Shown piece after piece: positions 1 to 64,000 of a DNA stretch of 64,000 nt. Source of the stretch: Bacilli bacterium (GTDB lineage Bacteria; Bacillota_I; Bacilli_A; RF39; UBA660); NCBI GenBank assembly GCA_017436345.1, contig JAFSDH010000010.1, positions 62,001 to 126,000 of the forward strand, read 5' to 3'. Within the stretch, counting starts at the first letter, position 1; each line of letters opens with the position of its first letter. The position numbers and the translations under genes were made by a program. Under the pieces are notes generated by a model. That model saw only the letters and a list, made by a program, of their open reading frames with translations, was not told the origin of the DNA and did no database searches.

Positions 1-1548
1 TACAACTACATTATTATTTATTTTATTTACTACTTTATTTATTACTTTACCATTTCCATAATCACAATATCCCATATAACCACCTAATTCATTAACACAT
101 TTAAGTAGTCTCTTACGATAAAAGAAAACATTAGCAACAAATTTATCATATTCTTTTCCTATTAATAATAAATCATTATCAGTAACAAAATTATTACATT
201 CAATTTTTAAATATTCAGCATCTGTTTGAAAAAATTCATAATAATTATAATAATATAAATTATTTATTACTTTAGATTTTTCAATAATAAATACACTACC
301 ATCATCTCTACGATATTTTCTAACATCCATCTTATACTTAGATAAAAAATTAGGATTATGAACTAATGAAAAATTATTTCCATCAAAATTAAATGAACCA
401 ATATAATTATTATCTCCTAAATTATTTATTCTTTCTTCACTAAATAAAACATTTATAACATAATCATCATATTTTTTTAATAAAGCATATGAACTTTTAT
501 ATTCATCAATTTGTTTCTTATAAACATTATCATTATTCTCAATGCCTTCTAAATACTTAATTTGATTAGATAATTCTTCTTTTTTCTTACTATTAGCAAA
601 TATATTAATCTCTGAAACCAATATCTTGGCATTACTCATTCGTCCATTTTCAGCATAATCACAATATAAATATTTAAATAAATTTATATTATTTTCTTTA
701 ATTAATTCAATACCACTAATCATAAAAGAAGTATTATTATTTCTAACATATTTAGAAGCTTTTAAAGAATATTTAGAGGATTTGAAAAACTTATCAATAT
801 TAACTAAATCGATATTATCTATAATAGAAATATCATTTTCATAATCCAAAATAATTTCATTTTTTGTAGGTTTATGATAACTATTAAATATATCTTTATT
901 ATATACTCCAAAATAATAACAATCAGACTTATTACCAACATGATATAAATATGAATCATACGATAAATCAAAGCAATAACTCTTATTATTTATTTCAAGT
1001 ATATTCCATGCATAACGCATATTATTTCCTTCAACAAAATGACATCTAATTCCTCTTCTATCCATCATTTCTTTAAAGATCAAACTAAATCCATAACTAG
1101 AAGTTTTACGATATAAAATACCAAGCAAAGAATCTAATTCTTTCTTATTATTTAATTTATATCGATGATCAAAAACAACGTATCTTTTTAATTTATTATA
1201 AATAAAATAAGCTGTTTCCAAAGGAGAATAATCTAAAGATATTTCTCTTTCAATCAATTCAAATGTACGAATAATATTAATTAATTCATTTCTAGTATAA
1301 AAATTCTTATTTTCATAATATTCAAAATTATTAGAACGATTTTTTCTATCTTCGTCATAACCACCAGCTACTCTAAAAGTAATATTTTTAGAATCAATAA
1401 TCTTAATTAAATCATTTGATTTAACTCCACAAGTATTATTTAAACGAATTAATAACTGACTATTAGGATTTTGTTTTATAAAACCATTTATATCATCAAT
1501 ATCTTTTTGAAGAAGAGAATCTAAATTAATCTTAAATTTATTATTCAT
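1..1548 (-). CDS. Transglutaminase-like pseudoenzyme (partial, runs off window start)
   Basis: An open reading frame starts at ATG 1548 behind a strong TTGGAGGTAG site and stays open to base 1, so the C-terminus is missing (at least 516 residues). Residues about 115-200 look like a transglutaminase-like (papain-fold) domain: the CxGYA block, the HAWN block and the following Asp. The catalytic Cys is Ser151 (SSYGFS), the His is Tyr179 (RYAWNIL) and only Asp194 (CFDLS) remains, so catalysis is unlikely. The rest is Asn/Lys/Tyr-rich and unrecognised. The start overlaps the stop of the upstream LRR gene by 8 nt, so the two are probably co-expressed. I infer a binding or structural role. Confidence 0.6.
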   Translation of the reverse strand, partial: MNNKFKINLDSLLQKDIDDINGFIKQNPNSQLLIRLNNTCGVKSNDLIKIIDSKNITFRVAGGYDEDRKNRSNNFEYYENKNFYTRNELINIIRTFELIEREISLDYSPLETAYFIYNKLKRYVVFDHRYKLNNKKELDSLLGILYRKTSSYGFSLIFKEMMDRRGIRCHFVEGNNMRYAWNILEINNKSYCFDLSYDSYLYHVGNKSDCYYFGVYNKDIFNSYHKPTKNEIILDYENDISIIDNIDLVNIDKFFKSSKYSLKASKYVRNNNTSFMISGIELIKENNINLFKYLYCDYAENGRMSNAKILVSEINIFANSKKKEELSNQIKYLEGIENNDNVYKKQIDEYKSSYALLKKYDDYVINVLFSEERINNLGDNNYIGSFNFDGNNFSLVHNPNFLSKYKMDVRKYRRDDGSVFIIEKSKVINNLYYYNYYEFFQTDAEYLKIECNNFVTDNDLLLIGKEYDKFVANVFFYRKRLLKCVNELGGYMGYCDYGNGKVINKVVNKINNNVVV

Positions 1549-2254
1549 TTCTACCTCCAACTAAATGATTGTAACAAATAACATCATCCTCATACACTTT
1601 AATATTTAACGCTACTAAATCATCTATTAATTCTTTATTCTTTTTATATTGATTATTAGATATACTTATTTCTGTTAAACCACTATATTTATTAACAAAA
1701 TCTAAATCCATAATATTAGAATTATCTAAAGCAAGTCTTTCTATTAAAATAAAGTGATACATCGTAGCCGTTTCATTAATACTAGAATAACTTAAATCTA
1801 CTTCTATCAAATGAGGAAGATTCTCTAAAAAATTAATCGTATCAAGTTTCATATTAATAAGTTTTATGGCATTTAATCCTTTCATATTACCAATATTTTC
1901 AATATCAGAAACAATACAATTATTAAACCCTAAAGACTTTATCTTAGATTGATATAAACCCTTTATATTAGTTATATGACAATTATTAAACATTAAAACT
2001 TCAAGTCCCAACATTCTAACAATAAATCCAATAACATTATCATCAATATCTGAATTACATATTTCTAATCTTTTTAAATTAGGAAAATATTTTAAAATAG
2101 AAAAATCGATTTTATTATAAAAATTATTTATACCAACAGGATTTAAATATAATTCATCTACTTTTTTTAAATCATCTTCAATAAAATTAGTATCAATTCT
2201 ATTTAACTTATTCATTAAATATAATTGAACTTCTAAGTACGGAATATTTATCAT
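1541..2254 (-). CDS. Leucine-rich-repeat-like protein
   Basis: A 237-residue protein with irregular LRR-like units (LKRLEICNSDI, LEVLMFNNCHI, IKSLGFNNCIV, LNAIKLINMKL, LIEVDLSYSSI), each about 22 residues apart and typical of an LRR solenoid. There is no signal peptide or membrane segment, so it is probably cytoplasmic. I chose ATG 2254 over an in-frame ATG 18 nt upstream because TAGGTGATAAT sits just before it. TGTTATAAT at 2279-2271 is a likely extended -10. It overlaps the transglutaminase-like gene by 8 nt, suggesting a partner pair. The binding target is unknown. Confidence 0.65.
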   Translation of the reverse strand: MINIPYLEVQLYLMNKLNRIDTNFIEDDLKKVDELYLNPVGINNFYNKIDFSILKYFPNLKRLEICNSDIDDNVIGFIVRMLGLEVLMFNNCHITNIKGLYQSKIKSLGFNNCIVSDIENIGNMKGLNAIKLINMKLDTINFLENLPHLIEVDLSYSSINETATMYHFILIERLALDNSNIMDLDFVNKYSGLTEISISNNQYKKNKELIDDLVALNIKVYEDDVICYNHLVGGRNE

Positions 2255-2270
2255 ATTATCACCTATTATC

Positions 2271-2279
2271 ATTATAACA
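2271..2279 (-). promoter_or_regulatory. Extended -10 promoter of the LRR gene
   Basis: TGTTATAAT on the minus strand, 17 nt before ATG 2254. The leader would be only about 10 nt and holds the AGGTGAT ribosome site. Confidence 0.55.
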
Positions 2280-2283
2280 CCAA

Positions 2284-2312
2284 AATAAAAAAGTAGTATA
2301 AAAATACTACTT
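2284..2312 (-). terminator. Terminator after the 2326-2820 membrane gene
   Basis: Arms at 2291-2298 and 2305-2312 (8 bp, AAGTAGTA/TACTACTT) followed on the minus strand by a T-rich run. It lies a few bases upstream of the next promoter. Confidence 0.75.
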
Positions 2313-2325
2313 AATTATAAATTAT

Positions 2326-2820
2326 CTATGTGGCTTCATATATATCAAATTTAGGAGCAATATAATCAAGAATAGGATATAAGAAAACTGCCCCTAAAAA
2401 ATAAAATATTAAAAAGTACATTCCTACTTTTTTCTTTTTATTTTCAGTTACTTTTAATAAAATTAAAGTTCTAGTTAATATATAAATATTAAACATTCCA
2501 AAAATATATCCTAATAAAAAGTCAGCTTTATATGTTTCATATTCACAAGAACGTATAAAATCAGCCATATTTCCAGCATCACCAAATAAAACAAAAAGAA
2601 AATTAAAAATATACATAATAAATATATATATAAAAATACAAAATCCTAATAAACCGATAATAGCTAAAACATATTTAGTTTTATTTTTAATTTTTTTTCT
2701 TAGCTTTTTAACACAAGAAAAAAATAAAAATATTAAAAAAATTATAAAACAATAATAACCAATATAGTAAATAGAATTAAATATTAAATTACTATAACCA
2801 CTGCAATTCAAAAAATTCAT
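2326..2820 (-). CDS. Four-helix integral membrane protein of unknown function
   Basis: A 164-residue protein with about four hydrophobic segments (near residues 14-36, 50-75, 100-122 and 132-152) and a Lys-rich cytoplasmic loop after the first. I do not recognise the family. ATG 2820 is chosen over an upstream in-frame GTG because that GTG is part of the AGGTGATAAAG ribosome site. It has its own extended -10 (TGTTATAAT at 2846-2838) and its own terminator, so it is probably monocistronic. Confidence 0.6.
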   Translation of the reverse strand: MNFLNCSGYSNLIFNSIYYIGYYCFIIFLIFLFFSCVKKLRKKIKNKTKYVLAIIGLLGFCIFIYIFIMYIFNFLFVLFGDAGNMADFIRSCEYETYKADFLLGYIFGMFNIYILTRTLILLKVTENKKKKVGMYFLIFYFLGAVFLYPILDYIAPKFDIYEAT

Positions 2821-2837
2821 CTTTATCACCTAAATTA

Positions 2838-2846
2838 ATTATAACA
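2838..2846 (-). promoter_or_regulatory. Extended -10 promoter of the 2326-2820 gene
   Basis: TGTTATAAT on the minus strand, 17 nt before ATG 2820. No -35 is evident; the upstream sequence is the T-run of the preceding terminator. Confidence 0.55.
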
Positions 2847-2852
2847 CCAAAA

Positions 2853-2878
2853 TAAAAAAGTAGTATAAAAACTACTTT
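2853..2878 (-). terminator. Terminator of the smc operon
   Basis: Arms 2859-2865 and 2871-2877 (AAGTAGT/ACTACTT) with a T-run. The 5' arm contains the stop codon of the 2872-3564 gene. Confidence 0.75.
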
Positions 2879-3564
2879 AATTTATAATATTCCTGTTTTA
2901 ACCAAGCACTTAAATCTTCTACTAAAGATACTTCGACATATTTACGTTCAACCATTTCTTCAAAAGTTGGTTTTTCAACCGTAAATAAATAATTATTTTC
3001 TATTATATCTAAGAACTTTAAATTATCTAAAAACTCTTCACGGATTGTCTTATCTTCACTAATTAAAAGATTTTCATAATCATTCATTCTCTTAAAACAA
3101 GTTGCCTCATCAATACTATTTCTTAAATTATCTAAATCATCTAAAGATATCTTACTCTTATCTCTATAATTTAATAATTGATTAGATTTTGAATAATTCT
3201 CACCCTCATTAGTAAACTCCATATAACAAACTCTTATATCTGCTACAACTCGATTTAAAACTTGTTTATATTCCAAATCATCAATATCAAAATCTTTTAA
3301 TTCCCACCAATAAAAACTATCATTAGGCACTGTAATATCTTCCATATTAGATATAATCCTACTTAAACTATTATCGTAAAGTTCCCACCAATGATTAACA
3401 CTATATTCTTCTACTATCATTTTTTTAGAACTAATAAATAAAGATAAAATAATTATAATAAATATGATTAAGATTGAAATAATACCAAATAACCAACTAT
3501 TTCTTTTTTCAACCTTTTCACTTTTTTCAATATTATTATCCTTCCCCTTAACTTGCTTCTTCAT
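2872..3564 (-). CDS. Single-pass membrane protein downstream of smc
   Basis: A 230-residue protein with a charged N-terminus, one transmembrane helix (about 24-45, Ile/Leu/Phe-rich) and an acidic, helical domain that would face outward. I do not recognise the family. The ribosome site AGGTGAATT overlaps the smc stop (TAGGTGA), so it is translated from the smc transcript. The linkage to smc may simply be transcriptional. The usual smc neighbours rnc and ftsY are absent here. Confidence 0.6.
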   Translation of the reverse strand: MKKQVKGKDNNIEKSEKVEKRNSWLFGIISILIIFIIIILSLFISSKKMIVEEYSVNHWWELYDNSLSRIISNMEDITVPNDSFYWWELKDFDIDDLEYKQVLNRVVADIRVCYMEFTNEGENYSKSNQLLNYRDKSKISLDDLDNLRNSIDEATCFKRMNDYENLLISEDKTIREEFLDNLKFLDIIENNYLFTVEKPTFEEMVERKYVEVSLVEDLSAWLKQEYYKLK

Positions 3565-3571
3565 AATTCAC

Positions 3572-6523
3572 CTACTTAACATCAATTTGATCTAATTTAA
3601 CACTAACAAGTTTTGATACACCAGACTCTTGCATTGTAATACCATATAAAGTATCTGCATATTCCATAGTCTTTTTCTTATGTGTAATTATCAAAAATTG
3701 TGTCTTATCTTTATAATGATTTAAATAAGTACCAAAATTATCAACATTAGCTTCATCAAGAGCCGCTTCCACTTCATCAAATAAACAAAATGGTACAGTT
3801 CTAACATTTAAAATAGCAAAAATTAAACTAATTGCTGTAAGAGTCTTTTCACCACCAGATAATAAAGATAAAGTCTTTAATTTTTTTCCTGGTGGACAAG
3901 CACTAATTTCAATATCAGTTTCAAGCACATTATTAGGATCAGTTAACTTCAAATGAGCACTTCCACCTTTAAATAACTCTTTAAATACTTTTCTAAATTC
4001 TTCATCAACAAGCTTAAACGTCTTAGTAAATTCGCTCTTCATAACATCATCCATCTCATCAATAATTTCAAGAAGAGTTTCTTTTGCATTCACTAAATCA
4101 TTTCTTTGGCTAGTTAAAAATTCATATCTTTCACTAACTCTTTTATATTCATCTATTGCCGCAAGATTAACCATTCCAAGTCTTTTAATATTATTCTTAT
4201 ATGTAGAAACTAAACTTCTAGCTTCTTCAACACTAACTTCTAGACTATAATTATCTCTAGCTTTTTCATATGTTAATTCATATTCTTCATTTAAAGTATT
4301 TAAATAATTATCAAGTTTAACATCATTTTTAGAAATAGATATTTCTAACTCTTTTAACTCTTTTTCATATTTATAAAGTTCTGAATTATTTATCTTATTT
4401 ATAGCTTCCATCTCATCTATCAAACTAGATAATTTATCTTTCTCAGATACCTTTACAGAAATACTCTTTTGTAATTCTTCTTTATCACGACTTACTTCAT
4501 AAAATAAGCTCATAATACGTTCTTCTTCTTTTGATAAAGATGAATCAACAACATGACCTAAACTATTAAGTTCTGATTCAACGCTTTCAAGTTCACCCTT
4601 TAATAAAATAATATCATTTTTATTAGTACGAATCTTTTCTTCAATTGAAACTAACTTAGTCTTTTCTTTATATATATCTTCTTCCTTAGAATGAATTAAA
4701 TCATTATATTCTTCTACTTGTTTATCAAGTTCAACTATTAAAGAATTAATTTCATTTTTTTGAAGCAAACATAAATCTAAATCTCTCTTATCACTAATAA
4801 CACTTCTCGTTATTTTTAAACTACCACCAGTAATAGATCCCCCAACATTAATAACTTCTCCATCAAGAGTAACGATCTTATAACGATTATTTATCTTACG
4901 ACTAATTCTATTAGCACTATCTAAATCTTTAACTAAAATAACATTACCAAGTTGATTAGATACAACACTGTGATAAATGCTTTCATATTCAACAACATTT
5001 ATAAATATATTAATATATCCTTCATCATTACAAATACTACTAACTATTTCCGGATCAACACCACGTGGTTTAACAACATTTAAAGGAAAGAAAGTAGCTC
5101 TACCTAAATTATTATCTTTAAGATAATTTATTGCATGTTTAGCACTATTTTCATTATCAACAACAACATATTGCTTACTAGATAAAAGTGCTACTTCTAA
5201 AGCTTTAGTATAACTATTATCACAACTAACTATATTCCCCAAAACTTGATGAATACCAGAAAGTCTAGGATTATTTAAAACAGCTTTAACACTACTATTT
5301 AAATTACCACCATTTTCAATGTTATTAGTAAGAACTTCTATTTTATGATTTAAATCAACTAAATCACGTCTCTTATATCCACTCTCACTTAAAATATTAG
5401 AATATTTATTCTTTAATGATGATAATTCCATATCAAGTTTATCAATAATACTACTTTGTTCATTATAATTATTCTTTAATATTTCATAATCTTTTTCTTT
5501 TAAATAAACATCATTAGAAATACGCATTGAATTTTCTTTTAAATTAGCAATATTTTCATGAATCTTTTGATCTCCAGCTTGATATTTACTTCTTTCTTTT
5601 AGAAGGTTCTTTTCACCATTTAATTGTTCTTCTTTACGAATTAAACTAACTAAATTATTATTAAGTTCATTAACTTCTAGAGAAATCTTAGATAACTCAT
5701 TCTTTTTATCAATAAGTTCACTATCATCTCTATTATTCTTTATATTTAAATTTAAAATATTATTATTTAATTCTTCTACCCTTTTCTTATCATTTTCACA
5801 AATATAATTAATACGCTCAATCTCACTAGCTATTAAAGCTACTTCAACGTCTTCTAACTTTTCTTTATTTTCAATATATTCTAAAGCTTGACGACTTTGT
5901 TCCTTTAAAGGTTCTACTTGAACTTCTAACTCAGCAATTATATCATCTACTCTATTCATATTATCACGAGTACGATCTAATTTTCGAATAGCTTCTTCTT
6001 TACGTTTTTTATATTTTAAAACACCTGCAGCTTCTTCAAAAATCGCACGACGATCACTAACTGAATTAGATAAAATTCTATCTACTTCCCCTTGCGAAAT
6101 AATATTAAAAGAATCTCTTCCAATCCCACTATCAATAAATAAGTCTGTAATATCTTTTAAACGACATTTTTCCCCATTTAAAAAATATTCATTTTCACCA
6201 CTACGATAAACTCTTCTTTTAACAACAACTTCATTATAAGGAATATTTAAATAATTATCACTATTATCAAAAGTCAACGAAACAGATGCAACATTTAAAG
6301 GATTTCTTGAATTACTACCAGTAAATATAACATCAGTCATCCCATTATCTCCTCTTAAAGATTTAACTGATTGCTCACCAAGCACCCATCTAACAGCATC
6401 AACAATATTACTTTTACCAGATCCATTTGGACCAACAATACAAGTTGTTTTATTATCAAGATTTATTGTTAATTTATCAGCAAACGATTTAAATCCTGTT
6501 GCTTGAATTTCCTTTAAATACAT
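3572..6523 (-). CDS. smc: Chromosome partition protein SMC, short-arm form
   Basis: The ATPase of the bacterial condensin, which with ScpA/ScpB compacts and resolves chromosomes. Residues (983-aa form): Walker A GPNGSGKSN near 31-39, coiled coil about 165-395, hinge about 410-560 (GIHQVLGNIVSC ... GGSITGGS), second coil about 570-800, ABC signature LSGGEKT near 889 and Walker B LFDEVEAALDEAN near 914-926. Both arms are roughly 100 residues shorter than in the 1186-aa B. subtilis protein, a size known for mycoplasma P115/SMC. ATG 6523 (MYLKEI) follows AGGGTGAT and matches the family start; an in-frame ATG three codons upstream is less likely. Confidence 0.95.
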   Translation of the reverse strand: MYLKEIQATGFKSFADKLTINLDNKTTCIVGPNGSGKSNIVDAVRWVLGEQSVKSLRGDNGMTDVIFTGSNSRNPLNVASVSLTFDNSDNYLNIPYNEVVVKRRVYRSGENEYFLNGEKCRLKDITDLFIDSGIGRDSFNIISQGEVDRILSNSVSDRRAIFEEAAGVLKYKKRKEEAIRKLDRTRDNMNRVDDIIAELEVQVEPLKEQSRQALEYIENKEKLEDVEVALIASEIERINYICENDKKRVEELNNNILNLNIKNNRDDSELIDKKNELSKISLEVNELNNNLVSLIRKEEQLNGEKNLLKERSKYQAGDQKIHENIANLKENSMRISNDVYLKEKDYEILKNNYNEQSSIIDKLDMELSSLKNKYSNILSESGYKRRDLVDLNHKIEVLTNNIENGGNLNSSVKAVLNNPRLSGIHQVLGNIVSCDNSYTKALEVALLSSKQYVVVDNENSAKHAINYLKDNNLGRATFFPLNVVKPRGVDPEIVSSICNDEGYINIFINVVEYESIYHSVVSNQLGNVILVKDLDSANRISRKINNRYKIVTLDGEVINVGGSITGGSLKITRSVISDKRDLDLCLLQKNEINSLIVELDKQVEEYNDLIHSKEEDIYKEKTKLVSIEEKIRTNKNDIILLKGELESVESELNSLGHVVDSSLSKEEERIMSLFYEVSRDKEELQKSISVKVSEKDKLSSLIDEMEAINKINNSELYKYEKELKELEISISKNDVKLDNYLNTLNEEYELTYEKARDNYSLEVSVEEARSLVSTYKNNIKRLGMVNLAAIDEYKRVSERYEFLTSQRNDLVNAKETLLEIIDEMDDVMKSEFTKTFKLVDEEFRKVFKELFKGGSAHLKLTDPNNVLETDIEISACPPGKKLKTLSLLSGGEKTLTAISLIFAILNVRTVPFCLFDEVEAALDEANVDNFGTYLNHYKDKTQFLIITHKKKTMEYADTLYGITMQESGVSKLVSVKLDQIDVK

Positions 6524-6591
6524 ACATATCACCCTATTTCACTATATAAAATTATACACTAAATTACTAAAAAAAGTAAATGACAAGAAAA

Positions 6592-6609
6592 AATAACATT
6601 ACTGTTATT
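6592..6609 (-). terminator. Weak terminator after the 6611-6910 gene
   Basis: A 6-bp stem (6592-6597 with 6604-6609) followed on the minus strand by a T-rich run. Confidence 0.5.
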
Positions 6610-6610
6610 C

Positions 6611-6910
6611 TTACTTAAATATCAAAAATGATATACCTATACCAAGAATTAATAAAAATAATACAACAATATAAGCTATAATTATCTTTTTTCGATTATC
6701 TTTATCATCTTCATCATCATAATCATAATTAGAATATGCATAATCTCCTTCATCATATTCAACACTATTAATATTAGTTAAAGGTTTATAATTTTCATAC
6801 ATATCATCTTCTGAATATGGTCTTTGATGTGATTCATAACTTCTCTTATCTATATCTCCAAAATATAAAGTATCTTCCTCTTTATTATTTTTAATTTTTT
6901 TATCTTCCAT
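6611..6910 (-). CDS. Small acidic tail-anchored membrane protein
   Basis: A 99-residue protein. Residues 1-70 are polar and very acidic/Tyr-rich (runs of DDEDD) and residues about 73-97 form one C-terminal helix, so it looks tail-anchored with the N-terminus inside. GGTGATGGT precedes ATG 6910. I do not recognise the family. It lies between rseP and smc with its own weak terminator, so it is probably a separate unit. Confidence 0.55.
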   Translation of the reverse strand: MEDKKIKNNKEEDTLYFGDIDKRSYESHQRPYSEDDMYENYKPLTNINSVEYDEGDYAYSNYDYDDEDDKDNRKKIIIAYIVVLFLLILGIGISFLIFK

Positions 6911-6952
6911 ACCATCACCATCTTATAAAGAAATTATATCAAATAAAATAAC

Positions 6953-6980
6953 AAAAAAAAAGAGATATAAATCTCTTTAA
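6953..6980 (-). terminator. Terminator of the uppS-cdsA-rseP operon
   Basis: Arms 6959-6966 and 6971-6978 (AAAGAGAT/ATCTCTTT) plus a nine-base T-run. Confidence 0.85.
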
Positions 6981-6984
6981 ACTA

Positions 6985-8052
6985 CTATTTAAATATTAAT
7001 TTAAATATATCATTACCAGTAATATAAATAGCTAAAATAATTATTAATACAAATCCAATCATATTAATTAAATTTTCTGTTTCAGCTTTTATAGGTTTAC
7101 CTTTAATTTTTTCTATTAATAATAAGAAAATTCTACCACCATCAAATGCTGGGAACGGTATTAAATTTAAGAAACCAACGTTAACACTTAATAATGCTGT
7201 AAGTTGCATTAAAGTTAAGAACCCATAAGTTTTAGCTTCTCCAACAACAGAATAAATACCTACTGGCCCACTTAAACTATTAACACTCAAACCACCAGTA
7301 AACAAGTTTCCAAGAACAATAACCATTTGTCTTAAAATTGCTCCCATTTTTACAAAACTATATTCTATAGCTGCTAAAAAACCTTTTTCATAAGTTGTTT
7401 TAAACTCAACACCATAGTAATAATTAGTATTACCATCTTCTTCAACTTCTTTAGGTTCAATAGTATAGTCTTTTACTTTACCATCACTATCTTCAATCTT
7501 CAAATCCAAACTACTACCAACATCATTTAATGTAATATATAACTGAACATCATCAATAGTCTTTGTCTTATGACCATTTACTTCTAATATTTTATCTCCT
7601 GCTTCTATTCCTGCTTCAGCCATTGGATAATCTTCAGTAACTCCAGAAATAATCGGATCCATTACTGGTGAACCACCAATTAACCCTACTAAGAATAAAA
7701 AGATAAACGCTAGAATAAAGTTATTACCAGCACCAAAGAATAATATCAAAAATCTTTGCCAAATAGGCTTAGCAAATAGCTTTCTATTTTTAGGAATCTT
7801 TTTTCCCTTATCGTCTGTTTCTTCACCATCTTCACCAGCTAATGCACAAAATCCACCAATTGGAATTGCACGAACTGAATAATCAGTTTCACCTTTTTTC
7901 CAACCAAATATTTTTGGTCCCATTCCAATTGCAAATTCATGAACATATACTCCAAACTTCTTAGCCCATATAAAATGTCCAAATTCATGAACTAATATAA
8001 TTATTCCAAGAATTAAAACAAAATATATCAAAGTAATTATTGCATTCATCAT
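6985..8052 (-). CDS. rseP: Site-2 intramembrane zinc metalloprotease RseP/RasP
   Basis: An S2P-family protease that cuts membrane anti-sigma factors and remnant signal peptides within the membrane. The zinc site HEFGH lies in the first helix (about residues 22-26), a PDZ domain spans about 130-200 (GSPVMDPIISGV, AGIEAGDKILEVNG), and the third zinc ligand motif is NLIPFPAFDGGR near 300. Its length (355 aa) is somewhat below the 420-450 typical of Bacilli. ATG 8052 overlaps the cdsA TGA as ATGA; a second ATG follows at once. It ends the conserved uppS-cdsA-rseP order. Confidence 0.93.
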   Translation of the reverse strand: MMNAIITLIYFVLILGIIILVHEFGHFIWAKKFGVYVHEFAIGMGPKIFGWKKGETDYSVRAIPIGGFCALAGEDGEETDDKGKKIPKNRKLFAKPIWQRFLILFFGAGNNFILAFIFLFLVGLIGGSPVMDPIISGVTEDYPMAEAGIEAGDKILEVNGHKTKTIDDVQLYITLNDVGSSLDLKIEDSDGKVKDYTIEPKEVEEDGNTNYYYGVEFKTTYEKGFLAAIEYSFVKMGAILRQMVIVLGNLFTGGLSVNSLSGPVGIYSVVGEAKTYGFLTLMQLTALLSVNVGFLNLIPFPAFDGGRIFLLLIEKIKGKPIKAETENLINMIGFVLIIILAIYITGNDIFKLIFK

Positions 8053-8849
8053 AAAATCACCAAAAATAATAAGAATCCTAATACAACAAATATAGTACTA
8101 TCTAATCTATCTAAAATACCTCCATGACCAGGAATTAAATTAGAGAAATCTTTTTCACCATAATGTCTTTTAATTGCAGAGAAAACTAAATCACCTAATT
8201 GTCCTATAATACTTAAACATAAAGTAACTAGTATAACTACAATAATACTAACTCCTGGATCAATTACTGTATTAAAGAATATTGTTCCAAATACAGTTCC
8301 CCATAAAGCACCACCAAAGAATCCTTCCCAAGTTTTCTTAGGAGATATTTTAGGAGCAAATTTATGCTTACCAATAAATCTACCAGTAATTAAAGCAAAA
8401 GTATCTGTCATAATAGTAATTAAGAATATATAAATTATATATAATAAACTAAAATTTCTAATTAATATTAATAAATTCATACTAATACCAATAAACAAAG
8501 TAGCTCCCATCATAAATAAAGCATCATCAACACTATATTTCTTATCATCATTAATAAATACTACAGGTAAAATAAATGCAAAAATCATAAAAGCAACTAG
8601 TCTATAATCAATTTCAAATACTAAACTAGAAGAAGTATGATTATTCATCGTTAAAAACCCTACTAATAAATAACCAAATAATTCCATTAAAGTTGGAAAT
8701 TCTTTTTGTTTTCTCTTAACTTTAAATATTTCATGTAAAGCTATTAATGATATAGCTAACATTAATAAAGCAAAAGGTAGTTTTCCAATAATAAGTAATG
8801 GAACAAATATAAGTAATAATATAATCGCACTAATAATTCTAATTTTCAT
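8049..8849 (-). CDS. cdsA: Phosphatidate cytidylyltransferase
   Basis: Makes CDP-diacylglycerol from CTP and phosphatidic acid, the branch point to phosphatidylglycerol and cardiolipin. A 266-residue polytopic protein of about seven or eight helices with the family signature: SPKKTWEGFFGG, GQLGDLVFSAIKRHYGEKD and the terminal PGHGGILDRLDS. The stop is TGA, evidence for standard UGA usage here. It starts 2 nt after uppS ends and overlaps rseP by 4 nt, so the three are translationally coupled. Confidence 0.95.
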   Translation of the reverse strand: MKIRIISAIILLLIFVPLLIIGKLPFALLMLAISLIALHEIFKVKRKQKEFPTLMELFGYLLVGFLTMNNHTSSSLVFEIDYRLVAFMIFAFILPVVFINDDKKYSVDDALFMMGATLFIGISMNLLILIRNFSLLYIIYIFLITIMTDTFALITGRFIGKHKFAPKISPKKTWEGFFGGALWGTVFGTIFFNTVIDPGVSIIVVILVTLCLSIIGQLGDLVFSAIKRHYGEKDFSNLIPGHGGILDRLDSTIFVVLGFLLFLVIL

Positions 8850-8851
8850 AA

Positions 8852-9544
8852 TTAACCTCCAAATCTTCTCTTTCTTTTATTATATTCATCTATTGCTAAA
8901 TCATATTCTTTTTCTGTAAAATCAGGAAAATATGTATTAGTAAAATAAAGTTCACTATAAGCTAGTTGATACAACATAAAATTACTAATTCTATTTTCTC
9001 CACTTGTACGTATCATTAAATCTATTGGTGGTAAGTCATGATATAAATAATTATTAAAATCAAAATTATCTAAATCAATCTTTCCATCTTTATATAAAGT
9101 AGCAACCTTTCTACAAGCATCCTCTATTTCTGCTTGACCACCATAATTAAAACAAATATTTAAAGTACCAACTGTACCATCTTTTGTTTTTTCTTCAATA
9201 TCTTCTACAGCTTTTAAAATATCTTCTCTAAGATTAGTCTTTCTACCTGAAATAACAACCTTAATACCATTTTTTACAAACTTCTCACAAGTTGATTTAA
9301 ACCCCTTTATCAAAAGGTCCATAAGATATGTAACTTCCTCTTCACTTCTTTTAAAATTCTCTGTTGAAAAAGCAAATACACTTAAATATTTTACACCAGT
9401 ACTAAATATATACATACCAGTTTTTTCTAAGGTTTTACTTCCTTGCAAATGTCCCATACTAGGACTTTTTCCCTTCTCAGTTGCCCATCTACGATTACCA
9501 TCCATAATAATCGCAACGTGATTAGGAATTTTTCTATCATTCAT
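8852..9544 (-). CDS. uppS: Undecaprenyl diphosphate synthase (cis-prenyltransferase)
   Basis: Elongates farnesyl diphosphate to the C55 lipid carrier used for cell-wall and surface glycans. A 230-residue protein with the family motif HVAIIMDGNRRWA (catalytic Asp15) and the C-terminal RTSGENRISNFMLYQLAYSE block. ATG 9544 follows TAGGTGATAAT. It is the first gene of uppS-cdsA-rseP. No terminator is visible between it and the gene upstream. Isoprenoid supply fits dxs and ispH elsewhere in the window. Confidence 0.95.
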   Translation of the reverse strand: MNDRKIPNHVAIIMDGNRRWATEKGKSPSMGHLQGSKTLEKTGMYIFSTGVKYLSVFAFSTENFKRSEEEVTYLMDLLIKGFKSTCEKFVKNGIKVVISGRKTNLREDILKAVEDIEEKTKDGTVGTLNICFNYGGQAEIEDACRKVATLYKDGKIDLDNFDFNNYLYHDLPPIDLMIRTSGENRISNFMLYQLAYSELYFTNTYFPDFTEKEYDLAIDEYNKRKRRFGG

Positions 9545-9594
9545 ATTATCACCTATTAATCATTATAATATATTTTAAAAATAACTACAAGAAA

Positions 9595-10701
9595 TTACGC
9601 ATAAGAATTATATACAGCTTCGGCCATCTTAATTCGATAATCAACATTACTATACTCATATCCACAATCTTCATAAAAAGCTAAAAATTGTAAAGCAGCA
9701 TCTCTAACATTTGTTCCACTAATAAAATCAGAAAAAGAAATATGAGATACATAATATCCATGTTGATTAAGACCATTATATGTTGGAGTATTATAAGCCC
9801 CAGTCCAATATTTACTAGCATGAATTACTAAAAAATCTAATTGCGTCTTTAATGAAGTATTAGGCCATGGATCATTTACACTAGAAGCATAATTTTTAAA
9901 TTGTGTCATATTAGTAGCTTCCCCATTATCTGTCCATCCAACAATTCCACCATTTCCATATTTATCACTAGCCCATGGATCAATATCATCTCCACCATAA
10001 TTAGTTTCTTGATACATATTTCCAATTGCACCAGCTGCCGCTTGCTTACTCCACCCCTTAGAAACTAAATAATTAAAGGCTTGTTCAGCATACTTAGCAC
10101 CAACTAATTTATTATCTCCATTATTATTGCTGTTATTATTGTTATTATTGTTATTTTTTTTATTTTCTTCTTCTTTTTTCTTTCTCTCTTCTTCAGCTTT
10201 TTTGGCATTCTCTTTACGAGCTTCTTCTCTTCTAGAAGCCAATTCTTCTCTCGCTTTTTCTGAAGCTTCTTTTTCAGAATCATAATTTTTCTTTTCAACT
10301 TCGTATTCATAACAATAATTACCATCTGTTGTAAAACAAGTAACACATTCCATCATTGTATTTGTATAATAAGAAGTCTCTTTCAAAATTAATTTAACAA
10401 ATAAAAATACAAAAAAGACTAATACAGCCGCAATTGATCTAGTTACTAATTTTTTTATTGGCTTAGCAAAATCTTTATCATCTGTACTAAAAACAGCTTT
10501 AACCATATCAACAGAACCAAAAAGAATTAATAATATCGGAACCCCTATTTGTATAATCCATATAACAGTTCTTGTTAAATCAGGAAGTCCATATGGAAGA
10601 CCAGTTTTATCACCACATGAAACATACCTAATAGTATCAGCATACACTATATTAAAATTAATTAAAACTCCCAACAAAAATAAATACTTCTTACTTCTCA
10701 T
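9595..10701 (-). CDS. Membrane-anchored phage-tail-lysozyme-like protein with VirB2-like N-terminus
   Basis: A 368-residue protein starting at ATG 10701 (the longer frame lacks a ribosome site). A signal peptide of about 22 residues is followed by two helices with a VirB2/pilin-like look (TVIWIIQIGVPILLILFG, then a second near 90-110). Next come a charged coiled coil (about 130-190), a poly-Asn linker and a C-terminal domain resembling Phage_lysozyme2: SKQAAAGAIGNMYQET near 222-237, with Glu the likely catalytic acid. The layout suggests local peptidoglycan cutting from the membrane, as in secretion or conjugation machines, but no such genes adjoin it. Confidence 0.65.
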   Translation of the reverse strand: MRSKKYLFLLGVLINFNIVYADTIRYVSCGDKTGLPYGLPDLTRTVIWIIQIGVPILLILFGSVDMVKAVFSTDDKDFAKPIKKLVTRSIAAVLVFFVFLFVKLILKETSYYTNTMMECVTCFTTDGNYCYEYEVEKKNYDSEKEASEKAREELASRREEARKENAKKAEEERKKKEEENKKNNNNNNNNSNNNGDNKLVGAKYAEQAFNYLVSKGWSKQAAAGAIGNMYQETNYGGDDIDPWASDKYGNGGIVGWTDNGEATNMTQFKNYASSVNDPWPNTSLKTQLDFLVIHASKYWTGAYNTPTYNGLNQHGYYVSHISFSDFISGTNVRDAALQFLAFYEDCGYEYSNVDYRIKMAEAVYNSYA

Positions 10702-10723
10702 ATTATAAACTACCTCTATTGTA

Positions 10724-10732
10724 ATTATAGCA
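10724..10732 (-). promoter_or_regulatory. Extended -10 promoter of the lysozyme-like gene
   Basis: TGCTATAAT on the minus strand, 22 nt before ATG 10701, with AGAGGTAG between. It supports the shorter start. Confidence 0.55.
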
Positions 10733-10752
10733 CTTATATATAATAAACAAAA

Positions 10753-10778
10753 CAAAAAAAGAACCAATATTGGTTCTT
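10753..10778 (-). terminator. Terminator of rpsP-khpA
   Basis: A perfect 10-bp hairpin AAGAACCAAT/ATTGGTTCTT at 10759-10778 followed by T7. It overlaps the end of khpA. Confidence 0.85.
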
Positions 10779-11025
10779 AAAAACTATCTATATTAATTTT
10801 TACTTTTTTATTATCAGATAAATAACTACTAGCTTGTACTAAAGTTCTAATAGCATTAGCACATTTTCCACCTTTTCCAATTACTCTTCCCATATCATCA
10901 TTATCAATCATAACTTGAATTAAAATTTCATCTTCATTATCAGTTGGAAATTCTTTAACACTAACAGACTCTTTTTTTAAAGCTAATGATTTAACTATTT
11001 CTTCTGTTAAAGATACTAAATCCAT
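10777..11025 (-). CDS. khpA: RNA-binding KH-domain protein KhpA
   Basis: An 82-residue single KH domain with the GxxG loop GKGG at residues 50-53. In Gram-positives KhpA pairs with KhpB/Jag to bind RNA and influence cell elongation and division. ATG 11025 lies 2 nt after the rpsP stop. The usual order rpsP-khpA-rimM-trmD-rplS stops here, because the terminator overlaps its end; rimM and trmD must be elsewhere or absent. Confidence 0.92.
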   Translation of the reverse strand: MDLVSLTEEIVKSLALKKESVSVKEFPTDNEDEILIQVMIDNDDMGRVIGKGGKCANAIRTLVQASSYLSDNKKVKINIDSF

Positions 11026-11027
11026 AA

Positions 11028-11303
11028 TTATTTAACTTCTTTCTTTGATTCAGCGAATTTTTTCATAACACCAGCTTGACTTAATAAATTTCTAACTGTG
11101 TCTGTAGGTTCAGCACCATTTCTTAACCATTTTAATGCTACTTCTTCATTTACATTAACTGTAGCAGGTTGAGTTAAAGGATTATAAGTTCCTACTAATT
11201 CGATATATTGACCATCTCTAGGACGTCTAGAATCACTAGCAACAATTCTATATACAGGTTTCTTTTTAGCACCCATTCTTGTTAATCTTAATTTAACTGC
11301 CAT
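11028..11303 (-). CDS. rpsP: 30S ribosomal protein bS16
   Basis: A 91-residue small-subunit protein with the family start [20 protein letters not shown] and the block [17 protein letters not shown] 11303 follows GGAGG at the right spacing; an ATG five codons upstream lies within that ribosome site and is rejected. Co-transcribed with khpA. Confidence 0.97.
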
Positions 11304-11346
11304 CTTTTTTTCCTCCATTTCTTCATTCGTATATGATTATATAATA

Positions 11347-11384
11347 TAAAAAAAGAACTGTCAACATCTTTTTGTTAACAGTTA
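11347..11384 (-). terminator. Terminator after the 11382-12035 gene
   Basis: Arms 11356-11365 and 11374-11383 (one C/A mismatch) followed on the minus strand by a T-run. Confidence 0.75.
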
Positions 11385-12035
11385 AATAATATTTAAAAAT
11401 CTTAAAATATAAAAAATTATAAGAACTATACCACCCATAATTACTGGAGAAAGAATATCTAATAAATTACTAATTATAAACTTTCTCTTTAAACTTGGCT
11501 GACTTAAATGTGGTAAATCTTCTATATGCCAAAGAGGAGTTCCTTCATTTGGAACAAAATCTGAAACAAAAACCTTATTTTTATAAATATAAACACTACA
11601 TACCTTACTTCCAATTTTAAATATAGGATTAAAATTTAGAATTGGTGTTTTATACGTAATTAATTTACCAGAAGCTGGATCATTATATTCAACAAATAAA
11701 TAGTATTTTAAACTTTTTCTTTGATTATCAGCAACTTTACAACCTATATCAGAAATAAAACCATCTACTCTAACTCCATGTTTTTTTATATTTATATTTC
11801 TTTTATAAAACCAAATTTCAATTAAATTAAAAATAAAAAAAGGAGCAAAAACAAAAAGATTTACCAAAATAACATTAAAGAATTCAGCTTTACTTTCTGC
11901 ATCAATTAGAGGCCTTATACTAAAAATAAAACATATAATTAAAACAAAAATAGAAAAATAAAAATTATTTGTACCAAATCGATACCCTAATTCTCTTTCT
12001 CTCACTCGACGTTCATAACGTTTTCTCTCATCCAT
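11382..12035 (-). CDS. Membrane protein with DUF3592-like layout
   Basis: A 217-residue protein: Arg-rich cytoplasmic start, two helices (about 25-45 and 55-78), a beta-rich domain (about 85-170, with YYLFVEYNDPASGKLITYKTP) and a last helix near 190-212. The helix-beta domain-helix plan resembles DUF3592 proteins but no decisive motif is seen. AGGTGATTAT precedes ATG 12035, with an extended -10 (TGTTATACT) at 12063-12055. Monocistronic, flanked by terminators. Confidence 0.5.
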   Translation of the reverse strand: MDERKRYERRVRERELGYRFGTNNFYFSIFVLIICFIFSIRPLIDAESKAEFFNVILVNLFVFAPFFIFNLIEIWFYKRNINIKKHGVRVDGFISDIGCKVADNQRKSLKYYLFVEYNDPASGKLITYKTPILNFNPIFKIGSKVCSVYIYKNKVFVSDFVPNEGTPLWHIEDLPHLSQPSLKRKFIISNLLDILSPVIMGGIVLIIFYILRFLNII

Positions 12036-12054
12036 ATAATCACCTACTATAAAA

Positions 12055-12063
12055 AGTATAACA
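12055..12063 (-). promoter_or_regulatory. Extended -10 promoter of the 11382-12035 gene
   Basis: TGTTATACT on the minus strand, 20 nt before ATG 12035. It directly abuts the T-run of the cotE terminator. Confidence 0.5.
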
Positions 12064-12089
12064 TAAAAAAAAGACTAGTACACTAGTCT
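12064..12089 (-). terminator. Terminator after cotE
   Basis: Arms GACTAGT (12073-12079) and ACTAGTC (12082-12088), then a T8 run on the minus strand. Confidence 0.85.
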
Positions 12090-12092
12090 ATA

Positions 12093-12632
12093 TTAATTTA
12101 AAAAATTCTCCTCTACTTCATTATCAATAGCTTGTTCAATATCATCTGGTATACCATCACCATCTTCATCTAATATTTCCCATTCTTCTTCCTCTTCATC
12201 AACAGCTATTTTAACTTTTGTATTACCAACTAACTCAATTCCTAATTCTTTTTCAATCGTATAAGAAATATCACCATCAATAACTTCAGCTGATATTACC
12301 GTTGGTTGTTTTAAACTTCTAACAATTATTTCTTCATTTTCTATATCATTAATACCTTTATCTTTTAATAAAACAACCTCTTCATACATATCACTTTTTC
12401 TAACAACATCTGTCTTAGTATTATTATCATATGAATACCAAACATTTATATCATAACTACCATTAATCCTAATTTTATCATTTTCTTTTTGACCTTTAAA
12501 AGTATGATTAATAACCCAACAACCTAATATAGTAGTTGGATTATTTTCAGGTTTAATAGTATTAGAAGAAGTAAAATTTTTCTTCCCCTTACCTATAACC
12601 GCTTTTGTAACAATTTCTTTATAATTAGTCAT
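12093..12632 (-). CDS. cotE: Outer spore coat morphogenetic protein CotE homologue
   Basis: A 179-residue protein that matches Bacillus CotE along its core: YKEIVTKAVIGKGKKN near the start, then NTIKPENNPTTILGCWVINH, then YDINVWYSYDNNTKTDVV, then GNTKVKIAVDEEEEEWE. CotE organises the outer coat of the developing spore in Bacilli. The acidic tail is typical, but it also holds DEDGDGIPDDIE, a calcium-loop-like motif unusual for CotE. AGGAGGAATTAT precedes ATG 12632. Divergent from the TA-like pair. Either the organism sporulates or the gene is a retained relic with another use; no other coat gene is certain in the window. Confidence 0.88.
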   Translation of the reverse strand: MTNYKEIVTKAVIGKGKKNFTSSNTIKPENNPTTILGCWVINHTFKGQKENDKIRINGSYDINVWYSYDNNTKTDVVRKSDMYEEVVLLKDKGINDIENEEIIVRSLKQPTVISAEVIDGDISYTIEKELGIELVGNTKVKIAVDEEEEEWEILDEDGDGIPDDIEQAIDNEVEENFLN

Positions 12633-12658
12633 ATAATTCCTCCTATATTAGTCTATGC

Positions 12659-12675
12659 AATTAATTAAATTAATT
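12659..12675. promoter_or_regulatory. AT-rich inverted repeat between cotE and the TA-like pair
   Basis: AATTAATT and AATTAATT flank a central A about 45-60 bp before the first + strand gene. This could be an operator for antitoxin autorepression, but such AT-rich palindromes also arise by chance here. Confidence 0.25.
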
Positions 12676-12719
12676 GAAAAATAAATATAAAAATGATAAA
12701 TTAAAATTGGAGGTAAAAT

Positions 12720-13268
12720 ATGAACAATATAGATTATATAAAAAATTGGTTTTTAACTAATAATAAATTTTTAAATGAAGATGAATATAAAGAACAAAAA
12801 CTAGATATATTAGTATTTTATACAATCGCTTTTGAAAAACTAGGGAATCTAAATATAGAAGATCAAATAATTATAAATAATGGAATGATTACTTGTGAAG
12901 CAAAAGATATGATTAATAATCCAGATGTTGAAAGAATACTTAATATAATAAATATAAAATTTGGATATTTAAGTTATGAAAAACTAGAGAAAACACCAGG
13001 ATATACCTATATGAAATTAAGTGGAATAAATGGTTTAGTTACACCTAAAGAATTAAAAGAAAATTTAGAAGAAATCTATCTAAAAACACTTAAATATTAT
13101 AATAATTATAATTTCAATAAATATGTGTATAAAATAAATGAAAAAATCTTTTTCTCAGTAAATCAATTAAACGAAAATGAATTATTACAATTATATGAAA
13201 TTAATGATCATGATCAAACATTATATGAAATATCACATAATCAAAATGGAGAAATGGAGATATATTAA
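12720..13268 (+). CDS. Panacea-like (DUF4065) putative antitoxin
   Basis: A 182-residue soluble protein behind TTGGAGGTAAAAT. The first 60 residues and the block near 80-95 (FGYLSYEKLEKTPGYTY) recall the Panacea/SocA antitoxin fold, in which a Tyr-Gly-x-Leu-Ser segment leads a helix. The match is by pattern only and may be wrong. Its stop overlaps the start of a PemK-like gene by 1 nt (TAATG), the order usual for antitoxin-toxin pairs, and both are on the strand opposite to nearly everything else. If right, it would bind and neutralise the downstream protein. Confidence 0.4.
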   Translation: MNNIDYIKNWFLTNNKFLNEDEYKEQKLDILVFYTIAFEKLGNLNIEDQIIINNGMITCEAKDMINNPDVERILNIINIKFGYLSYEKLEKTPGYTYMKLSGINGLVTPKELKENLEEIYLKTLKYYNNYNFNKYVYKINEKIFFSVNQLNENELLQLYEINDHDQTLYEISHNQNGEMEIY

Positions 13269-13888
13269 TGAAAGAACAATTAGAAATAGATTTTGAGAAA
13301 AAAGAATTAGATCTTCTAGCTCCACATAAAGCATGTATATATGATTTTGATACTGAAGAATTGGATACCGCAAAACATCCTGTTGTATTTGTTGTAAATA
13401 ATTATAATTATGACAATTCATATGGCTTTAAATTAACATCACATCCAGATGAAAGTACACTAGATGATTTCTTTTATGTCGAAATAACTGGTGATGATTT
13501 ATTAAATAGTAATAAAGAAAGTTCAACAATAAAATGTGATCATATTGTACTATTTGGAGAAGGATTAGAAAATAAAAACTTAAGAAATTATTTCTATACT
13601 AAAGGAACAATAAATCCTAATAGATATAACGAAATAATGACAAACGTTATAACAAGACATGTTTTACTACAAGAACAAGGTTTAGCAACAAAAGATCCAA
13701 ATACTGAATATCTATTAATGGAATTAGAACTTGATAAAGAAAAGATAATCAGTAGTCCCCTATATCAAAAACTTGAAAAAGATTTAACGGGGGCACACCT
13801 ACCAATGGGACCACGACTTGCAAGACAACAAGCTATTGAAGCACAAAGACAATTAGTTAAAAGTATAGAAGAAGCTAAAGGAAAATAA
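13268..13888 (+). CDS. PemK/MazF-like domain protein, putative toxin
   Basis: A 206-residue protein. Residues about 15-140 follow the PemK/MazF plan: a first strand (ACIYDFD), then HPVVFVVNNYNY, then FKLTSHPD, then the STIKCDHIVLF strand and the YTKGTINPNRYNEIMTNVI helix, which corresponds to the end of the family domain. MazF-type toxins cut mRNA. A C-terminal extension of about 60 residues is extra and ends in a Gln/Arg-rich helix. It is coupled to the putative antitoxin by a TAATG overlap and ends at a bidirectional terminator. Function is inferred from fold pattern and context. Confidence 0.5.
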   Translation: MKEQLEIDFEKKELDLLAPHKACIYDFDTEELDTAKHPVVFVVNNYNYDNSYGFKLTSHPDESTLDDFFYVEITGDDLLNSNKESSTIKCDHIVLFGEGLENKNLRNYFYTKGTINPNRYNEIMTNVITRHVLLQEQGLATKDPNTEYLLMELELDKEKIISSPLYQKLEKDLTGAHLPMGPRLARQQAIEAQRQLVKSIEEAKGK

Positions 13889-13915
13889 AAAGACACATAA
13901 GTGTCTTTTATTTTT
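13884..13915. terminator. Bidirectional terminator between convergent genes
   Basis: Stem AAGACAC (13890-13896) and GTGTCTT (13901-13907) with loop ATAA, T-rich on both strands. It serves the + strand pair and the minus-strand metalloprotease-like gene. Confidence 0.85.
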
Positions 13916-14969
13916 GACTAGTTTTTATATCTTCCCTACTACAACTATATCCCATATCATTAAACAAACTGTTAAATTTATCTAAAATTCCTTCTACTTT
14001 ATCAGGATGATTTTGACAATAAGGAATAATAATATTATCTCTTAAGAAATCAAGTGAACTATTCTTTTCTGTTATTCCCCACTCACTAGGAGAAATTCCA
14101 CTTTTTTTATCACGACTTACGCCACTTATAACAGAGTCTAAAGTCCCTCTAAATTCTGAAAATCTTGATTCATCAAGACCACATTCCATAAATAGATTTT
14201 TCAAATTGGGAAAATTACCAGTTTTATTAATATAATCATCTAATACTTTATCCATTCCAATCATTTCAGTAAACATAGAACACACTTGAACAGGAAAATC
14301 ATATAAATCACTTTTATCAGTATTATTACCACTAGCTAAATGCGCAAACATATCAGTAAAACCTTCAAGTAGCGCATCCCCCATTACCATCACATCATCA
14401 TAACCATTTTTATAAGAACTTAACTTATGAAAAAACTCATGTGTTACCACATATTTATAAAAATCTTTCTTTGAATCAGGAACACCTACTACTCGACCAT
14501 TTTCATCATATTCAAAAAAATCAATATCCATATCAATATAAGTTCTTAAAGCTTGAGCTTTACCAGTACCTAAAAATTCCATTGGACAAACTTTTCCAGT
14601 CATATTAGATAAATTATCTAAAACAAAATCTTTATCAAAACCATAAGGCCCAATCAAAGTAATAATACTATCCATAATCTCTCTATGATAAAATATTTCA
14701 TCTAAATGAATTCCTTCTGATAAATAAGAAGTTAATTCGTTAATTTCATCTTTAATAGAAAAATCTTTACCAGAAATACTATCTCTAAGTAACCTTAATT
14801 CTTCTAACTTTGCTTTTATATCAAATAAAGTTTTAGGATAATCTCTTTGTATTTCAATACTATTATTAATACTATTAGATGAAGGAATATTCTTAATATC
14901 CGTAATTTTTTTATCATCATTATTACTATCAAATTTATTAAACATATTCATAAAATCATTATTATTCAT
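13908..14969 (-). CDS. HExxH zinc-metalloprotease-like protein
   Basis: A 353-residue soluble protein with no signal peptide. HEFFH at residues 177-181 and a downstream Glu in LLEGFTD (Glu202) form a gluzincin-like HExxH...E zinc site. The N-terminal 45 residues are Asn/Asp-rich and probably disordered. I do not recognise the family. ATG 14969 follows AGGTGATAGT; a start 16 codons upstream has no ribosome site. Monocistronic between two terminators. The substrate is unknown. Confidence 0.6.
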   Translation of the reverse strand: MNNNDFMNMFNKFDSNNDDKKITDIKNIPSSNSINNSIEIQRDYPKTLFDIKAKLEELRLLRDSISGKDFSIKDEINELTSYLSEGIHLDEIFYHREIMDSIITLIGPYGFDKDFVLDNLSNMTGKVCPMEFLGTGKAQALRTYIDMDIDFFEYDENGRVVGVPDSKKDFYKYVVTHEFFHKLSSYKNGYDDVMVMGDALLEGFTDMFAHLASGNNTDKSDLYDFPVQVCSMFTEMIGMDKVLDDYINKTGNFPNLKNLFMECGLDESRFSEFRGTLDSVISGVSRDKKSGISPSEWGITEKNSSLDFLRDNIIIPYCQNHPDKVEGILDKFNSLFNDMGYSCSREDIKTSQK

Positions 14970-15005
14970 ACTATCACCTATTCTAAATATACAATAAATA
15001 TCGAA

Positions 15006-15034
15006 AGAAAAAAACACTTATATAAGTGTTTTTA
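15006..15034 (-). terminator. Terminator after the 15032-16846 surface-protein gene
   Basis: Arms AAACACTTA (15012-15020) and TAAGTGTTT (15023-15031), then T-rich sequence on the minus strand. Confidence 0.85.
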
Positions 15035-16846
15035 AATAAATTTCTTTTTTCTATATAAATAAATTGAATAACAAGAAATTAATATAATTATTACTATAAT
15101 AAAATAAGGATTCTTTATATTAGTATTAGGATTTTTTATCTTTTCAAACACAGCTATAAAAGTAACTTCTTCATCACCCATAACCATATCATCAGTAAAA
15201 CCTTCCCACTCAATAAATTCATATCCATCCTTCACTGGATTATCTGGCATTTTAATAATACTTCCATAAGCCACTTCTTCAATATTAGTCTTATTATCTA
15301 TTACCCAATTAACTTTATACATATTAGGATTATATTTAGCATATAAAATCGTATTCTTTGTAACAATTTCATCAAAATTATACTTTATAGTTAATCCTTC
15401 ATCTATATACCAACTATCAAAAGTATGTCCCCTTTTCTCCAAAACAAGACTAGAACTAACTACACTATCCTTATCAACTAAAACATCTAAAGAAGTATAA
15501 CTAGTATTCTTATCTTTACCACCATTACAATCAAAAGTTACTACATATTTAGTATCACTACTAGATAAAGTTTTTACGTACTCTTCCTTTATTTCGCCTT
15601 TGTTTTCTATTTGTGTATTAACTTCATAAGCATTCATAATAACACCATTATTTACTAATGAACCTGCACTTAAAGTTACGTTTCCTGTAATAGTTCCGTT
15701 ATTAACCGCTGTTGCCGTTGAATCATTAATAAATAAATCACCAACAATAGTACCATTATTTTCTAAACTAGCTGAAGTATTATTAATAACAACAATTCCC
15801 TCTACTTTCATATTACTATCAATTTTAAGAGCACTTCTAACAAATACAGTTGCTCCTTTCCATGAATCTAAATACGTTGTATTATTCTTAATAATACCAC
15901 TATTTAAATAAATTCCAGCATCTCCACTACCACTAGTACCATTAGTCCAACGTGACGCTATAAAGCTAGATAAACCACCAACGTTATTACTAACTTCACC
16001 ACCATTCATTACAAAACCGCCACCAGACTCTATTGTAATTAAACTACAAGTAGAATTACTACCATGATACTTAGAAAGATTATTTTTTATAACGCCATCA
16101 TTTAAAGTCAAAACACTGTCATTTACAATACCAAATAAAGTACCACTTCTAACACTACCAATATTATTAATAAAACTACCTGAAGTAATAACTAAATTAG
16201 ATTTAAATAATTGAAATAACCCACCTTTATTTCCTAAAACATAATTATTGCTAAAAACACTATTATCATTTATCTCTATATTAGAATTAGTAAAATTAGT
16301 TATAGTACCTTTACAATTAGTTATCATAATACCAGATAATATAACATTATTGTCACTAGCTTTTATTAAAAAATTCTTATCAACTTCACTACTATAAAAA
16401 TTCTTAATAATCACATTTTTCAAAGATAAATCCCCTACACTATCAATAAGATCAGAACTTAATACTTTATCTCCTATATTTAAATAATCACTAGTATTAG
16501 TTTTATAAGGATCTAATCTATCTTCATCACTTTTCCAACTCCAATTATTTTCACCGTCTATTAAAACATTACTTAAAACTAACTTACCAGTATCTCTTAC
16601 ATCAAATATTAGTCCATAATAATTATCATTATATAAAATACTCTTATTATTACCATCAACATTAACTTCATAATCAATAATAATACTATTACTTAAAACA
16701 ATATCTTTACTAAAAATAATATCTTCATATTTAGAACTAATCGCATCTAAAAACTCCTCCTCATTAGAAACAACTATCTCTTTAGCAGATACTAAAAAAG
16801 GACATAATAATATAAATGATAATATTGATATAAATATCTTTTTCAT
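15032..16846 (-). CDS. Surface beta-helix protein with InlB B-repeats and C-terminal anchor
   Basis: A 604-residue exported protein. A signal peptide of about 21 residues (ends LVSA) is followed by a long Asn/Ser/Gly-rich repetitive region (about 25-420) with parallel beta-helix rungs (FVMNGGEVSNNVGG, GIYLNSGIIKNN). Two InlB B-repeat (Listeria-Bacteroides) modules lie near 430-570 (RGHTFDSWYIDE, DGYEFIEWEGF). The tail has NPNTN, one hydrophobic helix and RKKK, like a SrtB-type (NPQTN) sorting signal or a plain membrane anchor. Probably an adhesin. ATG 16846 follows AGGAG; an ATG 4 nt upstream is out of frame. Confidence 0.75.
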   Translation of the reverse strand: MKKIFISILSFILLCPFLVSAKEIVVSNEEEFLDAISSKYEDIIFSKDIVLSNSIIIDYEVNVDGNNKSILYNDNYYGLIFDVRDTGKLVLSNVLIDGENNWSWKSDEDRLDPYKTNTSDYLNIGDKVLSSDLIDSVGDLSLKNVIIKNFYSSEVDKNFLIKASDNNVILSGIMITNCKGTITNFTNSNIEINDNSVFSNNYVLGNKGGLFQLFKSNLVITSGSFINNIGSVRSGTLFGIVNDSVLTLNDGVIKNNLSKYHGSNSTCSLITIESGGGFVMNGGEVSNNVGGLSSFIASRWTNGTSGSGDAGIYLNSGIIKNNTTYLDSWKGATVFVRSALKIDSNMKVEGIVVINNTSASLENNGTIVGDLFINDSTATAVNNGTITGNVTLSAGSLVNNGVIMNAYEVNTQIENKGEIKEEYVKTLSSSDTKYVVTFDCNGGKDKNTSYTSLDVLVDKDSVVSSSLVLEKRGHTFDSWYIDEGLTIKYNFDEIVTKNTILYAKYNPNMYKVNWVIDNKTNIEEVAYGSIIKMPDNPVKDGYEFIEWEGFTDDMVMGDEEVTFIAVFEKIKNPNTNIKNPYFIIVIIILISCYSIYLYRKKKFI

Positions 16847-16904
16847 TCATAAATCACTCCTATCCTACTATAAATATAATAACATAAATTAATATTTTTA
16901 TAAA

Positions 16905-16933
16905 TAAAAAAGAAAACCTAAATTTTCTTTTTA
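16905..16933 (-). terminator. Terminator after miaB-ylbF
   Basis: A short stem AGAAAA (16911-16916) with TTTTCT (16923-16928) and a T6 run. Confidence 0.6.
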
Positions 16934-17281
16934 TTTTAATTTATCATTTATATAATTTTCTATAATAGTCTTAATACTTTGAAAAGTACTATTTAAATCC
17001 TCTTGTAGATAAATATATTCCTGATATATAGGATAAGTATTTAAAATAGATAAAATATCATCTATTTCTTTTTCTAAATGAGAAATATCTTTATTTTCTA
17101 CCTCTAACTTAACTATTTCTTTTTGAATAGACTTTATCTTATTTATCTTATTCATAATATCAGAATCTTTTTCCATTTTAGATTCTATTTCTTTATACTT
17201 TTTATAATTATCGGACTCTTCTATATACCTAACTATCTCATCAACTTTCTCTAAAACATTATTACTTAACGATTTCACCAT
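16931..17281 (-). CDS. YlbF/YmcA-family protein
   Basis: A 116-residue, mostly alpha-helical protein of the Com_YlbF group. In B. subtilis YlbF, YmcA and YaaT form a complex that promotes mRNA processing by RNase Y and affects competence, biofilm and sporulation. ymcA lies directly after miaB (ymcB) there, the same arrangement as here. The start lies inside the miaB end (20-nt overlap), with GGAGTTTAG as ribosome site. Whether it is YmcA or YlbF cannot be settled without alignment. Confidence 0.75.
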   Translation of the reverse strand: MVKSLSNNVLEKVDEIVRYIEESDNYKKYKEIESKMEKDSDIMNKINKIKSIQKEIVKLEVENKDISHLEKEIDDILSILNTYPIYQEYIYLQEDLNSTFQSIKTIIENYINDKLK

Positions 17282-18677
17282 CTAAACTCCATGTCTTAGC
17301 ATCAACTACTTTTACATTAACAATTTCACCTACTAAAGAAGAATCACCTTCAAAATTAATTAATTTAAAAGTATCAGTATATCCAAATAATTCATTCTTT
17401 TTAGAACTGATTCCTTCTACAAGAACTGGAAATACTTGTCCAACTAATTTCTTATTATTTTCTAAGAAATATTTATTTACAACCGTATTTAATCTTTGTA
17501 ATCTTTCTTCTTTAACACTTTCTTCTACTTGATCTTTAAGTTTAGCTGCCGCTGTATTTTCTCTAGGAGAATAAATAAAAGTAAAAGCATTATCATACTT
17601 ACAGTGTTCTGCAAGTTCTAAAGTATCTAAGAAGTCTTCCTCTTCTTCTCCTGGGAACCCTACAATTATATCAGTAGAAATACTAACACGAGGTATTCTT
17701 TCTCTAATCTTATCAAATAACTCTAAATAACTTTCTTTAGTATAACGACGTCCCATTAATTTTAATATACGACTAGAACCAGATTGAACTGGTAAATGAA
17801 CATATGGCATTACATTATCACACTTACTTATTACATCAATCATACCATCAGTAAAATCCCATGGATGACTAGTCATAAAGAAAATTCTAGGAATACCAGT
17901 CTTACTTACATCTTCAAGTAAATTTTCCATTGTATAATCATAATCAAAATCTTTACCATAAGCATTAACATTTTGTCCAAGAAGAGTTACTTCTTTATAT
18001 CCAGATTTAACAAGTTCTTCTACTTCTCTTACTATATCTTTAGGATTTCTACTTCTTTGTTTACCACGAGTATAAGGAACTATACAATAAGTACAGAACT
18101 TATCACATCCATAGATAATGTTAACATAAGCCTTATAATTACTAGCTCTTTTAACTGGAATTCCTTCTATAATATTTCCTTCATGGCTTAATACTTCTAT
18201 TTGTTGCTTATTTTTATCTAATGCTTCATTTAAGATATATGGAAGTCTATGTATATTATGAGTACCAAATACAAAATTAACCCATTTATACTTATGCATT
18301 AATTCATTTACTACTCCTTCTTCTTGAGCCATACATCCACATAACCCAACAATTAAATTAGGATTAGTACTTTCCTTAACATGTTTAAGTCTACCTAACA
18401 TGCCAAAAGCTTTATTATGTGCATTTTCTCTTATTGAACATGTATTTAATAAAACAAGATCTGCATCATTATAATCATCAACTTCAATAAAGTTTAACTC
18501 TTCTAACATTGCTTTTAGATTCTCACTATCATGTTCATTCATTTGACATCCATAAGTCTTTAAAAAATATTTTTTACCAGTACCAATACTCTTTAAAGTT
18601 TCATCTAATATATAATCTTCTCTTAATACTTTATCTTTACTTCTTTTTCTTGCTTTAACATAATCAGGTAATTCCAT
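17262..18677 (-). CDS. miaB: tRNA-2-methylthio-N6-dimethylallyladenosine synthase MiaB
   Basis: A radical-SAM methylthiotransferase that adds the 2-methylthio group to i6A37 of tRNAs reading UNN codons. In 471 residues: UPF0004 domain from KYFLKTYGCQMN (Cys44, with further cluster Cys in LLNTCSIRENA and GLCGCMAQ), the radical-SAM motif CDKFCTYCIVPYTRG, and a C-terminal TRAM domain. An N-terminal extension of about 35 Lys/Arg/Asp-rich residues is common in Firmicutes MiaB. AGAAGTGAG precedes ATG 18677. Confidence 0.96.
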   Translation of the reverse strand: MELPDYVKARKRSKDKVLREDYILDETLKSIGTGKKYFLKTYGCQMNEHDSENLKAMLEELNFIEVDDYNDADLVLLNTCSIRENAHNKAFGMLGRLKHVKESTNPNLIVGLCGCMAQEEGVVNELMHKYKWVNFVFGTHNIHRLPYILNEALDKNKQQIEVLSHEGNIIEGIPVKRASNYKAYVNIIYGCDKFCTYCIVPYTRGKQRSRNPKDIVREVEELVKSGYKEVTLLGQNVNAYGKDFDYDYTMENLLEDVSKTGIPRIFFMTSHPWDFTDGMIDVISKCDNVMPYVHLPVQSGSSRILKLMGRRYTKESYLELFDKIRERIPRVSISTDIIVGFPGEEEEDFLDTLELAEHCKYDNAFTFIYSPRENTAAAKLKDQVEESVKEERLQRLNTVVNKYFLENNKKLVGQVFPVLVEGISSKKNELFGYTDTFKLINFEGDSSLVGEIVNVKVVDAKTWSLDGEIVK

Positions 18678-18714
18678 AATCTCACTTCTTTCTATAGCAT
18701 ATTATACTAAAAAA

Positions 18715-18751
18715 AAACAAAAAGAAAAAGTAATATTTATACATTACTTTC
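18715..18751 (-). terminator. Terminator after the ankyrin-repeat gene
   Basis: Arms AAAGTAAT (18727-18734) and ATTACTTT (18743-18750) followed by T-rich sequence. Confidence 0.8.
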
Positions 18752-19432
18752 TCTTATTACTTTATTAATAATACCATCCATTTTATTAGTCTTGTTATCA
18801 TTAATAATTTCATCTTTTATATAATCATAATCTTGATTAAAATATCCAACTAATTTTTCCATTCTAGGAACTAGATCCTTACCATCTAAAGAATCCATAA
18901 TAATTTCTAAATTAGTCATCTTAGTATATTTACCATACTTATTAGTCTTAATATAAGTATCATAAATCTTTTTAAAAGACGCAATATCTATACTATTAAA
19001 TCTTCTATCTTCAAGTATTTTTACTGTTGTATAAATATAATTACCATTAATAGATTTATCTAGTATAGTTTCACCCTTATTATTTTTTATATTAGGTAAA
19101 AATTTCTTATTCTTCTTCAATTGTTTAATTATTTCTAAAACGTTAATATAATTAATTAAAACTAAGATATGAGCAAAAGTATTACCATCATGATTTTGAT
19201 GATTAACATCCCAATCTTTATTTTTCATATGTTTAAGTACTAATTCATATTGACCTTTTTTCAATAATCTAACTAATATATCATTTCCATTTTCGTCACA
19301 AACATTAATGTCTATTTTATGTTTGCTAAGCAACTTATCAACTGCTTCAAAGTGTCCTTCTCTAATTAACTGGAAAACCAGGGATGGATCTTCTTCACAA
19401 GCTAAAAGAGCTCTTTCTTCATCATAAAACAT
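18737..19432 (-). CDS. Ankyrin-repeat-like cytoplasmic protein
   Basis: A 231-residue protein with three or four ankyrin-type units: REGHFEAVDKLLSKHKIDINVCDENGND, KKGQYELVLKHMKNKDW, then HQNHDGNTFAHILVL and NNKGETILDKSINGN. The C-terminal 80 residues are helical and unplaced. No signal or membrane segment. ATG 19432 (MFYDEER) is chosen because AGAGGTG sits 7 nt before it; earlier in-frame starts lack one. Partner unknown. Confidence 0.6.
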   Translation of the reverse strand: MFYDEERALLACEEDPSLVFQLIREGHFEAVDKLLSKHKIDINVCDENGNDILVRLLKKGQYELVLKHMKNKDWDVNHQNHDGNTFAHILVLINYINVLEIIKQLKKNKKFLPNIKNNKGETILDKSINGNYIYTTVKILEDRRFNSIDIASFKKIYDTYIKTNKYGKYTKMTNLEIIMDSLDGKDLVPRMEKLVGYFNQDYDYIKDEIINDNKTNKMDGIINKVIRESNV

Positions 19433-19530
19433 TACAATACACCTCTTCTTTAAATAACGTGACATTTTCATATTCTAGCAAAGAAGACCTTTTTTGTCAA
19501 ATTTTGAAGAACTTTACTTTACACTTTCAT

Positions 19531-19559
19531 AAAAAATAAAAAAGAGCAAACGCTCTTCT
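19531..19559 (-). terminator. Terminator after the 19559-20140 gene
   Basis: Arms AAGAGC (19542-19547) and GCTCTT (19552-19557), loop AAAC region, then a T6 run. Confidence 0.75.
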
Positions 19560-20140
19560 TATTTATTTTTTTCTACTACTTCACAAAATTCATCATAACT
19601 AGCAGTAGTATAATTAACTGTAACTGTTTTTACAACAAATTTCTTTTCAACATCTATACTCGTAATAAAATACTTATCTTGACTATTATAATAATAAGGA
19701 GTATCAGAAGTTCCACAATAATAAATATCAAATTCACCAGCTTCAACACCATCAGCCAGTAAATTATCATAATAAGTACGTGTATTTTCAGACTTTCTTA
19801 ATGTTTTAAAAACAATCTCATTATCATCATGACCTACATAAAAAGTAAATCTAGGTATTTCTAATTCTAATTTTGTATTATTTAAATCCATTGAAAAACT
19901 AGTTCTTAAAAAAGTTCTATTAGCTGCTAAAAAGAATACAACAAGAACAATAAGACAGGCAATAATTATTTCTACCATCTTATTTCTTTTCTTATATCTT
20001 TCAAGTAAACTTTTATAAGCTCCTGTTCTTTTATCTAAATGATTAAACTCATCAACTGTTATTTTTCCATCGGCTTCTGCTTCTTCAATAGTAATTGTTT
20101 TATGTAAATTATGTTCCTCTTTTTTAACTTTTTTTCCCAT
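19559..20140 (-). CDS. Single-pass membrane protein, unknown
   Basis: A 193-residue protein: a Lys/Glu-rich cytoplasmic N-terminus of about 58 residues, one helix (about 60-80) and an external beta-rich domain of about 110 residues with two Cys (YYCGTSD, EFCEVVE) that could form a disulphide. Family not recognised. GAGGGATTG precedes ATG 20140. Monocistronic. Confidence 0.5.
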   Translation of the reverse strand: MGKKVKKEEHNLHKTITIEEAEADGKITVDEFNHLDKRTGAYKSLLERYKKRNKMVEIIIACLIVLVVFFLAANRTFLRTSFSMDLNNTKLELEIPRFTFYVGHDDNEIVFKTLRKSENTRTYYDNLLADGVEAGEFDIYYCGTSDTPYYYNSQDKYFITSIDVEKKFVVKTVTVNYTTASYDEFCEVVEKNK

Positions 20141-20202
20141 TAGTCAATCCCTCTTTCCTACTATAAATAATTATAATATAAAACTATATATAATTCAAGA
20201 AG

Positions 20203-20349
20203 TTAATTGTTATCATTTAAAACAGATTTATATAAATCTTTAGCTCCTTCCAAATTAATATCACAAGTTTTTTCTAACTCACTTTCTTCATATTCTTCCA
20301 CTTCAAGATCTTCTACTTTTTGCCAATATTTTAACCATTCTTTATCCAT
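20203..20349 (-). CDS. Small acidic protein (48 aa)
   Basis: A 48-residue, strongly acidic peptide (DLEVEEYEESELEKTCD) starting MDKEWLKYWQ. ATG 20349 is 9 nt after GAGAGG; another ATG two codons upstream is possible but too close to that site, and a still longer frame has no ribosome site. No homologue recognised. The coding evidence is the ribosome site and composition only. Confidence 0.4.
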   Translation of the reverse strand: MDKEWLKYWQKVEDLEVEEYEESELEKTCDINLEGAKDLYKSVLNDNN

Positions 20350-20433
20350 AATCATTATCCTCTCTAAGAAAAGATTATCACAATCAAAAAAACGTGTAAA
20401 CAAAGTTGTAAAAAGCTAAGTGTAAACTGTGTA

Positions 20434-20465
20434 AATAAAAAATAGATAGAACATTCTATCTATTT
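20434..20465 (-). terminator. Terminator after the 20456-21085 gene
   Basis: A strong 11-bp stem (20441-20451 with 20454-20464) followed by T-rich sequence. Confidence 0.85.
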
Positions 20466-21085
20466 ATTTTACTAGTCATTTTTAAAGTTTTTTCTATAAC
20501 AGCACCATTGGATTTTGCTTTAGAAAAGTCTTTAACATAATCTTTATATAAAGCTTTCTTTTCTTCATCAGTTAAACCAACATTCATTTCAATATCTAAA
20601 AGCCAAAGTTCAGCATCACTCATGGCACTAATTTTCTTCATTGCTTTATCATCTGGAATACCACAAGAAGATTTAGCAATACTCATTTCCTTATTAATAG
20701 TTGAAGAATCAGCACCATCTAATTTCATAGCATCTTCCATTGCATCAAAATTATTAGATTTACGACGTCTATCATAAATATCCTTAGCTTCACTAGCTTT
20801 TTTTATACTAGGAACTTTATCAAATAAACTAGATACATTCTCATCTGATGCAAAAACCATATATCCAGATACTCCAATTAAAACTAATCCAGCAAGATTA
20901 TTAATAACAGGTATAAAATTAGAAAGAAATCCAAGTACATAATCTTTAGCAGTCTTTTTCTTCTTTTCTTTAACTTCAGAAACACTTACATATCCTAAAC
21001 TATCCATTCTAGATTGAACAACACCAACTGTAACTTTTGATAAAACGATACAAGCAATTCCTGATCCAATAATATATTCTAACAT
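20456..21085 (-). CDS. Membrane-associated protein, unknown
   Basis: A 209-residue protein starting MLEYIIGSG at ATG 21085 behind GGGGGGATATTT. Two hydrophobic segments (about 2-18 and 55-80) are followed by a long charged helical domain with DAELWLLDIEMNVGLTDEEKK. The pattern suggests an inner-face domain on a hairpin anchor. I do not recognise the family. Confidence 0.5.
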   Translation of the reverse strand: MLEYIIGSGIACIVLSKVTVGVVQSRMDSLGYVSVSEVKEKKKKTAKDYVLGFLSNFIPVINNLAGLVLIGVSGYMVFASDENVSSLFDKVPSIKKASEAKDIYDRRRKSNNFDAMEDAMKLDGADSSTINKEMSIAKSSCGIPDDKAMKKISAMSDAELWLLDIEMNVGLTDEEKKALYKDYVKDFSKAKSNGAVIEKTLKMTSKINR

Positions 21086-21125
21086 AAATATCCCCCCCAA
21101 AAAGTAGAAATACTATAACACAAAA

Positions 21126-21150
21126 GAAAAAAAGAGACAATAGTCTCTAT
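21126..21150 (-). terminator. Terminator after the 21147-22277 XRE gene
   Basis: Arms AGAGAC (21133-21138) and GTCTCT (21143-21148), then T-rich sequence on the minus strand. Confidence 0.7.
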
Positions 21151-22277
21151 TCAAAGTTTTTCTTTTTTAAATGAATTTCATCAAATAGTTCATTTAAATA
21201 ATTACATATTTTATTATATGACAACCCATCAGGCAAAGATAAAGTTTGTGTCTTTAAAATATGTTTTTCTATTTTATCAATATTATTATATAAAACTATT
21301 TCATTAGTATCTTTTTCTTTTATATCTGATAAATTTTTTCCATCTATTAATAATTCTAAATTAACATAAACAATCTTACCTTTTAAAAAACTAATCCCAA
21401 TTTGCCAAACATATCCATTTCTATCTTTAGAAATACTCATGTAATCTCCCACCATATAAGGATAATTACCATACTTATCTATTAAATCAGAAGAAACTGC
21501 TTTATTAAATAAAAAAACCAACTCATCTTTAGAAATAAGATCTATATTTAACGAACTCAATTCATTAATAGTAATTTCTTTATTAAATTCATTCTCAGCA
21601 AAAAATTCATTAATTTTAAAAATCTCATCATAATAATCATCATTATAATAATAAGAAGGTGGTCTTTTAGACATTGAACTATATCTATATTCACCATATT
21701 CATCACTTTCTGTATTATAAGACATAAATCCTTCTAAATAATTATATTTATAGTTATTACATGCATAATTATAATAATATGGCGTATTACTATTCTTTTT
21801 ATAATCTAACTCAAAATTACATACCCAGCCATCATCTTTTTCAATATATGCATATTTGCCAGGAAATCTAGTCAAATCTCCCGATTTTAAAATAAATTCA
21901 TTTTCTTTATTATCACTAAAAATAATAATACAACTAATAATTAAAAATAAAAACATAATACAACCACTAATCATAATAACCTTCTTATTTTTCTTTTTAA
22001 TTTCACCATTTGAAATATCAACTATTTTATCAATAGTTTCATCAATATCTTTTTTTACTACTTTTTTTATCCTCTCACCTTTTAATAATTCAGCTACTTC
22101 TATATCAAGAATCTCACATACAACATTAAACAAACTAACATCAGGTAAATAATGACCATTTTCCCAACGTGAAACAGTCTTATCAGTAACACCTAACTTT
22201 TCCGCAAATTCTCTTTGTGTTATTTTTTTCATTTTTCTTCTCTCACTAATAAATTTACCTATTTTTTCCTGATCCAT
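21147..22277 (-). CDS. XRE-family regulator with membrane helix and external domain
   Basis: A 376-residue protein. Residues 1-60 form a Cro/CI-type helix-turn-helix (KKITQREFAEKLGVTDKTVSRWENG). A Lys-rich linker leads to one helix near 100-122, and about 250 residues then face outward (Tyr/Asn-rich). A DNA-binding domain tethered to the membrane suggests a one-component sensor. The start MDQEKIGKFI is shared with the XRE proteins at 30016, 51043 and 51872. AAAGGAG precedes ATG 22277. Confidence 0.75.
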   Translation of the reverse strand: MDQEKIGKFISERRKMKKITQREFAEKLGVTDKTVSRWENGHYLPDVSLFNVVCEILDIEVAELLKGERIKKVVKKDIDETIDKIVDISNGEIKKKNKKVIMISGCIMFLFLIISCIIIFSDNKENEFILKSGDLTRFPGKYAYIEKDDGWVCNFELDYKKNSNTPYYYNYACNNYKYNYLEGFMSYNTESDEYGEYRYSSMSKRPPSYYYNDDYYDEIFKINEFFAENEFNKEITINELSSLNIDLISKDELVFLFNKAVSSDLIDKYGNYPYMVGDYMSISKDRNGYVWQIGISFLKGKIVYVNLELLIDGKNLSDIKEKDTNEIVLYNNIDKIEKHILKTQTLSLPDGLSYNKICNYLNELFDEIHLKKKNFE

Positions 22278-22343
22278 ATTTTTTCTCCTTTCACTAAAAT
22301 ATTAAAAAAAGATATCTAAAATTAACATACCACAAATGTAGAA

Positions 22344-22371
22344 TAAAAAAAACAGACAAAAATGTCTGTTT
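22344..22371 (-). terminator. Terminator after lemA-TPM pair
   Basis: Arms AACAGACA (22351-22358) and TGTCTGTT (22363-22370) with a T-run. Confidence 0.8.
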
Positions 22372-23269
22372 AAAATCTTCTTGAAGATCCTCCGCCACTA
22401 GAGCGACCACCACCACCAGAAAATCCTCTAAATGAACTTCTTGAAGAAGAACTACCACGTCTTCCACCATAATAAATTCTACTACTAGAATGACTATTTG
22501 CAAAAGCGAAAATTAAAAACCATACTATATAAATAAACACACCATATAATAATACTTTCCAAAATAACCAAGAAAAAATACCTATCACACCACATATCCC
22601 TAAATAAGTATATGTTAATTTTTTTCTATTCTTTTTCTTTGCAAATCTAACACTAAACCCAGTCAAAAAGGCTAAAACTGTAGAAGAAAACATTAGCATT
22701 TGATTAAAAAATGCTTCATCATCATTATATACATATTCAGCATTTTCCTCATAATAAGAAATGGGTTTTGTGTAGTCAACTTCTAAATTATTTAATTCTA
22801 CTATTTCTGAATAAAAAGCATCATATCCATTTCTTATACCTTCATCCCATTTATTATCTTTTAAATAAGGAATAATATACTCATCTTGAAATCTCCCAGT
22901 CTTTCCATCAGAAAGTATTCCTCCTAAACCATCACCCACTTCAACACGAAACTCTCTTTCTTCAAGTGCTAATAAAAGTAATAGTCCATTATTATTTTCA
23001 CTACCAATACCAAAAGAATTAAATAATTCATAAGCATATTTTTCTAAAGACATTCCTTCTAAATTAGGAACAGTAACAACTACTATCTGTGTACCATCTA
23101 TTTCATTTAAAGCTAAACTTCTCTTTAAAATATATTCCTCATTTTCACTACTTAAAATATTTGCATAATCATTTATATAAAATTCTTTTGTTGGACTAAC
23201 AATTGCAAAACAAGATGCAGGGAAAAAGAAAAAAAGAAATATTATTAAATAATAAATATATTTCTTCAT
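22370..23269 (-). CDS. TPM-domain membrane protein (YgcG family)
   Basis: A 299-residue protein. A signal peptide of about 22 residues precedes a TPM domain (about 25-165: DYANILSSENEEYI, GTQIVVVTVPNLEG, NNGLLLLLALEEREFRVEVGDGL). Two helices follow (about 190-250), then a Ser/Gly-rich tail (FRGFSGGGGRSSGGGSSRRF). TPM/YgcG proteins are commonly next to LemA, as here; the exact role is unknown. It starts 2 nt after the lemA stop, so the pair is translated together. Confidence 0.82.
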   Translation of the reverse strand: MKKYIYYLIIFLFFFFPASCFAIVSPTKEFYINDYANILSSENEEYILKRSLALNEIDGTQIVVVTVPNLEGMSLEKYAYELFNSFGIGSENNNGLLLLLALEEREFRVEVGDGLGGILSDGKTGRFQDEYIIPYLKDNKWDEGIRNGYDAFYSEIVELNNLEVDYTKPISYYEENAEYVYNDDEAFFNQMLMFSSTVLAFLTGFSVRFAKKKNRKKLTYTYLGICGVIGIFSWLFWKVLLYGVFIYIVWFLIFAFANSHSSSRIYYGGRRGSSSSRSSFRGFSGGGGRSSGGGSSRRF

Positions 23270-23270
23270 A

Positions 23271-23834
23271 TTAGAACTCTACATCTGGTACTTCTGTTTT
23301 AGATTCATCTACTTCAAAATAATCTTTTTCTTCAAATCCAAACATACTTGCAATTAATACTACAGGGAATTTTTTTCTTGCAGAATTATAATTAGATACT
23401 GCTTCATTATATTCATTTCTAGCATTAGCAATTCTATTTTCTGTTCCAGAAAGTTCATCACTTAAATTAATAAAATTTTGATTTGCTTTCAAATCAGGAT
23501 AATTTTCAACAATTACCATTAACGCATCAATAGCACTAGAAAGTTCATTATTAGCTTTAGATTTTTCTTCTACAGTATTAGCTTTTAATAAATTTTCTCT
23601 CGCATCTGTAATATTTTTTATAACACTTTCTTCATGTTCAACATAACCTTTTACAGTATTAACTAAATTTGGAATTAAATCAGCTCTTCTTTCTAATTGT
23701 ACATCAATATCAGAATAAGTCTTATCTACCTTTTCTTCTAAAGATACTAAATTATTATAACTACTAACTAAACTACCAATAATTATTGCAACTATCGCAA
23801 CAATTACAACTAATATAATTGTTCCTTTTTTCAT
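23271..23834 (-). CDS. lemA: LemA family membrane protein
   Basis: A 187-residue protein with an N-terminal anchor helix (about 3-25) and the LemA helical domain: NNLVSLEEKVDKTYSDIDVQLERRADLIPNL, then ENYPDLKANQNFINLSDELSGTENRI and the NEYNEAVSNYNSARKKFP helix. The mainly helical domain faces outward. ATG 23834 is used because an in-frame GTG three codons upstream is part of the AAGGTGAATAAA ribosome site. Operon with the TPM gene. Confidence 0.9.
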   Translation of the reverse strand: MKKGTIILVVIVAIVAIIIGSLVSSYNNLVSLEEKVDKTYSDIDVQLERRADLIPNLVNTVKGYVEHEESVIKNITDARENLLKANTVEEKSKANNELSSAIDALMVIVENYPDLKANQNFINLSDELSGTENRIANARNEYNEAVSNYNSARKKFPVVLIASMFGFEEKDYFEVDESKTEVPDVEF

Positions 23835-23871
23835 TTTATTCACCTTCCTATTTTAATAATATCATAAAAAG

Positions 23872-23900
23872 AAAAAAAAGTAAGTAAAACTTACTTTTTT
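23872..23900 (-). terminator. Terminator after the ABC-F gene
   Basis: Arms AAAAGTAAG (23876-23884) and CTTACTTTT (23890-23898), then T-rich sequence. Confidence 0.85.
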
Positions 23901-25495
23901 TTATTTATACAATTCTTATAATCATCATAGTTTCCTATATATTCATATAATTTTTTATCATCAATAGCTATTACTTTAGTAGCTACTTTATTAATAAAAT
24001 ATCTATCATGTGAAACAAATAAAATAGTTCCTTTATATTCATTTAAAGTATCTTCAAGTATTTCTCTTGTCGCTATATCAATATGATTAGTAGGTTCATC
24101 TAAAATTAAGAAATTAACTTCATCTTGCATTAAACAAAATAATTTTAATCTAACTTTTTCTCCTCCACTTAATTTAGATATCTTTTTAAATATATTTTCA
24201 CCAACAAACATAAACTTATATAAGGCACTTCTTAAATGAGACTCTTCACCTTTAAAATAACGCCTAGCAAGATCATATACACTTTCATCTTTAGAAAATA
24301 TTATCTCTTGAGGAATATAACCAATCTTTATATTAGTACCTAAAACAATATTAGAGTCTCCCAAAATAATTTTCTTAATCAAAGTACTTTTGCCACTCCC
24401 ATTTTTACCTATCAAACATACTCTATCTTGATAATAAACATTCATACCAGCATGATTAAAAATAATATTATCTCCAAAACTAACATCTAACTTCTTTATC
24501 GTTAAAACTTCTCTACCACTTCTACTTCCAGTACTAAAAGAAAGTGGAATAATACTTTTCTCTTTAGGTCTACTTAATTTATCCATTTTTTCAAGTCTTT
24601 TTTCAATCGATTTCGCACGTTTAAAAAATCTCTCATCATTTCCTAAAGAACCAAACTCTCTTAATTTTCTAATACTCTCTTTCATTGCTTTTATTTCTTT
24701 TTGTTGATCCTTATACTCTTTAAATTCATTTAAAATTCTCTTTTCATTTTCCTCTAAAAAACCAGAATAATTAGTATAAAATATTTCTATATTACCATTT
24801 TCTAAAAGAATAATTTTCTTAGAAATATTATCTAAAAAATATCGATCATGTGAAACAATAACAATTGTTCCCTTATAGTTCTTTAAATACTTTTCTAACC
24901 ACTCTAAAGTATCAATATCTAAATGATTAGTTGGTTCATCTAAAAGTAATATATCTGGGTTATTAATCATTAAACTAGCAAATAAAACAATTCTTTTTTC
25001 ACCACCACTTAAATGATTATAATTTTTTCCTAGTAAATGTCCTATTTTAAAACCATTTACAATTTTACCTATTTTTTCACTTATCTCATAACCGCCAAGA
25101 TTAATATATTTTTCTTGTAGTTCACTATATTTCTTTATAATAATATCTAATTCTTTGTCACTTGCGCCTAACATCTTTTCTTCATATTTTTTTAATTTTT
25201 CTTCTATTTCAAAAATATCATTTACACTTCTATATAATATGTCTTTAACTTTATCACAAATATCTAAATCAACAATTTGACCTAAATATCCAATACTAGC
25301 TCCTTTTCTAATTGAAACAACACCACTACTAGGATTTTCTTCCCTTGCAATTAATTTTAATAAAGTACTTTTACCACTACCATTTTCTCCTACTATTGAA
25401 ATTATCTCACCACTATTTATATCAAAAGATATATTATCTAATATATTTCCAAATCCAAAACTTTTACTTACTTTACTTATACTTATATCTATCAT
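23891..25495 (-). CDS. ABC-F ribosome-protection-type ATPase
   Basis: A 534-residue soluble protein with two ABC domains and no membrane part. First: Walker A GENGSGKST, signature LSGGEKR, Walker B LLLDEPTNHLD. Second: GKNGSGKST, LSGGEKV, LILDEPTNHID. The linker between them (about 235-320) is Lys/Glu-rich and helical. ABC-F proteins act on the ribosome; several give resistance to drugs that bind the exit tunnel or peptidyl-transferase centre. The leader with an 18-codon ORF and terminator hairpin upstream suggests a drug-inducible resistance member. ATG 25495 follows AGGAGTGATTACT; longer in-frame starts fall inside the leader hairpins. Confidence 0.85.
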   Translation of the reverse strand: MIDISISKVSKSFGFGNILDNISFDINSGEIISIVGENGSGKSTLLKLIAREENPSSGVVSIRKGASIGYLGQIVDLDICDKVKDILYRSVNDIFEIEEKLKKYEEKMLGASDKELDIIIKKYSELQEKYINLGGYEISEKIGKIVNGFKIGHLLGKNYNHLSGGEKRIVLFASLMINNPDILLLDEPTNHLDIDTLEWLEKYLKNYKGTIVIVSHDRYFLDNISKKIILLENGNIEIFYTNYSGFLEENEKRILNEFKEYKDQQKEIKAMKESIRKLREFGSLGNDERFFKRAKSIEKRLEKMDKLSRPKEKSIIPLSFSTGSRSGREVLTIKKLDVSFGDNIIFNHAGMNVYYQDRVCLIGKNGSGKSTLIKKIILGDSNIVLGTNIKIGYIPQEIIFSKDESVYDLARRYFKGEESHLRSALYKFMFVGENIFKKISKLSGGEKVRLKLFCLMQDEVNFLILDEPTNHIDIATREILEDTLNEYKGTILFVSHDRYFINKVATKVIAIDDKKLYEYIGNYDDYKNCINKKK

Positions 25496-25519
25496 AGTAA
25501 TCACTCCTTTAATTTTAAT

Positions 25520-25551
25520 AAAAAAACCATATGGAAAATACATCCATATGG
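25520..25551 (-). terminator. Attenuator terminator in the ABC-F leader
   Basis: On the minus strand, CCATATGG (25551-25544), a 9-nt loop and CCATATGG (25534-25527) form an 8-bp hairpin followed by T7 (25526-25520). It ends about 25 nt before the ABC-F start. A competing hairpin CATCC (25557-25553) with GGATG (25545-25541) would use part of its 5' arm. Confidence 0.75.
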
Positions 25552-25575
25552 CGGATGCAGGCACGACAAAAACTT

Positions 25576-25629
25576 CACACCTGCTTACTATTTTTAATTA
25601 TTTATCTCTAAATATTAGTAACAGGTGTG
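25576..25629 (-). promoter_or_regulatory. Leader stem covering the end of the leader peptide ORF
   Basis: CACACCTG (25629-25622) pairs with CAGGTGTG (25583-25576), extended by TTACTA/TAGTAA with one bulged G. The 5' arm encodes the last codons (His-Thr-Cys-Tyr-stop) of the leader ORF, so a ribosome held there would open the stem. The released GCAGG could then pair with CCTGC at 25561-25557 beside the terminator. Confidence 0.6.
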
Positions 25630-25671
25630 ATTATTATTTACATACATGATTACATGATCGTATCTATACAT
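25615..25671 (-). CDS. Leader peptide of the ABC-F attenuator (18 aa)
   Basis: The short ORF MYRYDHVIMYVNNNHTCY has a clear ribosome site (GAAGGGAAGGA) 6 nt before its ATG and lies between the promoter and the attenuator of the ABC-F gene. Its last four codons lie in the 5' arm of the leader stem. This is the layout of drug-sensing leader peptides of resistance genes (erm, msr and vga types), where an antibiotic stalls the leader ribosome. The peptide itself is not one I recognise. Confidence 0.65.
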   Translation of the reverse strand: MYRYDHVIMYVNNNHTCY

Positions 25672-25694
25672 AATAATCCTTCCCTTCAACGCTA

Positions 25695-25703
25695 ATTATA
25701 ACA
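25695..25703 (-). promoter_or_regulatory. Extended -10 promoter of the ABC-F leader
   Basis: TGTTATAAT on the minus strand. Transcription would start near 25688, giving a leader of about 190 nt, far longer than the 10-20 nt usual in this window. Confidence 0.6.
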
Positions 25704-25765
25704 TAATATTTTATTTTTTCAAGATAAATCAAATTACCTTTATTAAGTACAATAATCCTATTTTA

Positions 25766-26221
25766 TTAATTATTTTCCATTTTCACTATATTTTTAGGAA
25801 TCTCTATAACATAAATATATTCATTTTTCCATTGTTCACAAATAGTTCCATTCGATTGAATTTTATATTTGAATTTCAAAGTATTATCAACTTCATCTAA
25901 CTTCTTAAATTTAATATTTTGACAACCATTATTAGTTACCATATATATTAAAGCTAATGATTTGCTTTCAAAATAAACTTCGTCATATTTATCTAAAATT
26001 TCATCTTTATCATTAAAATTTTTCATAAAATTTTCTAAATCAATAACATTAGATACAATAACATTTTTTTCTTTTAATTCACTCTCTAAAGAAGTAGATA
26101 CATTAAAAAAATAGCATTTGTGTCTTGCATCACATATATCAAGATTATGATAATAAATTAAACCAAAAATCCCACACAACAATACTAATAATATCAACAT
26201 TATTATTACTTTTTTCTTCAT
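25766..26221 (-). CDS. Membrane-anchored PrcB-like protein
   Basis: A 151-residue protein with an N-terminal helix (about 5-24). Its outer domain parallels the upstream lipoprotein: ILDKYDEVYFESKSLALIYMV against ILDKYDANFFKDNSLAVMYVV, and both end with an IE/VEVPK-type strand. The shared motif resembles the C-terminal domain of PrcB-type proteins. Four Cys could form disulphides. It starts 2 nt after the upstream stop. A duplicated pair; the function is not known. Confidence 0.55.
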   Translation of the reverse strand: MKKKVIIMLILLVLLCGIFGLIYYHNLDICDARHKCYFFNVSTSLESELKEKNVIVSNVIDLENFMKNFNDKDEILDKYDEVYFESKSLALIYMVTNNGCQNIKFKKLDEVDNTLKFKYKIQSNGTICEQWKNEYIYVIEIPKNIVKMENN

Positions 26222-26223
26222 TA

Positions 26224-26730
26224 TTAATTCCCTATTTCAGTTACTGTTTTAGGAACTTCAACAATAACAAAACAACCACTCATATCCATAGTTCCAACTT
26301 CAGGACTTTTTCTTGTATATTCGATTGTAACTTTATTATCATCAACTACACCATAAACATTATCTATAGTAATACTTCCACTATTAAGAACTACATACAT
26401 AACAGCAAGTGAATTATCTTTAAAGAAATTAGCATCATATTTATCTAATATATTATCTGTACTAGAACTTGCAATATTTCCTTGACCATCATATGTATAA
26501 TTAGTATGTTTTTTAAAATATGTTTTAAAAGAATCATAATCATTTAATACCGTATCAATATTTCTATTAATATCTAAATACCCAACTTTATATGAAAATC
26601 CTTCTATTTTATCTTCTACTACTTCTAAATCTTTATCTGGTAATTTTACCTCTTCTTTTTCCTTTTCACATCCACTACAAAATCCTAATAACAAAACTAA
26701 ACTAAATAAACTTAAAAATAACTTTTTCAT
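26224..26730 (-). CDS. PrcB-like lipoprotein
   Basis: A 168-residue lipoprotein with lipobox LLGFCSGC (lipidated Cys near 21), an acidic spacer and a domain with FFKDNSLAVMYVVLNSGSITI and a terminal FVIVEVPKTV, resembling PrcB-type domains. Paralogue of the next gene, with which it forms an operon. AGGAGGAAGT precedes ATG 26730; an extended -10 TGTTATAAT lies at 26764-26756. Confidence 0.6.
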   Translation of the reverse strand: MKKLFLSLFSLVLLLGFCSGCEKEKEEVKLPDKDLEVVEDKIEGFSYKVGYLDINRNIDTVLNDYDSFKTYFKKHTNYTYDGQGNIASSSTDNILDKYDANFFKDNSLAVMYVVLNSGSITIDNVYGVVDDNKVTIEYTRKSPEVGTMDMSGCFVIVEVPKTVTEIGN

Positions 26731-26763
26731 ACTTCCTCCTATTTTAACTAATTAAATTATAAC

Positions 26764-26794
26764 ATAAAAAAACAAACTAAAACTAGTTTGTTTT
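26764..26794 (-). terminator. Terminator after the cation exchanger gene
   Basis: Arms AACAAACT (26771-26778) and AGTTTGTT (26785-26792), then a T-run that leads straight into the next promoter. Confidence 0.8.
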
Positions 26795-27743
26795 AAATCA
26801 TAAATAAAATTACTAAATACATGGCATAAAGTCCCAAATATGAGAACCCGTTTTTTCTATGCATTTCATTTTTACTCTTAGAGAACTTAGGAAATAACAT
26901 TAATAACATAGTACCAAATAATAAAATAACCATATCTAAATTATAACTAACATTATATACAATTGGTTTTATTAAAGCAGATACACCAATAATCATTAAC
27001 ATATTAAAGATATTAGATCCAATAATATTTCCAATCGCAATATCACTATTCCCTTTAAAAGCTGCTGTTACACTAGTAACTAATTCTGGTAAAGATGTTC
27101 CAATTGCTAAAATAGTTAAGCTAATTAACTTTTCACTTAAATTAAATCTATGAGCAATGCTAACTGCATTATCAACAACAAAATCCCCACCAAATTTTAA
27201 AGCAACAATACCGGCAACAACATAAAAAAGATTCTTTAAAATAGATATTTTTTGATATTCCTTCTTTTCTTTCTTAGTTTCTTTTTCTTGTCCTTTTAAT
27301 CCTATATAAATAGTATAAGAAATAAAAGCTACAAATAATACTAATAAAAATAAAGCATCTATTCTACTAATACCATCACCAATATTACATAAAATCATAA
27401 ATATAATACTAACTAAAAAACACATTGGAATTTCAATTTTTTTCGTATTTTCTTGAAATTTAATACTTCTAATAACAGCTGATAACCCAAGTATTAATAA
27501 TAAATTACATACATTACTACCAATAACATTACCAATTGCCATATCACTATAACCATCTACAGCAGATGTAATACTAACAAATAATTCTGGCATAGATGTA
27601 CCAATTGATACAACTGTTAAACCAATAATTATTTCTGGAATATGAAATTTCTTAGCAATATTACTTGCACCTTCTACTAAATAATCAGCACCTTTAATTA
27701 ATAATATAAATCCAACTATAATAAATAAAATTTCTAATAACAT
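26793..27743 (-). CDS. CaCA-family cation exchanger (YrbG type), probable Ca2+/Mn2+ exporter
   Basis: A 316-residue protein of about ten helices with the two alpha repeats of the Ca2+/cation antiporter family: GTSMPELFVSITSA (about 47-60) with GNVIGSNVCN, and GTSLPELVTSVTAA with GNIIGSNIFN. Acidic residues in these repeats bind the cation. The upstream leader looks like a yybP-ykoY riboswitch, which senses Mn2+ and is known to precede such exporters, so Mn2+ export is a fair inference besides Ca2+. AAGGG precedes ATG 27743. Confidence 0.88.
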   Translation of the reverse strand: MLLEILFIIVGFILLIKGADYLVEGASNIAKKFHIPEIIIGLTVVSIGTSMPELFVSITSAVDGYSDMAIGNVIGSNVCNLLLILGLSAVIRSIKFQENTKKIEIPMCFLVSIIFMILCNIGDGISRIDALFLLVLFVAFISYTIYIGLKGQEKETKKEKKEYQKISILKNLFYVVAGIVALKFGGDFVVDNAVSIAHRFNLSEKLISLTILAIGTSLPELVTSVTAAFKGNSDIAIGNIIGSNIFNMLMIIGVSALIKPIVYNVSYNLDMVILLFGTMLLMLFPKFSKSKNEMHRKNGFSYLGLYAMYLVILFMI

Positions 27744-27773
27744 AATATACCCTTCTTTCTTAAATTTTCATAT

Positions 27774-27812
27774 AAAAAGAGACTTAGTCTGCTTTTTATG
27801 CAAACAAGTCTC
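27774..27812 (-). terminator. Riboswitch-controlled terminator
   Basis: GAGACTT (27812-27806) pairs with AAGTCTC (27785-27779), followed by T5. Its 5' arm overlaps the 3' half of riboswitch stem P1 (CUUGU), so the two folds exclude each other. Confidence 0.75.
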
Positions 27813-27893
27813 ATTATTCAAAATAAAGCCAGGTATATACCGTGTTATTGACTTTACTACATACAAAGTATGCCAATTACTCCCTTGTCATTT
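27800..27893 (-). ncRNA. yybP-ykoY family (Mn2+) riboswitch, probable
   Basis: The transcript has the conserved GGGAGUA segment after stem P1 (ACAAG at the 5' side, CUUGU at the 3' side), a variable hairpin (GGCAUACUUUGUAUG), then GUCA, a short P3 hairpin (CGGUAUAUACC) and CUGGCUUU. These match the known yybP-ykoY plan. Terminator overlap with P1 implies an ON switch: bound metal keeps P1 and allows expression of the cation exchanger. Assigned from memory of the motif, not a covariance search. Confidence 0.7.
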
Positions 27894-27897
27894 GCTA

Positions 27898-27906
27898 ATT
27901 ATAACA
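27898..27906 (-). promoter_or_regulatory. Extended -10 promoter of the riboswitch transcript
   Basis: TGTTATAAT on the minus strand, with transcription expected near 27891, at the 5' edge of the riboswitch. Confidence 0.6.
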
Positions 27907-27929
27907 TAAATAACAAAAAATTACAAGCA

Positions 27930-27960
27930 AAATAAAAAGATAGAAAAATCTATCTTTTAA
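27930..27960 (-). terminator. Terminator after the arylsulfotransferase-like gene
   Basis: Arms AAAAGATAG (27935-27943) and CTATCTTTT (27950-27958) with a T-run. Confidence 0.85.
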
Positions 27961-29927
27961 AAATTAACATATTTACCAGTATTATATAATACTCCTTCTA
28001 TTTCAATAAACACTGAATATTTACCACTTAAACCATCACTATTTATATACTTAGTAACTACAATACCATTTTCATTTTCTTCTTCTGTAAATATATCTAC
28101 ACATAAAGCTGTATAAGGTTTCTTACTAATCTTATAATCATAATACTTTAATTTCATACCACTATATAAAACAATATTAACATCAGTATCTCTTTTAAAT
28201 TGGCCTTTTACAACTAAACGATCTACTTCTTTAGAAAGTGTAATATTATGACTATTATATTCATCATCTATTTCTTTAGAATCAACTTTAAATGCAAATT
28301 CTTCTTTTTCAACTTTTGTTTTACCAAGGCTACCAATTCTTTTTGCTTCACCTAGTTCAAACATATCATTCTCTGTATATAAACTCATCTTCTCTACACG
28401 ATAATTATTAGTAGGAAGAACAAGTTCAAATATTACTTCATCATCTTTTAATTCAACTGTATCAGATACTAATTTATCTGCCCCACCAAGACCAGCAGGT
28501 TGATTAGAATTTTTTCCATTTACATAAACTATTCCACCAGAATGAACTATATAATGATTCTTTTCTAAATAATCAACATCAGAAATATATGGAGAATAAA
28601 ATTCACTTCCACGCTCTTTACCATATTCCCATACTTGTTCAATAGTCATCTCTTTAGTATCTATCTTATACATTACACCACGTGTATAACTTTCCTCTGC
28701 AGGTACATATTCTTCTACAATCTTAGATTTATTATTACCATTATCTAAAATAAATACGTACCCTTCAGGCGTAATCATAGCAGCATGTTGACTCCATTGC
28801 CATTCAAATTCACCATCACCTATAGGTTTAAAAAAATATTTTTGATATTCACTACTCCAATTAGTAGGATCACCTATAATCCAATTTAACTTTCCTGTCT
28901 TATAATCAATATTAATAACGGCATCTTGATGGCGACCAGATAAAGTTATTGAATTTGTTTCTTTATCATACCAAACCGCATTATTATGGAACCAGTCATG
29001 ACTACTCCAGTTTTCACTTTTACCATCTTCCATAACTAAAATATCTTTTAAATCATATTCTTTAACTATTTCACCTGTTTTACGATCAAGTTCAACAATA
29101 AAGTCTTCAACAGTACCTTCACCATTAAAATCATCAGACGCAATTAATAAATTACCATTTTCCATTTCATAATAATCATGATGGTATCCACCTTCTAAAC
29201 TATATTCATTATATATTTTACCAAGTAAATCCATTTCATATAATCCAGTCATATAATATGGATTATTAACAAGTCGTTCAGTACTAACAAGTAAATGTCC
29301 ATTTTCAAGTCGATCAATCTTCCATAATGCATAATTAGTAAAATACCATCTTACATCACCATTAACATCATAAGCACATGTATATCCAACACTAGATGGT
29401 GTATAAAAATATAAATCATTAGAAAGCTCATCTTTATTAGCATAAACATCTGTTGGAAGAATCATATTATCAGGAAGTTTACCTGTTTTAATATTAATTG
29501 TTTTTTCAATTTTCTTATTATCTTCCTTATACTTAATTATAACTTCATTATTATAATCAGCATATAAACCATATATAGGTAAATAATGTTCTTTTTCTTT
29601 ACCAAACTTATGATTGAAAGTACTAAGTTCATCTTTACCAACTATTATTACTTCAACACTAACTTCTTTTTTAGTTTCAAACATAATTAAAGCTGTAAGT
29701 GGTGAATTACCATAAGGATTTAATACAACATTAGGTTCATCAATTGTATATCCTTTACAACTTAAATCTTCTTCTAACTTTGCTTGTTCTTCTACCATAC
29801 TAAGAACTACATCAACACTTTCAGTATTCATATCTCTAAAACTATATATTATATATGAACCACCAAAAATCATAATCATTAAAGCCAAAAATATAAGTCC
29901 CATTCTTATTTTTCTTTTCTTATTCAT
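27957..29927 (-). CDS. Arylsulfate sulfotransferase-like (AssT/ASST) membrane-anchored protein
   Basis: A 656-residue protein anchored by one helix near 9-30, the rest outside. It matches the ASST family of PAPS-independent sulfotransferases, six-bladed propellers that move sulfate between phenols through a His intermediate. Visible blocks are GGYHHDYYEMENGNLLI, SHDWFHNNAVWYD, ITLSGRHQDAVINID and WQWSQHAAMITPEGYV, which hold the family His and Arg positions. A C-terminal beta domain of about 150 residues follows. GGAGGTATAG precedes ATG 29927. No dsbL/dsbI partners are near. Confidence 0.75.
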   Translation of the reverse strand: MNKKRKIRMGLIFLALMIMIFGGSYIIYSFRDMNTESVDVVLSMVEEQAKLEEDLSCKGYTIDEPNVVLNPYGNSPLTALIMFETKKEVSVEVIIVGKDELSTFNHKFGKEKEHYLPIYGLYADYNNEVIIKYKEDNKKIEKTINIKTGKLPDNMILPTDVYANKDELSNDLYFYTPSSVGYTCAYDVNGDVRWYFTNYALWKIDRLENGHLLVSTERLVNNPYYMTGLYEMDLLGKIYNEYSLEGGYHHDYYEMENGNLLIASDDFNGEGTVEDFIVELDRKTGEIVKEYDLKDILVMEDGKSENWSSHDWFHNNAVWYDKETNSITLSGRHQDAVINIDYKTGKLNWIIGDPTNWSSEYQKYFFKPIGDGEFEWQWSQHAAMITPEGYVFILDNGNNKSKIVEEYVPAEESYTRGVMYKIDTKEMTIEQVWEYGKERGSEFYSPYISDVDYLEKNHYIVHSGGIVYVNGKNSNQPAGLGGADKLVSDTVELKDDEVIFELVLPTNNYRVEKMSLYTENDMFELGEAKRIGSLGKTKVEKEEFAFKVDSKEIDDEYNSHNITLSKEVDRLVVKGQFKRDTDVNIVLYSGMKLKYYDYKISKKPYTALCVDIFTEEENENGIVVTKYINSDGLSGKYSVFIEIEGVLYNTGKYVNF

Positions 29928-29989
29928 AACTATACCTCCACAATAACATTTTAATAAAAATAAAAAATAAAAACAATAAATTTAAAGTT

Positions 29990-30018
29990 GAAAAAATCTC
30001 AACTATAAGTTGAGATTA
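29990..30018 (-). terminator. Terminator after the 30016-30723 XRE gene
   Basis: Arms ATCTCAACT (29996-30004) and AGTTGAGAT (30008-30016), then T6. Confidence 0.85.
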
Positions 30019-30723
30019 TTTAATACAATTATCTTCCAACATTAAAGGAACTTTATAAACAATATTTTCTCCTTCTCTATTAGTCGCATTTATTTCTAAA
30101 TAAAAACTATTTTCCGAATACACGTCACATATTTGCTTATAATTATCTATATTAAAAGTAACATCTTTTAAAAACTCTTCTAAAGTTATTGAGTGATTCC
30201 TTTTATAATTACACTTAGTAACTTCTACATTAATATTACCATCTTTTTCATATAAAGAACAATTAATTTCTTTATACATTTCGTCTTTATCTTCACCACA
30301 ATAATTTACATGAGAAATATATATTGAAGATCTATTCTTATTATAAGCAATACTACCAGTAATCGTAAAATTACTACAATTACTAGACAATGTTTTAAAC
30401 TCAAAATCATCTTCTTTAAATAAATGATTAAGAATTAATATTAATAAAAGAACCAATAAAATAAAACCAAAAATAATATAAATAAATTTATTATTCTTCT
30501 TTTTATTTTTAAGACTATCACTTTCACTTAAAAAGTCATTAATATCTAAATCATAATCATCACATATTTGTTTTAAAATAGAAATATCCGGAATATTCTT
30601 ACCAGTTTCCCATTTACTAACTGCTTGATAAGTAACTCCATATTTATCAGCAAATTTTTGTTGACTTAATTTATCTTTAAGACGAATGTCTTTAATCATC
30701 TTACCTATTTTCTCTTGATTCAT
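30016..30723 (-). CDS. XRE-family regulator with membrane helix
   Basis: A 235-residue protein: helix-turn-helix at about 15-60 (LSQQKFADKYGVTYQAVSKWETG), one helix near 80-98, and an external domain of about 130 residues with several Cys. It shares the MNQEKIGK start with three other regulators here. GGTGGTGATTTA precedes ATG 30723. Flanked by terminators. Targets unknown. Confidence 0.75.
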   Translation of the reverse strand: MNQEKIGKMIKDIRLKDKLSQQKFADKYGVTYQAVSKWETGKNIPDISILKQICDDYDLDINDFLSESDSLKNKKKNNKFIYIIFGFILLVLLLILILNHLFKEDDFEFKTLSSNCSNFTITGSIAYNKNRSSIYISHVNYCGEDKDEMYKEINCSLYEKDGNINVEVTKCNYKRNHSITLEEFLKDVTFNIDNYKQICDVYSENSFYLEINATNREGENIVYKVPLMLEDNCIK

Positions 30724-30772
30724 TAAATCACCACCAAATCAATCTACTAAATATTATAACATATATAAATGA

Positions 30773-30802
30773 AAAGAAAAAAGATAGTATAAACTATCTT
30801 TT
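30773..30802 (-). terminator. Terminator after the prepilin-like gene
   Basis: Arms AAGATAGT (30781-30788) and ACTATCTT (30793-30800) with T-rich sequence. Confidence 0.8.
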
Positions 30803-30813
30803 AAATTTAAAAA

Positions 30814-31608
30814 TTAAGCTGGTAAAGTACCACAACGATACGCTATTGATTCAGGCGAAACTTCTGTTTCTTGTAAATTACCTACTATTTCAATTCCTTT
30901 TGTTGGCGGAACTAAAACAATAGCTGGGCCTCCAAGTGAAGCAGTATGATCAAAAGCACCTGTAGTATTATAAGAACTACTTAACCATTGCGCCCATGTC
31001 ATGCCTACCTCATATGAATAAGTATTTCCACATTCTGTAAACGTTTTTATTTCAACAGCTCCTCCAGCAACAGTGCTAGAAGCACTACAACTTCCGACTT
31101 GTAAAACCTTTGTTTTAGTAGCTCGTCCTTTTCTTTGACCAGTAATATTATCAGCATTTACTGGTGTAGGATTTATAATTTGACCATCACCACTTGGTTT
31201 AATATCATCACTCTTAGTTAACCTCATACCATATCCAGCATCATCATAGAATGTAAAGAAATAATCATAACTATATTTTTCGGCATTATAGTTTACCGCA
31301 ACATATGCTTCTTTCCAGTTACCAAATGGATCAGTTCCTCCCTTTTCAAGCGAAATACAAGAGTTTTCTGCCTTGTTAGAAACTGGAATATAATAAATTA
31401 TATCTTGGTTAGATAAAGCACCAAACTCATTATTATTTACGGCAGTTGTTGCGGATGTAATAAATGAATCAATACTATTAACAAGTGTCTTCTTTCTTGA
31501 TTGTGTAATATACTTTGTTACACTAGGTATTGCTATTGCCATTAAAAGTCCTAGTATTACAATTACCGCAAGTAACTCTATCAATGTAAAACCTTTTTTA
31601 TTTTTCAT
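30814..31608 (-). CDS. Type IV prepilin-like protein (orphan pseudopilin)
   Basis: A 264-residue protein with a class III signal: short Lys-rich leader, KKG/FTLIELLAVIVILG cleavage site and hydrophobic helix to about residue 28. The outer part is Gly/Ser/Thr-rich with about six Cys and does not resemble a standard pilin. Type IV pilins need a prepilin peptidase and assembly ATPase, none of which is in the window. Codon use looks less AT-rich than its neighbours. AGGAGGATATT precedes ATG 31608. It could be a pseudopilin or DNA-uptake component. Confidence 0.75.
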   Translation of the reverse strand: MKNKKGFTLIELLAVIVILGLLMAIAIPSVTKYITQSRKKTLVNSIDSFITSATTAVNNNEFGALSNQDIIYYIPVSNKAENSCISLEKGGTDPFGNWKEAYVAVNYNAEKYSYDYFFTFYDDAGYGMRLTKSDDIKPSGDGQIINPTPVNADNITGQRKGRATKTKVLQVGSCSASSTVAGGAVEIKTFTECGNTYSYEVGMTWAQWLSSSYNTTGAFDHTASLGGPAIVLVPPTKGIEIVGNLQETEVSPESIAYRCGTLPA

Positions 31609-31648
31609 AATATCCTCCTATTCTATTAAGATTATATCATTACTAATT

Positions 31649-31675
31649 AAAAAAAAGATAGTATAAACTATCTAA
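31649..31675 (-). terminator. Terminator after the 31672-32445 XRE gene
   Basis: Arms AGATAGT (31656-31662) and ACTATCT (31667-31673) with a T-run; same stem as at 30781. Confidence 0.75.
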
Positions 31676-32445
31676 CTAAATAAATAAGATGTAAAAAATT
31701 CTAAAGTAAAGTTAATTAAGACATTCATAACTAAAGGACTAACTAAAAAAGATACTATGGAAAAAGATATTTTTAATAATTTATCCTTTTTAGATTTGAT
31801 TGCATTAATTATAAATCTAAGCCCAAACACGAATGTTAAAATAGCTAATACAACCATAATACTAATACAAGGTTCCAAAAAGTTAATCAAAACACCTAAT
31901 TCTTCTTCATAAACTTCGCCATATGTAAACCAAGTATTTAGTAACAAACTAAAAAACAAATTCAAAAAAGTAAGAACTACTAATATCAAAGTACTATCAA
32001 TTTTCTTAATTAACTTTTTTAAAAATTTCATATCATTTTTAGCTTTATACATAACACATGTATATATAAATAATGCTGTTGCTAAAATTACTCCAAAAAG
32101 GAATATTCCTAAAGCACTAATTGGACCTGATAAACTCATTAAAAATATGAACAATACTACCGATAAAACATATATACCTAAACTAAGACCTATTCCTTTA
32201 GCACGCATATATTCATTATCTTTTTCTTCTTTAACTATCTCTTCTTTTTTCTTACCAGTTAATAACTCATCACAACTTATCTCATATAATTCACATAGGG
32301 GTATTATCTTATCAAAATCAGGACTACTTTGACCTGTTTCCCATTTCGAAATAGTTTGTCTTGATACATTTAAAATATCTGCTACTTCTTCTTGGGATAA
32401 ACCTTTTTCCTTTCTTAATTTTAATAACTTATCTTCTATTTTCAT
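31672..32445 (-). CDS. XRE-family regulator with multi-helix membrane domain
   Basis: A 257-residue protein: helix-turn-helix at 1-62 (KGLSQEEVADILNVSRQTISKWETGQSSP) followed by about five helices (between 82 and 250). It differs from the other XRE-TM proteins in having no large external domain, a plan common in Firmicutes regulators of membrane stress. AGGTGATAAA precedes ATG 32445. Confidence 0.75.
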   Translation of the reverse strand: MKIEDKLLKLRKEKGLSQEEVADILNVSRQTISKWETGQSSPDFDKIIPLCELYEISCDELLTGKKKEEIVKEEKDNEYMRAKGIGLSLGIYVLSVVLFIFLMSLSGPISALGIFLFGVILATALFIYTCVMYKAKNDMKFLKKLIKKIDSTLILVVLTFLNLFFSLLLNTWFTYGEVYEEELGVLINFLEPCISIMVVLAILTFVFGLRFIINAIKSKKDKLLKISFSIVSFLVSPLVMNVLINFTLEFFTSYLFS

Positions 32446-32530
32446 TTTATCACCTCGAAGCCATTATATAATTTTAATAAAATAAAACACCACCAACTAT
32501 ACTTGGAAATTACGCAACTAACTTTAACAT

Positions 32531-33016
32531 TTATAAAAGAAAAGCAACAATTAAAGAAGCAATTAAGCAAACTAGTGTTCCTATTACTTCACCAATTAAA
32601 CTTCCTTTTATATGAAACCAATAATTATGGTATTCATCTTTCATATCTTCAGTGCCTTTAAACACAAACCTTTTATCGTGACAAAACCAAATAATATCCA
32701 TTACAATACAATCATAAAGATTAACATTAGTCCATATAAAAAAACCAGTTACAAATGATTCTAAAAAAGTATCACAATTATTAATATATTTAAGTATCAA
32801 ACTAACAACTATTAAGATAATAAAACTCGCAAGAAGTTTAGTTAGAATCATATTTTTAGTAGTAGGAATCTTTCCTTTATACATATCTAAACTCTTAACT
32901 CTTTCTTGTATCTTAGGAGGATAATTATATAAAGTCTTAATTGGATCTTTTGCCATTACACAAACACCTAATGTAAAAAATAAACATAAAACAATTATCT
33001 CTATAAATATAATCAT
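32531..33016 (-). CDS. Membrane protein, unknown family
   Basis: A 161-residue protein with about four helices. Between the second and third lie VNLYDCIVMDIIWFCHDKR and GTEDMKDEYHNYWFH, a His/Cys/Asp-rich loop I have seen in an uncharacterised Firmicutes membrane family. The start overlaps the TGA of the DUF4186 gene as ATGA, so the two are coupled. Function unknown. Confidence 0.55.
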   Translation of the reverse strand: MIIFIEIIVLCLFFTLGVCVMAKDPIKTLYNYPPKIQERVKSLDMYKGKIPTTKNMILTKLLASFIILIVVSLILKYINNCDTFLESFVTGFFIWTNVNLYDCIVMDIIWFCHDKRFVFKGTEDMKDEYHNYWFHIKGSLIGEVIGTLVCLIASLIVAFLL

Positions 33017-33357
33017 AATTCCATCTCCTTATTTATCCATTTCATTATTACATTAACTAAATATTCTTTTTCTTCTTCCGAAAGTTCCTTTTCTTTTTTT
33101 ATATTATGCCACTTTTCTATACATCCCCTACAACAAGTAGCTGTTGCGTGTTGCGCTATAAAAACAGGATGTCCTCGCATTGGAGTTTGCTTACCATCAT
33201 TCTCATTTAACGTACTTAGTCTTTTATCTATAAAGTTATATGCATGATCCATTATTTCATCTAAACCTTTTTCCTTAATATATTCTTTATCTTTTTCTTT
33301 TAAATGAAAACTACTCCTAAATTTAGACTTTGATAATCTATTAAATAAATAATCCAT
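33013..33357 (-). CDS. DUF4186 family protein
   Basis: A 114-residue protein that matches DUF4186 closely: SKFRSSFHLKEKDKEYIKEKG, then DGKQTPMRGHPVFIAQHATA and TCCRGCIEKWHNI. The CCRGC cluster with conserved His suggests metal binding; the function of the family is unknown to me. It ends with TGA. AGGTGATAAT precedes ATG 33357, with extended -10 TGTTATAAT at 33382-33374 abutting the ftsZ terminator. Confidence 0.88.
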   Translation of the reverse strand: MDYLFNRLSKSKFRSSFHLKEKDKEYIKEKGLDEIMDHAYNFIDKRLSTLNENDGKQTPMRGHPVFIAQHATATCCRGCIEKWHNIKKEKELSEEEKEYLVNVIMKWINKEMEL

Positions 33358-33373
33358 ATTATCACCTATTAAA

Positions 33374-33382
33374 ATTATAACA
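33374..33382 (-). promoter_or_regulatory. Extended -10 promoter of the DUF4186 gene
   Basis: TGTTATAAT on the minus strand, 16 nt before the start codon and 4 nt after the T-run of the ftsZ terminator. Confidence 0.55.
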
Positions 33383-33385
33383 CAA

Positions 33386-33413
33386 AATAAAAAAGTAGAT
33401 TTCTCTACTTTTA
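33386..33413 (-). terminator. Terminator of ftsZ with GAAA tetraloop
   Basis: Arms AAAGTAGA (33392-33399) and TCTACTTT (33404-33411) with loop GAAA on the transcript, then a T-run. The stem begins inside the ftsZ stop codon. Confidence 0.85.
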
Positions 33414-34358
33414 ATCATCATATCCTGTTGCAATAACAGTAACTATTAACGCATCATCTAAATTATCATTAATAACAGAACCAAAAATAATATTAATATC
33501 TGTATTAGCATATGCTCTTATCGTTTCAACAGCTTGTTCAACTTCAAACAAACTCATATCTAAACCACCAGTTACATTAACAATTGCATCTTTAGCACCC
33601 TTAATATCTCTTTCTAAAAGAGGACTCATAACTGCTTGCTTAGCTGCTTCAATTGCCTTATCTTCACCAGTACCCATACCAATACCAATTAAAGCATCAC
33701 CCTTTTGCTTCATAGTTGTTTCAACATCAGCAAAATCTAGGTTAATTAAACCTTCAACCGCAATTAAATCAGATAACGATTGAACACCTCTATGTAAGAT
33801 ATTATCAACTTCTCTAAAAGCCATAACCATTGTTGTACTCTTATCAATTACTTCTCTTAATTTGTCATTAGATACAATAATTAAAGTATCAACATATTTT
33901 CTTAATTCTTCAATTCCCGCTATAGCTTGAACACTTCTTCTTTTTCCTTCAAAAGTAAATGGTTTTGTAACTATAGCTACTGTTAAAGCTCCAATTTCAC
34001 GAGCAACTTCTGCAATAACTGGACTAGCTCCAGTTCCAGTTCCACCACCCATTCCACAAGTGATAAAAACCATGTCGGCTCCTTTTAAGCATTGTCTAAT
34101 CTTATCTTTACTTTCAAGCGCGGCTTCTCGCCCAACACTAGGATTAGCCCCCGCTCCTAAGCCATTAGTCGTCTTTTCTCCAAGTTGTAATTTATTTTCA
34201 CATGGTGACATATTTAAAACTTGTAAATCAGTATTTGCAACTATAAACTCTACACTTTGAACTCCTGCATTAATCATCTTATTAACAGCATTCATTCCAC
34301 CGCCACCAACACCTACTACTTTTATATTAGCTAATTGATCAAAATTTATTCCATTCAT
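33411..34358 (-). CDS. ftsZ: Cell division protein FtsZ, core only
   Basis: The tubulin-like GTPase that forms the division ring. All core motifs are present in 315 residues: GGGGMNAVN (18-26), tubulin signature GGGTGTG (104-110), T7 loop NLDFAD (206-211) and the last core strand IVTVIATGYDD. It stops there, about 65 residues short of B. subtilis FtsZ (382), so the flexible linker and the C-terminal peptide that binds FtsA, SepF, ZapD or EzrA are missing. The terminator starts in the stop codon, so no remnant follows. No ftsA or sepF nearby. GAAGGA precedes ATG 34358. Confidence 0.95.
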   Translation of the reverse strand: MNGINFDQLANIKVVGVGGGGMNAVNKMINAGVQSVEFIVANTDLQVLNMSPCENKLQLGEKTTNGLGAGANPSVGREAALESKDKIRQCLKGADMVFITCGMGGGTGTGASPVIAEVAREIGALTVAIVTKPFTFEGKRRSVQAIAGIEELRKYVDTLIIVSNDKLREVIDKSTTMVMAFREVDNILHRGVQSLSDLIAVEGLINLDFADVETTMKQKGDALIGIGMGTGEDKAIEAAKQAVMSPLLERDIKGAKDAIVNVTGGLDMSLFEVEQAVETIRAYANTDINIIFGSVINDNLDDALIVTVIATGYDD

Positions 34359-34437
34359 ATATATATCTCGTCCTTCATACTATTCTTCTAGCTGTATATT
34401 AACGTAACATATCTATATAAAAATTACAATATATATA

Positions 34438-34463
34438 AGAAAAAAACATCAAAATGATGTTTA
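34438..34463 (-). terminator. Terminator after the acyltransferase-like gene
   Basis: Arms AAACATCA (34444-34451) and TGATGTTT (34455-34462), T6 run. Confidence 0.8.
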
Positions 34464-35705
34464 ATATTTTATATTAGTATTATTACTTAATTCTATATCA
34501 GAAATATCTTCTTTTAGCAATCTATAAAACTCTTTTTCAAAAACAAAATCATCTATATTAGAATTCATTGTTATATTAAGTTTATTATTAAAAGAACATA
34601 TCGTACACTTTACTTTTTGTATTCTACCTGGCATGACAATTGTATAAATATTATCAATATATTTAACATATCTCTCATCAATATTAATTGGCCCTAGATT
34701 AGATAAAGTCGATGTCGTAGAACCACCAAAATATTTACCGAAATGCCCCATAAAAAACTTCTTTATAAAAGAAGGAACATATCTATACCCTAAATTTCTT
34801 CCTAATCTTACGTCACTAGCTAAATATTTTTTAATATTTTCCTCTGTTAAATTCATTTTAAATTCTTTCTTAACAGAATCAATTATTTCATCAAAACTAG
34901 TTAAATTATTCTCATGTATTTTAGGATTTATTTTCATACAAACAAAGAAATTAGATAACGTATCAACATTAAAATGTTTTCTTATATCAATTGGAATTGT
35001 AAGCGCTATTTCCTTATTAGAATTTTTATCATATAAAGAATTATAAATTGAATAAATATATAAAGCTGCTAAATACTCAGTAATTGTAGCATTATACTTT
35101 TTACTAATCTTCTTAATATCATCTACATTAACTGTATAATGATAAGTATTATTTGTTCCTCTTTTCATTTTTTCTTTTATTAAATATATATTCTTTGCAC
35201 TATTATTAGGACTAGAAGCTTTTTCATAATTTTTCAAAAACTCATCTTGATAAGAAACATTATATTTTTTCTCATTTAAATTATAATCAGTACCATTTAA
35301 TAAATCCAAATAATTAGATATAACGCTCTTAATAAAGTTTAAAGCCCCAACTCCATCAGTAAGCATATGAAAGAAATCTATATTTATTTTATTGCGATAA
35401 TATCTTACTTTTATTAAATATCCATTATTCTTATAATAATTAAAACGATTAAATCCCCTTCTACCGGCCTTCTTTACAATAAATTCTTTATCATTATATT
35501 CAAAATAATCCCAAAACAAACCACTTTTTAATTTAACTTTAAAAGAAGAATAAGAATCAAGAGATTTATCTACAGCTTGCTTTAAAATATCTTTTTTAAT
35601 TTTATCTTTTAATATAACAGATACTCTAAAAACATTAGCATTTTTTATAAAATCTAAAGAAAAAATCTTAGCAGTATTATCTATATTTCTCCTATCTTTT
35701 TTCAT
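34461..35705 (-). CDS. Condensation-domain / alcohol acetyltransferase-like protein
   Basis: A 414-residue soluble protein of the CoA-dependent acyltransferase fold. FFHMLTDGVGAL (about 111-122) carries the catalytic His and the DG of the HHxxxDG motif, with the first His replaced by Phe, which is tolerated. A later block (SNLGPINIDE, about 344-353) matches the conserved Asn-Leu-Gly segment near the channel. Such stand-alone proteins acylate alcohols or sugars. AGAGGTG precedes ATG 35705. No NRPS modules are near; the substrate is unknown. Confidence 0.65.
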   Translation of the reverse strand: MKKDRRNIDNTAKIFSLDFIKNANVFRVSVILKDKIKKDILKQAVDKSLDSYSSFKVKLKSGLFWDYFEYNDKEFIVKKAGRRGFNRFNYYKNNGYLIKVRYYRNKINIDFFHMLTDGVGALNFIKSVISNYLDLLNGTDYNLNEKKYNVSYQDEFLKNYEKASSPNNSAKNIYLIKEKMKRGTNNTYHYTVNVDDIKKISKKYNATITEYLAALYIYSIYNSLYDKNSNKEIALTIPIDIRKHFNVDTLSNFFVCMKINPKIHENNLTSFDEIIDSVKKEFKMNLTEENIKKYLASDVRLGRNLGYRYVPSFIKKFFMGHFGKYFGGSTTSTLSNLGPINIDERYVKYIDNIYTIVMPGRIQKVKCTICSFNNKLNITMNSNIDDFVFEKEFYRLLKEDISDIELSNNTNIKY

Positions 35706-35790
35706 ATTACACCTCTAACATAACAATATTGTATCACATAACTTTAAATAATTAATAGGTATTTACATATTCAAATAATATTTAAAAAAA

Positions 35791-35796
35791 TATAAT
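35791..35796 (+). promoter_or_regulatory. -10 element of the micro-protein gene
   Basis: TATAAT on the + strand, 22 bases before the start codon, without TG extension and without a clear -35. Confidence 0.4.
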
Positions 35797-35817
35797 ACAA
35801 TGAAAGGAGCGATCACT

Positions 35818-35964
35818 ATGAATTGGTGGGGATATCCAAATAATTGTTGCAATTGGGGTTACGGTAATAATAATGATAACAATGGATGTTACTGGATCTG
35901 GATTATAATTGTAATATTTGTCCTATTCTATATATTTAGAGATAATAATAATTGTCATAGATAA
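35818..35964 (+). CDS. 48-aa membrane micro-protein, YjcZ-like layout
   Basis: ATG 35818 follows AAAGGAG by 7 nt. The 48 codons encode MNWWGYPNNCCNWGYG, an Asn/Asp/Gly stretch, a hydrophobic helix (about residues 25-40, WIWIIIVIFVLFYIF) and a short RDNNNCHR tail. An aromatic/Gly/Cys-rich head before one helix is the plan of the small YjcZ-type proteins of Bacilli, several of which are linked to sporulation; similarity is in layout only. TATAAT at 35791 and a bidirectional terminator right after TAA support a real gene. Confidence 0.6.
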   Translation: MNWWGYPNNCCNWGYGNNNDNNGCYWIWIIIVIFVLFYIFRDNNNCHR

Positions 35965-35992
35965 TAAAAAAAGTAGATTACTCTACTTTTTT
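35965..35992. terminator. Bidirectional terminator between micro-protein and amylase genes
   Basis: Arms AAAAGTAGA (35969-35977) and TCTACTTTT (35982-35990), T-runs on both strands; on the minus strand the loop is GTAA. Confidence 0.85.
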
Positions 35993-37890
35993 ACTTTCTT
36001 TAAAACTAAGACACCATATGGAGCTATTTTATTATTATTAGCTTCATTATGAGAATATATTTTTTCACTATCATGATATTCTTTAGGAATTTCAATATCT
36101 TGATAACTATCTGTTCTATTAACAACAAAAATAGCTTTTTCATCATTATTATCTCGCTCAAACATTAATTGTTCTCTATTAATCTTAAGCATATTAATAT
36201 CAGCTCTTTTTAAAAAACTTTCACTAGTTCTAACTCTGCCTAGTCTAGTTGTAAATTCAAGTAAATCAGTATCAGGTTTCATTACCATACTATGTACTTT
36301 TTTCTTTTTACTTCCATTTAATACTGAATCAATCTCAGGACTCCATGGAAAAGGTTTTCTATTAGCTAAATTTCCAAGTCCTTCAACTCCAACCTCATCA
36401 CCATAAAAAATAGATAATATTCCAGGCATAAAAGCAAGAGATGCCATATAAGCTTTATATATTTCTTTCCCACTTTTATATTCTTCTTCTGTTAATTTAA
36501 AATTCTTACAATAATCATGATCCTTATTATTAGGATCCCAGGCCCATTCATTATATTCACTAAATTCTTGTGGTGCACCAAAAACAGTTATTGGACGAGA
36601 TATGTCATGAGTAGATGTAAAATTCATTAAAGTATTAATTGTTCCTTCAGGATATTCTCTTTTCATATCTTCAATTACATAAGATAATTTCTCACAATCA
36701 CCATATTTGAAATAACGCATTAAAGCATCTATAAGTGGATAATTCATAACTGAATCCATTCCCTTACCACTAGAAATATAACCACGATTCATTCGCATTG
36801 GATTTTTCCATACTTCTCCTAAAATAAATCCATCTTCTTTATTTCTTTTAACAGCTAGTCTAATTTTTTCAATAAAGTCATCTGTAAGTTCATCAGCAAC
36901 ATCAAGTCTTAAACCATCAATTCCTAGTTCAAACCACTTATCAATAACTCCACCTTTACCTAAAATATATTCTTGCCATTCTTTCGAATAACCATCACAA
37001 ACAGGTAAATTAGGCATTCCCCACCAATAATCATAATAAAGCTTTCCATTATCAAAATGTTTACGATAAAAATTAGAATACTTACCAAAAGCATTATTAA
37101 AAGCCCCATCTTTTCCAAAACTTCCATATTCATCAAAATACTTACTATCATTACCTGTATGATTAAATACAGCATCTAATACAACTTTCATACCCTTTTT
37201 ATGAGCTGCATCACAAAGTCTTTTTAAATCTTCATTAGATCCCGCATACGGATCAACATTCTCATAATCCGAAGTATCATACCTATGATTAGATTGACTC
37301 CATACAACTGGACTTAAATATAAAATATTACATCCTAAATTTTGAATATAATCTAACTTTTCTTCAATTCCCTTTAAATCTCCACCAAAAAAATCATTAT
37401 TCCAAATATTATCTTTATCAGGTCCAATAATTAATTCTTCATTCCAAGACTTATGAATGATACGCCTTGGCATTTCCCTCATATCTTCCTTACTTCCCCT
37501 ATAAAAACGATCAACAAAGATATGATACATCATTTCCCCATATGCCCACTCTGGAACATCATAATTAACACTTATTTTATAATCATAATAAGTAATAAAA
37601 TTATTAACTTTACTCTCCCTTTTATGAATTCTAGGATAACCATCTGCAAAATACGAAAAATAATAACTATACAAAGCTCTTGTTGGTAATTCAATATCTC
37701 CTTCAAAATATACTTTTCCATCTTTATTTTCTTTATGCTTTAATTTAAATTCATTAAAATCTTTAACAACAAAATACATATCATCATACCAAGCACTCAT
37801 TGGTACTTCTACTTCAATATGATATTTTGCACCACTATCATACTTTTCTACTTCTTTAATATTAAATAAAAAATCGTTATTATCTCTCAT
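35983..37890 (-). CDS. GH13 alpha-amylase / neopullulanase-type glucosidase
   Basis: A 635-residue intracellular enzyme (no signal) hydrolysing alpha-glucans. N-terminal beta domain (about 1-120, CBM34-like), then the GH13 barrel from MMYHIFVDRFYRG. Motif I is VVLDAVFNHTG, II GLRLDVADEL (nucleophile Asp), III ILGEVWKNP (acid/base Glu), IV FTSTHDISRP (third Asp). C-terminal beta domain after 550. The N-terminal domain and motif set fit maltodextrin-cleaving GH13_20-like enzymes. GGGAGTTTTTT precedes ATG 37890. Monocistronic. Confidence 0.9.
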   Translation of the reverse strand: MRDNNDFLFNIKEVEKYDSGAKYHIEVEVPMSAWYDDMYFVVKDFNEFKLKHKENKDGKVYFEGDIELPTRALYSYYFSYFADGYPRIHKRESKVNNFITYYDYKISVNYDVPEWAYGEMMYHIFVDRFYRGSKEDMREMPRRIIHKSWNEELIIGPDKDNIWNNDFFGGDLKGIEEKLDYIQNLGCNILYLSPVVWSQSNHRYDTSDYENVDPYAGSNEDLKRLCDAAHKKGMKVVLDAVFNHTGNDSKYFDEYGSFGKDGAFNNAFGKYSNFYRKHFDNGKLYYDYWWGMPNLPVCDGYSKEWQEYILGKGGVIDKWFELGIDGLRLDVADELTDDFIEKIRLAVKRNKEDGFILGEVWKNPMRMNRGYISSGKGMDSVMNYPLIDALMRYFKYGDCEKLSYVIEDMKREYPEGTINTLMNFTSTHDISRPITVFGAPQEFSEYNEWAWDPNNKDHDYCKNFKLTEEEYKSGKEIYKAYMASLAFMPGILSIFYGDEVGVEGLGNLANRKPFPWSPEIDSVLNGSKKKKVHSMVMKPDTDLLEFTTRLGRVRTSESFLKRADINMLKINREQLMFERDNNDEKAIFVVNRTDSYQDIEIPKEYHDSEKIYSHNEANNNKIAPYGVLVLKKVKK

Positions 37891-37928
37891 AAAAAACTCC
37901 CTACTATCTATCTATAATACTAGTATAA

Positions 37929-37960
37929 CAAAAAAGACTAAATAGTACATTAGTCTTTTC
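37929..37960 (-). terminator. Terminator after the esterase gene
   Basis: Arms AAAGACTA (37933-37940) and TAGTCTTT (37951-37958), with T-run. The adjacent TGTTATACT (37930-37922) is a likely extended -10 for the amylase gene. Confidence 0.75.
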
Positions 37961-38918
37961 AATTATTATTAATTTTAGAATTTATATATTTAATCATTTC
38001 TTCATAAGTATCCTTAACTTTTTCTTTATTTAATAAATATATAAAATCATGATTTAAATTAGACTTATCAAAAAATTTATCTTTAAAATCAATATTATTT
38101 TTCTTAAGTACTTCTACTAATTCATAAGATTGATACCTTAAAGGATCTTTATCACCAGCTGTAATAAATATAGATGGATAATTGTTATTTATATGATTAA
38201 TAGTAGAAACCTCTTTTATCTTTTTACTTTTAACATAATTCTTTTCACCTAAATAAGCAGAACAAAAATGTTTTATACCAGGAAACTTACTTTTAGACGC
38301 TGTTTCTAAATTATAAACTCCATTTATTAATAAAAGACCTTTTATTTTAGATATTTTTAACTTAGCATTCATTTGCTTTCTATAATCTAAATTAGTTATT
38401 AAACAACCTAACTGACTAGATAGATGTGCACCAGCCGATGTTCCTCCTATAAAAATATTATTTATATCAATCTTTAATCTTTCTTTATTATCAAATAAAT
38501 AGTTTAAAACTTCTACCAATTGATAAGTAGATACTGGATAAGGATATTCTGGAGCTAAAGAATAATCAACACTAATAACTATATACCCATTAGATGAAAG
38601 TAACTTTGTAAAATCTTTTATCTTTTTACTACTTCCTCCAACCCATCCACCACCATGGATAAATACAATTACAGGTAATTTATCAAAATCATAATTAGGA
38701 GAAAATTTCCTAAAACTAACACTTGGATATTCTCTGCACTCTACATAAAATACCTCTTCTTTTATATCTAACACCTTATCCTTATATTCTCCTAATTTAA
38801 CATGCTTTGGATCTAGATTATTAATAAATCTAAATCCCTTTACAAAAAAATTAATATTAGTATTATAAAGAATAATAAAAATAAGAATAACTATTATTAA
38901 AATAATTCCTACTACCAT
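37959..38918 (-). CDS. Membrane-anchored alpha/beta-hydrolase (HSL-type esterase)
   Basis: A 319-residue protein with an N-terminal helix (about 2-22) and an alpha/beta-hydrolase domain of the hormone-sensitive-lipase group: oxyanion HGGGW, nucleophile GTSAGAH, acid in GDKDPL and His in NLNHDF. Acts on short acyl esters outside or at the membrane. ATG 38918 is chosen: the -10 (TGTTATAAT at 38946-38938) would start transcription near 38931, so the two earlier in-frame ATGs would lie at or before the start, and GAGGAT precedes 38918. Confidence 0.8.
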   Translation of the reverse strand: MVVGIILIIVILIFIILYNTNINFFVKGFRFINNLDPKHVKLGEYKDKVLDIKEEVFYVECREYPSVSFRKFSPNYDFDKLPVIVFIHGGGWVGGSSKKIKDFTKLLSSNGYIVISVDYSLAPEYPYPVSTYQLVEVLNYLFDNKERLKIDINNIFIGGTSAGAHLSSQLGCLITNLDYRKQMNAKLKISKIKGLLLINGVYNLETASKSKFPGIKHFCSAYLGEKNYVKSKKIKEVSTINHINNNYPSIFITAGDKDPLRYQSYELVEVLKKNNIDFKDKFFDKSNLNHDFIYLLNKEKVKDTYEEMIKYINSKINNN

Positions 38919-38937
38919 AACTACCATCCTCATAAAA

Positions 38938-38946
38938 ATTATAACA
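38938..38946 (-). promoter_or_regulatory. Extended -10 promoter of the esterase gene
   Basis: TGTTATAAT on the minus strand; it decides the downstream start of this gene. Confidence 0.55.
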
Positions 38947-38977
38947 TATAAAAAGCAAATATAATTATTTGCTTTTA
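38946..38977 (-). terminator. Terminator after the zinc-ribbon membrane gene
   Basis: Arms AAAGCAAAT (38952-38960) and ATTTGCTTT (38967-38975) with T-rich tail. Confidence 0.8.
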
Positions 38978-39414
38978 TTATTTCTTATTAATTCTATTTT
39001 TTCTTCTCTTAAAATTAAAAATTTATTTCTTTTCTTACATTCAGGACATTTTACTTTTTTAAATCCTCTTTTATTAGGAAGAGGTAATTTTAAAATAGTT
39101 TTACAATAACGACACTTTTTATAAATGTGATTTTTATCATTAATCTTTCTTTTAATATTAGAAAAAGGTTTTAAAAACTTTTTCTTAATCTTTAAAAATT
39201 TAACATTTTCATCTGATCTCTTATAAATATTTTTAGATAACATTCTATATAAAATAATAATAATCAATACTAATGTCACAATTAAAATAACATTAGACTT
39301 CATAAATATATTTATAACTAATAAAACTAAATATAATTTAAATAAAAATATCCCTAATGAATCAAGTCCACTTCTACCATACATAAATTGTTGTAATTTA
39401 TTAAGAAATTTCAT
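38965..39414 (-). CDS. Membrane protein with C-terminal zinc ribbon
   Basis: A 149-residue protein: MYGRSGLDSLG motif near the start, two close helices (about 20-60), a basic stretch and a zinc ribbon with CRYC and CPEC (near 103-129). The MYGR-x-GLD start is common in small Firmicutes zinc-ribbon membrane proteins of unknown function. AGAGGTTATAT precedes ATG 39414; extended -10 TGTTATAAT at 39475-39467. Confidence 0.65.
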   Translation of the reverse strand: MKFLNKLQQFMYGRSGLDSLGIFLFKLYLVLLVINIFMKSNVILIVTLVLIIIILYRMLSKNIYKRSDENVKFLKIKKKFLKPFSNIKRKINDKNHIYKKCRYCKTILKLPLPNKRGFKKVKCPECKKRNKFLILREEKIELIRNNKSK

Positions 39415-39474
39415 ATATAACCTCTACTTTTTAAAATTATATTCATAAAATTAATAAATATAATTAATTATAAC

Positions 39475-39502
39475 ATAAAAAGAGCTTTAAAAAGCTCTTT
39501 TA
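39475..39502 (-). terminator. Terminator after the ubiquitin-domain gene
   Basis: Arms AAAGAGCTT (39479-39487) and AAGCTCTTT (39492-39500), then T-rich sequence. Confidence 0.85.
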
Positions 39503-40143
39503 CATTTTTTTACATATATCATAATACTAATAAGACTAATTAATGATAAAGAACCAGATAATATAAATAAATTAATATTATCACTAGTTTTAGGATTTGT
39601 TTCTTTTACAATTTCAATACCAGATGCCGTTATTTCTATATCACCAACAACCACATCACTAAAAATGACAACTTCCCCATTCTCTTTATTATAAGTATAT
39701 TTATCAGTTACTTCACCATTAATAAAAATAGTTATAACATCAGGCAGCTCATACCCTTCATTTTTAATTAAAGTCGTTTCATAATTTTTACCAAATTCAG
39801 CTTTTTCTAAATTAGAACTAGTTAAATTAGATAAATTATAAATAACATCATAATTAACTAATTTTAATAATAAATGAACTGTACTATCTTTTTGTATTTC
39901 ATAATCAGCTAAAGTTCTTCCATCTTCTAATTGGTCCCCAGCAAAAATTAATCTTTGTTGTTGAGGAAGAATTCCCACTTTATCATAAATTTTTGACTTA
40001 ACAGCTTCAACAGTATCACTGGACTCAACTTCTAAAGTAATATTAGTCCCATCAATCATCTTAACAAAAATTTGCATCGCAAAACAATTTGACGGAAAAA
40101 CTATTAATAACAAAATAAATATAAGGAATAAATTCTTCTTCAT
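39487..40143 (-). CDS. Secreted, surface-anchored ubiquitin-domain protein
   Basis: A 218-residue exported protein. Residues 1-22 are a signal peptide ending SNCFA. Residues 23-98 align without a gap to the 76 residues of eukaryotic ubiquitin, about 53 identical by my count, including [13 protein letters not shown], Ile44 and His68. Ubiquitin Lys6, 27, 29, 33 and 63 are kept; Lys11 is Thr and Lys48 is Asp; the terminal RLRGG is KLVNY, so conjugation is impossible. Residues about 99-180 are a beta module shared with the 42074 protein. The tail is NPKTSD (183-188), one helix and KKCKR. ATG 40143 follows AGGTGACGCTT. Confidence 0.9.
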
Positions 40144-40160
40144 AAGCGTCACCTATTATA

Positions 40161-40169
40161 AGTATAACA
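40161..40169 (-). promoter_or_regulatory. Extended -10 promoter of the ubiquitin-domain gene
   Basis: TGTTATACT on the minus strand, 17 nt before ATG 40143, with the AGGTGA site between. The gene is a single unit with its own promoter and terminator. Confidence 0.55.
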
Positions 40170-40200
40170 TAAAACAATAAATATATACTAATAATATAAA

Positions 40201-40860
40201 TTAATAAAAACATTTCAAATCGTGAATAATTTTATGTTTAGAAGATTTAACTTCCCCTTCACGATCCATTTGTCTAACATCAAGACCTTTTTCTAAAGCA
40301 ATATCAAGTAGACTTTCATTATCATCTACAAAATAAGCTTCTCCTTCTTTAATATTATATTCATCTATTAAAATATCAAAAAAATCTCCATTACTTTTCT
40401 TAGTACCATAAACAGATGATATATAAATCTTATCAAAGTATTTTGATAAATTTCTCTCATCCATAATTGGACCACAACAAGGCCAGTTATCTGATAAAAG
40501 AAGTAAAATATATTTCTCTTTTAATATATCTAATTCAGAATAAATATCTTTATAAAAACCATATTTATTATCAGTATAAGTAAAATCATGAGCAAGACTA
40601 CTCAACACTTCTTCACTAACAGAATAATTTAAATCTATAAAAGTACTCTTATAAAAATCATAAAAAAGATTATATTCATCTTCAAGTGTAATTGCTTTAC
40701 GCGATAATATATCACCATGATTATTCATTATTTTTAAAATATCTTCTCTTTTCAACTTATCCATATTGATAAGCTCTAAAAATAATGGTGTTATAAACCA
40801 ATCTCCCGTTTTAGGATAAGCTAAAACCTTACCAAAATCTAAAATCAAATATTTTTTCAT
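40201..40860 (-). CDS. HAD-superfamily hydrolase (YihX-like)
   Basis: A 219-residue protein with HAD motif I LILDFGKVLA (nucleophile Asp8), motif II LLLSDNW (Ser/Asp loop), Lys in GTKKSNGDFF and motif III YFVDDNESLL. The D-x-G-x-V form of motif I is that of YihX-type sugar-phosphate or nucleotide phosphatases. It begins 2 nt after the stop of the pseudouridine synthase gene, so they share a transcript. Substrate unknown. Confidence 0.8.
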   Translation of the reverse strand: MKKYLILDFGKVLAYPKTGDWFITPLFLELINMDKLKREDILKIMNNHGDILSRKAITLEDEYNLFYDFYKSTFIDLNYSVSEEVLSSLAHDFTYTDNKYGFYKDIYSELDILKEKYILLLLSDNWPCCGPIMDERNLSKYFDKIYISSVYGTKKSNGDFFDILIDEYNIKEGEAYFVDDNESLLDIALEKGLDVRQMDREGEVKSSKHKIIHDLKCFY

Positions 40861-40861
40861 A

Positions 40862-41560
40862 TTAACTCCTTACTTGTTTTAATTCTTCTTCAGTAAATTC
40901 ACGACACATACCTAACTCTAAATCATTAGGTAAAGAAAAATTCCCCATCTTGATTCTTTCAAGTTCAACAACTTTTGCACCAAAACATCCAAACATTCTT
41001 TTTATTTGATGATATCTTCCTTCTGTTAAAATAACAGTACCAGTATGTTTACCAGTAATCTCTAAAACAGCACTTTTACACTCTCCATCTAAAAGATTAA
41101 CACCATTTCTAAAACCTAAAACCATATCTTCATTCATATCTATATCAATAGTAACATTATAAGTTTTACTAATATGTTTTTTAGGAGATAAAATATTATG
41201 TGCAAACTCTCCATCATCAGTAATTATCATTAACCCGGTCGTATCCTTATCAAGTCTTCCAGCTGGAAATAAATTACGATGCCTATATTTCTCTGAAACT
41301 AAATCAAGAACTGTTTTATCACTTTTATCTTCAGTTGCTGATACATAACCCTTAGGTTTATTAAGCATTAAATAAACATATTTCTTAAAAGCTAATTCTT
41401 CTCCTAAAACAACAATATTATCTTTTTCTACATCTACTTTTATATCACTTTTTAAAACAATTTCTCCATTTACTAAAACTTGTTTTTTCTTAACCAAATC
41501 CTTTATATCTTTCCTAGAATAATTAGTTTGTGATCCTATAGCTTTATCTAATCTTTCCAT
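40862..41560 (-). CDS. rsuA: 16S rRNA pseudouridine synthase, RsuA family
   Basis: A 232-residue enzyme that isomerises a uridine of 16S rRNA (U516 for RsuA). S4-like RNA-binding domain at 1-60 (MERLDKAIG, KKKQVLVNGEIV), then the catalytic domain with LNKPKGYVSA and PAGRLDKDTTGLMIITDDG (catalytic Asp in RLDKDT), and the RYHQIKRMFG block. ATG 41560 follows GGAGGTTTTTATT; a start five codons upstream lies in that site. RsuA is preferred over RluB by length, but this is not certain. Confidence 0.88.
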   Translation of the reverse strand: MERLDKAIGSQTNYSRKDIKDLVKKKQVLVNGEIVLKSDIKVDVEKDNIVVLGEELAFKKYVYLMLNKPKGYVSATEDKSDKTVLDLVSEKYRHRNLFPAGRLDKDTTGLMIITDDGEFAHNILSPKKHISKTYNVTIDIDMNEDMVLGFRNGVNLLDGECKSAVLEITGKHTGTVILTEGRYHQIKRMFGCFGAKVVELERIKMGNFSLPNDLELGMCREFTEEELKQVRS

Positions 41561-41589
41561 AATAAAAACCTCCAAACAAATTCTCTTTA

Positions 41590-41598
41590 ATTATAACA
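41590..41598 (-). promoter_or_regulatory. Extended -10 promoter of rsuA-HAD operon
   Basis: TGTTATAAT on the minus strand, 29 nt before ATG 41560, just after the desulfoferrodoxin terminator. Confidence 0.55.
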
Positions 41599-41600
41599 TA

Positions 41601-41627
41601 GAAAAAGCAGCCTAAAAACTGCTTTAA
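41601..41627 (-). terminator. Terminator after the desulfoferrodoxin gene
   Basis: Arms AAAGCAG (41604-41610) and CTGCTTT (41619-41625), short T-run. Confidence 0.75.
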
Positions 41628-41632
41628 TTTTT

Positions 41633-42007
41633 TTACTTAACAATATTTTTCCATAATCCATGTAAATTACAATAAGCATAAATTTCTGAATTAGCAATAT
41701 AAGGAAACTTAATAGTAGTTGCATCACCCGGTTTTAAATTAACTCTTATTACTCTATCTTCACTTACTAGACTAACCCACATAATATAGTGTTCTTCAGT
41801 CATTGGATGATCTATTTCTCCAACCCTCACAACTAACTCATTATCTACCTTTTCATAAACAGGTACATGCTTCTCTACTGATGCATCTACAGTATTTGCT
41901 TCTAACAAATCCATTTTTTTACCACAACAAGTAACACGAGAAATATCACCATCTATTAATTCAACAATATTACCACATATAGAACATTTATAAATTTTAT
42001 CTTTCAT
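41633..42007 (-). CDS. dfx: Desulfoferrodoxin (superoxide reductase)
   Basis: Reduces superoxide to peroxide without making oxygen, a defence of anaerobes. A 124-residue two-domain form: N-terminal desulforedoxin iron site with Cys8, Cys11, Cys27 and Cys28 (KCSICGN, VTCCGKK), then the reductase site with His in EKHVPV, HPMTEEHYI and the CNLHGLW Cys/His pair. All ligands are present, so the enzyme should be active. AAAAGGAG precedes ATG 42007. Confidence 0.95.
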   Translation of the reverse strand: MKDKIYKCSICGNIVELIDGDISRVTCCGKKMDLLEANTVDASVEKHVPVYEKVDNELVVRVGEIDHPMTEEHYIMWVSLVSEDRVIRVNLKPGDATTIKFPYIANSEIYAYCNLHGLWKNIVK

Positions 42008-42049
42008 ATTATTACTCCTTTTCTAAATTTATTATAAATATAATATAAC

Positions 42050-42077
42050 AAAAAAAAGAGCTATTAACTAGCTCTAT
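42050..42077 (-). terminator. Terminator after the 42074-43189 gene
   Basis: Arms AGAGCTA (42057-42063) and TAGCTCT (42069-42075), then T7. Confidence 0.8.
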
Positions 42078-43189
42078 TTAATTTCTTTTTTTAAATATAA
42101 TGTAGCACCAAATAATCCAACAATTGAAACTAATCCACCAACAAAGAACATCATTACATTATCTGAAGTATTGGGATTATTAACTGAAATAGCATCAGCA
42201 ACAATTGTTAAATCACCTGTAATTAATTCTGCAGGTATAACTAATTTACCAGTTGCAGAATTATAAGTATATTCATCAGATTTTAACTCTTTACCACCAA
42301 TTAATACTTTTATAGTAGATGGTAATTGGTAATCTAAGTCCGCAAATAAGGTTGTATCATATTCAGTTTTTTCTTCAATTTCAGTAATAGATAAAGAATC
42401 AACAATATTTTTATACTTCTTTTCTACTTTTAATAAACGACCTGCCGGTATCATAAATAATTCATCTACATTATAATCACAATTATTATTAATCATAAAT
42501 TTAGTTTTTACACCCGCTAAATTTACTAATTCTAAAAACTTATTTGGATCTCCCTCAAAAAGACTTGCATCATTTGATAATGTAAAATCAAAAACATATT
42601 TTTGATTTGCTTTGAAAGTATCATCTTGATCCATTCTAACAACACCATCATCTGTCTTTATTCCCCAATCAAAAGGTCCAAAAACAAATGAATATATTTC
42701 TTCACCAATTGTAATAGTATAACGAACAGCTGTATCTTTTTGCTTGTGTCCTACATTTAATCCTAAAATTTCTAAATTAACTTCATCAACACCATCAACA
42801 ACAAAATAATTATATTCATCCATAGCATATCCATTGACATAACTTTCACTATCATCACTCAATGAATAACCCTTAGATTCTAAATCAGAAATTATAGCAT
42901 CAAAATCTTTAATTTCTGGAGAATATGCTTCTAAAGAATTAAATACATCTTGAGAAGTCATCTCTTCATCAGCTTGAACATGTCTCCAAATAATTTCAAC
43001 ATCATCATATTTAACTTCATCTATATCATTAGATATAATAAAATCAGCAGTAAATACAGGATGTTCTCCAGCTTTTGGTTCAACAACAATTCCTTCTATT
43101 TTAGTAAGTTCAACAGCCGCACTAACTTTATTCGGTATAAATACAAATAAAGTTAAAATAATAAAAAATAAAAATAAATTCTTTTTCAT
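42074..43189 (-). CDS. Surface protein sharing the C-terminal module of the ubiquitin-domain protein
   Basis: A 371-residue exported protein: signal peptide of about 24 residues (ends KVSA), a beta-rich middle I do not recognise, and near 280-340 the module LPSTIKVLIGGKEL, YTYNSATGKLVIPAELITGDLTI, parallel to [36 protein letters not shown] of the ubiquitin-domain protein. The tail is NPNTSDN, one helix and KKEIK. ATG 43189 follows AGGTGGATAAT (an in-frame GTG lies inside that site). Probably displayed on the surface by the same route. Confidence 0.72.
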   Translation of the reverse strand: MKKNLFLFFIILTLFVFIPNKVSAAVELTKIEGIVVEPKAGEHPVFTADFIISNDIDEVKYDDVEIIWRHVQADEEMTSQDVFNSLEAYSPEIKDFDAIISDLESKGYSLSDDSESYVNGYAMDEYNYFVVDGVDEVNLEILGLNVGHKQKDTAVRYTITIGEEIYSFVFGPFDWGIKTDDGVVRMDQDDTFKANQKYVFDFTLSNDASLFEGDPNKFLELVNLAGVKTKFMINNNCDYNVDELFMIPAGRLLKVEKKYKNIVDSLSITEIEEKTEYDTTLFADLDYQLPSTIKVLIGGKELKSDEYTYNSATGKLVIPAELITGDLTIVADAISVNNPNTSDNVMMFFVGGLVSIVGLFGATLYLKKEIK

Positions 43190-43314
43190 ATTATCCACCT
43201 ATCGTATATTTTATACTAAAATTATATCATGATAATTTTTCACAAATCAATATATAAAATATGAAAAGATAAAATTAAAAAAATTTATTTATTATATTAA
43301 CAACTACACATTTA

Positions 43315-43611
43315 CTATTTTCTTTTTCTTCCAAAGAAATTAATCTTTTTAAATACCTTAGGTTCTTCATAAGTATCTTCATACACTTCATTATTTTTAG
43401 AAACAATTCTAACTCCATTTAAAGATTTATGAATACCTAATTCAATTTCTTCATCACTTACTTTGTTCTCATCAAAATTAACAAAAAACTTCATAAGCAT
43501 AAAATTCATACTACTAGATTCAACACCATCAAGTTTGTTTACGCCATCTTCAATCTTTAATGCACAAGCTGCACAATCAATACCTGTTAATTTATATGTA
43601 TTTTTTTTCAT
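43315..43611 (-). CDS. HMA-domain metal-binding protein
   Basis: A 98-residue protein with a heavy-metal-associated domain at 1-68: the GIDCAAC metal site and a beta-alpha-beta pattern. The last 30 residues are basic (FFGRKRK). CopZ-type chaperones carry Cu(I) to P-type ATPases, but none is next to it. GGGAGGTTTTTT precedes ATG 43611; extended -10 TGTTATAAT at 43656-43648. Confidence 0.8.
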   Translation of the reverse strand: MKKNTYKLTGIDCAACALKIEDGVNKLDGVESSSMNFMLMKFFVNFDENKVSDEEIELGIHKSLNGVRIVSKNNEVYEDTYEEPKVFKKINFFGRKRK

Positions 43612-43647
43612 AAAAAACCTCCCAAATCAATATTTATAAGCAAAATT

Positions 43648-43656
43648 ATTATAACA
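43648..43656 (-). promoter_or_regulatory. Extended -10 promoter of the HMA gene
   Basis: TGTTATAAT on the minus strand, directly following the SDR gene terminator. Confidence 0.55.
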
Positions 43657-43684
43657 TAAAAAGAGTAGATTTCTCTACTCTTTA
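43657..43684 (-). terminator. Terminator after the SDR gene, GAAA tetraloop
   Basis: Arms AAGAGTAGA (43661-43669) and TCTACTCTT (43674-43682), loop GAAA on the transcript, short T-run. Confidence 0.8.
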
Positions 43685-43705
43685 AAATTCAGTTATTAAA
43701 TATTT

Positions 43706-44485
43706 TTAGAATGTATATCCGCCATCAACACCAATATTTTGAGAAGTAATATATCTAGCTTCTTCAGTACATAAGAATGCTACCATATTAGCTATATCAA
43801 TTGGATCTTGTGGTTTTCCATTTGGAGTTCCTGCTGTCCATTCAGCCCATACTTTATCACGTTCTGCTTGATCATCTCCTGCAAGTTGGTCAAGAATTTC
43901 TTCCCACATACTTGTTTTAATAATACCTGGACAAATACAGTTAACTGTAACATTATCTAAAGCTGCTTCTCTACCTAAAGATGCAGTAGCTGCTAGTACT
44001 GCTGCTTTAGTAGCACTATATACACTAAATCCACCTAAACATGCTTTAGCAGCAATAGATGACATATTAACTATTTTTCCATATTTTTTAGGTCTCATAA
44101 TAGCTAATGCTTCACGGCAAGAATAAATAGTTCCTTTAATATTAACATCAATTGATAAATCAATATCATTTACTGATTGAGCAGTTAAATCTTCAGTTAA
44201 ACATACACCAGCACTATTAACAACAAAATCAACAGTTCCCCATTCTTCTACTATTTTCTTATACATTGCTTCAACTTGATTATAATCAGTTACATCAATT
44301 GCATAAGCAATAGCATTTCTTCCTAATGCTCTAACTTCATTAGCAACAGCTTCACATCTTTCAGGTTTTAAATCTGCGATTAAAACATCTGCACCACCTT
44401 TAGCAAATAATAATGCACATTCTCTACCTAATCCGCTACCTCCTCCAGTAACTAATGCTTTTTTTCCAACAAAATTAAATTCCAT
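43706..44485 (-). CDS. Short-chain dehydrogenase/reductase
   Basis: A 259-residue NAD(P)-dependent oxidoreductase: cofactor motif GGGSGLGRE near 13-21, NSAG, catalytic Ser (NMSSIAAK) and the YSATK Tyr/Lys pair, then CPGIIKT and a C-terminal GVDGGYTF. Asp in LIADLKPE favours NAD(H). The substrate (sugar alcohol, 3-oxoacyl or other) cannot be told. The gene is visibly richer in G+C than its neighbours, hinting at later acquisition or high expression. ATG 44485 fits the AGAGTG spacing; starts two and three codons upstream are possible. Confidence 0.9.
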   Translation of the reverse strand: MEFNFVGKKALVTGGGSGLGRECALLFAKGGADVLIADLKPERCEAVANEVRALGRNAIAYAIDVTDYNQVEAMYKKIVEEWGTVDFVVNSAGVCLTEDLTAQSVNDIDLSIDVNIKGTIYSCREALAIMRPKKYGKIVNMSSIAAKACLGGFSVYSATKAAVLAATASLGREAALDNVTVNCICPGIIKTSMWEEILDQLAGDDQAERDKVWAEWTAGTPNGKPQDPIDIANMVAFLCTEEARYITSQNIGVDGGYTF

Positions 44486-44539
44486 TTTCATCACTCTACC
44501 TTTCTAAATAAATTATACCATAATATATATAAAGTATAC

Positions 44540-44570
44540 AAAAAAAAGCAAATCAAACGATTTACTTTTT
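44540..44570 (-). terminator. Terminator after the ZIP transporter gene
   Basis: Arms 44545-44554 and 44559-44568 with one C/A mismatch, then T7. Confidence 0.65.
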
Positions 44571-44593
44571 TCTAACTTAATAATACATAAAAA

Positions 44594-45358
44594 TTATCCT
44601 AAAGCTATATCTAATATCATCATTATTGAAAAACCAATAACAACACCAATAATACCTAACATACTTTTTCTATCTTCATGCATTTCTGGAATTAATTCCT
44701 CTATTACTACATATATCATTGCACCAGCTGCAAAAGATAATAAATAAGGTAAAACCGGAACAATAACATTAGTTAAAAGAATGGTAATAATAGCCCCTAT
44801 TGGTTCGACAACCCCAGATAAAACACCATATAAAAAAGCTTTTCTCTTACTTAAACCATCAACCTTTAACGGCATTGAAATTATTGCTCCTTCTGGTATA
44901 TTTTGAATTGCTATTCCAATCGTTAATAACATAGCACCTAATAACCCTATTCCTGCATTTCCTAATAAATATCCCGCAAAACAAACTCCAACAGCCATTC
45001 CTTCAGGGATATTATGAAGAGTAACAGAAAATAAAAGCATATTTATACCTTTACCATTTCTTTTCTTTTTTATTTTATCAGTAATATTATTAATCACAAT
45101 TAGAAATAAAACACCTAATATTAAACCAACTGTCGCTGGTATCCATGATATTACACCTTGTGTTACAGCCATCTCTACAGAAGGCATAATTAAAGACCAA
45201 ATACTTGCGGCCAGCATAACACCTACCGCAAAACCAATCATGATTTTCTTAACATTTGTATTTAATTTACCTCTTAAGAAAAAAACAAAACAACTTCCTA
45301 TTATGGTACCAAAAAAAGGTATAAAAATTCCTAAAATACTATACAATATTTTATCCAT
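44594..45358 (-). CDS. ZIP-family divalent metal transporter
   Basis: A 254-residue protein of about eight helices. The metal path is marked by HNIPEGMAVG (about 115-124) and QNIPEGAIIS (about 151-160), the paired His/Asn/Glu motifs of ZIP transporters. Takes up Zn2+ or other divalent ions. GGGTGAG precedes ATG 45358. Together with the exchanger at 26793 it would balance divalent ions. Confidence 0.9.
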   Translation of the reverse strand: MDKILYSILGIFIPFFGTIIGSCFVFFLRGKLNTNVKKIMIGFAVGVMLAASIWSLIMPSVEMAVTQGVISWIPATVGLILGVLFLIVINNITDKIKKKRNGKGINMLLFSVTLHNIPEGMAVGVCFAGYLLGNAGIGLLGAMLLTIGIAIQNIPEGAIISMPLKVDGLSKRKAFLYGVLSGVVEPIGAIITILLTNVIVPVLPYLLSFAAGAMIYVVIEELIPEMHEDRKSMLGIIGVVIGFSIMMILDIALG

Positions 45359-45420
45359 GAAAAAAACTCACCCTTTATTGTATAATATGTCTTCTTGTAA
45401 ATAGTGTTAATATTTATAAA

Positions 45421-46281
45421 CTAATAAAGCGTATTTAAATAATCTATAACTTCATCAATAATTTCTCTTGGAGTAGATGCTCCCGCCATAATTCCAACAT
45501 TATCTTCTGAAGAGAAAACAATATTTTTTAAATCCTCTTTTGTCTGAACTAAAAAAGACTGATCACAATTATTTTTAGATATCTTAGCTAACTCTTTAGT
45601 ATTAGAACTATTCTTACCACCAATAATTATCATCTTATCAACACGACTTGATAATTCAAATACTTCTTTTTGTCTTTTTTCTGTAACATCACAGATTGTT
45701 TTATCTACCACAATATCAATATTACAATCAAAAACATTTTTAATTTTAGTAATTAACTCATCAAACTTTCTACTTGAAAAAGTAGTTTGTGAAACAATAT
45801 AAACTCTACTTAATCTAGATTTTTTTAACTTTTCATTAGTAATTAAAATATCATCTTCATCTTCTACTACACTACTATTATCCCCAGCATAACTTAAAGT
45901 TCCTATTGTTTCAGGATGATTCTTTTTACCAATTATTATAATAAAAGATTTATCCATTTCCTTTTCTATCTTTTTTAAAATAACCTTTATTTTCCCACAA
46001 GTTAAATCTATAATTTCTATATTTCTTTTTTTAGCAGCAAAAAAAACATCTTTTACTTCTCCATGAGCCCTAATAATTAATTTAGAATTATCTGGGACAT
46101 CATCTATATTATTAACAGTAACCATACCCTTTTCTTCTAAAGACTTAATAACTCTTTCATTATGAACAATTTGACCTAAGCAATAAATATCATCTTCATT
46201 ACTTAAAACTTCTAAAGCTTTATTAATAGTGTAATTTACTCCTGAACAAAAACCACATAGTTTACCACACTCTATTTTCAT
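45421..46281 (-). CDS. ispH: 4-hydroxy-3-methylbut-2-enyl diphosphate reductase
   Basis: The last step of the MEP pathway, an iron-sulfur enzyme making IPP and DMAPP. The three cluster Cys are in GFCSGV (Cys12), DLTCGK (about 95) and KTICDVT. His in IVHNERV and IRAHGE and the Thr/Ser/Asn contacts are present. 286 residues, standard length. GGAGGATTTGTT precedes ATG 46281. It follows the CPBP gene by 23 nt without a terminator, so they are probably co-transcribed. Confidence 0.95.
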   Translation of the reverse strand: MKIECGKLCGFCSGVNYTINKALEVLSNEDDIYCLGQIVHNERVIKSLEEKGMVTVNNIDDVPDNSKLIIRAHGEVKDVFFAAKKRNIEIIDLTCGKIKVILKKIEKEMDKSFIIIIGKKNHPETIGTLSYAGDNSSVVEDEDDILITNEKLKKSRLSRVYIVSQTTFSSRKFDELITKIKNVFDCNIDIVVDKTICDVTEKRQKEVFELSSRVDKMIIIGGKNSSNTKELAKISKNNCDQSFLVQTKEDLKNIVFSSEDNVGIMAGASTPREIIDEVIDYLNTLY

Positions 46282-46304
46282 AACAAATCCTCCAAAATAA
46301 AAAA

Positions 46305-47000
46305 TTATAGTTTTAATTTCTTAATATATCTAACATATAAAAGAGATATTCCAATTAATAAAATAGGTACAACAACCTCATAAATAACTCCACTACCAAC
46401 ACCAAAAATAGATAAACTATTTAATAAAGAATGAGTAATTATACATGGCCATAAACTTTTACTTTTAATTAAAATCATCACAAACAAATATCCCCCAGCC
46501 ATCGCATAGCATATTTGAACCAAAGTTGGTATTAAATCAGCTCCATTAAATAAATTAAGAATATGTCCTATCCCAAAAGTTATAGTTGTAACAATAATAG
46601 CACTTTTTAAACTATCTTTAGCCATCATCTTAAATAAAAAACCTCTAAAAATAATCTCTTCTAAAAAACCAACACATATCATCGATAACATATAAAATAA
46701 TATTTCAAAAAAAGTATTATTTATACCAACCCCACCAATAAAATTAACAAAGATTAATAATATCATAGGAAAAAAATATAAATACTTTTTAGGATTAGGA
46801 AAACTATCTAAACTATAATATTTAACTAATCTATTTTTTAAAATAAATATAATTATTCCTAAAGATAAAACTAAATTACATAAAAAAGTATAAATGCTAT
46901 ATTCACCAAAATTATTTAAACAAATAGAATTAAATAACAAATAAATAACTATTAAAAATATAGTAATAAATAATTCATATTTTTCTAAAGACCTCTTCAT
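46305..47000 (-). CDS. CPBP-family intramembrane metalloprotease
   Basis: A 231-residue protein of about seven helices with the CPBP (CAAX protease / Abi) motifs: FLEEIIFRGFLF (EExxxR) and the His motif FGIGHILN. In Gram-positives these proteins act in peptide processing, bacteriocin self-immunity or regulated proteolysis. ATG 47000 follows AGGTGATAGT; an earlier in-frame start has no site. It leads into ispH. Confidence 0.85.
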   Translation of the reverse strand: MKRSLEKYELFITIFLIVIYLLFNSICLNNFGEYSIYTFLCNLVLSLGIIIFILKNRLVKYYSLDSFPNPKKYLYFFPMILLIFVNFIGGVGINNTFFEILFYMLSMICVGFLEEIIFRGFLFKMMAKDSLKSAIIVTTITFGIGHILNLFNGADLIPTLVQICYAMAGGYLFVMILIKSKSLWPCIITHSLLNSLSIFGVGSGVIYEVVVPILLIGISLLYVRYIKKLKL

Positions 47001-47099
47001 ACTATCACCTAATATCATTATATAATAAATAAATTAATCTAACAATTTTAATAAAGTATTTATTCTTTTATATTTATTCTAGTAATAAAATTTTCCTCA

Positions 47100-47126
47100 A
47101 AAAAAGAATAGATTTCTCTATTCTAA
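47100..47126 (-). terminator. Terminator of the ABC exporter operon, GAAA tetraloop
   Basis: Arms AGAATAGA (47105-47112) and TCTATTCT (47117-47124), loop GAAA on the transcript, T-rich tail. Confidence 0.85.
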
Positions 47127-49120
47127 ATTTCTTTACCAGCAAATTGTTTTGAATATAGTTCAGCATATTTACCATTAAATTCAATTAATTCTTCATGATT
47201 ACCCATTTCTACAATACTACCCTTGTCCATTACAACAATTAAATCAGCATCTTGAATTGTCGATAATCTATGCGCAATTATTAAACTAGTTTTATTATTC
47301 ATTAACTTAACCATCGCATCTTGAATATGTTTTTCAGTACGAGTATCAACACTAGATGTAGCTTCATCTAGAATTAATATTTTAGGTTTAGATAAGAATG
47401 CACGACATATTGTAAGTAACTGTCTTTGACCCTGACTTAAATTACTACCACCTTCAGAAAGAATCGTATCATATCCATCCTTCATTTGATTAATAAAAGT
47501 ATCACAGTGACATTCCTTTGCTGCTTTAATCATTTCCTCATCAGTAATACTTTTATCAGCATATTTTAAATTATTTCTAATCGTATCATTAAACAAAACT
47601 GCATCTTGTAAAACAATACCTATATTATCTCTTAAATTATTACAAGATATATCTAAAATATTAGTACCATCTACTGAGATACTTCCTTTATCAATATTAT
47701 AAAATCTCATAAGTAAATTAACTACTGTTGTTTTACCACTACCAGTTGATCCAACTAATGCTACTTTATGTCCACTATAAACATCTAAACTAAAGTCATC
47801 AATAACTTTATGTCCAGCTACATATGAAAAATCAACGTTCTTAAACGAAATTAATCCTTTCGTATTTCCTAATGTATTCTTACCACTTTTATCTTCTAAT
47901 TTTTCATCTAAAACAATAAATACCCTTTCACTAGAAGCAATAGCTGTTTGAAATTGTCCATATAACTGGGCTATTTCGTTAATTGGTCTTGAAAACTGTT
48001 TAGCATAAACAATAAATGCTGAAACAATACCTACAGATATTATTCCTTTAAAAGCAAAATATCCACCAAATAATGCAATAATTACAAAACCAATATTATT
48101 AATACAATTCATTAAAGGCCCCATTGATCCACCTAATATTTCAGCATATATACTCGTCTTAGTAAGCTCATTAGAAACATCATCAAAAGACGAAATAACT
48201 TGTTTTTCTTTTGAGAAAGCCTTAACTGTTTTATGACCAACTACCATCTCTTCAACAGTACCATTTAACTTACCTAAAAGTATTTGTCTTTTAGTATAAA
48301 ATCTTTTCATCGCACTTGATAAAAACTTTGTAACAACTACTGTTAAAACAACTATTATACAAGATAAAATTGCCAACTCCCAACATGTAATAACCATCAT
48401 TATGACAGTTCCTATAATCATTAAAATACCAGAGAATAATGATCCTAAAGACTGAGCTAATGTATTAGAAACATTATCAACATCATTACTCATTCTACTC
48501 ATAATATCCCCATGTGAATTATTATCAAAATAACTTACTGGAAGATTTATAATCTTTTTAAATAAATCATGTCGCATTTTTAAAACAATATTTTGCGATA
48601 ACTTCGCACTTAATAAACCTTGAATTAAATTAAATAATGATAAAAGAATAAACATACTTCCCATTATAATTAATACTTTAGGTACTTTTGAAAATTCTCC
48701 TATATCAATATAATCAATCGCACTACTTTGTAATCGTGGCGTAATTACCTGACATAAAACCATTATTACAATTGCTACAAATAAAGTAATAACTATTCTA
48801 ACTTCACTTTTAAAATATAAAAATAATCTACTAATTGTCCCTTTTCTATCTTTGGCTTTTTCACCACCAATTAAATTACGAGGTCCGCCACGACCAGCAA
48901 AATTCATTTGCGGTCCTTTTTTAGTTTCAATTTTTGCAAGTTTTGCATTAACACTCATCTTTGCTATTTCATTTAAATCACTACTTGTAATAAATCCTTC
49001 ATCAATAGCTATCTTCTTATTTTTATCCAAGTTATTTTTCGACGTTTCACTTAAAACACCATTCTTATTATATTCTATTTTTAATTCTTCTAGGAATTTG
49101 GTCCATTTAATCTTATTCAT
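47123..49120 (-). CDS. ABC exporter half-transporter, canonical ATPase site
   Basis: A 665-residue half-transporter: N-terminal extension of about 100 residues with a Gly/Arg-rich stretch, six helices (about 110-400), then an ABC domain with Walker A GSTGSGKTT, signature LSQGQ, Walker B LILDEATS and switch His IIAHRLS. It carries the intact catalytic Glu and His. It pairs with the upstream half-transporter, whose site is degenerate, to form a heterodimeric exporter of the LmrCD/BmrCD/TM287-288 type. ATG 49120 follows GGGAGGTGG and overlaps the upstream stop by 8 nt. Confidence 0.92.
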   Translation of the reverse strand: MNKIKWTKFLEELKIEYNKNGVLSETSKNNLDKNKKIAIDEGFITSSDLNEIAKMSVNAKLAKIETKKGPQMNFAGRGGPRNLIGGEKAKDRKGTISRLFLYFKSEVRIVITLFVAIVIMVLCQVITPRLQSSAIDYIDIGEFSKVPKVLIIMGSMFILLSLFNLIQGLLSAKLSQNIVLKMRHDLFKKIINLPVSYFDNNSHGDIMSRMSNDVDNVSNTLAQSLGSLFSGILMIIGTVIMMVITCWELAILSCIIVVLTVVVTKFLSSAMKRFYTKRQILLGKLNGTVEEMVVGHKTVKAFSKEKQVISSFDDVSNELTKTSIYAEILGGSMGPLMNCINNIGFVIIALFGGYFAFKGIISVGIVSAFIVYAKQFSRPINEIAQLYGQFQTAIASSERVFIVLDEKLEDKSGKNTLGNTKGLISFKNVDFSYVAGHKVIDDFSLDVYSGHKVALVGSTGSGKTTVVNLLMRFYNIDKGSISVDGTNILDISCNNLRDNIGIVLQDAVLFNDTIRNNLKYADKSITDEEMIKAAKECHCDTFINQMKDGYDTILSEGGSNLSQGQRQLLTICRAFLSKPKILILDEATSSVDTRTEKHIQDAMVKLMNNKTSLIIAHRLSTIQDADLIVVMDKGSIVEMGNHEELIEFNGKYAELYSKQFAGKEI

Positions 49121-50855
49121 CAGAACCACCTCCCTTTAATTGAGAATTATATATTTCTTGATAAATTTTGCTACCATTAATTAATTCAGAATGACTTCCA
49201 ACATCAACTATTTTTCCTTTATCCATGACAACAATTCGATCAGCATTTTTTACTGATGCTATACGCTGCGCAATAATTATTTTAGTTGTATCATTATATT
49301 CTTTTTCTAATGCTTTATAAAGTAAACTTTCTGTTTTTAAATCAAGTGCTGATGTCGCATCATCAAAAATAATTATCTCTGAATCTTTCAAAATAGTTCT
49401 TGCAATATTAATTCTTTGTTTTTGACCGCCACTAAGACTCATTCCTTTTTCTAAAACCATTGTGAAATAACTATCTTCTTTAGCTTCAATAAAATCTTTA
49501 GCTTGAGCAATCTTTGCTACTTTTTTAACTTGATCTAAAGTAGCATCTTCCCTACCCCATGTAATATTTTCAAAAATAGTAGTTGAAAAAAGTTCACTTT
49601 TTTGAAGAGCAATCGCTATCTTACTTCTTAAAGAATCTAATTTATAATCTTTAACATTAGCTCCATCAATTAATACTTCTCCTTCTGTACAATCATAAAA
49701 TCTAGGAAATAAATTTATTAAAGATGATTTACCACTACCAGTAGACCCTAAAATACCAATTGTCTCTCCTGGATTAATAACTAAATTTAAATTTTCTAAA
49801 ACATTAACACCAGGACTATCAGGATAAGCAAAACTAACATTTTTTAATTCTATTTTTCCTTTAATAGTTGTATTACCATCAAACTCCCCATCATTAATAA
49901 CTGGTAAACAATTTAATACTTGATTAACTCTAAATACAGATACCTGCGCTCTTGACCAAGTTTGAAATAAATTAGCCATTCTAAGAAGAGCTCCTAATAT
50001 TGTTGATGTATATGTAACAGCTGCTATTATACTACCTGTTGTAATACCAATATCATTACTTATATTAATACCACCCACATATATAACGGAAATTATTGTA
50101 AAATTTAAAATCAAATTAGAAATAGGATTCATATAACTAAATAGTCTTAATACAAATAATTGTACCTTAGATAAATTCTTATTAGCTTTATCAAATCTTT
50201 TAATCTCATCATCTTCTTTAACGAAAGCCTTAATTACTCTAGCACCACTAACATCTTCCTGCATAATACTATTTAAATTATCTAGTCTTTCTTGTAATTT
50301 TTCATATTCAGGCTTAGCCTTCTTTAAAAAGAAAAAAATAAATATAATTACAAAAGGAAGAGCACATCCTAAAATAATACCAAATGAAATATCTAGCATT
50401 AACATACAAGCTACTCCACCAACAAATAAAGCCATTGTTCTTACAAAACCTCTAATCATCATACTAAGTAAATTTTGAATTTGTGTAATATCATTAGTAA
50501 TTCTAGTAATTAAAGATCCTGTTGAAAACTCATAAGTTTGTTCTAAAGATAAATTCATTATTCTTTTAAAACAATCACTTCTTAAATCATGGGCAAATTT
50601 TTGACCACATAATTGAGCAAAAACTCCACTCAAAATACCACAAACAGCACCACCAAAAACAACACAAATCATTAATATGCCTGTATTAATAACAATATCT
50701 AAATTACCCACTCCACCATTATTTATTCCTAATACACCATCATCTATAATCTTAGACATAAATTGAGGTTGTAATAAATCAGATACTACTTCCCCTAACA
50801 TAAATAAAGGCGCCAAAAGAGCAAAATACCAATACCTTTTTATGTATTTAATCAT
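49113..50855 (-). CDS. ABC exporter half-transporter, degenerate ATPase site
   Basis: A 580-residue half-transporter with six helices (about 15-300) and an ABC domain: Walker A GSTGSGKSS, signature LSGGQKQ, Walker B IIIFDDATS. The catalytic Glu is Asp and the switch His is Gln (IIIAQRIAS), as in the regulatory half of known heterodimeric exporters. Substrates may be drugs, lipids or peptides. GGTGGTGAATTT precedes ATG 50855; its own extended -10 is at 50893-50885. Confidence 0.92.
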   Translation of the reverse strand: MIKYIKRYWYFALLAPLFMLGEVVSDLLQPQFMSKIIDDGVLGINNGGVGNLDIVINTGILMICVVFGGAVCGILSGVFAQLCGQKFAHDLRSDCFKRIMNLSLEQTYEFSTGSLITRITNDITQIQNLLSMMIRGFVRTMALFVGGVACMLMLDISFGIILGCALPFVIIFIFFFLKKAKPEYEKLQERLDNLNSIMQEDVSGARVIKAFVKEDDEIKRFDKANKNLSKVQLFVLRLFSYMNPISNLILNFTIISVIYVGGINISNDIGITTGSIIAAVTYTSTILGALLRMANLFQTWSRAQVSVFRVNQVLNCLPVINDGEFDGNTTIKGKIELKNVSFAYPDSPGVNVLENLNLVINPGETIGILGSTGSGKSSLINLFPRFYDCTEGEVLIDGANVKDYKLDSLRSKIAIALQKSELFSTTIFENITWGREDATLDQVKKVAKIAQAKDFIEAKEDSYFTMVLEKGMSLSGGQKQRINIARTILKDSEIIIFDDATSALDLKTESLLYKALEKEYNDTTKIIIAQRIASVKNADRIVVMDKGKIVDVGSHSELINGSKIYQEIYNSQLKGGGSDE

Positions 50856-50884
50856 AAATTCACCACCAGAACTATTCTTTAATA

Positions 50885-50893
50885 ATTATATCA
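50885..50893 (-). promoter_or_regulatory. Extended -10 promoter of the ABC exporter operon
   Basis: TGATATAAT on the minus strand, 30 nt before ATG 50855, right after a terminator. Confidence 0.55.
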
Positions 50894-50895
50894 CT

Positions 50896-50924
50896 AAAAA
50901 AGAAAATCAAATCGATTTTCTTAA
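50896..50924 (-). terminator. Terminator between the XRE gene and the ABC exporter operon
   Basis: Arms AAGAAAATC (50900-50908) and GATTTTCTT (50914-50922), then T-rich sequence. Confidence 0.8.
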
Positions 50925-50958
50925 TAAATTGCAATTTATAAAAAAATGTCACACACCA

Positions 50959-50985
50959 ATTGAAGTCGAAATTTTCGACTTCAAT
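50959..50985. repeat. Perfect 13-bp inverted repeat upstream of the ABC exporter
   Basis: Arms ATTGAAGTCGAAA and TTTCGACTTCAAT around a single T. There is no T-run on either side, so it is not a simple terminator. It lies between the XRE gene end and the exporter promoter, which suits an operator or an mRNA-stabilising hairpin. Confidence 0.6.
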
Positions 50986-51042
50986 TTCTGATATTCTTCT
51001 CCTATAATTCTAAGAGTATATCTTTCTGAAAAATGATCAGTA

Positions 51043-51756
51043 TTATTTTTCACAATACTTAACTATATCATTTTCATCATAATTTTGATTTTTTAAGACT
51101 TTATAATATTCATTATTTTTATCCTTATTACATCTTATAACGTCATAAAATGGTGTATCATAATATATTGCTGTATCTGCTGTAATTTTATAACTTGAAA
51201 ATCTTGGAGCTTGTTTTATATTAACTACACTTATATAATCTAATATAAATAACATAGCAACAAAAAGTGCAAAATATCCAAAATTACATATTAATCTTTT
51301 CCCATAAGATATTTTTTTAGTAAATTTAGCTATACCTATTAATGATATTATTGCGCCCAGAACAGAATAAACACTCCCCCAGCTACTTTCACTTGGAAAT
51401 ATTGTCATTGCTGTTGTAGCTAATAGAACACCAAATATAATTAATAGTAAGCCAATTATATTATTCTTTTCAATAATCTTCTTTGTAGTATAATCAATTG
51501 TGCTAATTAGGTTTTCCTCGAATTTATCTTGATATTTATCTTTAGAAACTTTTTCACCACTTATTAAATCATTTATAGATATTTCTAAAATATCACATAA
51601 TGGTTTAAATAAAGAAAGATCAGGCATGTTTCTTCCATTTTCCCAATTACTAATAGATTTATCTGTAACACCTAATTTCTCAGCTAACTCTGATTGAGTT
51701 AATTTCTTATTCTTTCTACATTTTAATATAAATTTACCAATTTTTTCTTGATTCAT
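51043..51756 (-). CDS. XRE-family regulator with membrane helices
   Basis: A 237-residue protein: helix-turn-helix at about 12-60 (KLTQSELAEKLGVTDKSISNWENG), then about three helices (100-180) and a short external tail. It lies directly upstream of the ABC exporter in the same direction, with a long palindrome between, so it may control the exporter. ATG 51756 follows AAGGAGTG; a start three codons upstream is less likely. One of five XRE-membrane proteins in the window. Confidence 0.75.
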   Translation of the reverse strand: MNQEKIGKFILKCRKNKKLTQSELAEKLGVTDKSISNWENGRNMPDLSLFKPLCDILEISINDLISGEKVSKDKYQDKFEENLISTIDYTTKKIIEKNNIIGLLLIIFGVLLATTAMTIFPSESSWGSVYSVLGAIISLIGIAKFTKKISYGKRLICNFGYFALFVAMLFILDYISVVNIKQAPRFSSYKITADTAIYYDTPFYDVIRCNKDKNNEYYKVLKNQNYDENDIVKYCEK

Positions 51757-51871
51757 AAAAATCACTCCTTCTCATGAATTAATTATGCTACAAAATATAT
51801 AATAATAACAGGAAATATTCCTAGAGTTACTTACTCTAGTTTTACTATACATAATTCATTTCTAAAATATC

Positions 51872-53092
51872 TTAATCCTCATAATTTGGTTTAGCACAAT
51901 TTGTTAAATCAACATCGATTAATTCTAATAATTCTTTTAAATATTTATTATCAGAATCAGTAATAAACTCATGACTCTTACCTGAAAAAATCATATATTC
52001 CGGCAAATTATCATTAGTATATTGATATAGATTAGCGTCTATACTATGTCTTATTATTTCAATAACATCATAATCATACTCACCTTCAATAGGGTTTATA
52101 TATTGTAACACTAAATTACAAAATTCTCCTGATCTACAAGCTTTATATTCTTTAAGTAATGCATATTTATTATTTTCATAAATATTTAACATAACAGGAA
52201 TATCACATTTACTTTTTTTATATTCAACCGAAAAAATAAGATTATTATATGATAGATCGTCTATTGTAATTTTACTCATATCTAAATTTAAATAATCATA
52301 GTATATATTCTTTTTTTGTTCTACTTCATTAAATAATTTATTTATATTCTTCTCTTTATCATAGTTTAGAACTTGATATTCAATTATACCTGGAAACATT
52401 TCTTTAATTGATGAAACATATTCTTTTCCATCTTTTGAATAAATTATATCTTGTAATTTATTATCTTTAAAAATAGCTTTTATTGGCATAGAACTACCTG
52501 ATGAAATCGCAAGTCCTGATCCATATTCTTCATTTTCAATATAATAGCTTTGATTATATATCCACATGTATACATATTTATAACTTTGTTTCTTTTCTAT
52601 TCCAAAACCATGATAACTATAAAAAACATTAAAATCTTTATAAATAGAATCCGGATTTTCATCAAATTCTTTCTCTTTAAGAAAACTTATTACTTCATCA
52701 TATAAAAAATCCGAATCATCAACTAAATTTACTTTTAAATTTTTATTATAATAAATAAAAATGATAAAAGTTATTATGAAAAACAAAATAAGTAAAACTA
52801 ATACTTTCTTGGAATTTTTTTTATTTTTTTCTATTTCTTTTACTGTTGATATAATCGCTTTTTCTTTAGCTTCGTCACTACTATCTTTTTCACCATTTAT
52901 AAGTTCCTCAATATTTATATCTAATTCATTACATAACTTTTTATACAATGAAACATCAGGAAAACTTAATCCTCTTTCCCATTTACTTACAGCGTTTATA
53001 CTAACCCCCATTTTTTCAGCAAGTTTCTCTTGTGTCATATTTTTTTCTTTTCTTAATTTAGCAATAAATTTTCCAATTTTTTCTTGATTCAT
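51872..53092 (-). CDS. XRE-family regulator with membrane helix and large external domain
   Basis: A 406-residue protein: helix-turn-helix at 12-60 (NMTQEKLAEKMGVSINAVSKWERG), a Lys-rich linker, one helix near 96-115 and about 290 external residues rich in Tyr/Asn/Lys with five Cys. Same plan as the 21147 protein. GAGGATGTGAG precedes ATG 53092. Likely a sensor; ligand and targets unknown. Confidence 0.72.
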   Translation of the reverse strand: MNQEKIGKFIAKLRKEKNMTQEKLAEKMGVSINAVSKWERGLSFPDVSLYKKLCNELDINIEELINGEKDSSDEAKEKAIISTVKEIEKNKKNSKKVLVLLILFFIITFIIFIYYNKNLKVNLVDDSDFLYDEVISFLKEKEFDENPDSIYKDFNVFYSYHGFGIEKKQSYKYVYMWIYNQSYYIENEEYGSGLAISSGSSMPIKAIFKDNKLQDIIYSKDGKEYVSSIKEMFPGIIEYQVLNYDKEKNINKLFNEVEQKKNIYYDYLNLDMSKITIDDLSYNNLIFSVEYKKSKCDIPVMLNIYENNKYALLKEYKACRSGEFCNLVLQYINPIEGEYDYDVIEIIRHSIDANLYQYTNDNLPEYMIFSGKSHEFITDSDNKYLKELLELIDVDLTNCAKPNYED

Positions 53093-53262
53093 TTTCTCAC
53101 ATCCTCAAAAAAATATTAACACTTATATAAAATAAATAACACACACTGTTAGTTTAATTTTAAGATTATTTTCTTTCTATTTAGTTATATCATAAAAAAA
53201 GCAAATCAATCTATTGACATGCTTTATAAATTGTAATTTGTAATTAAAAAGATAGATTAAAA

Positions 53263-53922
53263 TTAATCCACCTTTTGTAATTTATTTATTCCAACTATCA
53301 TATATAATCCTAATATAATAATTACTATTCCCATACTAATACCAGTCAAGCCATTCATTAAATTTGAATTATAAACTTCTGTCTTAGCATAAGTATCTAA
53401 TAACACTATTTGTGTTAGCATTATTGAAGTTAAAGCATTAGCAAAGTTTGTTAATTTAACAGCTTTTAATATAGGTGTATGATTTCTTTTATATTTAACC
53501 ATTCCATATATTGCAGAACCAATAGACCAAAATGCAACAAGTGCAACTAAATAAGTTAAATATTCGTGCATGGTTGTATTTGTTCCTTTGTAATAAATAT
53601 AGACATTAACAAAGAAATACATTATACCTAATATCACTAACAATATTCCATTAGTAAGATAATTTTTATAACCGATTTTTTGTATTTCTTCTTTATCATC
53701 AATCAACTTTGTTTTTCTATAATCTCTTATAGAGAAAAATCTAGCAAATGATAAAACTATCATAAATATTGCATTAATGAAAAACCAAAGTGATGGTAAG
53801 GTTAATGACAACACAAATTTTACTATTGCCATAAATATATTTCCTATTGTTGTAAACACCAAGAAGAACATTATACGATCTTCTTTTTTTAATTTTTTAA
53901 ATTGTTCTATTATTTTATTCAT
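53263..53922 (-). CDS. Multi-helix membrane protein in the TetR-linked operon
   Basis: A 219-residue protein with about six helices and short loops, plus a basic cytoplasmic loop after the second helix (RDYRKTKLIDDKEE). Family not recognised. Its ATG overlaps the upstream stop (TAATG), so it is the last gene of a three-gene operon headed by the repeat protein at 54334 and probably repressed by the TetR regulator. Confidence 0.6.
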   Translation of the reverse strand: MNKIIEQFKKLKKEDRIMFFLVFTTIGNIFMAIVKFVLSLTLPSLWFFINAIFMIVLSFARFFSIRDYRKTKLIDDKEEIQKIGYKNYLTNGILLVILGIMYFFVNVYIYYKGTNTTMHEYLTYLVALVAFWSIGSAIYGMVKYKRNHTPILKAVKLTNFANALTSIMLTQIVLLDTYAKTEVYNSNLMNGLTGISMGIVIIILGLYMIVGINKLQKVD

Positions 53923-54323
53923 TAGTTTTTATTACTTTTTAAATATGAATAAATTGGATAATTTAATACACAAATTAGTAATCCTACAACTCCTGTTATC
54001 ATACCAATAATCATATCCATTTTTTCTGGACTACCAACCATTATTTTACTCATGCCAAAGCCCATAATCAAAGCTCCAACTACACCAATTATCCAAGTAA
54101 ATACTAATCCCCAATCAGTTTTTTTATTACTAACTTTTTTAGGATGCTCTTTTCTATACAAAGGTATAATACATAATAATATTATAAATCCTATAATTGC
54201 TACTATAACACCAGCTATAAATAAATCCCATTCAGGTATTAAACACATACACATACCAATTGCAAACACTAATCCACCAATTGTTCCTAGTATAATTTCT
54301 AATAAAGTTTCCTTTTTCATCAT
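53922..54323 (-). CDS. Four-helix membrane protein in the TetR-linked operon
   Basis: A 133-residue protein made of two similar helix pairs: GTIGGLVFAIGMCMCLIPEW and IIGVVGALIMGFGMSKIM each begin a pair ending IIGFIILLCIIP or VVGLLICVLNYP, so it is an internal duplication. A drug or envelope-stress role is possible. Two ATGs lie together at the start; the second (54320) fits GGGAG spacing better. Coupled to genes on both sides. Confidence 0.6.
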   Translation of the reverse strand: MMKKETLLEIILGTIGGLVFAIGMCMCLIPEWDLFIAGVIVAIIGFIILLCIIPLYRKEHPKKVSNKKTDWGLVFTWIIGVVGALIMGFGMSKIMVGSPEKMDMIIGMITGVVGLLICVLNYPIYSYLKSNKN

Positions 54324-54333
54324 TTTCTCCCAA

Positions 54334-54597
54334 CTACTTTACATATTTATCATTAATTTCTTTAGATAATTTTAATGATTCTTCAACTGTTGTTTTGTTT
54401 TTTTCTTCTAATTCTTGTTGTTCTCTATTTAATCTTTCTTTTGCTTCTTCTAAAGTTTCTCCATCTTTTTTTAAGAAAGTATCAACAAATTTATCTTCTA
54501 TTTTTTTGTATCCTCCTACAACAGTATCTTCAACTTTCTTATAACCACCAACTACAGTATCTTCTATTTTTTGGTTAGCATCTACTATTTTTGACAT
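54334..54597 (-). CDS. Repeat protein with IEDTVVGGYKK units, first gene of the TetR-linked operon
   Basis: An 87-residue soluble protein. Residues 10-45 hold three units of 11-12 residues (IEDTVVGGYKK, VEDTVVGGYKK, IEDKFVDTFLK), an amphipathic 11-residue repeat suited to lying on a membrane surface. A charged helix follows. Similar proteins beside TetR regulators and small membrane proteins occur in other Firmicutes; their role is not known to me. GAGGTGTAAAT precedes ATG 54597. A palindrome at 54622-54633 overlaps its promoter region. Confidence 0.65.
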   Translation of the reverse strand: MSKIVDANQKIEDTVVGGYKKVEDTVVGGYKKIEDKFVDTFLKKDGETLEEAKERLNREQQELEEKNKTTVEESLKLSKEINDKYVK

Positions 54598-54621
54598 ATT
54601 TACACCTCACTTTCCAAAAGA

Positions 54622-54633
54622 CAACACTTGTTG
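54622..54633. promoter_or_regulatory. TetR operator site 1
   Basis: CAACACTTGTTG, half-sites CAACA/TGTTG, 25 bp before the operon start. A second copy lies next to the TetR gene. Confidence 0.65.
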
Positions 54634-54689
54634 TTTTTTTGTAATTATATTATAATATTTATGTAAATTTTAAATCAATCAACAATTTT

Positions 54690-54701
54690 CAACATTTGTT
54701 G
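54690..54701. promoter_or_regulatory. TetR operator site 2
   Basis: CAACATTTGTTG, half-sites CAACA/TGTTG with the same 2-bp spacer as site 1, 25 bp before the TetR start codon. Suggests autoregulation. Confidence 0.65.
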
Positions 54702-54725
54702 GAATAATGATTTAAGGAGGGTAAT

Positions 54726-55247
54726 ATGAATATATCAAACAACAAAAAAAGGAAAAAATCTCAAGAGCAAATAGAAAAAATCTTTTTACAATTAATACAA
54801 AAGAAAAATATTGATGAAATTTCAGTGTCGACAATTTGTGATAAGGCTAATTTGAATCGTTCTACATTTTATTCTAATTATATTGACATTTATGATTTAG
54901 CAGAAAAAATTAAACAACAAATGGAAATAGAATTTGCACAATTTCAATTATCTAATAATGCTAAACAAGATGAAAATGGATATTTAAGCATGTTCAGATA
55001 TATTAAAGATAATCAAATATTCTTTAAAACTTATTTTAAATTAGAAGAGATATCTAAGAGTTTACCAACACAATATCGTGTAGAATTAGCAGAAAAATAT
55101 TATGATAACAAATTTATAGATTATCATATAGAATTTTTTAGAGCAGGCCTTAATGCCATAATAAAAAAATGGTTAAATAATGGATGTAAGGAAACTCCAG
55201 AAGAAATAAATGAAATTATTACAAGCGAATATAAAAACAAGAGTTAA
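54726..55247 (+). CDS. TetR-family transcriptional regulator
   Basis: A 173-residue repressor: N-terminal helix-turn-helix about 10-55 (IEKIFLQLIQKKNIDEISVSTICDKANLNRSTFYSNY), C-terminal helical ligand domain. It is divergent from the three-gene membrane operon; two CAACAnnTGTTG palindromes lie in the 128-bp gap, one near each start. AAGGAGGGTAAT precedes ATG 54726. Probably senses a membrane-active or toxic compound, by analogy with such circuits. Confidence 0.88.
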   Translation: MNISNNKKRKKSQEQIEKIFLQLIQKKNIDEISVSTICDKANLNRSTFYSNYIDIYDLAEKIKQQMEIEFAQFQLSNNAKQDENGYLSMFRYIKDNQIFFKTYFKLEEISKSLPTQYRVELAEKYYDNKFIDYHIEFFRAGLNAIIKKWLNNGCKETPEEINEIITSEYKNKS

Positions 55248-55269
55248 TGAATGAACTCTTGTCTTTTTT
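55236..55269 (+). terminator. Terminator of the TetR gene
   Basis: Arms CAAGAGTT (55238-55245) and AACTCTTG (55254-55261), then TCTTTTTT. The stop codon is in the stem. Confidence 0.8.
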
Positions 55270-55337
55270 GTTTATTACCCAACAAATTCCTATTTATCTC
55301 TAAAATTAATTATACAAAATCATATTTTAAACTACAA

Positions 55338-55365
55338 ATAAAAAGAATAGATTTCTCTATTCTAA
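55338..55365 (-). terminator. Terminator of the ABC-2/HAD operon, GAAA tetraloop
   Basis: Arms AGAATAGA (55344-55351) and TCTATTCT (55356-55363), loop GAAA, short T-run. Confidence 0.8.
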
Positions 55366-55946
55366 ATATTATTAATAATATCTTCTATACTATTAAACTT
55401 AATACTTTTAATACCAAGTTCATTTCCTTTTAAAACATTTTTACTATTATCATCAAAAAATATTGTTTCTTCTTTTTTTAAATTATATCTATCTACTATT
55501 AAATTATAAATAGCTTCATCTGGCTTAATTAAATGTTCTTGATATGAAGATACAATACCTTTAAAAATATTCATATCCATATTACTAGATACATATGAAA
55601 AACTATCTTTTGTATTATTAGATAAAATATATAAATTATATCCCTTTTTATATAAATTAACTACAATATCATAAACATCTTTCTTAAGTGGAAAAGTCTC
55701 AGGATAATCTTTAGAATCTAATAAATATTCTAACTCTTCTTTAATATCTGGATATCTTTTTTTCATATCCTCTAAATACTCACTAACACTAATCTTTCCC
55801 AACATACATTCGCTAAAATTATTTCCAAATGTAATATTAGTTATTTCCTTAGTTCTTTCTTCACTTAAATTAAATTTCTCTTTTAAATTATTATTTTTAT
55901 CATCAAAAAGAACTCCACCAATATCAAATATAATATTCTTTATCAT
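55362..55946 (-). CDS. HAD-superfamily hydrolase (YihX-like)
   Basis: A 194-residue protein with motif I IIFDIGGVLFDD, motif II YILSNNTK, a Lys in LIKPDEAIYN and motif III IFFDDNSKNV. Same subgroup as the 40201 protein, but not close to it in sequence. Last gene of a three-gene operon; its ATG overlaps the permease stop (TAATG). Substrate unknown. Confidence 0.85.
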   Translation of the reverse strand: MIKNIIFDIGGVLFDDKNNNLKEKFNLSEERTKEITNITFGNNFSECMLGKISVSEYLEDMKKRYPDIKEELEYLLDSKDYPETFPLKKDVYDIVVNLYKKGYNLYILSNNTKDSFSYVSSNMDMNIFKGIVSSYQEHLIKPDEAIYNLIVDRYNLKKEETIFFDDNSKNVLKGNELGIKSIKFNSIEDIINNI

Positions 55947-56737
55947 TATACAAGCTCCTTTTTCTCATACTTAACAAAAGATAAAATTATAAATAATAAA
56001 CTTATTCCTACCGCTATAAATATCATTATTGGATTAATTGAAACATCAATAATAACATTTCTAATATCTCCTAAAGTATAAACAGTAAAATATTTAAAGA
56101 ATTCTGTTTCTTTACTTAATTCTGAAATTATTGATAAAAAATAACTAATAAAACTAATACCTAAAGCAATTCCAAAAGTCTTTTTTGTCTTTTTAGAAAT
56201 AGTTGATATAAACAAATTAATCGTAAATAAAGGAAGCGCAATAAATAAAGGTGTAATACTAAGTAATATAAATTGTTTTCTATCAAAGTCTCCGCTTAAT
56301 TCAAGTCCTATATAATTAAATAATCCTATAATTATAATCATTAAAACTATATAAAAAATACCACAAATAACTTTATTTTTTAAAATATCTTTTCTTCTTA
56401 CTGGTAAACTATTTAAATATTCAATTGTCTTTTCACTTTCTTCTTTTAATAAAATACTAGATCCCATAATCGATGCATAAACACCTGTTATTAAAAAGAT
56501 AAATACAAATCCTTCAGTCTTTAACCAACCAAACGCACTATCCATTGACGATATATCCATATTAAATGCTTTTATTACTTCATCAGGAAACATCTTCATC
56601 ATTTCATCCATCATAGCTACACTATCACTATTAACAATTGCAGGATACATTAAATAAACAATTAAAAACATAAATAACATTATACTAGTCCATATTAAAA
56701 AACTCTTTAAATTAATCTTTAATTCTCTTTTTAACAT
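55946..56737 (-). CDS. ABC-2 type transporter permease
   Basis: A 263-residue permease with six helices (first about 12-33, then 75-255), with KEESEKTIEYLNSLPVRRKDILKNK, the cytoplasmic loop typical of ABC-2 exporters. It follows the ATPase gene by 8 nt and so forms its membrane partner. The pair resembles bacitracin/lantibiotic-type or Na+ efflux exporters; the cargo cannot be told. AGGTGATATT precedes ATG 56737. Confidence 0.85.
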   Translation of the reverse strand: MLKRELKINLKSFLIWTSIMLFMFLIVYLMYPAIVNSDSVAMMDEMMKMFPDEVIKAFNMDISSMDSAFGWLKTEGFVFIFLITGVYASIMGSSILLKEESEKTIEYLNSLPVRRKDILKNKVICGIFYIVLMIIIIGLFNYIGLELSGDFDRKQFILLSITPLFIALPLFTINLFISTISKKTKKTFGIALGISFISYFLSIISELSKETEFFKYFTVYTLGDIRNVIIDVSINPIMIFIAVGISLLFIILSFVKYEKKELV

Positions 56738-56745
56738 AATATCAC

Positions 56746-57627
56746 CTACTTATAATACTCAATAAATAAATCTTCGATCGATACTTCTTCAATTAGTAAC
56801 TTATCAATCTTAAAATTAGATAATTTTTTTATTAAAATATCAGGACTTAAATTATTAATAAATTTAATCTTATCAATAGATTCATCTATTACTTTTAAAT
56901 TAAGTTCTTTTTTTATCTTTTCAATTTCTTTACTATTAATAGTTAAATAAGTAATATTATCTTTTTCTATATTCTCTCTAATATCTTCTTTAATAATTTT
57001 CCCATCTTTAATAAATCCAATTCGATCACATATCTTAGCAACTTCACTTAGTATATGAGTTGAATAAAGAATTGTTGTCCCTTTTTTCTTTTCTTCAAGT
57101 AATAATTCATAAAAAGTATTTTGCATAATTGGATCTAAACCACTAGTAGGTTCATCTAATATTAATATTTTAGGACTATGCATTAATGAAAGAATAATAC
57201 CTAATTTTTTAGAATTACCTAAAGATAAATCTTCTATTTTTTTAGATTCATCAAGTAAAAATAATTTAACTAATTCTTTTCTTCTTTTATTTACTTTTTT
57301 ATCATAAAAAGACTCATGATAATCAAGTATTTCTCTTACTGTTAAATCATCATATAAATTAATTTCACTAGGTAAATATCCTATTTCTTTTTTTAAAGAA
57401 GTATCATTTTTATCAAATTCTTTTCCATTAATAAATATATCACCACTAGTTTTATTAATTAATCCCATTAATGTGCGAATAGTAGTACTTTTACCTGCAC
57501 CATTAGGACCAATAAATCCATATACTTCACCACTATTTAATTTAATAGAAACATCTTCTACTCCCCTAACCTTGCCATAATACTTTTTTAAATTAATTAT
57601 TTCTAATACAACATTATCTTTCTTCAT
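56746..57627 (-). CDS. ABC transporter ATP-binding protein
   Basis: A 293-residue ATPase: Walker A GPNGAGKST near 38-46, signature LSLGN near 135 (Gly-Gly replaced by Leu-Gly), Walker B ILILDEPTSGLD and the His switch STHILSEV. A C-terminal part of about 75 residues after 215 is typical of the drug/lantibiotic exporter group. First gene of the ATPase-permease-HAD operon. AGGTGATTAT precedes ATG 57627. Confidence 0.92.
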   Translation of the reverse strand: MKKDNVVLEIINLKKYYGKVRGVEDVSIKLNSGEVYGFIGPNGAGKSTTIRTLMGLINKTSGDIFINGKEFDKNDTSLKKEIGYLPSEINLYDDLTVREILDYHESFYDKKVNKRRKELVKLFLLDESKKIEDLSLGNSKKLGIILSLMHSPKILILDEPTSGLDPIMQNTFYELLLEEKKKGTTILYSTHILSEVAKICDRIGFIKDGKIIKEDIRENIEKDNITYLTINSKEIEKIKKELNLKVIDESIDKIKFINNLSPDILIKKLSNFKIDKLLIEEVSIEDLFIEYYK

Positions 57628-57635
57628 ATAATCAC

Positions 57636-57887
57636 CTAAAAATACATCTCATTTAAAATATCTAAATCTTCTTTTGTTACTTTATAATTATCATATTCCA
57701 GTGGTATTACACTATCTATATTACAATAAGGACATTCAGCAGTTAAACCATCACTACCCGCTATATAGTTTTCTATTTCCTTATAATCGAACTCTTTTTT
57801 ACAATAAATACATACACACTTTTTATCTCTCAATAATTCTTCATTATTTGAAGTTAATCGATGTAAATTATAATATTTTTCTTCCAT
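57636..57887 (-). CDS. Small zinc-binding cytoplasmic protein
   Basis: An 83-residue protein with two CxxC pairs, CIYC and CPYC (about 26-29 and 52-55), 22 residues apart, as in a zinc ribbon, and a C-terminal acidic helix. The KCVCIYCKKEF ... AECPYCNIDSVI pattern is that of a small uncharacterised Firmicutes protein. Extended -10 TGTTATAAT at 57911-57903; GGTGATAGA precedes ATG 57887. It lies 8 nt before the ABC ATPase gene, with no terminator, and may be in its operon. Confidence 0.65.
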   Translation of the reverse strand: MEEKYYNLHRLTSNNEELLRDKKCVCIYCKKEFDYKEIENYIAGSDGLTAECPYCNIDSVIPLEYDNYKVTKEDLDILNEMYF

Positions 57888-57902
57888 TCTATCACCAATT
57901 TA

Positions 57903-57911
57903 ATTATAACA
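57903..57911 (-). promoter_or_regulatory. Extended -10 promoter of the zinc-protein / ABC operon
   Basis: TGTTATAAT on the minus strand, 15 nt before ATG 57887. Confidence 0.55.
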
Positions 57912-57928
57912 TAAAAAACAAATAAATA

Positions 57929-58882
57929 TTATTCGTTAACTATTTCTAAACCACAATTATTACTTATATCAGAAAATATAACTTTATTCTTCTTTTTTAA
58001 AGTTACTTTAATAACTGAATCAACACTTTCAAATATTTCTTTAGCCATACTACCATTAACAGGCGCTTTTAACATTAAACTATTATTATTATCACATTCT
58101 ATTTCTAAAATATATTTTCTCTTCTTTAAAATAATATTTACTTTACCATTTTCTATTTCAAACTTTTCTATTTTAGAAAAATTATAAGTCGCAAATCTAT
58201 ATTCTTTATCATTTACAATCAAACTACATATTAATCCTTTAAAATTAAAAATTTTAAAAGAAATATCAGCAATTGAAAACATAAAAGAACAATTCTTATT
58301 CTTAAAACAATTTCCTTCTCCCCAAATATATCTTTTAGGAAAAGATTTTCCATAGTCTTTTTCTATATATCCAACCCCATCTAAAAATTCTATTTTTTTA
58401 TCATTTAAACTAATAAATCCTGATACTTTATTTTCCATTTTTAAAATTGCATGATTACATTCCATAAAAGGAATATAAGAAAATATTCCCATGATATTAG
58501 GAAAAATTATCTTTTTATTTATATTTATTCCTTTACTATATTTTAAATCACCAAATAACTTTAACTCTAAATCTCTATCTTCTATATCAATATGAATTCT
58601 ATTCTCAGAAAAATAATTATTACCTATCCTAATCCAAAAAGGATCATTATTATATTCAAAATCATCTATATTATAATTTACATACCAAGATTCTTTCTTC
58701 GTAACGACTTGAATAAAAGCACCTTTTTTGCCATTATTAATACTAATCCCTGGTATAAAAGATATAACAAAATCATTAACAACATTCTTAAAATAATATC
58801 CTTCAAAGTAATTAATATTACTATTTAAATATTTTCCACCCTGAAATACTTCTGGATTTTTTATTAAATATAATTTTCTCAT
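57929..58882 (-). CDS. Tocopherol-cyclase-family (VTE1-like) protein
   Basis: A 317-residue soluble protein with features of the bacterial tocopherol cyclase-like family: NYFEGYYFK near 24-32, PFMECNHAIL near 137-146 and the signature DGVGYIEKDYGKSFPKRYIWGEGN near 167-190. In plants VTE1 closes the chromanol ring; in bacteria of this kind, which lack tocopherol, the role is unknown and binding of a prenylated or lipid ligand is only a guess. No clear ribosome site precedes ATG 58882, unlike other genes here. Confidence 0.75.
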   Translation of the reverse strand: MRKLYLIKNPEVFQGGKYLNSNINYFEGYYFKNVVNDFVISFIPGISINNGKKGAFIQVVTKKESWYVNYNIDDFEYNNDPFWIRIGNNYFSENRIHIDIEDRDLELKLFGDLKYSKGININKKIIFPNIMGIFSYIPFMECNHAILKMENKVSGFISLNDKKIEFLDGVGYIEKDYGKSFPKRYIWGEGNCFKNKNCSFMFSIADISFKIFNFKGLICSLIVNDKEYRFATYNFSKIEKFEIENGKVNIILKKRKYILEIECDNNNSLMLKAPVNGSMAKEIFESVDSVIKVTLKKKNKVIFSDISNNCGLEIVNE

Positions 58883-58904
58883 ATTAAATAATATGAAAAC
58901 TCAA

Positions 58905-58932
58905 TAAAAAAATAACATAATATGTTATTTTT
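58905..58932 (-). terminator. Terminator after the 58932-59192 gene
   Basis: A 10-bp stem AAATAACATA (58910-58919) with TATGTTATTT (58921-58930), then T-rich sequence. The loop is only one base, so the real stem is shorter. Confidence 0.75.
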
Positions 58933-59192
58933 CATTCTATATATGCCCAAATTAAAAACTCATCTAACAAAGTAAAAGAAGCACCATGTATTTCACCTTC
59001 ACTATTAGTATAGTAAACAACAATATATCCTAAACCTTGATATACCTTTTCCTCTTTAGTTTCTTTTTCATCTATCGTAATCAAAGGACGAATATCTTGA
59101 AAAGGCTTACTTTTAATTCGATAAGCATCTATTCCTACAAATATTAAATATATTATAATGATATCAATAATTAAAAAGATAATCTTTTTCAT
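58932..59192 (-). CDS. Small membrane-anchored protein
   Basis: An 86-residue protein with one N-terminal helix (about 3-22) and a small external domain (KVYQGLGYIVVYYTNSEGEIHGASFTLL). Similar small proteins occur widely in Firmicutes without a known role. It follows the NUDIX gene by 7 nt, so the two are probably co-transcribed. GTAGGTG precedes ATG 59192. Confidence 0.6.
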   Translation of the reverse strand: MKKIIFLIIDIIIIYLIFVGIDAYRIKSKPFQDIRPLITIDEKETKEEKVYQGLGYIVVYYTNSEGEIHGASFTLLDEFLIWAYIE

Positions 59193-59199
59193 AAAACAC

Positions 59200-59760
59200 C
59201 TACTTTATATTTACTAATTTATCATTTAACTTTCTATAAACTAGTTTCATTTTTTCTTCATTAGTAATAATACATGCATCTTCAATATTAATCCATTTAA
59301 CACCACTATTTTCATCTTCTTTTATTCTAAGTACTTCTTCCTCATCTGCCTCAAATAAAAAACAACAATCTAAGTGCAAATGTGAAGAAACAAACTTTCC
59401 TCTTTTAACATGTGGATCAACAGTTAAAATTTGTAACGCATAAATACCATCACTTAATAATTTTAAATTATCTAATCCAGTTTCTTCTTCTGCTTCTTTT
59501 CTAGCTACATGTAATAAATCTCCATCACCATCAGCATGACCCCCGGTCCATGCCCATGAATCATATATATTATGATAAATCATTAAGACTTTCGTTCTTT
59601 CTTTATTAACAATCCAGTTAGATGCAGTAAAATGACCCATCTTATTATCTCTTGTTAATACATCATCAAAAGTATCAATATAATCAAGCATTAACTCCTT
59701 ATCACATTCTTCTTGTTCATTAAAAGGAACAAATCTTTCTAAACATTCTCTTAAATTCAT
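59200..59760 (-). CDS. NUDIX hydrolase
   Basis: A 186-residue hydrolase of nucleoside-diphosphate-linked compounds. The Nudix box GHADGDGDLLHVARKEAEEETGL (given here as GHADGDGD and ARKEAEEETGL) keeps the metal-binding Glu residues of EAEEE; the first Glu is Gly and the Arg is Lys, which is common in the GGHADGD subgroup. Possible substrates are 8-oxo-dGTP or IPP-related compounds; unknown. AGGTGATAAT precedes ATG 59760. Confidence 0.88.
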   Translation of the reverse strand: MNLRECLERFVPFNEQEECDKELMLDYIDTFDDVLTRDNKMGHFTASNWIVNKERTKVLMIYHNIYDSWAWTGGHADGDGDLLHVARKEAEEETGLDNLKLLSDGIYALQILTVDPHVKRGKFVSSHLHLDCCFLFEADEEEVLRIKEDENSGVKWINIEDACIITNEEKMKLVYRKLNDKLVNIK

Positions 59761-59785
59761 ATTATCACCTAATAAAATTATACAT

Positions 59786-59814
59786 TAAAAAAAGATAAAT
59801 TGCTTTATCTTTTT
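59786..59814 (-). terminator. Terminator after the 59821-60279 lipoprotein gene
   Basis: Arms AAAGATAAA (59791-59799) and TTTATCTTT (59804-59812), then T7. Confidence 0.8.
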
Positions 59815-59820
59815 CTAATA

Positions 59821-60279
59821 TTATTTACAAGTATATCCTTCGGCTTCAATATTTGTAACGAATTTATCGAAATCCATATCTTTTCCTTCAAAATCCATTC
59901 CAATTTTCTTTAAAAGATCTTTATCAGCAACTTTTAAATCAGCATCAAAAGTAACAGTCATGTTATCATCAAATTCAACACTAATTTTTAGACCATCGTA
60001 TGTATCTTTTTCAAGCCCATAAGTTGATAAGAAAGATTCTTTAATTATTCCTTTTGTTTCTTCATCAATGTCTTTAAAAGTTGTAATACCCATTGATTCA
60101 TTAGATGGTACAACTATCATTTTAATTTTATCAATTTCATTATTAGTTGCACTTACATCAAAAGATATTTTACCACTACTGTCTGTATAATCACATACTG
60201 TTGTCTTAACCTTGTCACCACACCCTGTTAAAAGAATAACAAACGATAATGAAAAAACTAGCATTAATAACTTTTTCAT
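59821..60279 (-). CDS. Lipoprotein, possibly DUF1307 (YehR-like)
   Basis: A 152-residue lipoprotein with lipobox VILLTGCG (Cys near 20). The mature part is a small alternating beta domain with EVE-type strands and a helix (ETKGIIKESFLSTYGLEKDTYDGL) and a terminal Cys (GYTCK) that may pair with Cys in TTVCDY. The pattern recalls YehR/DUF1307. GGAGGTGAATAT precedes ATG 60279. Function unknown. Confidence 0.6.
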   Translation of the reverse strand: MKKLLMLVFSLSFVILLTGCGDKVKTTVCDYTDSSGKISFDVSATNNEIDKIKMIVVPSNESMGITTFKDIDEETKGIIKESFLSTYGLEKDTYDGLKISVEFDDNMTVTFDADLKVADKDLLKKIGMDFEGKDMDFDKFVTNIEAEGYTCK

Positions 60280-60345
60280 ATATTCACCTCCTTATATTAA
60301 TAATTATATCAACTTAAAATTTTTTTCTCAATTAAAATAAATTAT

Positions 60346-62187
60346 TTATATCTTAAAATAATTACATATATCTGTAACTATATAATCAATATCTAAATTA
60401 ATATTCTTTTTTAACTCTTTTATCTTCCCATGATTAATAAACTTATTATCAATTCCAGTAATTTTAATTTTATTTTTAGCTTCTTTATGATTAAAGTACT
60501 CTAGTATATTACTACCAAGTCCATTAGTCTTTATATTAGTTTCATATACATAAATATTAGAATTATTTTTAATCAAATCTTTTAAAATATCTTTATCTAT
60601 CGGCTTTATATATCTAGCATTAATAATATTAATATCTTTATCTTCTAAAGCATCATTTAATAACATTACATCTGTACCATAACTAATAACAACATTTTTA
60701 CTCTTACTCTTCTTTAAATATTCCCAAGTTCCTATCTTAATCTCTTTAAAAGAAGTTTTTTCATATTCAAGTACATCTCTTTCATATCTAATACAAAATG
60801 GATTAGTTTGTTTATAAAAACCCGTATATAAAAGATCACGAATCTCTTCATTATCTTTTCCCATACATATAACTATATTGGGAATACTATTTAAAAAGCT
60901 AATATCAAATACACCATGATGCGTCTCACCATCTTCCCCTACAAGTCCAGCACGATCTATTCCAATAACAACATGAGCATTCATTCTCGCAATATCATGA
61001 TTAATATTATCATATGCCCTTTGTAAAAAAGATGAATAAATTGGTAAAAAAACCTTTTTATTATTTAAAGCAATACTACAAGCTAATGTTGTTGCAAAAG
61101 ATTCAGTAATACCTGTATCAATACTTCTGTCTGGAAAATCTTTAAAAATCTTCTCTAACTTACTACCACTAATCATAGCCGGTGTAATTGTTACAATATC
61201 TTTGTCACTTTCCATAAACTCATGAACTGTATTACTAACTACTTCACTTAAACTAGTAACTATACTTTTATTTTGAATACCAGTTTCAACATCAAAACTA
61301 CCTACACCATGCCAACTACTACTATTTTCTTCCGCAGGTTTATAACCTTTTCCTTTTTGTGTTACAACATGAACTAAAATCGACTTTTTAGATGATTTAG
61401 CTTTCTTTAAAGCCTTAATAACATCTTTAATATTATGACCATCAATCGGACCTAAATAATCAATATTTAAATTAGTAAAAAGATTATCATTTAATTTACT
61501 TTTAAAACACTCTTTAACATCATGAGTAAACTTATATATTTTCTTACCCGTTTTACTTTTATTAAGCATAAGCTTATATCCATGTTTAGCATTAGTATAA
61601 CTATTACTAATTCTAATCTTATTTAAAAACTCACTCATTCCACCAACATTTTTAGAAATAGACATATTATTATCATTTAAAATAATTATTACTTTTGAAC
61701 CCAAATTATCAACATTATTTAAAGCCTCTAAAGCTAAACCTCCTGTTAAGGAACCATCTCCAATAATTGCAATTACTTCATTTTTCTTCTTATCTAAATC
61801 TCTTGCATAAGCAAAACCAAGCGCTGCAGCAATTGAAGTTGATGAGTGTCCCGCTTCAAACGGATCATGAATACTTTCTTTTCTTTTTTGAAAACCTGAT
61901 ATACCATCTATTTGTCTTAATTTATCAAACATCTTAGCGCGACCAGTTAATATTTTATGAACATAAGACTGATGTCCTACATCAAAAATAAATTTATCAT
62001 TAGGAGAATCAAACACATAGTGAAGCGCTACTGTTAATTCAACAATCCCTAAATTACTAGCTAAATGACCACCTGTTTTAGATAGCTTATCTATTATAAA
62101 TTTTCTTATATCTATACATAAATCTTCTAATTCTTTATTAGTTAATTCTTTCAAAAAACTAGGATCTTTAATATCTGTTATCTTCAT
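60346..62187 (-). CDS. dxs: 1-deoxy-D-xylulose-5-phosphate synthase
   Basis: First enzyme of the MEP isoprenoid pathway and source of DXP for thiamine and pyridoxal. A 613-residue TPP enzyme: GHQSYVHKILTGR, the TPP motif GDGSLTGGLALEAL with NDNNMSISKNVG, and central DRAGLVGEDGETHHGVFD. Length is standard. With ispH and uppS in the window, it shows isoprenoids are made by MEP rather than mevalonate. TAGGTGAACAATT precedes ATG 62187; extended -10 TGTTATACT at 62214-62206. Confidence 0.96.
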   Translation of the reverse strand: MKITDIKDPSFLKELTNKELEDLCIDIRKFIIDKLSKTGGHLASNLGIVELTVALHYVFDSPNDKFIFDVGHQSYVHKILTGRAKMFDKLRQIDGISGFQKRKESIHDPFEAGHSSTSIAAALGFAYARDLDKKKNEVIAIIGDGSLTGGLALEALNNVDNLGSKVIIILNDNNMSISKNVGGMSEFLNKIRISNSYTNAKHGYKLMLNKSKTGKKIYKFTHDVKECFKSKLNDNLFTNLNIDYLGPIDGHNIKDVIKALKKAKSSKKSILVHVVTQKGKGYKPAEENSSSWHGVGSFDVETGIQNKSIVTSLSEVVSNTVHEFMESDKDIVTITPAMISGSKLEKIFKDFPDRSIDTGITESFATTLACSIALNNKKVFLPIYSSFLQRAYDNINHDIARMNAHVVIGIDRAGLVGEDGETHHGVFDISFLNSIPNIVICMGKDNEEIRDLLYTGFYKQTNPFCIRYERDVLEYEKTSFKEIKIGTWEYLKKSKSKNVVISYGTDVMLLNDALEDKDINIINARYIKPIDKDILKDLIKNNSNIYVYETNIKTNGLGSNILEYFNHKEAKNKIKITGIDNKFINHGKIKELKKNINLDIDYIVTDICNYFKI

Positions 62188-62205
62188 AATTGTTCACCTA
62201 TTAAA

Positions 62206-62214
62206 AGTATAACA
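62206..62214 (-). promoter_or_regulatory. Extended -10 promoter of dxs
   Basis: TGTTATACT on the minus strand, 18 nt before ATG 62187. Confidence 0.55.
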
Positions 62215-62216
62215 TA

Positions 62217-62249
62217 AAAATAAAAAGTAAGTATAATTACTTACTTTCT
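62217..62249 (-). terminator. Terminator after the patatin gene
   Basis: A 10-bp stem AAAGTAAGTA (62224-62233) with TACTTACTTT (62238-62247), then T-rich sequence leading into the dxs promoter. Confidence 0.85.
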
Positions 62250-63094
62250 AAATAATTTTTTAATGATTTAATTATCTTTTTACAATCTCTAACTCCTAAA
62301 TCATAAACAGCTTGTAACTTATTAGGATTCTTTTCTATTATATCAATATTAATTTTCTTAGATGGACGTATAACAAATATTTCTTTTTTAGCTTCCATAT
62401 CAATTATTTTTTCAATAACACTATTATATTCATTATGACGATTAAACATAACATTAACCATCTCAGGATATTTTCTAAATTTTAATTTTACCAAACTTCT
62501 TTTCTTTTTAGACAAAGGTCTTTTTCTATAATCAAATGGCTGTGTCAAAACAACAATAATTTTATCATAACCTAAACTCTTCATCTTCTCTACCGGAATA
62601 CTATCAGAAATTCCCCCATCTAAATATTTTTTTCCATTAATATCTATCATTTTAGATGCAAAAGGCATAGCCGACGATGCTCTAAGTTCTTCCAACTGTT
62701 CATAAATATTTGTTATTTTAAAGTATTCTGGTTTACCTGTTTTAACATCAGTTGCACAAGCATAATAATCTTTTCCACTATTCATAAAAGTATCATTATC
62801 AAAAGGAAATAATTCCTTTGTAACACGATAATATGCAAAATCACGATTAACAACATTCCCTGTTAAAAATAACGATCTTAAACTAATAAATCTTTTATCT
62901 CCACAATACTTCTTATTATATAAAAGAGCTCTTTTCCTCTGCTTAGAAAAATAATTAGGACCAAATAAAGCTCCAGCTGATGTACCAATAATACCATCTA
63001 TTTCAATATTATTATCCATTAATATATCTAAAACACCAACCGTATACATTCCACGCATTGCGCCGCCTTCTAAAACTAATCCTACTTTAGTCAT
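62237..63094 (-). CDS. Patatin-like phospholipase
   Basis: A 285-residue serine-Asp lipase: oxyanion loop GGAMRGMY near 9-16, nucleophile GTSAGAL (Ser39), catalytic Asp in DGGISDSIP. No signal peptide, so it is probably cytoplasmic or membrane-peripheral. It resembles the YjjU/YchK group of bacterial patatins. GAGGTG precedes ATG 63094, which overlaps the upstream gene by 8 nt. Same operon as the kinase-like protein. Confidence 0.92.
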   Translation of the reverse strand: MTKVGLVLEGGAMRGMYTVGVLDILMDNNIEIDGIIGTSAGALFGPNYFSKQRKRALLYNKKYCGDKRFISLRSLFLTGNVVNRDFAYYRVTKELFPFDNDTFMNSGKDYYACATDVKTGKPEYFKITNIYEQLEELRASSAMPFASKMIDINGKKYLDGGISDSIPVEKMKSLGYDKIIVVLTQPFDYRKRPLSKKKRSLVKLKFRKYPEMVNVMFNRHNEYNSVIEKIIDMEAKKEIFVIRPSKKINIDIIEKNPNKLQAVYDLGVRDCKKIIKSLKNYLESK

Positions 63095-63614
63095 GAAGCA
63101 CCTCTATACCATTACTTACATCAATAAAATTAATTCCAAGTTCTAAACACTCTTTTTCAATATTTTTACTAATAAGAATTAATTTATCTAAAATATCTAA
63201 TAATTCAATATCACTTCTTTTAAATGTCCAATCATCTTTTGTCTCATATTTTCTTATTATTGAAAATTTTTCTTCCTTGTCTATATTAGGATATCCAAGA
63301 AAATATATATCCCATTTATCTTTATCTAAATACCTAACAATATCTTTAGGCATAACATGAGCAGAATCAAGAATAAACTTTTCATCAGTTGTATCAATAA
63401 TACTAATAACAGTTGATAAAAAAAGTGATAATTTATTACTCGTTTCTGAATTAATTACAACATTACTAATAATTCCAACATCAGGATAATTCCTTTTAAA
63501 AGATGCCGTAAAATAATCAATAGGAATATGATTATATTTATTATCTCCACATATCTTCTTAGCAAAAGTACTTTTACCAGATTTTGCTACTCCACCAATA
63601 AAAATATTTTTCAT
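63087..63614 (-). CDS. P-loop kinase-like protein
   Basis: A 175-residue protein with Walker A GGVAKSGKST (about 6-15), an Asp at IPIDYF, an ILDSAHV strand and the basic segment KYETKDDWTFKRSD. The size and plan fit small-molecule or nucleotide kinases of the P-loop fold, substrate unknown. ATG 63614 follows AGGAGGAAATTT; an upstream in-frame start lacks a site. The site overlaps the stop of the preceding gene (TAGGAGG). Confidence 0.7.
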   Translation of the reverse strand: MKNIFIGGVAKSGKSTFAKKICGDNKYNHIPIDYFTASFKRNYPDVGIISNVVINSETSNKLSLFLSTVISIIDTTDEKFILDSAHVMPKDIVRYLDKDKWDIYFLGYPNIDKEEKFSIIRKYETKDDWTFKRSDIELLDILDKLILISKNIEKECLELGINFIDVSNGIEVLHD

Positions 63615-63624
63615 AAATTTCCTC

Positions 63625-64000
63625 CTATTTATAAGCAATAAATCTCGGTCCCTCATCAGAATAACCAACTTGAATAACTAATAAATCATCAACATAAAAT
63701 ATATATAAAACTTCTTCTCTTCCATCTAATATATAATACATTGCTTTATCATATTCATTACCTAAATATCTTTTATTACTAACGATAGCTTCTCTACCTT
63801 CAATTAATTCTTCTAAATTAATATTAGAACTATTATCTGTTATTTCAGCTTTTTCAATTACTGATAAAATATACTCTTCTTCTAAAATATATTCATAATT
63901 ACATAAATTACCATCTTCATATTCTAAAATAAGCATATAAATACCTAAAGGTAACTCTTTAATATCCCAACTAGTAATAGAAATATCTCTTTTTTTATTA
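63625..64000 (-). CDS. Unknown acidic protein (partial, runs off window end)
   Basis: The frame is open from the window end to TAG 63625 with no stop, and the part before ATG 63936 (KELPLGIY) reads like protein, so the gene probably starts beyond 64000. A start at 63936 with AGGTATTTAT is a weaker option. Acidic, about 40% hydrophobic, no membrane helix; blocks such as MLILEYEDGNLCNYE suggest a beta-rich fold. Not recognised. Heads the unit with the kinase-like and patatin genes. Confidence 0.5.
   Translation of the reverse strand, partial: NKKRDISITSWDIKELPLGIYMLILEYEDGNLCNYEYILEEEYILSVIEKAEITDNSSNINLEELIEGREAIVSNKRYLGNEYDKAMYYILDGREEVLYIFYVDDLLVIQVGYSDEGPRFIAYK

What the first reader, a model, noticed from the sequence alone, without database searches (positions are those of the whole stretch)
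39487..40143. Ubiquitin presented on a bacterial surface: signal peptide, ubiquitin fold without Gly-Gly, shared beta module, NPKTS anchor
Seen: residues 23-98 of this exported protein align gap-free with all 76 residues of eukaryotic ubiquitin; I count about 53 identities (about 70%). The predicted signal cleavage is directly before ubiquitin Met1. Lys48 is Asp, Lys11 is Thr and the C-terminal RLRGG is KLVNY, so it cannot be conjugated; Lys6, 27, 29, 33, 63 and the Ile44/His68 face remain. It then continues into a module shared with another surface protein and a sorting-type tail. Known: Bacteroides fragilis has a secreted ubiquitin homologue. Inference: gene transfer from a eukaryote, then use as a mimic that binds host ubiquitin readers, E1/E2/E3 or deubiquitinases, or is decoy antigen. 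No E1/E2/DUB genes are in the window.
Basis: partly seen in the sequence, partly recalled or inferred. Interest (0 to 1): 0.95.

Follow-up and report, generated by a model that had tools for sequence, protein, structure and literature searches.

The report
Ubiquitin worn on a bacterial surface
A gut-type bacterium makes a near-copy of ubiquitin, the protein tag of animal, plant and fungal cells, exports it and appears to fix it to its cell wall; related proteins in many other bacteria suggest that wearing a ubiquitin is a recurring, so far undescribed bacterial habit whose purpose is untested.

Summary
The gene at 39487-40143 (-) encodes a signal peptide, a 76-residue ubiquitin domain starting at the predicted cleavage point (53/76 identities to human), an Ig-like module shared with a neighbouring surface protein, and an NPKTSD sorting tail. 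The domain models within 0.5-0.8 A of ubiquitin. The gene is resident: GC3 matches the contig, and a sister genome has the same gene order without it. The genome encodes a class B sortase; four relatives carry such a sortase beside their exported-ubiquitin gene, and two genera share the pair as a 99.5%-identical cassette. A wider scan found 253 prokaryotic loci; of 85 examined, 70 are exported, mostly with Met1 as mature N-terminus, on unrelated anchors (sortase, dockerin, SLH, autotransporter, IPTL-CTERM, type IX). In several lineages the domain is under strong purifying selection (dN/dS 0.02-0.12; rest of protein 0.14-0.42), while Gly75-Gly76 is usually lost. Best reading: a displayed, non-conjugatable ubiquitin ligand, probably for eukaryotic ubiquitin readers; BfUbb-like antagonism of bacteria is the main rival. 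No function was tested. Closest known: secreted BfUbb of Bacteroides fragilis.

The parts
39487..40143 (-). Exported ubiquitin-domain surface protein, 218 aa from ATG (alternative GTG at 40152)
40149..40154 (-). Shine-Dalgarno-like AGGTGA before the ATG at 40143
   Evidence: read directly; inference
40078..40143 (-). Signal peptide, residues 1-22, predicted SPase I cleavage CFA|M directly before ubiquitin Met1
   Evidence: sequence; nine of ten family relatives read in full end the signal peptide in A directly before Met1, the tenth (L132) in A before Ser; no SignalP run
39850..40077 (-). Ubiquitin domain, residues 23-98, 53/76 identities to human ubiquitin, no C-terminal Gly-Gly
   Evidence: AlphaFold2 model vs PDB Z 16.8, rmsd 0.5 A over 74 residues
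39610..39852 (-). Ig-like beta-sandwich stalk module shared with the protein at 42074-43198 and with relatives L034 and L021
   Evidence: model pLDDT 95; only insignificant matches to Ig and Rib folds
39580..39597 (-). Sorting motif NPKTSD
39490..39579 (-). Hydrophobic stretch and positive tail after the sorting motif
   Evidence: helix 190-217 in the model
39478..39501 (-). Intrinsic terminator, 10-bp stem, overlapping the stop codon
   Evidence: 0.0 expected in shuffles
42074..43198 (-). Second NPNTSD-anchored surface protein with the same stalk module and a different head
   Evidence: no Pfam match
42182..42439 (-). Copy of the stalk module in that second protein

Best explanation
Shown by sequence: the gene encodes a Sec-exported protein whose mature N-terminus is predicted to be a ubiquitin fold beginning at Met1, carried on an Ig-like stalk and ending in a class B sortase signal (NPKTSD). 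Inferred: the class B sortase encoded elsewhere in the same genome links it to the cell wall, so that a ubiquitin head that cannot be conjugated (no Gly-Gly) is displayed outside. Inferred, less certain: the head is a ligand. It presents the hydrophobic ubiquitin face (positions 8, 44, 68, 70) to ubiquitin-reading proteins of eukaryotes that meet the cell, such as host epithelium or leukocytes, or gut ciliates and fungi, and so serves adhesion, decoy or modulation of uptake. The domain ultimately comes from a eukaryotic ubiquitin and has since spread and been re-mounted between bacteria.
For: Domain identity and fold. Export layout in ten family relatives in different genera. Class B sortase in the own genome, TIGR03064 166 bits over cut-off 153.75 (L134); a TLSTC sortase directly next to the exported-ubiquitin gene in L123, L124, L126, L127, three genes away in L132, and a class B sortase next to it in a Clostridium MAG, L090. 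Sortase plus ubiquitin gene are 99.45% identical over 2,008 bp in two genera with unrelated downstream genes. Across prokaryotes 70 of 85 loci are exported, only 7 of those 70 keep Gly75-Gly76, and the anchors are unrelated, which marks the ubiquitin head as the conserved payload. Purifying selection on the head: dN/dS 0.02-0.12 against 0.14-0.42 for the rest of the same protein in 14 of 15 pairs (the near-identical pair L043/L051 is uninformative); 0.13-0.22 in the window's family. Ile44-patch residues are 92% retained in the wide set while G76 is 17%.
Against: No partner, expression or surface location has been shown. In the window's own family the Ile44 patch is no better kept (0.69) than the average residue (0.71), and two members (L008, L009) have diverged to about 50% identity, so the constraint there may be mainly on the fold. 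The 80 kept loci were chosen for similarity to the query, which inflates apparent conservation. The gene is patchy (11 of 385 genomes in the order; absent in 8 congeners, some incomplete) and broken in one relative (L133), so it is dispensable. Strong constraint does not by itself say that the partner is eukaryotic.
Confidence: 0.5

Rival explanations
1. The displayed ubiquitin is an interbacterial antagonist like BfUbb: the domain, displayed or shed, binds an exported target of related bacteria (for BfUbb a peptidyl-prolyl isomerase) and stops growth; producers carry a resistant target variant.
For: The only functionally studied relative, secreted BfUbb of Bacteroides fragilis, kills other strains, starts exactly at ubiquitin Met1, lacks Gly-Gly and seems to need no dedicated immunity protein (PMC5705921, PMC3352274), and its sensitivity depends on a PPIase residue according to a citing paper (PMC12396204). 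Patchy presence and a mobile sortase-ubiquitin cassette fit antagonism. Four standalone secreted copies exist in other bacteria.
Against: BfUbb is free and diffusible, whereas this protein is predicted to be wall-anchored, limiting it to contact. BfUbb has drifted (55% to the window domain against about 70% for human ubiquitin) and bovine ubiquitin is inactive in that assay, while most exported bacterial ubiquitins seen here stay close to the eukaryotic form.
Confidence: 0.25
2. The domain is only a hardy structural cap: ubiquitin is small, fast-folding and protease-resistant, and was recruited as an N-terminal tip of surface proteins without any specific ligand.
For: In the window's family the core is best kept (0.87) and no interaction patch stands out; L008 and L009 diverged to about 50% yet keep export and anchor. 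Anchors and stalks are freely exchanged.
Against: dN/dS of 0.02-0.12, several-fold below the rest of the same proteins, and retention of exposed functional residues in the wide set, exceed what a generic stable cap needs. Strict N-terminal placement beginning at Met1 is not needed for a cap.
Confidence: 0.2
3. Assembly contamination or a mis-binned eukaryotic or viral contig.
For: The genome bin is 5.75% contaminated and larger than its kin. The scanned collection does contain some ubiquitins without export signals that could be contaminants.
Against: The gene lies inside a 155 kb contig between bacterial genes, GC3 is 0.124 against 0.122 +/- 0.025 for window genes, its stalk module occurs in a neighbouring bacterial gene, it has a bacterial signal peptide and sorting tail, and a sister genome shows the same gene order without it.
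Confidence: 0.01

Closest known systems
BfUbb (ubb) of Bacteroides fragilis (PMC3352274, PMC5705921; crystal structure entry 8hm2)
   Same: Bacterially encoded, eukaryotic-type ubiquitin with a SPase I signal peptide cleaved exactly before Met1; no Gly-Gly; strain-variable; gut bacterium
   Different: BfUbb is a free 76-aa secreted protein ending in Cys, 63% identical to human. The window protein is a multidomain protein with an NPxT sorting tail, 70% identical to human and only 55% to BfUbb, with no Cys at the end of the ubiquitin domain
Eukaryotic ubiquitin (PF00240)
   Same: 53/76 identities; fold within 0.5-0.8 A; Ile44, His68 and five of seven lysines kept
   Different: No Gly-Gly, Lys48 and Lys11 lost, exported by a bacterium and mounted on an Ig-like stalk; no conjugation machinery found
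Class B sortase substrates of Gram-positive bacteria (NPxTx signal)
   Same: NPKTSD motif, hydrophobic stretch and positive tail; class B sortase in the genome and next to the gene in relatives
   Different: Known class B substrates are mostly haem-uptake or pilus proteins (general knowledge); none known to me carries a ubiquitin head
Secreted ubiquitin effectors of plant-parasitic nematodes (described in PMC5705921)
   Same: Signal peptide before ubiquitin; used outside the producing cell
   Different: Eukaryotic producer, C-terminal extension cleaved in the plant, not surface-anchored
Annotated 'ubiquitin family protein' WP_013483628.1 on plasmid pRUMAL01 of Ruminococcus albus 7
   Same: Signal peptide ending NA|M1, ubiquitin head, then a beta-rich module; cultured isolate
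   Different: Different second module, similar to that of exported-ubiquitin protein L135 of another Bacilli family; no NPxT tail

Membership tests
Ubiquitin fold / PF00240 | Sequence over the Pfam gathering score | tested here: met
   91.7 bits against 25.4
Ubiquitin fold / PF00240 | Beta-grasp structure superposable on ubiquitin | tested here: met
   Model residues 21-94, Z 16.8, rmsd 0.5 A over 74 residues
Conjugatable ubiquitin | C-terminal Gly-Gly after processing | tested here: not met
   Positions 75-76 are Asn-Tyr and the chain continues
Conjugatable ubiquitin | E1 and E2 enzymes in the same genome | tested here: inconclusive
   One ThiF-family protein of 236 aa; no UQ_con match, but the control genomes also gave none
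BfUbb-type secreted bacterial ubiquitin | Signal peptide with mature protein starting at Met1 | tested here: met
   CFA|MQIF by rule; same layout in relatives
BfUbb-type secreted bacterial ubiquitin | Free-standing protein of about 76 aa ending in Cys | tested here: not met
   218 aa with stalk and sorting tail
BfUbb-type secreted bacterial ubiquitin | Kills related strains, targets a PPIase | not testable with these tools
   needs purified protein and strains
Class B sortase substrate | NPxTx motif, hydrophobic stretch, positive tail | tested here: met
   NPKTSD...KKCKRAF
Class B sortase substrate | Class B sortase in the genome | tested here: met
   L134 TIGR03064 166.0 bits, cut-off 153.75
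Class B sortase substrate | Covalent link to the cell wall | not testable with these tools
   needs cell-wall fractionation or mass spectrometry

The most novel reading that the evidence does not exclude
Exported ubiquitin heads are a general, convergent class of prokaryotic surface ligand: eukaryotic ubiquitin captured, freed of its conjugation tail, placed at the mature N-terminus and mounted on whatever anchor the lineage uses (sortase, dockerin, S-layer, autotransporter, IPTL-CTERM, type IX), and kept near-eukaryotic by selection because eukaryotic ubiquitin readers bind it.
Probability: 0.35. Interest if true: 0.93.

Novelty: new variant of a known kind. Interest (0 to 1): 0.82.

Why it matters
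Bacterial ubiquitin has been treated as a curiosity of Bacteroides fragilis. Here it is the head of a cell-surface protein with a defined anchoring enzyme, it moves between genera with that enzyme, and it belongs to a set of exported ubiquitins spread over many phyla on unrelated anchors. If the heads bind eukaryotic ubiquitin readers, this is a widespread route by which microbes engage eukaryotic cells from outside; if they bind bacterial targets, it is a widespread competition system. Either way it is directly testable, because cultured members exist (Ruminococcus albus 7, Pedobacter cryoconitis, Dyella, Cohnella, Conexibacter) and purified-ubiquitin assays are routine. It also bears on autoimmunity to ubiquitin and on ubiquitin signals in gut proteomics.

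Tried and rejected
The first genome-contig scan with the whole protein found no relatives; an alignment of ubiquitin domains was needed. Phage records gave no match; plasmids gave two. A script for neighbouring genes first mis-assigned the ubiquitin ORF (its distances should be ignored) and was redone with BLAST: no gene family accompanies exported ubiquitin across phyla; the class B sortase is the only plausible functional partner, and only in Bacillota. The rest were lineage synteny. A tree of 90 ubiquitin domains is mostly unresolved: it neither shows nor excludes a single eukaryotic donor; yeast and plant ubiquitins in it were typed from general knowledge. Search with the stalk module alone gave only weak matches to Ig-like and Rib folds, and Pfam reported no model for it. 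Weak PF00240 hits L012 and L014 look like ribosomal protein L23 and L013 is unassigned; all were dropped. The literature searches found no description of widespread exported bacterial ubiquitins, but only open-licence papers are held; Jiang et al. 2024 on the BfUbb target was available only through citing papers.

Full report
OBSERVATION. The ORF on the minus strand (39487-40143 with the ATG; 40152 with an upstream GTG) encodes 218 aa. Residues 23-98 match human ubiquitin without gaps, 53 of 76 identical; BLAST gives 72.6% over 73 residues; Pfam PF00240 scores 91.7 bits against a cut-off of 25.4 and is the only such match in the 1.70 Mb genome. Differences from human include T7M, L8I, T9D, K11T, P19S, N25A, K48D, V70L, R72K, R74V, G75N, G76Y. 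AlphaFold2 on a nine-row alignment gives mean pLDDT 82, with the ubiquitin part at about 83-91 per ten-residue block; it superposes on solved ubiquitins with Z 16.8 and 0.5 A over 74 residues, and on the BfUbb crystal structure 8hm2 at 55% identity. The remaining part is an Ig-like sandwich (pLDDT 95 when folded alone) with no significant PDB match, 38% identical over 60 residues to the C-terminal part of the surface protein at 42074-43198, then NPKTSD, a hydrophobic helix and a positive tail. A terminator overlaps the stop codon.

RESIDENT, NOT CONTAMINANT. The window lies in a 155 kb contig. GC3 of the gene is 0.124 against 0.122 +/- 0.025 for window genes. In a sister genome of the same genus (G385, L149) the flanking genes are present in the same order: zinc-ribbon-like protein, HAD-like hydrolase, pseudouridine synthase, desulfoferrodoxin-like protein, HMA-like protein (names are my reading of the sequences). 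There the ubiquitin gene and the second NPxT protein are both missing at their exact positions (34 bp between the zinc-ribbon and HAD genes instead of about 790). So each is a single-gene gain here or loss there. Eight other genomes of the genus lack the gene, some of them incomplete.

FAMILY RELATIVES. In 385 genomes of the order, 11 (the window's own included) carry PF00240 over the cut-off, in several genera; 4 of 43 genomes in another Bacilli family do too. Ten relatives were read in full. All have a signal peptide; in nine the predicted cleavage A| is directly before Met1, and in the most divergent one (L132, 36% identical over 63 residues) the head starts with Ser. Tails are NPxT in all but L130 (VPETGD) and L132 (SPNTVD); stalks are the shared module or Listeria-Bacteroides / InlB-type repeats. 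Three of these records are public MAGs: L021 (water deer rectum), L047 (goat colon) and L034 (SIG196) (contig lengths identify them with G133, G078 and G270). The copy in G155 (L133) is frameshifted and decayed in a locus collinear with the intact one in G078, so the gene is dispensable.

CLASS B SORTASE LINK. A search with PF04203 and inspection show a TLSTC sortase convergently or divergently adjacent to the ubiquitin gene in G270, G133, G078 and G015, and three genes away in G320. NCBIfam calls the sortase beside the gene in L123, the window genome's own sortase (L134, on another contig) and the one beside the ubiquitin gene of a Clostridium MAG (L090) class B, all over the curated cut-off. 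NPxTx is the class B type of signal (general knowledge). With one to a few such sortases per genome of about a thousand genes, repeated adjacency is not chance. In G078 and G015, two genera, sortase plus ubiquitin gene are 99.45% identical over 2,008 bp while the downstream genes differ; a tyrosine recombinase lies a few kilobases away in G078, and a serine recombinase and a MobV-like relaxase share the G133 contig. The pair therefore appears to move as a cassette. The window's own gene is not beside a sortase.

WIDER DISTRIBUTION. A degenerate scan of 84,980 species genomes gave 253 loci encoding relatives; the best 80 were kept, plus 8 viral contigs. They come from Bacillota, Pseudomonadota, Verrucomicrobiota, Actinomycetota, Bacteroidota, Myxococcota and methanogen MAGs, from isolates (Pedobacter cryoconitis, Dyella sp. 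OK004, Conexibacter, Cohnella, Leeia oryzae, Cellulomonas biazotea, Denitrificimonas caeni, Verrucomicrobia IMCC26134 complete genome), and a plasmid of Ruminococcus albus 7. By a simple hydrophobicity and small-residue rule 59 of 85 non-duplicate loci have a signal peptide ending exactly before Met1 and 11 more have a signal peptide and short linker. Pfam on 51 of them finds autotransporter domains (8), SLH (4), dockerin (4), IPTL-CTERM (4), InlB-type and Listeria-Bacteroides repeats (4 each) and, in one of ten looked at in detail, a type IX tail, behind an N-terminal ubiquitin. Only 7 of the 70 exported ones keep Gly75-Gly76; two of these (Dyella L044, Burkholderiales L064) are free-standing full ubiquitins ending RLRGG. 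MAG records may include contaminants, mainly among the 15 without an export signal.

SELECTION. In closely related pairs from Ruminococcus and other Clostridia, Bacteroidales and Brevundimonas, the ubiquitin domain has dN/dS of 0.02-0.12 while the rest of the same protein has 0.14-0.42 (14 of 15 pairs; the near-identical pair L043/L051 is uninformative; the pairs are not all independent). In the window's family the value is 0.13-0.22 at dS near 1. In the wide set the Ile44 patch is 92% retained and the C-tail 53% (G76 17%); positions that vary most within the domain include 19, 28 and 57, which also differ among eukaryotic ubiquitins (general knowledge for the last point). In the window's family the Ile44 patch (0.69) is not better kept than average (0.71), though Ile44 and His68 are kept in seven of eight. 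Caveat: loci were selected for similarity to the query.

ORIGIN. The tree has too few columns. It does show a strongly supported group joining two family members (L006, L007) with a Clostridia MAG (L098) and another Bacilli family (L135), apart from the window, L002-L005 and Clostridia L040 and L072. So this bacterial family holds at least two lineages with kin in Clostridia: transfer among bacteria after an ultimate eukaryotic source. The donor is not identified.

FUNCTION. Shown by sequence: gene, domains, sorting signal, sortase in the genome, distribution, selection. Inferred: wall anchoring and surface exposure. Inferred with moderate confidence: the head is a ligand. The main alternatives are eukaryotic ubiquitin readers and a BfUbb-like bacterial target. 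BfUbb is secreted, starts at Met1, lacks Gly-Gly, binds human E1 in vitro (PMC3352274), kills other B. fragilis strains while bovine ubiquitin does not (PMC5705921), and its action depends on a peptidyl-prolyl isomerase (Jiang et al. 2024, via PMC12396204). Extracellular ubiquitin is reported to act on CXCR4, which is disputed, and to be antimicrobial (PMC10892293). I favour the eukaryote-directed ligand because most exported bacterial ubiquitins seen here are held close to the eukaryotic sequence while losing only the conjugation tail; a purely bacterial partner would more likely allow the drift seen in BfUbb. This is an argument, not a test, and is weaker for the window's own family.

NOVELTY. 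Secreted bacterial ubiquitin is described from one species in the papers held. A wall-anchored, sortase-linked, mobile form and the breadth of exported ubiquitins on unrelated anchors were not found there. I file it as a new variant of a known kind.

Noticed in passing
L044 (Dyella sp. OK004) 5905-6228 and L064 (Burkholderiales MAG) 5917-6228: Free-standing, signal-peptide-bearing ubiquitins that keep RLRGG, i.e. apparently secreted ubiquitin that could still be conjugated.
   Followed up: partly
L102, L103, L104 (IMG/VR contigs): Three viral-collection contigs carry an exported ubiquitin with an IPTL-CTERM tail, similar in layout to Brevundimonas L055 and L083; prophage cargo or mis-sorted bacterial DNA is open.
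   Followed up: no
L058 and L096 (Methanothrix / Methanotrichaceae MAGs): Archaeal MAGs with exported ubiquitin; L058 is a 1,491-aa protein with SdrD_B and SpaA-type domains.
   Followed up: no
L111 (Ruminococcus albus 7 plasmid pRUMAL01) and L135 (Bacilli, G516): Exported-ubiquitin proteins of two classes have similar modules after ubiquitin; L111 has other exported proteins with similar modules and a dockerin-type protein nearby.
   Followed up: partly
L133 (G155:C40) about 3490-4110: Frameshifted, decayed copy of the exported-ubiquitin gene in a locus collinear with the intact copy in L125.
   Followed up: partly
window 15035-16846 (-): Third surface protein in the window with an NPxT-type tail (NPNTN), 604 aa, probably another class B sortase substrate.
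   Followed up: no
L023, L066, L086, L099 (Actinomycetota MAGs): Actinobacterial loci (L023 and L066 collinear) with two ubiquitin-matching ORFs per locus, no obvious signal peptide, and tails ending in P-N-F-T/A-G; possibly a different, intracellular use.
   Followed up: no
G000 as a whole: The window genome (1.70 Mb, 5.75% contamination) is larger than most of its family (about 1.0-1.3 Mb), so some contigs may be foreign, though the ubiquitin contig looks native.
   Followed up: partly
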